A stretch of 27,966 bases of DNA from Betaproteobacteria bacterium UBA2293 (GTDB lineage Bacteria; Pseudomonadota; Gammaproteobacteria; Burkholderiales; Rhodocyclaceae): contig DDWF01000243.1 in the NCBI GenBank assembly GCA_002345845.1, forward strand, positions 5,429 through 33,394, written 5' to 3'. The notes under the pieces are model-generated. The model saw only the letters and a list, made by a program, of their open reading frames with translations, was not told where the DNA came from and made no database searches. A program made the translations under genes and the position numbers. Within the stretch, counting starts at the first letter, position 1. The number at the start of each line of letters is the position of its first letter. Shown here one piece after another: positions 1-27,966 of this stretch.

Positions 1-78
1 TTCCCCCGTCAGCCCGTACAGTTGATAGATCAGCGCATCGATCGCCGATTGGTGGTTCGGCTTGAACAAAAGATCCAT
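1..78 (-). CDS. N-terminal fragment of an unidentified protein (runs off the window)
   Basis: On the minus strand an ATG at 78-76 opens a frame that stays open to the window edge, giving 26 codons. The peptide begins MDLLFKPNHQSAIDAL and continues with an LIYQLYGLTGE-like segment. It starts 21 bases after the stop of the upstream histidine kinase on the same strand, so it is probably co-transcribed with it. An in-frame TGA lies three codons before the ATG, so the start cannot move much upstream; a purine-rich GGCGGA lies further upstream and is not an ideal ribosome site. The YxLYGLT pattern recalls C-terminal segments of some DNA methyltransferases, but 26 residues are far too few to assign a family. 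Confidence 0.5.
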   Translation of the reverse strand, partial: MDLLFKPNHQSAIDALIYQLYGLTGE

Positions 79-99
79 CAAAGTTCAAGTGTTTCCGCC

Positions 100-1914
100 C
101 TACAGCTCAATGGTGAAGATTGTCCCTTTGCCCACTTCGCTCTGCACCGTAATCTCGCCACCATGCTTCTTGATAATATCGTAGCTGATACTGAGGCCGA
201 GTCCAGTCCCCTTGCCGACTTCTTTGGTGGTGAAAAACGGTTCAAAAATCCGGGCGCGATGGGATTCTTCAATTCCACAGCCGGTGTCTGCGATGGTGAT
301 GGTTGCCGACGTGCCATCACTACGGGTCGCAACCGTAATCCGACCCTGTTTATCGATGGCATGGCTGGCATTAACCAGCAAATTCATAAAAACCTGGCTC
401 AGTTTCTGCGGATAGCAATCGATCTCCGGCAACTGGGAAAACTCCCGAATCAGTTCAACTTTGTATTTCAATTCATTCCAGACAATATTGATGGCCGTTT
501 CGATACAGGCGTTCAGATCCGAGCGCTTGAGGTCCTCGTGATCCGTCCGTGAAAAAACCTTCAGGTCGGAGACAATTCTTGCGACGCGATTGGTCCCGTC
601 GAGGGACTCGGCCACCAGCGAGCTGATATCCTTCACCACATGATCGATGCGCAAGTCTGCCCGCAACGTATCGAGCTTCTTGATCGCCTCCGGTGGTGCA
701 TGCTGGATGAGCAGCTGAGACAATTCGGACTGAAACTTGACCAGTCGCTCGGCATATTTACCAAGAGTTCCGAGATTGCTGGTGACAAAACCGATCGGGT
801 TGTTGATTTCATGGGCAACCCCGGCCGCGAGCTGGCCGATGGAGGCCATTTTTTCCGCTTGCAGCAGCTGGCTCTGCGCCTCCGCCAGTTGCTGATTGAG
901 CTGCCGGACCTGGGCCAGGTTCGCTTGAAGTTCCGCTTCCTGGCGCTTGCGTTCCTTCAGTTCGGCATCGAGCCGCTGGTTGGCCTCAAGAAGACTGGCC
1001 GTGCGGCTGGCCACTTGCTGCTCGAGCTTTTCCCCGTGCTCGTGCAGGGCACGGTCGCGCGCCTGGACGTGATCGAGCATGGCGTTGAAATTGCCAGCCA
1101 ATTCGGCGATCTCGCTCGGCCCGTCGACCGGCACGCGCTGTGACAGTCCGGCCGGATCGGCGGCAATTTCCCGCATCGTCTGCATGGTCGCCTGCAATGG
1201 CCGGGTAATGCCGCGGGCAATGACTGCAGCAAGCAGCAGCAGGGCGCCACCGATGCCCAGCAGGATCAGCAGGTTCCACGTCGCCTGCCGGTAGACGATG
1301 GCATCGATGTCGTCCACAAAAATACCCGAGCCGACCGTCCAGCCCCAGCCATCGAAGCGCTTGACGTAGGAAAGCTTGGGCAGGGCAGGGCCGCCGGCGC
1401 CGTCAGGCTGCTGGTTGCGTTCCCACATGTAAGTCACGTACCCGTGACCCTGTTGTGCAGTAGCGGCGGCAAAGGCCTCGGTCAGATTGGTCAGGCCGTC
1501 GGTGCTGACGAATGGCCCCGTTGTTCCCGTGCGCACGGCGGTCGCCCGGTTGTAGCGCTCGCCGAGCAAGGGCTGGCCCTCGAGTGCCGGAATGATCGGG
1601 TGCATCAGCATGCGCGCCGGCACCTGGTCGTCGTTGATCCAGAAATAGTTATCGCCGTTGTAGCGCATCGCCCTGATCGAGCTCATCGCCGCCGCCTGGG
1701 CTGAACTCCGGCTCAAGGTGCCGTTCGCCTCAAGCCTGGCGTAATGGGCGAGCACCCCATGGGCGCTTTCCACCAATTGCCGGATCGCCACTTCCTTTTC
1801 CTGCTGCAAGGCGTTGCGCAGCATGACGACATCAACCACACCGGCGAGCAGGATGCTGCCGGTGAAGATTAGGACGATGCTGTGGATACGGGAACGCAGA
1901 CTGAGGTGGTGCAC
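100..1914 (-). CDS. Membrane sensor histidine kinase (cache-HAMP-HisKA-HATPase)
   Basis: This 604-aa inner-membrane sensor kinase probably senses a small molecule in the periplasm and phosphorylates an unknown partner. Visible order: membrane segment about 11-33; periplasmic single-cache-like domain about 35-208, with an NYFWIND stretch and a [15 protein letters not shown] end typical of these domains; second membrane segment about 212-234; HAMP about 235-287; long coiled coil about 283-355; H-box GVAHEINNP with His368; N-box with Asn511/Asn515; G1 box DTGCGI 543-548; G2 box GKGTGLGL 567-574. The start is a GTG at 1914 with no evident Shine-Dalgarno sequence, but the first membrane helix needs a start at or near here. 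No receiver domain is present, and the response regulator is not identifiable next door. The ligand cannot be predicted. Confidence 0.92.
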
Positions 1915-2006
1915 GATGAAGCGGGAGTATTGGTTATCGGCTATGACGAAAGTAGTATCCGCCTTTGGCCCGCCGTGCGCAAATTGCCTGCCGTGACTGG
2001 CGCCGG

Positions 2007-2159
2007 TCAGTTCCCCGCGTTGTGGAGTAGTTCCTCGATGAAAACGAAGACCTCAGACTGAACGCTCAAGGTGTACCGCTTCCGGCGGTTTTTCGACAGC
2101 ACGCCGTCGACCTGCAAGAGCAAAGTGATCAGCGCATGCAGGTCGTTGTCGCGGACAAC
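2007..2159 (-). pseudogene. Coding-like open stretch downstream of the merR gene, possible gene remnant
   Basis: Directly after the TAG of the MerR gene, in the same frame, 50 codons stay open until a TGA at 2009-2007. The conceptual peptide looks protein-like (LHALITLLLQVDGVL, then a basic NRRKR stretch, then SVQSEVFVFIEELL). It contains no ATG, GTG or TTG start, so it is not a free-standing gene. It could be the decayed 3' end of a lost gene or a readthrough extension; the first is more likely. Part of it (2029-2067) is duplicated at 4104-4142. It is also possible that this is simply noncoding repeat DNA that happens to be open. Confidence 0.25.
2029..2067. repeat. 39-bp direct repeat, copy 1 (left of the MerR module)
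   Basis: This 39-bp stretch, beginning AGTTCCTCGATGAAA and containing CCTCAGACTGAAC, matches 4104-4142 at 36 of 39 positions in the same orientation. The two copies lie outside the merR-DUF2938-flavodoxin-DUF2798 module, one on each side. Similarity stops abruptly at both ends of the alignment. Confidence 0.75.
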
Positions 2160-2594
2160 CTATTTCGCGTTCACGGCACCAGATTTTGTTTTCCCCCAGC
2201 GCTTTTCCAGCGCCCCCGTTGCCGCCGCCTTCAAGAGCTTTTGAAAGCTCGGACACTCGACATGGCTTGGCGCCGGGCAAGCTGCGGCATGTCGCAGCCC
2301 ACTGCTCATTGCCCTCAAGCGTTTGATCAGCGCATCAATTTCGTCGGCCTTCGCTGCCAGTAATTGCCTGTCGATATTGGGCGGTCCGTAAGGCGAGAGC
2401 ATCGATCGAATTTCATCGAGCGCCAGCCCCGCCGCTTGGCCAAGGGCAATCAAGGCCAGCTGATCAAGCACGCTTGGAGCGTAGCGGCGCCGCTCTCCTT
2501 TTTCACGAACCGAGGTAATGAGTCCCTTTTGTTCGTAATAGCGCAGGGCCGATGAAGGTATCCCCGTCTGTTTACTGACTTCAGAAATATCCAT
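2160..2594 (-). CDS. MerR-family transcriptional regulator
   Basis: The product is a 144-aa DNA-binding regulator. The N-terminal winged helix-turn-helix is typical of MerR proteins (MDISEVSKQTGIPSSALRYYE, then KGL and RRRYAPSVLDQL). A dimerisation helix follows, and then a short tail with two cysteines, AACPAP and VECPSF, about residues 115-125. The ATG at 2594 is preferred over an upstream in-frame start because AGGGG lies at a good distance before it, and because the upstream extension would run through the operator. Two well-spaced cysteines could bind metal or respond to redox, but the full SoxR iron-sulfur motif is not seen. It is transcribed divergently from DUF2938 and very likely controls that operon and itself. 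The inducer is unknown. Confidence 0.9.
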   Translation of the reverse strand: MDISEVSKQTGIPSSALRYYEQKGLITSVREKGERRRYAPSVLDQLALIALGQAAGLALDEIRSMLSPYGPPNIDRQLLAAKADEIDALIKRLRAMSSGLRHAAACPAPSHVECPSFQKLLKAAATGALEKRWGKTKSGAVNAK

Positions 2595-2605
2595 CAAAAC
2601 ACCCC

Positions 2606-2636
2606 TTGACTTGAAGTCGACTTCAACTTCTAGAGT
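2606..2636 (+). promoter_or_regulatory. MerR-type promoter and operator for the DUF2938 operon
   Basis: A -35 box TTGACT (2606-2611) and a -10-like box TAGAGT (2631-2636) are separated by 19 bp, longer than the usual 17 and characteristic of MerR-family activated promoters. The spacer carries a perfect 16-bp palindrome, TTGAAGTCGACTTCAA, at 2611-2626. It lies between the divergent merR gene and the DUF2938 gene. Activation by DNA untwisting is the established MerR mechanism; its use here is inferred. Confidence 0.8.
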
Positions 2637-2678
2637 GCACTCCAGAGTCTTGTTCGTCAACGTTCAAAGGAGTGCGTC

Positions 2679-3173
2679 ATGGCATCAATTGAAGAAATCA
2701 CGAGGATCGTCCTCATCGGGTGCGGAGCCACTTTGGTCATGGATATCTGGCTGGTGTTCCTGAAACGGATCGGTGTGCAGACCCTGAATTTCGCCTTCAT
2801 CGGGCGTTGGGTCGGGCATTTGTTCCATGGCCGGATTGCGCATGCATCAATCGGCAAGGCATCGCCTGTCGTCCATGAAACCGCGTTTGGCTGGATCACC
2901 CATTACGCCGTGGGCATTGCCTTCGCGTTCCTGCTGATCAGTATTTCCGGTGTCGCGTGGACCAGGGCGCCGTCGCTCGGCATAGCGCTGCTGGTGGGCG
3001 TATGCACAGTGGCATTCCCGCTGCTGGTCATGCAACCAGCGATGGGGCTGGGCGTGGCCGCCTCAAGGACACCCAGCCCAATCAAGAACTGCAGCAGAAG
3101 CCTGATCAACCACAGCGTTTTTGGCCTTGGCCTTTTCCTGTCGGCTTACATCATCGAATGGATTTCTCGATGA
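2679..3173 (+). CDS. DUF2938 family membrane protein
   Basis: This 164-aa integral membrane protein has about four hydrophobic segments (near 7-28, 66-86, 95-118 and 140-160). The central HETAFGWITHYAVGIAF segment and the MQPAMGLGVAASRTPSP segment fit my recollection of the DUF2938 family, whose function is unknown. A strong AAGGAG (2667-2672) lies six bases before the ATG. It is the first gene of the operon read from the MerR-type promoter. Its TGA overlaps an ATG of a possible longer form of the next gene, so translation may be coupled. A role in response to a stress sensed by MerR is inferred from position only. Confidence 0.85.
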   Translation: MASIEEITRIVLIGCGATLVMDIWLVFLKRIGVQTLNFAFIGRWVGHLFHGRIAHASIGKASPVVHETAFGWITHYAVGIAFAFLLISISGVAWTRAPSLGIALLVGVCTVAFPLLVMQPAMGLGVAASRTPSPIKNCSRSLINHSVFGLGLFLSAYIIEWISR

Positions 3174-3220
3174 ACGCCTATTCCCCAACGAAGAAATCCA
3201 ATTCTCCCGGAGTCAGTGAA

Positions 3221-3796
3221 ATGAAAAAACTAGCCGTCATCTACCACAGCGCCCATGGCCATACCGAGCATATTGCCCAGCATATCGCCGAGGGAGCACG
3301 AGACATCCCTGATACCGAAGTTCATCTCGTCAGGGCCGAGGAACTGACCTCGCAGCCCAACAATCTGCTTGAGTTCGATGGCTTGCTCCTCGGCTCACCA
3401 ACCTATCTGGGCGGTGTTTCGGGGACCTTCAAGAATTTCATGGATTCGACTGGCGGGCTGTGGCGCACGCAGCAACTCAAGGGGAAACTAGCCGCCGGCT
3501 TTACTGTTTCTTCACTTCCGGCCGGTGACAAGCAGTCGACATTGATTTCCTTGTTCACCTTCTGCATGCAGCACGGAATGCTGTGGAGCGGCAATCCCAT
3601 CCTCCCGGAGCAACATCGCGGCGTTCCCTATGACGAAGCCGCTAACCGCCTGGGCTCATGGTCCGGCTTGATGGCTCAGGCCGGACATTCGTCGGCTGCT
3701 GACGCCTTTGTTGCTGGCGACATCAAGACAGCCAGGATGTTTGGTCGCAACTTTGCCGAGACGGCCCGCCGCATGACAAACGCAACGCAAAACTGA
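3221..3796 (+). CDS. Flavodoxin-like / NAD(P)H-dependent oxidoreductase family protein
   Basis: The 191-aa cytoplasmic protein has the flavodoxin fold: a first strand KLAVIYHS followed by the FMN-phosphate loop SAHGHTEHIA (about 10-19), and a second flavin loop GSPTYLGGVSG (58-68), as in WrbA-like and related flavoproteins. It probably reduces quinones or another electrophile using FMN, though the substrate is unknown. The start at 3221 is chosen because GGAG (3209-3212) lies eight bases upstream; an alternative ATG at 3170 overlaps the DUF2938 stop and would add 17 residues. It sits between two membrane proteins of unknown function under a MerR regulator, which suggests a response to redox-active or electrophilic compounds. 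Confidence 0.85.
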   Translation: MKKLAVIYHSAHGHTEHIAQHIAEGARDIPDTEVHLVRAEELTSQPNNLLEFDGLLLGSPTYLGGVSGTFKNFMDSTGGLWRTQQLKGKLAAGFTVSSLPAGDKQSTLISLFTFCMQHGMLWSGNPILPEQHRGVPYDEAANRLGSWSGLMAQAGHSSAADAFVAGDIKTARMFGRNFAETARRMTNATQN

Positions 3797-3810
3797 TCAG
3801 GAGAAACCTC

Positions 3811-4038
3811 ATGATTCCCAAAAAATATGGGCCTGTTTTATTCAGCCTGCTGCTTTCCGGAATGATGTCGCTCCTGGTTTCCGGGATCGCCACGCTGCGT
3901 GCTGCCGGCCTGGTTGATGGCCTTCTCGATCTCTGGATGTCAGCCTGGATTACCGCTTGGCTGATCGCATTTCCAACAGTCATGCTGGTCGCCCCATTTA
4001 CGCAGAAAATCGTCGGCACTCTGGTGACGAAAACTTAA
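3811..4038 (+). CDS. DUF2798 family small membrane protein
   Basis: The 75-aa protein has two hydrophobic segments (about 8-30 and 44-65) separated by a short polar turn, and a start MIPKKYGPVLFSLLLSGMMS that fits DUF2798, a family of small two-helix membrane proteins of unknown function. AGGAG (3799-3803) lies seven bases before the ATG, and only 14 bases separate it from the flavodoxin-like gene, so it is the last gene of the operon. A perfect palindrome begins 12 bp after its stop. Confidence 0.82.
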   Translation: MIPKKYGPVLFSLLLSGMMSLLVSGIATLRAAGLVDGLLDLWMSAWITAWLIAFPTVMLVAPFTQKIVGTLVTKT

Positions 4039-4050
4039 GTGCCCGTGTAA

Positions 4051-4088
4051 TTGCCAGAATATTGCGGTCGACCGCAATATTCTGGCAA
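4051..4088. repeat. 38-bp perfect palindrome, copy 1
   Basis: The left arm TTGCCAGAATATTGCGGTC (19 bp) is followed directly by its exact reverse complement, with no loop. The core from GAATATTGCGGTC onward (26 bp) recurs at 8965-8990, and the right flank GGCAAAAACC is also shared. It starts 12 bp downstream of the DUF2798 stop. In RNA it would form a long hairpin without a following U-run, so it is not a standard intrinsic terminator. It may be a dispersed intergenic repeat, a protein-binding site or the border of an inserted segment. Confidence 0.85.
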
Positions 4089-4103
4089 AAACCTTCGCCG
4101 CTC

Positions 4104-4142
4104 AGTTCCTCGATGAAATCGAAGGCCTCAGACTGAACACTC
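4104..4142. repeat. 39-bp direct repeat, copy 2 (right of the MerR module)
   Basis: This stretch matches 2029-2067 at 36 of 39 positions in the same orientation. It begins 15 bp after the 38-bp palindrome. Read on the minus strand, both copies encode an SVQSE(V/A)F(V/D)FIEEL peptide in one frame, but the upstream sequences differ and that frame is closed upstream in this copy. Confidence 0.75.
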
Positions 4143-4237
4143 GTATTCCGTGTTCACGGAAAGAAAAATCGAACTGATCGGCGTCTTCAAGCCTGTTGAG
4201 CTTGCTGGCGAATTCGAACCAATTTGAATCCGGTCCC

Positions 4238-4456
4238 TCACGCCCCAGGCTTGACCTGATCGTCCGCATCCGCTGCCAGTTGCGGCATCTGCTCAGCCTT
4301 TTCTTCGAGCGGCCGCCCCGGCACCCCGCAACGACCCCGCCGACAACTCCCCGGTGCGGCAATGTCAATGCCATCCTCGTTCATGTTCTTCAGCAGCAGA
4401 TAGACCGCCGCCAGACCGGCGAGAAGGAGGACGAGGGCGATGAGGATGGAGAGCAT
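4238..4456 (-). CDS. Small single-pass membrane protein of unknown function
   Basis: The 72-aa frame starts with a clear hydrophobic helix (MLSILIALVLLLAGLAAVYL, about 1-22), followed by NMNEDGIDIAAPGSC and a basic, cysteine-containing stretch (CRRGRCGV, about 38-45), and ends in a charged soluble tail. The organisation of one membrane anchor followed by a GSCxxGxCGV-like motif resembles small unnamed proteins I associate with related betaproteobacteria. I cannot assign a function. No good ribosome site precedes the ATG, and both flanks lack convincing genes, so it appears to stand alone. The paired cysteines could bind a metal. Confidence 0.55.
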   Translation of the reverse strand: MLSILIALVLLLAGLAAVYLLLKNMNEDGIDIAAPGSCRRGRCGVPGRPLEEKAEQMPQLAADADDQVKPGA

Positions 4457-4978
4457 GGTGGTGGTTTGGGAGGCGGCGGGGTTTGACTATATCGGTTTCG
4501 AAGGGATGGAGGACGCTCTTCGGCCAAAACGGCCGTTAGCCCAGAACACCGAATCGGGCAGGAATGCGCCGCGTACCGGCCATTCGACCTTGAATGGCCA
4601 CGAATGACAGCTTTTCTATCTGGCCAATGCGTATTCTCGACCCACAGCGGACCTACGCGACATCCCGGCTTCTACGGCTGGTGACAGAGTAAACCGGCCG
4701 TTCATGGCGACTGCTCGACGGCAAGTCGTCGGCCAAAGCGTCCTGTCCGTGCTCTGCTTATGTGCGACCGCTCCCGCCCCGGAGCGCCACTTCCACCGCA
4801 AAGATCCGCAAGCCCCGATAGCCAAGTTTAAAGCCGACACCATGCAACTTTCCGCTTGAGTCGTGAGGACATTGTCGTTGTACTTGAGAACGTCCAGGTT
4901 GAAGGTTTCACGCGTGAATCGTTCGCTACGAATGCCCGCAGCTATCTCGTCACGCAGCGACGAACAGGTTACATTCCG
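4457..4978. other. 522-bp stretch without a convincing gene
   Basis: No frame here reads like a protein. Visible structure is limited to an 8-bp inverted repeat, GGCCATTC / GAATGGCC with a 6-nt loop (4578-4599), and a 10-bp palindrome AACGGCCGTT (4528-4537). The stretch looks like degenerate intergenic DNA downstream of the large nuclease gene. An open frame on the plus strand entering from 4856 is only the antisense of that gene's 3' end. Confidence 0.5.
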
Positions 4979-7900
4979 TCAGAATTCAAGAATGTCGTTC
5001 GGTCGCCCGACATGAGTCCCTTCCAGTGCAGCGATCTGCGACTGCGCGTAAGCGACTGGGGATACACCGCTGAAGACAAGCCAGGATACAAGCTCAGGAT
5101 CTGTCACGGACGTGAATCTAGCCATGTCAGCGAGGTTCTCCCGTGCGAGCGCTACACGCGTCAGATGCTTTTTGAGTTTGTCTGGTTTGCCTTTTATGTC
5201 ATCGCCCTGGTACTCGGAGAGTTGGGAGGCGACTTCCGAGTAGTTTCGGGCAAGTGAAAGATCCTTGCATTCGACTATGAGTATCTGATTGCGGTCCGGA
5301 CGCCAAACGAGAAGATCAATGTCGCCTGGGTTTGTTGGCAGGTTTCGCCTTAGGATTTCCGGAAAGCCAATGCCGCGCCGAACAGTCCATCCAGCGTTGC
5401 GGAGTTCCCTTTCCAGGGTCTTTTCGAACGTATGTCCTTCCCGAGCTTCCCCCAGCCAGTCGTCCCGCATCCCCTCCGTACGGAAAAACTCTCGTTTGAG
5501 GCGTCCCGTATGCGCCCCATCGAAGATGTACTGTAGGGATTTGCGCAGGAGCCCGGGCGCTACGATCACCAACGGATCATGGCTATCGTCCACCTTCAAC
5601 AAGGGGCGGGCTGCAACTGATAGGCGTCGACCAAACCGCCAAGGATAGATGTCGGAAAGGTCAAACCCGTCTGGCACCGCATCCCACTTCGGACGCGTGC
5701 TGAGCACGAACTGGCCTAGGAGCGCGCCAGCAACGTTGTTGTCGAGCTCGGCCGACTTGCCTGCGACCTCCAGTTCGCTCCATTTCATCGCGAAAATCGC
5801 CGAGTTTTTCGCCATGCCGATTGAGTCGAGAGCATGGACAAAGCGTAAGCCGTCTTCGAGCGTAAAGCCCATCTCCGCGTTCCATAATGCACGGAAGGTC
5901 TCGGTATCATGATCGATCTTGGCGTCGTCAGCACAGTCTTCCTCGTCGGAAACGTCTTTCGTCGCGTCCGCCTTTGCGTAGTGCCGCTCGAATTGTGCCG
6001 CATGCGCTTCGAACTGCTCGTTGGTTGCCTTCGACAGCAGGGGTTCGAGCACCATCTCCCCGAGCTCGTCGCGGAAGAGGAGGTCACCCAGGGAAGAGAT
6101 CCCGACTTCGGCAGACAGCGCGCCGAAGCGTACCGCGTCCGACATGCCGCCGATGCGAAAGAGAAGTGACGCACGTGCAAGAAGACGACCGAGCGCCATG
6201 TCAGAGGGCTCAATCCCACCAGTTGAGGGGCATACGCAGAGGGCCAGCTCGATGACTAGCCGGGAGGTCAGTGCTGCGCCGGCGTAACGTCCCAATTGGT
6301 TAGCAATCGTCTCCTCGACGCCGTCCTCCCCGGCATGCAGGCCGAGGACGGCAGCGGCTGTGCGGTGCCAGAGTTTCTCTTCGTTGCGGGCCTGTTCGCA
6401 GTTCTCAAGAAGACGTATGAGGGTCTTCTTGCGATCAAAACGGAGAAGCTCGTCCTGCATTTCATGGAGGAGCACATCAACGACGTCGTTGAGGAGCTTG
6501 CCAACCGCCATCTTGCCCTCGTACCGTGCAGGAGCATCGGCTGCAACCGCACGCCACCCTAGCTCGATCCGGGCCGCACCCGACTCGACGTTCTCGATGG
6601 TCAAAAGGCGGCTGGTCAGCGAACTGCGGACAAAGTCACTGAAGTCGAATGATTGCATGAGGTGGAAACTGCGCGCGGTGTCATTGGGAACCGCGATCTG
6701 CTCCACTGCGATCGCTTGGTCGCTCGGTGAGTCGAGTCGAAGAAGGGTCGCAAACGCGGCGCCGAGTGCACGCACAAGGGTACGTTCTGCACGGTTGTCC
6801 GGAGCGCGAAATCCGGCAAGGTACCCATCTTTGAGCACCACCCGAAACGCCCCCTGTTCACGGACACGCTCGAGTTGCCAGAAGGTATTCAGATCACGGG
6901 GAACTACCTCGCCCTCAAATCGGTGAATGTCGTCGCTGCCTGCAAAATGCAGGTAGACCTTTACTGACCTTCTGGTTGTCCGCTCATCCAACGTTTCCAA
7001 TGCTTCGCCAATCCGCCCGATCCACGTGCGTACCATTTTGGCAAGTTCGATGAGGAGCCCGCGATCTTTCATGCTAGGGGCTTCAATAGTCACCCAGAGG
7101 TTATTCCGTCCCTCATACACACAGGTCAGACGTTGTGCCTCAAGGTCATCAATAGAGGCGTAGCACTTGCTTTCGCGTTCAGTCGGAAAGAAATCCTCCG
7201 CAGAGGGCCGCATCACCCGGTGCCATTTTCCACTGTTGTCTTTGGTTCGGTGTCGGTCATACCCAATGTCTGCCGCCATACGTACGTCACGGAGCAGATT
7301 CGTCGGAATCATCAGCATCAGCGGGCGCTCAGGCGTGATGCGACCTTCTGGTAACTGGTCGTGGGGAACCATGTGGCCGCCATTGCTGCGTACCCAGCCA
7401 AGAAGGTTGAGAATGCCGTTAACGTTGATGATTTTTACACCGGCTCGCTCAATTAACTGTTTCGCATCCTGCACACGCCAGAAGGCAAGAGGGGACATCT
7501 CAGACAGAGACCCTATGCGGACAAAGTCTGCACTAGACATCCACTCGAGTTGCCAACCCTCTGGCAATTGAGGCACCGTGCCGGCAAAGCCTGCCCCCCA
7601 GCCACAACCAACACGCACAACCATGCCGCGCTGGAAGCCGGGCTGGTTGGAAAGGTCAACGGCGGTCTTTACAACGCCGGCATCAAGGAAGTGCGCAGTC
7701 TCTTCGTCGAGCCGGAGCATGTTGCGGAAACCAGTGCTCTGGTGCTGCTCCATGGAGGGCAAGACGAACTGGAGCACCATAAGGTGGCCCACATCGACCG
7801 AGGAGACGGCGATTGCCGACTGGGTTGTGTTGTGCTGCCGCCAAGATAGCCGCAAACCGCCGCGGCCTCCGAAGACCGGCGTTTCGAAGAAGGTGCGCGC

Positions 7901-8785
7901 ATGAGCATTGGCCAGTGCCCTGTCGAGGTTACTCAGCTCTCCAGTCTGCACGGCGAATGCAATCACCGCATGGCGAAGAGCGATGGAAAGAGCTGTGGGC
8001 AGCACGACGACAAGGCCCTCCCGTGTGCGTATAAGCGGTCGCTGCTCTAGCAGTCCCGCCCCGGGCTCCTGGTTTCCGAGGGTGGTGATCTTTGCGTGAT
8101 CGAGAATGAAGAGAGCAAGGTCTGCGACTGCTATGTCCGCCGCTCGTAGCATGGCATTGGTAAACATGACACGTGAGCGGAGCACGCCCGCATCTTGGCC
8201 GCCGGTATCAAGCGAGTCTGGAGTGTCTTCACTACCTGGCTCGAAACGGTGGAGATTAGAGCGAGCACAGACGACATCCGATAGGCGAAGAAGCGCCTGT
8301 ACAGCGCGTTTGAGCGGACGAAAGCGGCCGGTATCGGGCATGTCGAAGACAATGTCGACCATCAGTTGCGTATAAAAGCCTGCGGCCTCCCACACCCCTT
8401 CCAGGACGCGGTAATCGCCCCTCTCGTTCTCAACAAGAGAGACGAACACATCTTCTGCCGGGTCCTCCCAACTGACACACTTCGAGGCGCCTAAAGCTGC
8501 ATGCCAGCGCCGCGTATCGTCGACTGTTGAAACCTGCCGGCCCTTGCAGTAAATGAGGGCAAGGGCAGCGAGAAACTCAAGTCGCAAGCACTCGGCCTGG
8601 TGCGCCGGTAGCGTGAGAAGGCTGGCGAGCAAAGCCACAGTACCATCCCGTTCGAAGCTGGCAAGTTCGACGACAAGTTCAGCGTTGTCCTTCGCGATAT
8701 CCTCGAACGAGTGGTCCCAAGAGATCTGCTCGCTCATGATTCCAAGTTGAGCGTGCAAATCCGTCTGAAGGTGGCGCTCGTTCAC
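4979..8785 (-). CDS. Very large protein with C-terminal PD-(D/E)XK nuclease domain
   Basis: The product is 1268 aa from a GTG at 8785, chosen because GGAG lies six bases upstream; a TTG at 8797 and an ATG at 8737 are alternatives. The C-terminus carries a restriction-endonuclease-like fold: a helix with [10 protein letters not shown] (about 1119-1128), a GDIDLL strand with Asp1155/Asp1157, an IVECKD strand with Glu1172 and Lys1174, and a QLSEY helix giving the RecB-type Q-x3-Y motif (Gln1188, Tyr1192). About 1100 preceding residues are soluble, mostly helical-looking and unrecognised, with an acidic linker near 945-960 (DEEDCADD). I see no Walker A motif, helicase motifs or methyltransferase motifs. 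The gene is alone, between two copies of a palindrome and next to gene-poor DNA. A DNA-cleaving role, perhaps anti-phage, is inferred; no restriction partner is visible. Confidence 0.88.
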
Positions 8786-8964
8786 GTGGGACTCCAAGAA
8801 AGATGATTACGCTAGCCCGATTTCACTTGAGGCGGAGATAGGAGAGTGGAGCAATTTAAAGTGAATCAGACGACTGCTCCTAGCTGCGGATAGCGGCCAT
8901 TCTATTTCTTTAGCATCAACGACCGCAAAGGCCGAAAACCAGACCGAACATGCTGAAAACCCCC

Positions 8965-8990
8965 GAATATTGCGGTCGACCGCAATATTC
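8965..8990. repeat. 26-bp perfect palindrome, copy 2
   Basis: The arm GAATATTGCGGTC is followed by its exact reverse complement. It is identical to the core of the 38-bp palindrome at 4051-4088, and the right-hand flank agrees over GGCAAAAACC apart from one base between the arm and the flank. It lies 25 bp downstream of the stop of the LuxR-type regulator (minus strand) and about 180 bp upstream of the nuclease start. The remaining part of this 230-bp gap holds no gene I can support. Confidence 0.85.
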
Positions 8991-9015
8991 AGGCAAAAAC
9001 CGCCAGGGGCCAGGT

Positions 9016-9969
9016 TCAGCCTCCCCGCATCTTCCCCATCGCCAGATTGGCCGCCGCCGTCCGCGTTTCGACCCCGAGCTTTTCGTAAACATGCTCCAGG
9101 TGCTTGTTCACTGTGCGCGGGCTGCTGCCGAGGATGTCGCCGATGTCCTTGCTGGTCTTGCCCTGGACCACCCAGTAGAGCACTTCGGCTTCGCGCTGGG
9201 TGAGGCGGAAGGCGGCGATCAGGGATTCGACGGCGGAGGCGTCGTTTTCCTCGCGCAGGACGACCAGCCATTCATCGTCGCCGGTCTGGTCGTGGAAGGA
9301 GGCGAGCAGGCGGCGCTGGCCTTCGGCGACGAGCAGGGCAGCCGGTTCGCGCTGGTCGTGGTGGGCGGCGTTGGCGGCGGCGATCCAGGCGAGCAGTTCT
9401 TCGGGGGCGACGTGTTCCGGGTTGGCGAAGTAGTCGTTGAGCAGCTTGCGGGCCAGCGGTGTCTGCCAGACGATCTTGCCGTCGATGGCGCGGACGGCGA
9501 CGGTGGCCTGGCCGAAGGCGTCGAGCGCGCTGCGCGCCTGCTTCATCTGGCGGGCGTTCTGCATGTGGGCGGCGATGCGCGCCAGGACTTCGGCCGGGCG
9601 GATCGGCTTGGTCACGTAGTCGGCGCCGCCGGCCTGGAAGGCGGCGACGACGTGCTCGGTTTCGGTGAGACCGGTCATGAAGACGATGGGGATGTGCTGC
9701 GTGCTGAAATCGGCCTTCAGCCGGCGGGCGACTTCGAAGCCGTCCATGCCGGGCATCAGCGCGTCGAGCAGGATGACGTCGGGCAGGCTCTGGCGGGCGC
9801 GCTGCAGCGCCGATTCGCCGTTGGTGGCGACGAGCACGGTGTAGCCGGTCTCATCGAGCGCATCGTGCAGTAGCGAGAGGTTTTCGGGGATGTCGTCCAC
9901 GATCAGGACGATGTCGGAAATCGTGTCCCGGAAAGGGACTTCCTTCGGGGCGTGGTCAACTTGGTTCAT
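9016..9969 (-). CDS. LuxR-family response regulator (receiver + PAS-like + HTH)
   Basis: The product is a 317-aa cytoplasmic transcription factor. Receiver domain about 17-135: acidic pair Asp25/Asp26, phosphoacceptor Asp69 in ILLDALMPGMDG, Thr/Lys switch residues FMTG (97-100) and Lys121. A central segment about 148-245 looks PAS-like (AIDGKIVWQT). The LuxR/NarL helix-turn-helix occupies 256-310 (LTQREAEVLYWVVQGKTSKDI, then SPRTVNKHLEHVYEKLGV). The ATG at 9969 starts a product that begins just before the receiver; longer frames upstream add only non-conserved sequence. It follows the 121-aa unknown gene by 25 bases, probably in one transcript. The kinase partner is not adjacent. The NCS1-transporter hybrid kinase at 18435-21803 is a plausible candidate, but this is inference. 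Confidence 0.9.
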   Translation of the reverse strand: MNQVDHAPKEVPFRDTISDIVLIVDDIPENLSLLHDALDETGYTVLVATNGESALQRARQSLPDVILLDALMPGMDGFEVARRLKADFSTQHIPIVFMTGLTETEHVVAAFQAGGADYVTKPIRPAEVLARIAAHMQNARQMKQARSALDAFGQATVAVRAIDGKIVWQTPLARKLLNDYFANPEHVAPEELLAWIAAANAAHHDQREPAALLVAEGQRRLLASFHDQTGDDEWLVVLREENDASAVESLIAAFRLTQREAEVLYWVVQGKTSKDIGDILGSSPRTVNKHLEHVYEKLGVETRTAAANLAMGKMRGG

Positions 9970-9994
9970 GGAGATTTTGCAAACTGCCGCAGGG

Positions 9995-10360
9995 CTAGTT
10001 TTTCTTGGCGTTGCGCTCGCGCACGATGGGCGGCACGTATTTGACGGAAAACTGCCAGCCATCCGGCGTGGCTTTCAGCAGCAGCGATTTCGAGTTGGCA
10101 CCGGGCTCGAAAACCGGCTCGGTGATGAGCATTTCGACGGCGCCGATACCTTTGATGACGCAGGCGCCAGGGAGCGTGACGAAGACCGATTCGGCGGCGA
10201 CCAGGATGAACTGGCCGTCCTTGCTCTCGGAGCAGGACAACCCCTTGGGCACGCTCGCCGGATCGAGTTTCCAGGCGGCGCGCAGGGCGTCGAGGCCGTT
10301 GATCAGTTCGGCGGTGGTCTTGATCGCCAGACTCATTTCGATGGATTTCGTTTTCGCCAT
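9995..10360 (-). CDS. Conserved-looking hypothetical protein, 121 aa
   Basis: I do not recognise this protein. It begins MAKTKSIEMSLAIKTTAELING, contains LRAAWKLDPASVPKGLSCSE, and ends in a basic RERNAKKN tail. There is no signal peptide or membrane helix, so it should be cytoplasmic. A strong GGAGG lies nine bases before the ATG, which supports it as a real gene, and codon use resembles its neighbours. It precedes the LuxR-type response regulator by 25 bases on the same strand, so the two are probably one operon. Confidence 0.75.
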   Translation of the reverse strand: MAKTKSIEMSLAIKTTAELINGLDALRAAWKLDPASVPKGLSCSESKDGQFILVAAESVFVTLPGACVIKGIGAVEMLITEPVFEPGANSKSLLLKATPDGWQFSVKYVPPIVRERNAKKN

Positions 10361-10424
10361 GCGCTTGCGCCTCCGTGGTGTCGCCGCGCCATTCTAGTTG
10401 CCAGCGTCGATCACGGCACGGTTT

Positions 10425-11114
10425 CTATGCTTTTCCGGCGAACAGTTCGATCTTGCGGGTCGGTCCGGAGATGATCAGCAGGTCGCCGGGCAAGATGCGG
10501 CTGCTTGGCGTAGCGTGCTGAAAATCTTCGTGGGCGCGCTTGATGCCGACCACGGTGACGCCGAATTTCTTGCGGATCATCGATTCGCCGAGCGTTTGCT
10601 GATGCGTGCTGGTAGGGGCGTGAATCCTGGCGATGGCAAAGCCGTCGTCGAATTCGATGAAATCCATCATCCGGCCGCTGATCAGATGCGCTACCCGCTC
10701 GCCCATGTTGGCTTCGGGATAGACCACGTGATGGGCGCCGATGCGTTCGGCGATCTGGCCGTGTTCGGCGGTCAGCGCCTTGACCCAGATATCCTTGATG
10801 CCGAGTTCGGTCAGCACCATCAGCGTCATCAGGCTGGCGGCGATGTCGGTGCCGATGCCGACGATGGCGTGCGTGAAGTCAGCCACGCCCAACTGGCGCA
10901 TGATCGCGGTGTTGGTCGAGTCGGCCTGCACGGCGTGGGTCAGCAGGTCGGCCCATTCGCGCACCAGTTGTTCGTCGCGGTCGATGCCCATGACGTCGTG
11001 ACCAAGGCGGACCAGCGACTGGCCGACGGCGCAGCCGAAACGGCCAAGGCCGATGACGACGATGCTGTCGCCCTTGGCAAAGGAAAATTGTTCGGTGAAT
11101 AGTCTAGCCAACAA
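10425..11114 (-). CDS. ktrA: Potassium uptake regulatory subunit KtrA/TrkA-type (RCK)
   Basis: The product is a 229-aa peripheral cytoplasmic subunit that gates the KtrB channel. It has an RCK_N Rossmann domain with the nucleotide-binding GLGRFG (22-27) and the acidic strand end GIDRDE, and an RCK_C domain in the last 80 residues (LGESMIRKKFGVTVVGIKR, then LLIISGP). The single RCK_N/RCK_C pair is the KtrA architecture, whereas TrkA has two. The start is a TTG at 11114, with GAGGAG seven bases upstream inside the end of ktrB, so the genes overlap by 11 nt and translation is likely coupled. Longer frames upstream give non-conserved sequence. Confidence 0.88.
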   Translation of the reverse strand: MLARLFTEQFSFAKGDSIVVIGLGRFGCAVGQSLVRLGHDVMGIDRDEQLVREWADLLTHAVQADSTNTAIMRQLGVADFTHAIVGIGTDIAASLMTLMVLTELGIKDIWVKALTAEHGQIAERIGAHHVVYPEANMGERVAHLISGRMMDFIEFDDGFAIARIHAPTSTHQQTLGESMIRKKFGVTVVGIKRAHEDFQHATPSSRILPGDLLIISGPTRKIELFAGKA

Positions 11115-12432
11115 TGGGATGCTCCTCGGGATAGCGGAAAGGCATGCGTCGTTCGCCCAGGGCCAGCGACGCGGCAAGGGTGATGGTGCCGACGCGGCCG
11201 ACGTACATCAGCAGTGTCAGCATCAATTGGCCGAATGGCGGCAGGTCGGCGGTGATGCCGGTGGACAGGCCGACCGTGCCGAAGGCCGAGATCACCTCGA
11301 AGATCACCTTGTCGGTCGGCAGGTCGGTGCAGCGCAGGATGGCGATCGAGCCGAAAACGACCAGCGCGCTGCCAAGGACCAGGACGGTGATCGCCTGGCG
11401 CTGGGCGGAGGCGCTGACCCGTCGTCCGAAGGCTTCGCTGTCGCTGCGGCCGCGGATTTCGGCGATGACCAGCAGGGCCAGGATGGCCACGGTGGTGACC
11501 TTGACGCCGCCAGCCGTGCCGGCGCTGCCGCCGCCGACGAACATCAGGAAGTAGTGCAGCGCCCAGCTTTCGTGCGTCAGGGCGCCGATATCGACCGAGT
11601 TGAAACCGGCGGTGCGCGCGGAGACGGAGGCAAAGGCCGCCGACAGCAGTTTGTCGGCCAGCGTCATCGGCCCCAAGGTGGCCGGATTTTTCCATTCAAA
11701 GACCAGCAGCACGAGAAAGCCGCCGAGCAACAGGACAGCGCTGGCGAGCAGTGTCAGCTTGGTGTGCAGCGACCAGTGGCGGGAATCGCGGCGCTTGGCA
11801 CGCAGGTCGTGCAGGACCGGAAAGCCGATGCCGCCGACGACGATGGCCATCATCACCGGCAGCAGGATCATCGCGTCGCTGGCATAACGCACCAGGCTGT
11901 CGGGGTGGATCGAGAAGCCGGCGTTGTTGAAGGCTGAAACGGCGTGGAACAGACCGCTCCAGGCTGCTTCGCCCCAGGGCAGGTCGTAGGCCAGGTGCAG
12001 CCGCAGCGTCAGCAGGAGGGTGACGGCCAGTTCCATGCCCAGCGTGACGCCGAAAACCAGCCGCGCAACGCTGCTGACGTCGCCCAGTCCGAGCGTATGT
12101 GTTTCAACCTGGCTGATCAGTTTCGAGCGCAGGCGCAGCGAGCGATTGACCATCAGGCCGAGCAGCGTCGCCGCCGTCATCATGCCAAAGCCGCCGATCT
12201 GGAACAGCGCCATGATCGTCCACTGGCCGAAGGTCGACCAATAGGTACCGGTGTCGACGACGACCAGTCCGGTAACGCAGACCGCCGACACGGCGGTGAA
12301 CAAGGCGGTCAGCCAGGGGGCGGAGACACCGTCGGCTTGTGCCTGGGGCAGCATCAGCAGCAGCGTGCCGGCAACGATGGCCAGCAGGAACGCCAGGGCC
12401 ACGCTCTGGCTGGGGTGGAGCAGGGATTTCAT
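11104..12432 (-). CDS. ktrB: Potassium transporter KtrB/TrkH family
   Basis: This 442-aa inner-membrane potassium channel-like transporter (Ktr type) works with the KtrA subunit encoded immediately downstream. The four pore loops of the superfamily are visible: VCVTGL (51-56), FNNAGF (168-173), ARTAGF (272-277) and FGTVGL (384-389). The glycine-rich intramembrane gate GGGSAGTAGG occupies 300-309. Length and the single-RCK partner favour KtrB over TrkH (about 480 aa). The ATG at 12432 lacks a strong ribosome site. It is transcribed divergently from the metal efflux operon, 279 bp away. Confidence 0.9.
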   Translation of the reverse strand: MKSLLHPSQSVALAFLLAIVAGTLLLMLPQAQADGVSAPWLTALFTAVSAVCVTGLVVVDTGTYWSTFGQWTIMALFQIGGFGMMTAATLLGLMVNRSLRLRSKLISQVETHTLGLGDVSSVARLVFGVTLGMELAVTLLLTLRLHLAYDLPWGEAAWSGLFHAVSAFNNAGFSIHPDSLVRYASDAMILLPVMMAIVVGGIGFPVLHDLRAKRRDSRHWSLHTKLTLLASAVLLLGGFLVLLVFEWKNPATLGPMTLADKLLSAAFASVSARTAGFNSVDIGALTHESWALHYFLMFVGGGSAGTAGGVKVTTVAILALLVIAEIRGRSDSEAFGRRVSASAQRQAITVLVLGSALVVFGSIAILRCTDLPTDKVIFEVISAFGTVGLSTGITADLPPFGQLMLTLLMYVGRVGTITLAASLALGERRMPFRYPEEHPIVG

Positions 12433-12711
12433 TCAGGGAACTCGCAGCGTGAGCAGACTGGCTCGGTAAGCACGTCAGCTCATTGTTCCAAGCGCGGCAT
12501 AAAAATGTCGTAAAGAAATGCCCGCCGGTGCTACCACCGGACGGCCGCAAGGGCCTAACCGCGGAATGCCTTCAGCCAGTCGAACAGATGGTGTCGCGCC
12601 AGCGCGCGGGCGGTTCGCATTCAGCTTCAGTTCATCTGACCAGGGCTAAATTGCCCACCCTTTGCCGACCGCTCGCGCGGACAGCAGCTTTTCACTTAGC
12701 CGAGTCTTTGC
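12433..12711. other. 279-bp divergent intergenic region between ktrB and the efflux operon
   Basis: This region must hold the promoters of both ktrB and the efflux operon, but I cannot name convincing -35/-10 pairs. Two small inverted repeats are visible: CCGGTG / CACCGG with a 4-nt loop (within 12525-12542), and the adjacent GGCC-GCAA-GGGCC. No metal-responsive operator or riboswitch fold is recognisable. Confidence 0.4.
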
Positions 12712-13776
12712 ATGAACAAACCTTTACCCCTGGCGATCGCCTTGTATTTTCTCGTTTGCAGTCAGGTAAGTGCTGCTACCAACCTGGAAGTGTCAGAAAG
12801 CCAGCGCCAGGCACTGGGAATCGAAACCCAGGTTGCGGGAACTGCTGTGACAGCGAATTCCCGCCTGCCGGCGCGGGTGGAAGTGCCGCCGGCGCAGATC
12901 CGCATCCTGGCTGCGCCGGTCGCCGGTCTGGTCGACATGCTAGCCGTGGTGCCTGGGGAGCTGGTACGCCGTGGCCAGGTACTGGCCCGCCTGAAGAGTC
13001 CGCAGGCGCTCGAATTGCAGCGCGATGTCCTGCAGTCGGCGGCGCAAGCGACCTTGTGGCGGCAGAATCTGCAGCGCGACGAGCAGCTGTTCGCCGAAGG
13101 TCTGATTGCCGAGTCCCGTCTGCAGGGCACGCGGGCGGCGGCCAGCCAGGCCTTCGCCCAACAGGCCGAGCGCAGCCGGGGTTTGCAGCTGGCCGGCGGG
13201 GCGCCGGGCAAGCTCGGCGACTCGCTGGCGCTGGTGGCCGCGATCGATGGCGTCGTGCTGGAGCAGGGCGTGCAACTTGGCCAGCGCGTCGAGGCGGCGA
13301 CAACGATTTATCGGCTGGCGAGCCTGTCGCCGCTGTGGCTGGAAATTCAGGTACCGATGTCCGTCGCCGCGACTTTGCGCAAGGGCATGCCGCTGAAGGT
13401 GGTCAATCCGCCGTTGCCAGGCAAACTGGTGGCTATCGGTCGCTCCGTCGATCCGCTCAGCCAGAGTGTTCTGGTGCGCGGGGAAATTCACGCGGGCGCC
13501 GAACAGTTGATACCGGGACAGTTGCTTGAGGTTGAACTCGACAGTCAGGCCGGGCAGGGCGTCCAGTTGCCATCATCAGCCGTCGTCCGCCATGCCGGTT
13601 CAGCGCTGGTTTTCGTCGCCGGTGCAGCCCCGGGGAGTTTCGCCGCACGTACCGTCAGCATCGTCGGCCAGGGCGGCAATATGGTCCGGGTTGATGGCGT
13701 TCGCGCGGGCGAGGTGGTGGTCGTCAAGGGGGCCTCTGGACTGAAAGCCATGCTGGGCGAGAGCGGGGGCCAGTAA
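12712..13776 (+). CDS. RND efflux periplasmic adaptor (CzcB/CusB-like)
   Basis: The 354-aa membrane-fusion protein should bridge the RND pump and the outer-membrane factor in the periplasm. A signal peptide is visible at 1-21 (hydrophobic core LPLAIALYFLVC, cleavage near SAA). The first lipoyl half-motif lies around 67-95 (LAAPVAGLVDMLAVVPGELVRRGQVL), then a helical hairpin about 98-155 (ALELQRDVLQSAAQ ... QQAERS), then the second lipoyl half with AAIDGVVLEQGVQLGQRV, and beta-barrel and membrane-proximal parts follow. It is the first gene of a four-gene operon; its stop overlaps the next start (TAATG). No metal-binding histidine-rich N-terminus is present, so the substrate cannot be read from this protein. 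Confidence 0.9.
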   Translation: MNKPLPLAIALYFLVCSQVSAATNLEVSESQRQALGIETQVAGTAVTANSRLPARVEVPPAQIRILAAPVAGLVDMLAVVPGELVRRGQVLARLKSPQALELQRDVLQSAAQATLWRQNLQRDEQLFAEGLIAESRLQGTRAAASQAFAQQAERSRGLQLAGGAPGKLGDSLALVAAIDGVVLEQGVQLGQRVEAATTIYRLASLSPLWLEIQVPMSVAATLRKGMPLKVVNPPLPGKLVAIGRSVDPLSQSVLVRGEIHAGAEQLIPGQLLEVELDSQAGQGVQLPSSAVVRHAGSALVFVAGAAPGSFAARTVSIVGQGGNMVRVDGVRAGEVVVVKGASGLKAMLGESGGQ

Positions 13777-16700
13777 TGCTTAGTGCACTGATCCGTTTTT
13801 CACTGACCCAGCGCCTGCTCATCCTGGTGTTGACGGCAGTGCTCGTCGGCGCCGGGATCGTGGCCTTTCGCGGACTGGCGATCGATGCCTTCCCGGATGT
13901 GTCGACGACCCAGGTCAAGATCATCCTGAAGGCGCCGGGCATGACGCCCGAGGAGGTGGAATCCCGCCTGGCCGTGCCGGTCGAGCAGGAGTTGCTCGGC
14001 ATCCCCCGGCAACGGCTGCTGCGCTCGACGTCGAAATACGCCCTGACCGACATCACGCTGGATTTCGAGGATGGAACCGATATCTACTGGGCGCGCCAGC
14101 AAGTCGGCGAACGCCTGGCGGCGGCCATGGGCAATCTGCCGCCTGGGGCGACCGGCGGCATGGCGCCGATCACCACGCCACTCGGCGAAATGTTCATGTT
14201 CACCATCGAGGGCGATCTGCCGCTGGACGAGAAACGGGCCTTGCTCGACTGGGTGATTCGTCCGCAATTGCGGACCTTGCCCGGCGTCGCCGAAGTCAAT
14301 AGTTTGGGCGGCAAGGTGCAGACCTACGAGGTGGTGCCCAATCCGCAGTTGCTGGCAGCGCGCGGCCTCGCCCTGGCCGATGTTGAAGCGGTGCTGGTGG
14401 CGAACAATCGCAACGATGGCGCCGGCCGGCTGACCGATGGCGAGGAATCGCTACTGGTCCGCGCTGAAGGGGCGATCGTCACGCTCGACGACGTGCGGGC
14501 CATCGTCGTGAAAACCTCCGGCGGGCAGATCGTCCGCATCGGCGACATCGCCGAGGTCCGCCTCGGGGCGCTGACCCGCTATGGCGCGGTGACGCGCAAC
14601 GGCGAAGGCGAAGCGGTGCAGGGCCTGGTGCTCGGTTTGCGCGGCACCAACGCCCAGGCTGTGGTCGATGGTGTCAAGCAGCGGCTGGCGGAAATCGCCC
14701 CCAGTTTGCCCGAGGGTGTCCATATCGAAGCTTTCTACGACCGGGGAACGCTGGTCCAGCGGGCGGTCGGCACGGTATCGAAGGCCTTGCTCGAGGCCAT
14801 CGTCCTGGTCGTCATCCTGCTGCTGGCCTTTCTCGGTAACCTGCGGGCGGCGCTGGTCGTCGCCCTGATGCTGCCGCTGTCGGCGCTGGCGACCTTCATC
14901 CTGATGCGGCTGTTCGGCCTGTCGGCCAATCTGATGAGCCTGGGTGGCCTGGCCATCGCCATCGGCATGCTGGTCGATGCCGCCGTGGTGGTTGTCGAGA
15001 ACGTCGAAAGCCAGTTGTCCGAGGCGCCGGAGACGCTGCCGACCCTGCACCTGATTTTCCGGGCAGCCCGCGAGGTGGCCATGCCGGTCGCTTCGGGGAT
15101 CGTCATCATCATCATCGTCTTTCTGCCACTGCTGACCCTGCAGGGTCTGGAGGGCAAGATGTTCGGGCCGGTGGCGCTGACCATCGTCTTCGCGCTGTCC
15201 TCGTCGCTGCTGCTGTCGCTGACCGTGGTGCCGGTGCTGGCGTCTTATCTGATTCAGCGGGGGATACATCACGATCCGTGGCTGGTCAGGGTTCTGGCCA
15301 AAGCCTACGACCGCGTCCTCGCTTCCGCTTTCAGCCATTCGCGCATCTACATCATCGCCGCCCTGGTCGCCTTGCTGGCTGCTGGCGGTGCCTTCCTGGT
15401 GCTCGGCAAAAGCTTCATGCCAACGATGGACGAGGGCGATCTCATCATGCAACTGGAAAAAATCCCCTCGATCGGTCTGGAGCAAACCATCGCCCTCGAC
15501 CTGCGCGTCCAGCAAGCGATACTGGCCAAGGTGCCGGAGGTCAAGGCGATCGTCGCCCGGGCCGGTGCCGACGAACTCGGCCTCGACCCGATGGGGCTGA
15601 ACCAGACCGATACCTTCATGGTGCTCAACCCGCGTTCCACCTGGCGCGAACCGGACCCGGCCTGGCTGGCCGATCAGTTGCGGGCGGTGATGAACGATTT
15701 TCCCGGCATCGGCTATTCCTTCACCCAGCCGATCGACATGCGGGTCTCGGAAATGCTGACCGGCGTCCGCGGTGACCTGGCGATCAAGGTCTACGGGCCC
15801 GATCTGGAACAGCTGAACCGGCTGGCCGGCGAAATAGAAAAAACGGTCAGCAAGATTCGCGGTGCCGAGGATACCTTCACCCTTAAGAATGACGGTGTCC
15901 AGTACCTGAAACTGGTCATCGACCGCATGGCAGCCGGGCGTGTCGGACTCAACGTCGATAGCATCCAGAATGACCTGAAGGCCTTGCTGGAAGGCCGCAA
16001 CGTCGGCACGGTGATCGACGCCGGACGGCGGATCCCGGTGGTCCTGCGCGGCCCGGACAGCTTGCAGGACTCGCCAGCCGATTTTGCCGACCTGCGCATT
16101 TCACTGCCGGACGGCGGCAGCATTCCGCTCGCCAGCGTCGCCCGCATCGAGCGCATCGATGGTCCGGTCAAGGTGGATCGCGAGAATGCCCAGCGCTACG
16201 TGGTTGTCCAGTCCAACGTTCGGGATCGCGACCTGGTCGGCTTCGTCGACGAGGCCAAGGCCAGCGTGGCCAGCGAGGTCACCTTGCCGCCCGGTTACCG
16301 TCTGGCCTGGGGTGGCCAGTTCGAGAACCAGCAACGGGCGGCTGCGCGCCTGATGGTCGTCGTGCCGGTGGCCCTGGCGCTGATTTTTTTCCTGTTGTTT
16401 TCCACCTTCGGCTCGGTTCGCCAGGCGCTTCTGGTTTTGTCGAACATACCGTTTGCCATGATCGGCGGCATCTTCGCCCTGCTGCTGACCGGCGAATACC
16501 TGTCGGTGCCGGCCTCGGTGGGCTTCATCGCGCTGCTCGGGATTGCCGTGCTCAATGGCGTCGTCATGGTGACCTATTTCAACCAGCTATTGCTGCGCGG
16601 ATTGCCGATCGCCGAGGTGGTGATCGAGGGGGCCAAACGTCGGCTGCGTCCAGTGATGATGACCGCTTCGATTGCCACCTTTGGCCTGGTGCCGATGCTG

Positions 16701-16859
16701 TTTGCCAGCGGTCCGGGATCGGAGGTGCAACGGCCGCTGGCCATCGTCGTCATTGGCGGCCTGCTGACCTCGACGGCCCTGACCCTGGTGCTGCTGCCCA
16801 TCTTTTTCCGCCGCTTCGGGGTCGCGCCGCACAACTCACTGAATGAGGCAATTGCATGA
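13776..16859 (+). CDS. RND efflux pump, heavy-metal (HME) family
   Basis: The 1027-aa inner-membrane proton-driven pump has the usual 12-helix RND layout with two large periplasmic loops. The N-terminus AFPDVSTTQVKI and the porter-domain FTQPIDMRVSEMLTGVRGD (about 648-666) are typical of CzcA-type HME pumps. In helix 4 the proton-relay motif reads AIAIGMLVDAAVVVVEN, with Asp401 and Glu408; the first Asp of the CzcA DFGxxxDGA motif is replaced by Ala395, as I recall for CusA. The porter domain looks divalent-type while the relay looks CusA-like, so the metal is uncertain. The ATG overlaps the adaptor stop by one base, and the gene overlaps the DUF3240 gene by four. Confidence 0.93.
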   Translation: MLSALIRFSLTQRLLILVLTAVLVGAGIVAFRGLAIDAFPDVSTTQVKIILKAPGMTPEEVESRLAVPVEQELLGIPRQRLLRSTSKYALTDITLDFEDGTDIYWARQQVGERLAAAMGNLPPGATGGMAPITTPLGEMFMFTIEGDLPLDEKRALLDWVIRPQLRTLPGVAEVNSLGGKVQTYEVVPNPQLLAARGLALADVEAVLVANNRNDGAGRLTDGEESLLVRAEGAIVTLDDVRAIVVKTSGGQIVRIGDIAEVRLGALTRYGAVTRNGEGEAVQGLVLGLRGTNAQAVVDGVKQRLAEIAPSLPEGVHIEAFYDRGTLVQRAVGTVSKALLEAIVLVVILLLAFLGNLRAALVVALMLPLSALATFILMRLFGLSANLMSLGGLAIAIGMLVDAAVVVVENVESQLSEAPETLPTLHLIFRAAREVAMPVASGIVIIIIVFLPLLTLQGLEGKMFGPVALTIVFALSSSLLLSLTVVPVLASYLIQRGIHHDPWLVRVLAKAYDRVLASAFSHSRIYIIAALVALLAAGGAFLVLGKSFMPTMDEGDLIMQLEKIPSIGLEQTIALDLRVQQAILAKVPEVKAIVARAGADELGLDPMGLNQTDTFMVLNPRSTWREPDPAWLADQLRAVMNDFPGIGYSFTQPIDMRVSEMLTGVRGDLAIKVYGPDLEQLNRLAGEIEKTVSKIRGAEDTFTLKNDGVQYLKLVIDRMAAGRVGLNVDSIQNDLKALLEGRNVGTVIDAGRRIPVVLRGPDSLQDSPADFADLRISLPDGGSIPLASVARIERIDGPVKVDRENAQRYVVVQSNVRDRDLVGFVDEAKASVASEVTLPPGYRLAWGGQFENQQRAAARLMVVVPVALALIFFLLFSTFGSVRQALLVLSNIPFAMIGGIFALLLTGEYLSVPASVGFIALLGIAVLNGVVMVTYFNQLLLRGLPIAEVVIEGAKRRLRPVMMTASIATFGLVPMLFASGPGSEVQRPLAIVVIGGLLTSTALTLVLLPIFFRRFGVAPHNSLNEAIA

Positions 16860-17158
16860 GTAACGTATTGATGACCCTGGTCATGCCCAATCAACTGGCC
16901 CAGGAAATTGAGGACTTGCTGCTGTCGCGGCCCGATCTGGTCAAGGGCTTTACCGCCACCCAGGCCGAGGGTCACGGCGCGTCCGTGGAACTGGTCGAGG
17001 CTGGCGAACTGGTTGCCGGCCATGTGCCGCGCACGGTGATCCGCTCTGCCGGCAGTGAAACTGACATGCGGGCCGTGATTGCCCTGATCAAGGCGGAACT
17101 GCCGCGCGCCAATCTCTATTTCTGGCTGGTGCCGGTGATTGAAATGGGGCGCCTATGA
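16856..17158 (+). CDS. DUF3240 family protein in the efflux operon
   Basis: This 100-aa cytoplasmic protein has an alternating strand/helix pattern resembling a ferredoxin-like or PII-like fold. The N-terminal LMTLVMPNQLAQEIEDLLL and the end NLYFWLVPVIEMGRL fit DUF3240, a family found with HME-RND efflux genes. Its ATGA start overlaps the pump stop, and its own stop overlaps the next start, so it is made in step with the pump. No function is established to my knowledge. A cytoplasmic sensor or chaperone for the pump is an inference from position and fold. Confidence 0.85.
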   Translation: MSNVLMTLVMPNQLAQEIEDLLLSRPDLVKGFTATQAEGHGASVELVEAGELVAGHVPRTVIRSAGSETDMRAVIALIKAELPRANLYFWLVPVIEMGRL

Positions 17159-18396
17159 AACGCTTGTCATGGATTTCGCTGTTCCTGTGGACCAATGTCG
17201 CAGTGGCCGGGGCTTTGCCGGGGCTACCGCCGGACGAAGTCGTCCGCGAAACGCTACGGGCGCATCCCGATGCGCAGGCCGCCAGCAGCGAAATTCGCTA
17301 CGAGACGGCCAATCGGGAACGGCTGGAAGCCGGTAGCTACGAGTGGAACCTGCGTCTGGGTGGCCAGCAACGGAAAAGCAGTCCGTCGATTGGCGAAAGA
17401 GAGCAGTTCAACGAATGGAACGTTGCCCTGGAGCGCCCGCTGCGCCTGCCCGGCAAGGCCACGACTGATGCGGAAATTGGCACCGCCGGCGTGCTGCGGG
17501 CGGAAACGGCTCTCGCCCAGGTGATCCACGAGAGCAAGCGGGATCTATTGCAGTCCTGGTTTGCCTGGCTCAAGGAAAATGCGGCTGCCAATCAGTGGGC
17601 CGCCCAGGTTGACTTGCTGGAGCGTCAGCAACGGGCGGTCAAACGTCGTCAGGAACTGGGTGATGCGTCGCGGCTGGAAAGCATTCAGACGGAAGGCGCA
17701 TTGGCCCTGGCCAAAGCCGAATCGCTGCAGGCCGTCTCCCGTCAGCAATCAGCTCGCGAGGTGCTGCAGCGCCGTTATCCCGGTCTGCCCGTCACCCAGC
17801 CGGTCAGTTTGGGCGAGCCACCGGCGGAGATCGGCGATGAGGCGGAGTGGCAAGCGGCCGTAGCCGAGCACAGTTACGAGTTGGCCATGGCCCGTCAGCA
17901 GACCGGCCTGGCCATGCTGGCGGCCAGGCGCCAGCGTCAGGACCGCTTGCCCGATCCCAGCGTGGGCATCGCCTTTTCCCGCGAACGGGGCGGTGAAGAG
18001 CAGGTCGTCGGTGCCTACATCAGCATTCCGCTGGCCGGTGGCGGACGCCGGGCGGCGGAGACCGGCGCGGCGGCACTGGCCGATAGCGCTCGCTATCGTG
18101 AAGACGCCATCGCGCGAAGAGTTGCCCTGGAGGCGGCGACCGCCGTGCAATCGGCACGCGCCGCCTACGCCACCTGGTTGGCCAGCCGCACGGCAGCCGA
18201 GCGTCTGCAGGAGGCGGCGACCATGTCAGGCCGCGCCTATCAGCTGGGCGAAGGCAGTCTGGGTGATTGGCTGACCTCAATGCGCATTGCCAATGAGGCG
18301 CAGTTGGCGGCGCGTTACAGCCAACTGGATGCGTTGGAGAAACGCTATCGCCTGATGCTGGATGCGCGACGTCTCTGGCAAAGCGCAACTGAGTAA
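17155..18396 (+). CDS. Outer-membrane efflux factor (TolC/CzcC-like)
   Basis: The 413-aa protein completes the tripartite pump by forming the outer-membrane and periplasmic tunnel. Residues 1-19 are a signal peptide ending in AVAG; there is no lipobox. Two repeats of long coiled-coil helices separated by beta segments are visible, for example HPDAQAASSEIRYETANRERL, LPDPSVGIAFSRERGGEEQ and AAETGAAALADSARYREDA, which is the OEP repeat pattern. The start overlaps the DUF3240 stop (ATGA). The gene ends 38 bp before the convergent hybrid-kinase gene; an imperfect inverted repeat in that gap (CCAATGCCGG / CCGGTCATTGG) might end transcription but lacks a T-run. Confidence 0.9.
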   Translation: MKRLSWISLFLWTNVAVAGALPGLPPDEVVRETLRAHPDAQAASSEIRYETANRERLEAGSYEWNLRLGGQQRKSSPSIGEREQFNEWNVALERPLRLPGKATTDAEIGTAGVLRAETALAQVIHESKRDLLQSWFAWLKENAAANQWAAQVDLLERQQRAVKRRQELGDASRLESIQTEGALALAKAESLQAVSRQQSAREVLQRRYPGLPVTQPVSLGEPPAEIGDEAEWQAAVAEHSYELAMARQQTGLAMLAARRQRQDRLPDPSVGIAFSRERGGEEQVVGAYISIPLAGGGRRAAETGAAALADSARYREDAIARRVALEAATAVQSARAAYATWLASRTAAERLQEAATMSGRAYQLGEGSLGDWLTSMRIANEAQLAARYSQLDALEKRYRLMLDARRLWQSATE

Positions 18397-18434
18397 GTGA
18401 CCAATGCCGGTTCCCGATGATCTGTGATCGCCGG

Positions 18435-21400
18435 TCATTGGGCTTTGCGCAGGATTTCCTTCATCGCGTCGAACTGGAACTGCCGCGCCAGGTCGCGCAG
18501 CACGCGGACGAATTCGCCGTGCTGGGCGTCGAGCTTTTCGATCTCGGCGAGTTTGTTGAGGATGCCGCGCAGGTAGCCGAGGTTGATTGCCTCTTCCAGC
18601 GCACTCACGTATTCCGTAGCCGGCGCTACCAGCGGCAGTGCTTCAGCCGGTGTCGGAACGGGCGGCGGCGTGTCGGCGGTGACCCATTCGAGGCCGAGCT
18701 TGCGGCCCAGCCAGTCGAGCAGTTCATTGACCTTGAGCGGCTTGACGATGAAATCCTCGGGCGCAATGCCGACATCGTTGTCCAGCCCCTTGTCAAAGGC
18801 GTTGGCCGAGAGGATGGCGATATGGGCGTCGGTCAGGTGCTGCTGGCGGATGCGGCGGATGGTTTCCCAGCCGTCGATGCCGGGCATGCCGAGGTCCATG
18901 AAGACGAGGTGCGGCTTGACGTGCGGAATCACCTGCAGCGCCTCATAGCCGCTGGCCGCCTGGTCGACGACGAAGCCGAGCGGTTCGAGCACGCTCTGCA
19001 GCATGTCGCGGTCGACCTTTTCGTTATCGACGACGAGGATGCGCTTGCGCACGCCGACGTAGCCGATGCGGTTGAGTTTCGGTAGTTCGCGCGCCGCCTG
19101 CGCCGAATGCACCTGCGGCAGAAAGAGGCGGATGCGGAACAGCGTGCCTTCGCCGGGCGTGCTCGACACTTGCATCTCGCCGCCCATCAGGTCGGTCAGC
19201 ATGCGGGCGATGGTCAGGCCGACGCCGCTGCCGCCGGCCTGCACCGTGCTGCCGCGAACGAAGGGTTCGAAGATTCGTTCCATGTCCTCGGCCGGGATGC
19301 CGGGGCCGGAGTCGCGGATTTCGAAGACAGCCATCTCGCGCCGGCATTCGACCTTGAACTCGACGCCGCCGCGCACCGTGAACTTGACCGCGTTGCCGAG
19401 GATGTTGATCAGGATCTGGCGCAGCCGCTTCTCGTCGGCGCGGACCACCGCCGGCAGTTCGCCGGCCGGCCGGTAGTCGAAGGACAGCCCCTTGTTGCGC
19501 GCCTGCAGCTCGAACATGCCGACGATCTGCTGCATGAAGTCGGGGAAGTCCATCGCCCGTACGTCCAGCGTCAGCTTGCCGCCTTCGATGCGGGCGATGT
19601 CGAGCGTGCCTTCGATCACCGATAGCAGGTGGTCGCCGGACTTGCGGATGACGCTGACCGCCTGTTTGCGCTTGGGCGGCACGTCGGGGTCGGCGTCGAG
19701 GATCTGGGCGTAGCCGAGGATGCTGTTCAGGGGCGTCCGCAGTTCGTGGCTGATCGCCGTGATGTAGCGGCTCTTCGCCTGGTTGGCGGCATCCGCCACC
19801 TGCTTGGCCTTCTGCAGCGCCTCGTCGGTGCGCTGGTGCGATTCGATTTCCTGCAGCAGCAGTTGCGTCTGGCGGTTCGATTCCTCCTGCGCGACGCGCC
19901 GGCTTTCCTGGGTCAGCACCATCCACCAGGCGCCGACGCCGGAGAGCAGCAGCAAGGCGGCGAAGGTCTTGACGAAGGTTTCCTGCAGCGCGGCAACCAT
20001 CGCCGGGTTGCCGCCGCCGAGCATCAGGACTTCGTGCGTGTACAGCACGCCGAGCACCAGCGCCAGGATGGGCACGATGCCGAGCATCAGCAGCAGGTAG
20101 TGGCCGAGGCCGGTTTCCAGGTAGGGCAGGGCAGCTTTCGGCAGCAGCCGGGCGAGCAGAGCGTGCCATTGCGCGGCAAGGCTGGCCTGCGGTTTGCACA
20201 GGTCGTGGCAGCGGGCGTCGAGCGAGCAGCACAGCGAGCAGATCGGTCCCTGGTAGGCCGGGCAATGGGCCATGTCCTCGCCTTCGTACTGACGCTCGCA
20301 AATGGCGCAGACATGACTGGCGGCAACGGGAAGATCGGCGGCGCGGGCGAGGTAGTAACGGCCACCGGTCCACCAGGCGATCAGCGGTGAAATGACGAAG
20401 GCGGCGGCCATCGCCACGAAGGGCGCATAGGGCTGGATGGTGGCGCCGAAGAGACCGCTGAAGGTGGCGACGGAGAGCAGCGAAGCCACCGCCATGGCGC
20501 CGACGCCGACCGGATTGATGTCGTAGAGATGGCTGCGCTTGAACTCCATGCCTTTCGGCGACAGGCCGAGCGGCTTGTTGATGACCAGATCGGCGACCAC
20601 CGCCGCCATCCAGGAGATGGCGATGTTCGAGTAGAGGCCGAGCACCTGGCCGAGCGCCTGGAAGACGTTGAGCTCCATCAGGAGCAGCGCGATCGCCGTG
20701 TTGAACACCACCCAGACGACCCGTCCCGGGTGGCTGTGCGTCAGCCGGGCGAAGAAGTTCGACCAGGCGAGCGAGCCGGCGTAGGCGTTGGTGACGTTGA
20801 TCTTCAGCTGCGAGACGATGACGAAGATGGCGGTTACGGCGATGGCGATGGTCGTGTTGTCGAAGACGTGGGAGAAGCCGATCAGGTACATCTGGTTCGG
20901 GTCCACCGCCTTGTCGGCAGGAAAACCGTTGCGCAGCACCAGCCAGGCGAGCAGCGCGCCGCCGAGCATTTTCAGGATGCCGGGCACGACCCAGCCCGGC
21001 CCGCCGACAATGACACCAAACCACCAGCGCTTGCGGTTGGCGGCCGTCTTCTCCGGCATGAAGCGCAGGTAATCGACCTGCTCGCCCATCTGCGTGACCA
21101 TGGCGATGCCGACGGTCAGGGCAGCGCCGAAGAGGTGCGGATTGAAGCTGCCGCCATCGCCCTTTTCGCCGGCATAGGCGAGCAGGCCGGCGAAGGCATC
21201 GGGCTCTTCCATGAGGACGAAGACGTAAGGCAGCACCAGCAGGAATAGCCACAGCGGCTGCGTCCACGCCTGGAAGCGGCTGATCGCGGTGACCCCGTGG
21301 GTGACCATCGGAATCACCACGACGGCGCAGACCAGATAGCCCCAGGCTGGCGGCAGGCCGAAGGCGAGCTCCAGCGCGTAAGCCATGATCGCCGCTTCAA

Positions 21401-21803
21401 GGGCGAAGAAGATGAAGGTGAACGAGGCGTAGATCAGCGAGGTGATGGTCGAGCCGATGTAGCCGAAACCGGCGCCGCGCGTCAGCAGGTCCATGTCCAG
21501 CCCGTGCTTGGCGGCGGTGTGCGAGATCGGCAGGCCGATCAGGAAAATGATCAGCCCGGTCGCCAGGATCGCCCAGAAGGCATTGATGAAACCGGCATTG
21601 ACCAGCATGGTCGCGCCGACCGCTTCGAGCACAAGAAAGGAAGCGGCGCCAAAGGCCGTATTGGCCACTCGCAGCTCCGACCATTTGCGGAAGCTGTGCG
21701 GCGTGAACCGCAGGGCGTAGTCTTCCAGCGTCTCATTGGCGACCCAGGTGTTGTAGTCGCGGCGGATCTTGATGATGCGTTGGGCTGGGGCGTTGGAACT
21801 CAT
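18435..21803 (-). CDS. Hybrid sensor kinase fused to an NCS1-type transporter, with cysteine-rich insert
   Basis: The product is a single 1122-aa inner-membrane protein. Residues about 1-485 form a 12-helix NCS1 (purine/cytosine/allantoin permease-like) domain, with DYNTWVANETLEDYALRF at the start. A cytosolic cysteine cluster follows at C499, C502, C514, C522, C525, C526, C532 and C536, then two extra membrane helices (about 568-588, 610-630) and a coiled coil. HisKA has His686 (SHELRTPLNS), the ATPase has Asn800/Asn804 and DSGPGI (831-836), and the receiver has phosphoacceptor Asp970. A helical end domain spans about 1065-1120. This parallels CbrA, which fuses an SLC5 transporter to a kinase; here the transporter probably senses a nitrogenous nutrient. 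No strong ribosome site precedes the ATG. The LuxR-type regulator at 9016-9969 may be its partner. Confidence 0.92.
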   Translation of the reverse strand: MSSNAPAQRIIKIRRDYNTWVANETLEDYALRFTPHSFRKWSELRVANTAFGAASFLVLEAVGATMLVNAGFINAFWAILATGLIIFLIGLPISHTAAKHGLDMDLLTRGAGFGYIGSTITSLIYASFTFIFFALEAAIMAYALELAFGLPPAWGYLVCAVVVIPMVTHGVTAISRFQAWTQPLWLFLLVLPYVFVLMEEPDAFAGLLAYAGEKGDGGSFNPHLFGAALTVGIAMVTQMGEQVDYLRFMPEKTAANRKRWWFGVIVGGPGWVVPGILKMLGGALLAWLVLRNGFPADKAVDPNQMYLIGFSHVFDNTTIAIAVTAIFVIVSQLKINVTNAYAGSLAWSNFFARLTHSHPGRVVWVVFNTAIALLLMELNVFQALGQVLGLYSNIAISWMAAVVADLVINKPLGLSPKGMEFKRSHLYDINPVGVGAMAVASLLSVATFSGLFGATIQPYAPFVAMAAAFVISPLIAWWTGGRYYLARAADLPVAASHVCAICERQYEGEDMAHCPAYQGPICSLCCSLDARCHDLCKPQASLAAQWHALLARLLPKAALPYLETGLGHYLLLMLGIVPILALVLGVLYTHEVLMLGGGNPAMVAALQETFVKTFAALLLLSGVGAWWMVLTQESRRVAQEESNRQTQLLLQEIESHQRTDEALQKAKQVADAANQAKSRYITAISHELRTPLNSILGYAQILDADPDVPPKRKQAVSVIRKSGDHLLSVIEGTLDIARIEGGKLTLDVRAMDFPDFMQQIVGMFELQARNKGLSFDYRPAGELPAVVRADEKRLRQILINILGNAVKFTVRGGVEFKVECRREMAVFEIRDSGPGIPAEDMERIFEPFVRGSTVQAGGSGVGLTIARMLTDLMGGEMQVSSTPGEGTLFRIRLFLPQVHSAQAARELPKLNRIGYVGVRKRILVVDNEKVDRDMLQSVLEPLGFVVDQAASGYEALQVIPHVKPHLVFMDLGMPGIDGWETIRRIRQQHLTDAHIAILSANAFDKGLDNDVGIAPEDFIVKPLKVNELLDWLGRKLGLEWVTADTPPPVPTPAEALPLVAPATEYVSALEEAINLGYLRGILNKLAEIEKLDAQHGEFVRVLRDLARQFQFDAMKEILRKAQ

Positions 21804-21815
21804 GTCAGCGACAAA

Positions 21816-21829
21816 GCAGGTTCCATGCC
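21816..21829 (-). promoter_or_regulatory. Possible sigma-54 promoter for the hybrid kinase
   Basis: On the minus strand GGCATGGAACCTGC has the GG-N10-GC spacing of a -24/-12 promoter (GG at 21829-21828, GC at 21817-21816), with GGCAY preserved and CTGC in place of TTGC. Transcription would then start almost at the ATG of the hybrid kinase, giving a nearly leaderless mRNA, which is unusual and lowers confidence. An NtrC-like site lies 30-50 bp upstream. Confidence 0.3.
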
Positions 21830-21857
21830 CTGAAAAAGGGCGCGAACCCGGCTTGTT

Positions 21858-21909
21858 AATGCACCGCTATGGTGCATTGCCACACCAGCAGGCTGCCTTT
21901 CGGTGCATT
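21858..21909. promoter_or_regulatory. NtrC-like binding site with a second half site
   Basis: AATGCACC (21858-21865) and GGTGCATT (21871-21878) form a perfect inverted repeat around five bases. This matches the established TGCACC-N5-GGTGCA consensus of the nitrogen regulator NtrC. A second GGTGCATT half site follows at 21902-21909, placing the two site centres about 31 bp (three helical turns) apart, as for cooperative NtrC dimers. The site lies between the NCS1-hybrid kinase (minus) and the small cysteine protein (plus), so either could be the target. Confidence 0.55.
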
Positions 21910-21967
21910 CCCGATCTCGCCGTGGCAACGGTTAAACTGCACGCATCATCAGCACCGTCCGCGACTC

Positions 21968-22186
21968 ATGCCGCAAGACCCTCGCCATCCGCTCGATGAC
22001 GGTCGGCCCACCTGCCGTCATTGCCAGCATTACTACATCACGCACGATCCGCAATTCCGCTACGGTTGCCGGGCGCTCGGCTTCAAGAGTCAGGCCCAGC
22101 CCTGCCTGGAGGTGATCTCGGCTTCCGGCGAACAGTGCCTGTACTACCTGCCCAAGGCGAAGACCACCGGAGGAAGCAATCGATGA
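21968..22186 (+). CDS. Small cysteine-rich protein, probably metal-binding
   Basis: The 72-aa cytoplasmic protein has CRHC (C16, C19) followed by an aromatic HYYITHDPQFRYGC segment (C34), RALGFKSQAQPC (C46) and EQCLYYLPK (C57). This pattern occurs in small uncharacterised proteobacterial proteins I remember, usually without a named function; the cysteines could hold zinc. The ATG at 21968 is chosen because the family-like sequence starts soon after it; the frame is open further upstream, but that part overlaps the regulatory region. Its TGA overlaps the ATG of the esterase gene (ATGA), so the two are translationally coupled. Confidence 0.75.
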   Translation: MPQDPRHPLDDGRPTCRHCQHYYITHDPQFRYGCRALGFKSQAQPCLEVISASGEQCLYYLPKAKTTGGSNR

Positions 22187-22818
22187 AACGCCGTCAATTT
22201 GCCCAACTGATGGGTGCCGCCGCGCTGCTCGCCGCCTGCGGCAAGGAGCAACGACTGCCGCTGATGGCGCCGGGTGGCCGCGTGCTCGCCTTCGGCGACA
22301 GCGTCACCTATGGCACCGGCGCCGGTCGCGGCGAGGACTGGCCGACGCTGCTCGCCCGCCGCACCGGCTGGCAGATCGCCAATGCCGGCATTCCCGGCGA
22401 TACCGCCGAAGCAGCGAAGAGCCGGCTGCCGGCCGCCCTTGACGAACACCGGCCGGCGCTCGTCATCATTGAACTCGGTGGCAACGACTTTCTCCGCCGG
22501 CGGCCGGGAAAGGCGGTCAAGGAAGATCTGCGGCAGATGCTCGGGATGGTCCGCCAGGCCGGCGCCCAGGCCGTGCTGGTCGCCGTTCCGGAATTCTCGC
22601 TGCTCGGCGTCGTCGCCCGTCGCCCCGCCGATTCGTCGATCTACCGGGAGCTCGGCGATGAAGAGCAGGTGCCGGTGATCGAGGATGTCTTCTCCGACAT
22701 CCTCGGCCGCCCCGAGTTGTGCGCTGACCAGATTCATCCGAATGCCGAGGGTTATCAGGTGATGGCCGCCGGTATTCATGCCGCTTTGCAGAAATTCGGG
22801 CTGGCCGTCCCCGGCTGA
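22183..22818 (+). CDS. GDSL/SGNH-type esterase, lipoprotein
   Basis: The 211-aa TesA-like arylesterase/lysophospholipase hydrolyses ester or thioester bonds. The N-terminus is a lipoprotein signal (MKRRQF, hydrophobic stretch, LLAAC with Cys19), so it is lipid-anchored in the periplasm. SGNH blocks: GDS with Ser40 (block I), NAGIPGDT with Gly72 (block II), GGND with Asn101 (block III), and DQIH with Asp182 and His185 (block V). All four catalytic residues are present. It overlaps the preceding small cysteine gene by four bases. The natural substrate cannot be inferred. Confidence 0.9.
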   Translation: MKRRQFAQLMGAAALLAACGKEQRLPLMAPGGRVLAFGDSVTYGTGAGRGEDWPTLLARRTGWQIANAGIPGDTAEAAKSRLPAALDEHRPALVIIELGGNDFLRRRPGKAVKEDLRQMLGMVRQAGAQAVLVAVPEFSLLGVVARRPADSSIYRELGDEEQVPVIEDVFSDILGRPELCADQIHPNAEGYQVMAAGIHAALQKFGLAVPG

Positions 22819-22878
22819 GCGGCGGCGCCTCCTTATAATGGCCAGCCCCGCAGCCACCGACCCCGTCCGGACCACAGC

Positions 22879-23181
22879 ATGAGAATGAACCTGAAGGTGC
22901 CTTTCGCCGAAAAGGATGAAGCCAAGAAGCTCGGCGCCCGCTGGGATGCCGCACGCAAGCTCTGGTATGTAGACAGCGAAGAGAAGATCGCCGCCTGCGC
23001 CCGCTGGTCGCCGACACCACATGCGGCAGGCGAGGGCGCAGCGCCAGCCGTGGCTGCCGCCGCCCGGCAGTCGGCCGGCAAGGTCGTCGTCGGTGCGGGC
23101 TATGTGGCACAGAGCCCTGTCTGCGACTGTCCGCCCTGGGCGCTTTGCGAGCGTTGCCGCCCATTGGCCCTGAATCCCTGA
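22879..23181 (+). CDS. DUF5710 domain protein with C-terminal cysteine motif
   Basis: The 100-aa protein starts with a DUF5710 module (LKVPFAEKDEAKKLGARWD, then KLWYV, residues about 4-31), a short domain found in many nucleic-acid-associated and plasmid proteins. A low-complexity Ala-rich linker follows (about 50-70), and the end carries a CDCPPWALCERC cluster (about 82-93) that could bind zinc. The ribosome site is weak. It lies 60 bp after the esterase and 11 bp before the next gene, so all may share a transcript. Function unknown. Confidence 0.8.
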   Translation: MRMNLKVPFAEKDEAKKLGARWDAARKLWYVDSEEKIAACARWSPTPHAAGEGAAPAVAAAARQSAGKVVVGAGYVAQSPVCDCPPWALCERCRPLALNP

Positions 23182-23192
23182 GGAATCCGATC

Positions 23193-24023
23193 ATGACCCG
23201 CTTGCTCGACGAACTGCAGCGTCTTTATTTTCCAGCTCCCTGGTGCGGACGAGTCGGCGCAGGCAATGCCCTGCCGATCCAGGAACTGAGTGCGGCCGCA
23301 CTGGCGCAGGGTCTGGCCGGCGAGGCGCCGGTGCAACTGGCGCTGGCCAGTGGCGAGGGCAGCGTCCGTGGCATGGTCCTGCGTTTTACCCGCCGTGGCG
23401 ACTGGCCTCGGGTGGCCGAGCTGTACCAGTCCTTGCAGGAAGAGCTTGAACTGCCGGCGCCGGCCATCGCTGCCAGCGCCGACGATGGCTACCTGTTGTG
23501 GCTGTCGCTGGTCGAGGCGACTCCGGTGCCGGTCGCCCGAAATTTTCTCGCAGCGCTTTGCACACGCTACCTGGCCGACCTGCCGCCAGCGGCGATCGCC
23601 ATGCTCCCCGGAGCGGGTTCAGAGAGCGGGCTGGTGGGCCTGGTTCCGGCGCTGCATGGGGCCAACGGCAAGTGGTCGGCCTTCATCGATCCGGGCATGG
23701 GCAGCATGTTCATCGATGAGTCCGGTCTCGACATGGCGCCCAATCTCGAGCGCCAGGCGGAGATGCTGGCTGGCCTGCGCAGCATTTCGCCGGCGGCATT
23801 GCAGCGAGCCCAGCACCTTCTCGCCGCTGCGGTAGCGCCGGTGCCGGCTGCCGCGGCATCCAATCCTCCGGGTTCGCCGGCATCGGCGACGCTGTCGGCT
23901 ACCTTCACCGATGCGCAAAGCTTCCTGCTCGCCGTCATCAATGATCCCTCGGTCAGCCTGAGTCAGCGCATTGAGGCCGCCACCGCCCTGCTGCCTTACA
24001 CGGCCAGGAAGTCCGCCGGCTGA
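23193..24023 (+). CDS. Hypothetical protein, 276 aa
   Basis: I do not recognise this protein. GAGGAA lies just before the ATG at 23193, and the sequence reads as a soluble, alpha/beta cytoplasmic protein: MTRLLDELQRLYFPAPWCG at the start, WPRVAELYQSLQEELELPAPAIAASADDGYLLWLSLVE in the middle, a Pro/Ala-rich linker about 215-235, and a conserved-looking end DAQSFLLAVINDPSVSLSQRIEAATALLPYTARK (about 243-273). No membrane segments or catalytic motifs are evident. Codon use matches its neighbours, so it is a real gene. It is probably co-transcribed with the DUF5710 gene. Confidence 0.82.
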   Translation: MTRLLDELQRLYFPAPWCGRVGAGNALPIQELSAAALAQGLAGEAPVQLALASGEGSVRGMVLRFTRRGDWPRVAELYQSLQEELELPAPAIAASADDGYLLWLSLVEATPVPVARNFLAALCTRYLADLPPAAIAMLPGAGSESGLVGLVPALHGANGKWSAFIDPGMGSMFIDESGLDMAPNLERQAEMLAGLRSISPAALQRAQHLLAAAVAPVPAAAASNPPGSPASATLSATFTDAQSFLLAVINDPSVSLSQRIEAATALLPYTARKSAG

Positions 24024-24035
24024 TTCGGTGGCGCT

Positions 24036-25325
24036 CTAAATCGTCCGCGGGCGCCGCCAGAAGATGCTCAGCAGCGGCTTGACGCTGGCGCCGTGCATGA
24101 GCACCGACAGGGTGATGACCACCAGTGTCAGCTGGATCAACTGCAGCGCCAGGTGCTCGGGCAGGCCGTGCTGGATCACGTACATCAGGTAATACAGCGA
24201 GCCGATGCCGCGCACGCCGAACCAGCCGGTCAGGCCGCGCATGCGCCAGGAGGCGCCGCTGCCGGTCATGCCGAGCAGGACGCTGAGCGGCCGGGCGACG
24301 AGAAACAGGAAGAGGGCCAGGAAGACGGCTGGCCAGCTCCAGGAATCGATGAACAACATGCCGCCGACGAGCAGGATGAGCACGACCTCCGACAGGCGTT
24401 CCAGATGTTCCTTGAAGACCAGCGAACCTTCGCTGACCAGCGGCGGGGTTGGCGTGTCCGCACCAGCAACCGGCGGCGCCGGTTCTGCCGTTGCCTCGGT
24501 AACCAGTCCGGCCAGTTTCAGCTCGGTCTGATGCAGGGCGACGGCGGCAAAGAACACCGCCAGAAAGCCCCAGGCGTCGATCAGCACGGAAATGCCGTAG
24601 ACCGTGCCGATCAGGCCGAGGCCAAGGAAGTCGTCGAGCAGTTCGCGCTGCTGACGGGCGCCGCGAACTTTCCAGACCAGTTTGGCCAGCAAGTAACCGC
24701 CAGCAATGCCGACGGCGATACCGGCAGTCGTCGCCCACAACACGTCAAGCGCCAACCAGCGCCAGCCCGATTCACCCAGGTCGTGCAGGCCGAGCAGGCC
24801 CATGCCGAGCATGATGAAGGGGAAAGCGCTGCCATCGTTCATGCCCGCCTCGCAGGTCAGCGTGAAGCGCAGTTGATCCTGGTCACCGGGATGGCGGATC
24901 TGTACGTCGGTGGCCAGCACCGGATCGGTTGGCGCCAGGATGGCGCCGAGGATGACGCAGGCGCCCAGCGGCAGATCGAGCAGGTAGTAGGCGAAGCCGG
25001 CGACCATGGCCACGGACACGGCCATCGACACCGTGGCCAGCAACACCGGCGTCCGCCAGTGCCGCCAGTTGATCGGCGCCGGCATCTTGACCCCGGCCGC
25101 GAACAGCGAGATCAACACCGCCACCTCGGTGAGCACCTCAAGCAGTGCGGACTCTTTCAGCGGGTTGAAGTGGAAGACATGCAGCACCGTCGGCCCGAGG
25201 ATCAGGCCGACCGCCAGGTAGATGATGGCCGAGGTGATCGGCAGCGCCTTGAGGCGGGAGGTGGTCAGCGCCATGAACAACAGCAGGCCGCCGACCAGCA
25301 GGAACCATACGGGGGTGGAAATCAT
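24036..25325 (-). CDS. Sodium (or potassium)/proton antiporter, NhaP-type (CPA1)
   Basis: The 429-aa inner-membrane antiporter exchanges Na+ or K+ for protons. Hallmarks are APTDP (131-135, Asp134) and the ion-site motif EAGMND (Glu159, Asn163, Asp164), both typical of CPA1 antiporters, plus FGVRGIGSLYYL near 372-383 in place of the usual GxRG segment. About 12 hydrophobic helices are evident. A Pro-rich, hydrophilic loop (about 278-295, AEPAPPVAGADTPTPP) lies between helices 8 and 9. There is no C-terminal RCK or cNMP domain. It is divergent from the EamA transporter, with 97 bp between the starts. Confidence 0.9.
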   Translation of the reverse strand: MISTPVWFLLVGGLLLFMALTTSRLKALPITSAIIYLAVGLILGPTVLHVFHFNPLKESALLEVLTEVAVLISLFAAGVKMPAPINWRHWRTPVLLATVSMAVSVAMVAGFAYYLLDLPLGACVILGAILAPTDPVLATDVQIRHPGDQDQLRFTLTCEAGMNDGSAFPFIMLGMGLLGLHDLGESGWRWLALDVLWATTAGIAVGIAGGYLLAKLVWKVRGARQQRELLDDFLGLGLIGTVYGISVLIDAWGFLAVFFAAVALHQTELKLAGLVTEATAEPAPPVAGADTPTPPLVSEGSLVFKEHLERLSEVVLILLVGGMLFIDSWSWPAVFLALFLFLVARPLSVLLGMTGSGASWRMRGLTGWFGVRGIGSLYYLMYVIQHGLPEHLALQLIQLTLVVITLSVLMHGASVKPLLSIFWRRPRTI

Positions 25326-25422
25326 CGGCGGATTTTAAATGCAGAACATGTGCTCGTCTGTGCTCGTTTCGTAGCCGAGCGGGCATAATCCGTAACCCGC
25401 CAAAACGCCCGATGGAGAACTG

Positions 25423-26367
25423 ATGGACCCGCGCAGCGCGCTCGATGGACGGGCAACCGGCATCATGACCATCCTCTGTCTGATCTGGGGCCTGCAACAG
25501 GTCGTCCTCAAGGCCGCCGCCCCGGACATCACCCCCTTGCTGCAGATTGCCCTGCGCTCCGGCGTGGCGGCGCTGCTGGTCGGTTTGCTGATGCTCTGGC
25601 GGTGCGAGCGCTTCAATCTGGCTGACGGCACCTGGCGGCCAGGCCTGCTGGTTGGCGGCCTGTTCGGCCTCGAATTCCTGCTGGTTGGCGAGGGGCTGCG
25701 CTTCACCTCGGCCTCGCACATGGTGGTTCTGCTGTACACCGCGCCGATCTTCGTTGCCCTCGGCCTGCACTGGAAGCTGCCGGCCGAACGGCTGTCGCCC
25801 GTGCAATGGCTGGGTATCGCGATGGCCTTTGCCGGCATCGCCGTGGCTTTTTTCGGCCGCGAGCAAGCGGCACCGGGCGGCGAGGCGCTGGACATTCTCT
25901 GGGGTGACTTGCTGGCACTGCTGGCTGGCGCCGCCTGGGGCGCGACGACGGTCGTTGTTCGCCTGTCCTCGCTATCCCGCGCCCCGGCCACCCAGACCTT
26001 GCTCTATCAGCTGGCCGTCGGCTTCGTGGTGCTCATGCTGGCCGCCGTCATTCTCGATCAGACCAGTTTCAAGCCGACGCCGCTGGCCTGGGGCAGCCTG
26101 ATCTTCCAGTCGCTGGTCGTTTCCTTCGCCAGCTATCTGGTCTGGTTCTGGCTGCTCAAGCACTACCTGGCTTCGCGCTTGGGTGTGTTTTCCTTCCTGA
26201 CGCCGCTGTTCGGCATGGTTTTCGGTGTCTGGCTGCTCAATGAATCGCTGGAACCGGGTTTCATCGCCGGCACGGCGCTGGTGCTCTCCGGCGTTGTCCT
26301 GGTCAGCGGTTATGGCTGGCTGAAGCAGCGGCTGCTGGTGGCCAAAGGCCGGCAAAGCCCACCCTGA
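25423..26367 (+). CDS. EamA/DMT-family transporter
   Basis: The 314-aa inner-membrane protein has ten hydrophobic helices arranged as two EamA repeats (about 10-135 and 157-290), as in drug/metabolite exporters. The first repeat has the characteristic IWGLQQVVLKAA and the SASHMVVLLYTAPIFVAL segment; the second has LAGAAWGATTVVVRLSS and FLTPLFGMVFGVWLLNESL. GGAGAA lies before the ATG, and a CATAAT -10-like box is visible at 25384-25389. The substrate is unknown; family members export amino acids and other metabolites. It ends nine bases before a convergent gene. Confidence 0.9.
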   Translation: MDPRSALDGRATGIMTILCLIWGLQQVVLKAAAPDITPLLQIALRSGVAALLVGLLMLWRCERFNLADGTWRPGLLVGGLFGLEFLLVGEGLRFTSASHMVVLLYTAPIFVALGLHWKLPAERLSPVQWLGIAMAFAGIAVAFFGREQAAPGGEALDILWGDLLALLAGAAWGATTVVVRLSSLSRAPATQTLLYQLAVGFVVLMLAAVILDQTSFKPTPLAWGSLIFQSLVVSFASYLVWFWLLKHYLASRLGVFSFLTPLFGMVFGVWLLNESLEPGFIAGTALVLSGVVLVSGYGWLKQRLLVAKGRQSPP

Positions 26368-26376
26368 GGCGGGCCG

Positions 26377-26778
26377 CTATTCGAGCAGGGCGGCGCGCAG
26401 CCGCTGGTCGAGTGTCAGCCCGTTCCACCAGGCCTCCAGCTGTTGCTCGATGGCCAGTCCGGCAGTCGACAGGCGGTAGGTGATGATGGCCTCGACCCAG
26501 TGCTTGTCACCGGGAATCACCCAGCCGTTCTTGATCAGGATGTTGGCGAGCACCGGCTGCAATATCGATTGGCCGAGGATGTAGAACTCGGAAAACTCGG
26601 TTCCGCCCAACTGATAGAGCGTCACCTTGCGGCGCATCGGCTGCAGCGAGCGCAACAGCGAATAGCGCAGATGGCTGGCGGCAGAGGGCAGGGCAACAGG
26701 GCTGGCGAGCGGCGGCAGGGTATTGAACGATTGGCGCCAGACCTGGCGGACGGCGCCAACGAGCAGGGCGGCTAACAC
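26377..26778 (-). CDS. Hypothetical protein, 133 aa
   Basis: The protein is not recognised. The frame is open to 26874, but the best start is GTG at 26778, with GAGG seven bases upstream; this gives an N-terminal hydrophobic stretch (VLAALLVGAV) and the soluble core VTLYQLGGTEFSEFYILGQSILQPVLANILIKNGWVIPG (about 63-101), followed by a helical end. An ATG inside (MRRKVTL) is also possible but lacks a ribosome site. It overlaps the stop of a 24-codon ORF encoded just upstream on the same strand, so translation may be coupled; alternatively the two could be one gene split by a frameshift. Confidence 0.6.
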   Translation of the reverse strand: MLAALLVGAVRQVWRQSFNTLPPLASPVALPSAASHLRYSLLRSLQPMRRKVTLYQLGGTEFSEFYILGQSILQPVLANILIKNGWVIPGDKHWVEAIITYRLSTAGLAIEQQLEAWWNGLTLDQRLRAALLE

Positions 26779-26846
26779 GCCGGCACCTCGCGGGGCGAGA
26801 TGCCGCGGAAAAATGCTGCGCCAACGAGATCGAAAATGGTCGCCAT
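26772..26846 (-). CDS. 24-codon ORF overlapping the 133-aa gene
   Basis: An ATG at 26846 with GAGG eight bases upstream starts a 24-residue peptide, MATIFDLVGAAFFRGISPRE and four more residues ending in Cys, with TAG at 26774-26772. Its stop overlaps the GTG start of the next ORF by a few bases, and the GAGG for that GTG lies inside its last codons. Either this is a leader peptide coupling translation or the 5' part of a frameshifted longer gene. The peptide itself looks protein-like (amphipathic). Confidence 0.4.
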   Translation of the reverse strand: MATIFDLVGAAFFRGISPREVPAC

Positions 26847-26886
26847 GGGCTGTACCTCGTCGATTCAAAGCCACTGGAAAACGCAG

Positions 26887-26904
26887 GTTTCACAGTTGTG
26901 AAAC
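26887..26904. promoter_or_regulatory. 18-bp inverted repeat, possible operator
   Basis: GTTTCACA and TGTGAAAC flank a two-base centre in a perfect inverted repeat. It sits 41 bp upstream of the 24-codon ORF start (minus strand). Symmetry and position suit a TetR-type or similar repressor site. No regulator for it is encoded nearby. Confidence 0.4.
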
Positions 26905-26970
26905 TTTGATCGGCTGGATTTCCGATTTGTTCCGCAAATTTTTACCAGGCGACAAGCGGACGCTGGCCAA

Positions 26971-27010
26971 TAAAAATTCCCGCAGCGGACGCGAGATCCA
27001 CTGCGGGAAT
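26971..27010 (-). terminator. Intrinsic terminator of katG
   Basis: On the minus strand, ATTCCCGCAG is followed after 15 bases by CTGCGGGAAT, and then by TTTTTA. A 10-bp GC-rich stem and a T-run located just after the katG stop form a standard rho-independent terminator. Confidence 0.85.
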
Positions 27011-27027
27011 AGCGGCTACAGCCCGAA

Positions 27028-27966
<939 letters not shown>

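Follow-up and report, generated by a model that had tools for sequence, protein, structure and literature searches.

Intact upx, an already described single-gene anti-phage defence, in what looks like a variable chromosomal slot of a Dechloromonas/Azonexus-like bacterium

A solitary gene whose 1,268-residue product ends in a nuclease domain raises the questions of what the protein is, how it came to lie where it does and how it might act. The gene lies in a stretch of 27,966 nucleotides from Betaproteobacteria bacterium UBA2293, which we call the window and which had previously been given a sequence-only reading. The open reading frame that this reading had placed at 4979..8785 is real and lies on the minus strand, a point that had been left unstated.

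4979..8785, minus strand: upx coding sequence, GTG start at 8785, stop at 4979, 1,268 aa (ORF list, PADLOC PDLC02221, NCBIfam NF042954, PDB 9wuf_A)
8792..8795, minus strand: GGAG, read by eye, a likely ribosome-binding site 6 nt upstream of the GTG

A longer alternative frame runs from 8797 to 4979, beginning at a TTG upstream of the GTG; the N-termini of homologues agree with the GTG at 8785 as the start. A scan of 4050-9010 for sigma-70 promoter-like sites, which says little, returned none, and no Rfam family was matched within the window.

The protein is almost certainly Upx. A PADLOC scan admitting E-values up to 10 returned Upx alone (PDLC02221, 2247.6 bits, whole profile), and the NCBIfam equivalog model NF042954, 'anti-phage protein Upx', scored 2043 bits, above its cutoff of 1900. 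The sole PDB relative by sequence is 9wuf_A, named 'Restriction endonuclease', whose match spans residues 3-1268 (2014 bits); the fold library gives the title of 9wuf as 'Cryo-EM structure of Upx', released 2026-02-11, and by eye the N-terminus of its chain agrees with the Salmonella homologue P0042. A predicted model covering residues 40-1239 can be superposed on 9wuf, so the fold of the solved Upx is present. A Pfam-A scan of the protein gave a sub-threshold HSDR_N_2 match alone, over the nuclease core (E 0.18); PF28173.1, the tag that these proteins bear in the homologue table, was not reported by that scan. The earlier statement that the body matches no family was thus mistaken, as PADLOC, NCBIfam and 9wuf match the whole length, body included. 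The guess of a lone accessory protein with a PD-(D/E)XK tail and a possible anti-phage role was a good one, since the databases already call this protein Upx. The open reading frame is an intact copy of an already named, structurally solved single-gene anti-phage defence, and the find is an ordinary one; because the whole protein, including its body, belongs to a named family with a solved structure, a claim of novelty is unsupported. The window copy very probably serves in defence against phage.

The presumed effector is the C-terminal domain.

5069..5440, minus strand: C-terminal PD-(D/E)XK nuclease domain, residues ~1116-1239 (VIA-align fold rows at model 1077-1200)
5210..5323, minus strand: catalytic core, D1155 to Y1192, with D1157, E1172 and K1174 invariant (alignment, 38-locus scan)

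The VIA-align rows for this domain include two proteins of unknown function (8.2 and 8.7), XisH (6.8-7.2), Hjc (5.9-6.6), Cdn1 (6.2) and McrBC (5.7-6.1), and with the superposition on 9wuf these PD-(D/E)XK matches indicate that the predicted structure keeps the nuclease fold. All six core residues named in the sequence-only reading (D1155, D1157, E1172, K1174, Q1188 and Y1192) stand at the positions given there, but Q1188 is kept in only 46 of 72 aligned proteins, whereas D1157, E1172, K1174 and Y1192 occur in all 72 and D1155 in 69. Across the 38 loci of a genome scan, D1157, E1172 and K1174 are each present in every one, D1155 in 37 and Y1192 in 29.

For the body, weak fold matches mark out two further stretches.

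7385..7939, minus strand: possible second, degenerate PD-(D/E)XK-like domain, residues ~283-467 (weak fold matches)
6674..7138, minus strand: possible zincin-like domain without HExxH, residues ~550-704 (weak fold matches)

The first stretch would be FokI/Nt.BspD6I/RPB5-like. From the second the zinc-binding HExxH motif is absent; it occurs in 5 of 72 sequences, always near residue 522 and so outside the stretch. These weak matches of the predicted model give a hint that the body of Upx includes both a degenerate PD-(D/E)XK-like domain, additional to the C-terminal one, and a zincin-like one. Tentatively, and we think rather improbably, the body could then be more than a featureless sensor, and Upx a tandem of a catalytically dead and a live nuclease fold, with a zincin-like domain and borne by a largely helical scaffold, in which the dead copy would read DNA and gate the live one. 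If real, the body domains would offer a testable division of labour inside Upx, and a description of them may already exist from the authors of 9wuf.

In a protein search, 179 of the 7994 candidates scored were homologues at E up to 0.001, and 120 of these were listed. Homologues are scattered over many phyla, and several, for example in Pseudomonas, Providencia and Paraperlucidibaca, carry the source name 'anti-phage protein Upx'. The four closest are 85-92% identical among the matches listed, and other members of the lineage of the window may also carry Upx. At the far end, six homologues (L030, L032, L035-L038) in Hyphomonas, Nitrospirota and acidobacterial genomes have 26-28% identity and keep D1157, E1172 and K1174. 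We rejected the idea that such distant relatives lie outside the Upx model, as PADLOC covered all four of those six that were tested almost end to end (506-746 bits); the family is therefore broad. Among mobile elements, a plasmid collection yielded six records with partial matches, none covering 80% of the query, and no near DNA match to window 1-8999, and a phage collection yielded no match. Two upx loci lie on a single contig of Paludibacterium denitrificans (L027, L029), both apparently split over several frames, which could reflect sequencing errors or decay.

The company that these homologues keep was sampled at 20 of the 38 loci, taking open reading frames of at least 180 aa within ~7 kb of upx (152 in all, in sets of 67 and 85), called longest-first and including some that are not genes. 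At E up to 1e-10 the two sets matched 46 and 234 PADLOC families, counts in which one frame may match many models. Among the matches listed (the best 25 per set), with E-values down to 0, were retron-type reverse transcriptases, PD-Lambda-4, Mokosh, MADS, type I restriction, Septu PtuA, PD-Lambda-2, SIR2, HerA, a CBASS cyclase, Avs3a and a type IV enzyme. A control of 72 frames (14 from the window without Upx, the rest from six related loci), whose hosts were not matched to those of the homologue loci, gave four families, with a best E of 2.7e-14. The defence genes for which the sequence-only reading had proposed to look near homologues are therefore present there, and the homologues keep defence-gene company; the window copy does not.

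In the window, upx is flanked on the left by genes for a Cache/HAMP histidine kinase, a MerR regulator, DUF2938, an FMN reductase and DUF2798, and on the right by genes for a LuxR-type response regulator, TrkA, a TrkH-like protein (by eye) and an AcrB-type transporter. Proteins of Dechloromonas, Azonexus and Zoogloea share 86-89% identity with the response regulator, and others up to 92%, which makes a Rhodocyclaceae host probable. PADLOC, applied to 16 window proteins one by one, recognised no defence neighbour, so upx is encoded alone; it gave three short or weak matches in two proteins, to mad1 in the MerR regulator (E 2.8e-8, 39 residues) and to CARF3 (E 5.6e-10) and PD-T4-6 (E 1.3e-9) in the response regulator, which we read as shared DNA-binding or receiver domains. 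The absence of a methyltransferase or helicase partner, on which the sequence-only reading had remarked, holds, and extends to any recognisable restriction partner, among the 10 window neighbours scanned with Pfam and the 16 proteins scanned with PADLOC.

Comparison with the closest relative found, genome G413, delimits the place that upx occupies.

4526..8955, no strand: variable slot, with upx here and other genes in G413 (synteny breaks against its locus L070 at 4525 and 8956)

Window 2029-4525 matches L070 5798-8218 (91%), and window 8956-12261 matches L070 14721-18001 (94%). Between these, G413 lacks Upx. In its place lie a Mutator-family transposase, a NYN/OST-HTH protein and proteins that Pfam does not match, together with a gene (L070 10529-13248) whose product has a RecG-C-terminal-like domain and which, by eye, is seemingly interrupted by the transposase. 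Another relative (G418) has a KaiC-like and a GGDEF-EAL gene between kinase and regulator, a third (G410) matches the left side over 272 bases only (78%) and differs in content, and three more (G412, G405, G368) show no match to the window left of the regulator. The region thus looks like a variable slot and not a dedicated defence slot. Upx was matched in none of 76 genomes of the genus of G413, a search without a positive control and hence weak evidence of absence, and in one of 395 genomes drawn from the family, by a weak, partial and unconvincing match. Taken with the other genes in the slot of G413, the result for the genus suggests horizontal gain of upx. The GC content of the insert (57.6%) sets it apart from the right flank (64.8%) only, since the left flank (57.3%) is nearly the same. 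The window adds one more intact Upx, in a lineage where searches found hardly any, with a clean slot comparison.

Two palindromes flank the gene.

4051..4088, no strand: perfect 38-bp palindrome, shared with G413, which lacks upx; no part of the gene
8962..8996, no strand: second, slightly imperfect copy, likewise shared with G413 and no part of the gene

They share the core TTGCGGTCGACCGCAA, with variable and often self-complementary arms, and are dispersed in a few related genomes: the 16-bp core is present in 5 of 297 genomes of the family, while the reversed 16-mer used as a control is absent from those five and present in one other. Some copies, judged by eye, fall within genes (in L075 and L081, apparently the same gene). 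Both window copies fold well as RNA hairpins; terminators were considered and rejected, as no T-run follows either copy by eye and a terminator scan of 4050-9010 listed neither. Viral contigs gave no exact match to the 26-mer of the palindrome. The palindrome may serve to bind a protein or may represent a repeat element. Separately, a 39-nt direct repeat (92% alike; window 2029-2067 and 4104-4142) brackets the MerR-DUF2938-FMN reductase-DUF2798 block, which in G413 has palindrome and 39-nt repeat on both sides, as if palindrome and repeat had moved or duplicated it.

How upx came to be here can be read in more than one way. The palindrome copies on both sides of upx, and a right synteny break (8956) that nearly coincides with one of them, would fit a single mobile unit made of upx and its two palindromes and moving by means of them. 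Such a unit is nonetheless improbable, because the left break lies ~440 bp from the left palindrome, and because G413, which has no Upx match, has palindromes at corresponding places, among copies near L070 5757, 7800 and 14736, with other genes between them, and the 16-bp core at 19 places. The flanking repeats in the sequence-only reading therefore exist, but they are not upx's own. A housekeeping role for Upx, as a host nuclease of recombination or repair, is scarcely credible: the genus and family searches, run without a positive control genome, found no conserved place for it across the genus, unrelated genes occupy the same locus in relatives, and homologues lie across many phyla, near defence genes, all of which favours the accessory reading over a conserved core locus. 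The explanation that we hold with high confidence is that upx, a known single-gene anti-phage defence, reached a variable slot in the chromosome of a Dechloromonas/Azonexus-like bacterium, most likely by horizontal transfer; whole-length family membership, fold, intact catalytic residues, sporadic distribution and the defence-gene company of homologues were all observed here.

As to how Upx acts, the literature searched, with most subscription journals outside its scope, gave no account of its mechanism, nor, from 2022 on, a paper joining Upx, cryo-EM and phage. A table in PMC10855318, which amounts to an indirect report of activity, places Upx under nuclease-type systems, citing Gao et al. 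2020 Science, and a passage of PMC12629846 describes it as almost exclusive to one hotspot of PAGI-1 islands. We propose that, on infection, the body of ~1100 aa would sense either nucleic acid of the phage or a state that the phage induces, and then release or position the C-terminal nuclease, which would cut DNA, most likely that of the phage. Cleavage by this domain is probably the effector step; as to its main target, we lean towards phage rather than host DNA. A PD-(D/E)XK tail on a large body also fits a triggered suicide nuclease, which would destroy nucleic acid of the cell, whether host DNA or other, and leave the infected cell dead or arrested, and the fold neighbours include Cdn1 with cA4 and a type III CRISPR DNA nuclease activated by cyclic oligoadenylate. 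The same fold list, however, also names enzymes with particular DNA targets, Holliday-junction resolvases and McrBC, and we regard such abortive infection as a serious though lesser possibility.

Set beside known systems, the locus differs from classical restriction-modification, in which a cognate methyltransferase accompanies the nuclease, and from type IV McrBC with its McrB GTPase partner, as neither these nor a specificity partner was recognised among the scanned window proteins (10 with Pfam, 16 with PADLOC). Shedu (SduA), one gene with a PD-(D/E)XK nuclease, is alike in outline; PADLOC at E up to 10 gave Upx only, by way of HMMER filters that drop weak matches. The Salmonella protein P0042 is 68% identical to the window protein and differs in host and neighbourhood. 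With Upx itself (PDLC02221; NF042954; 9wuf), the window protein shares length, fold, catalytic residues and the habit of being encoded alone.
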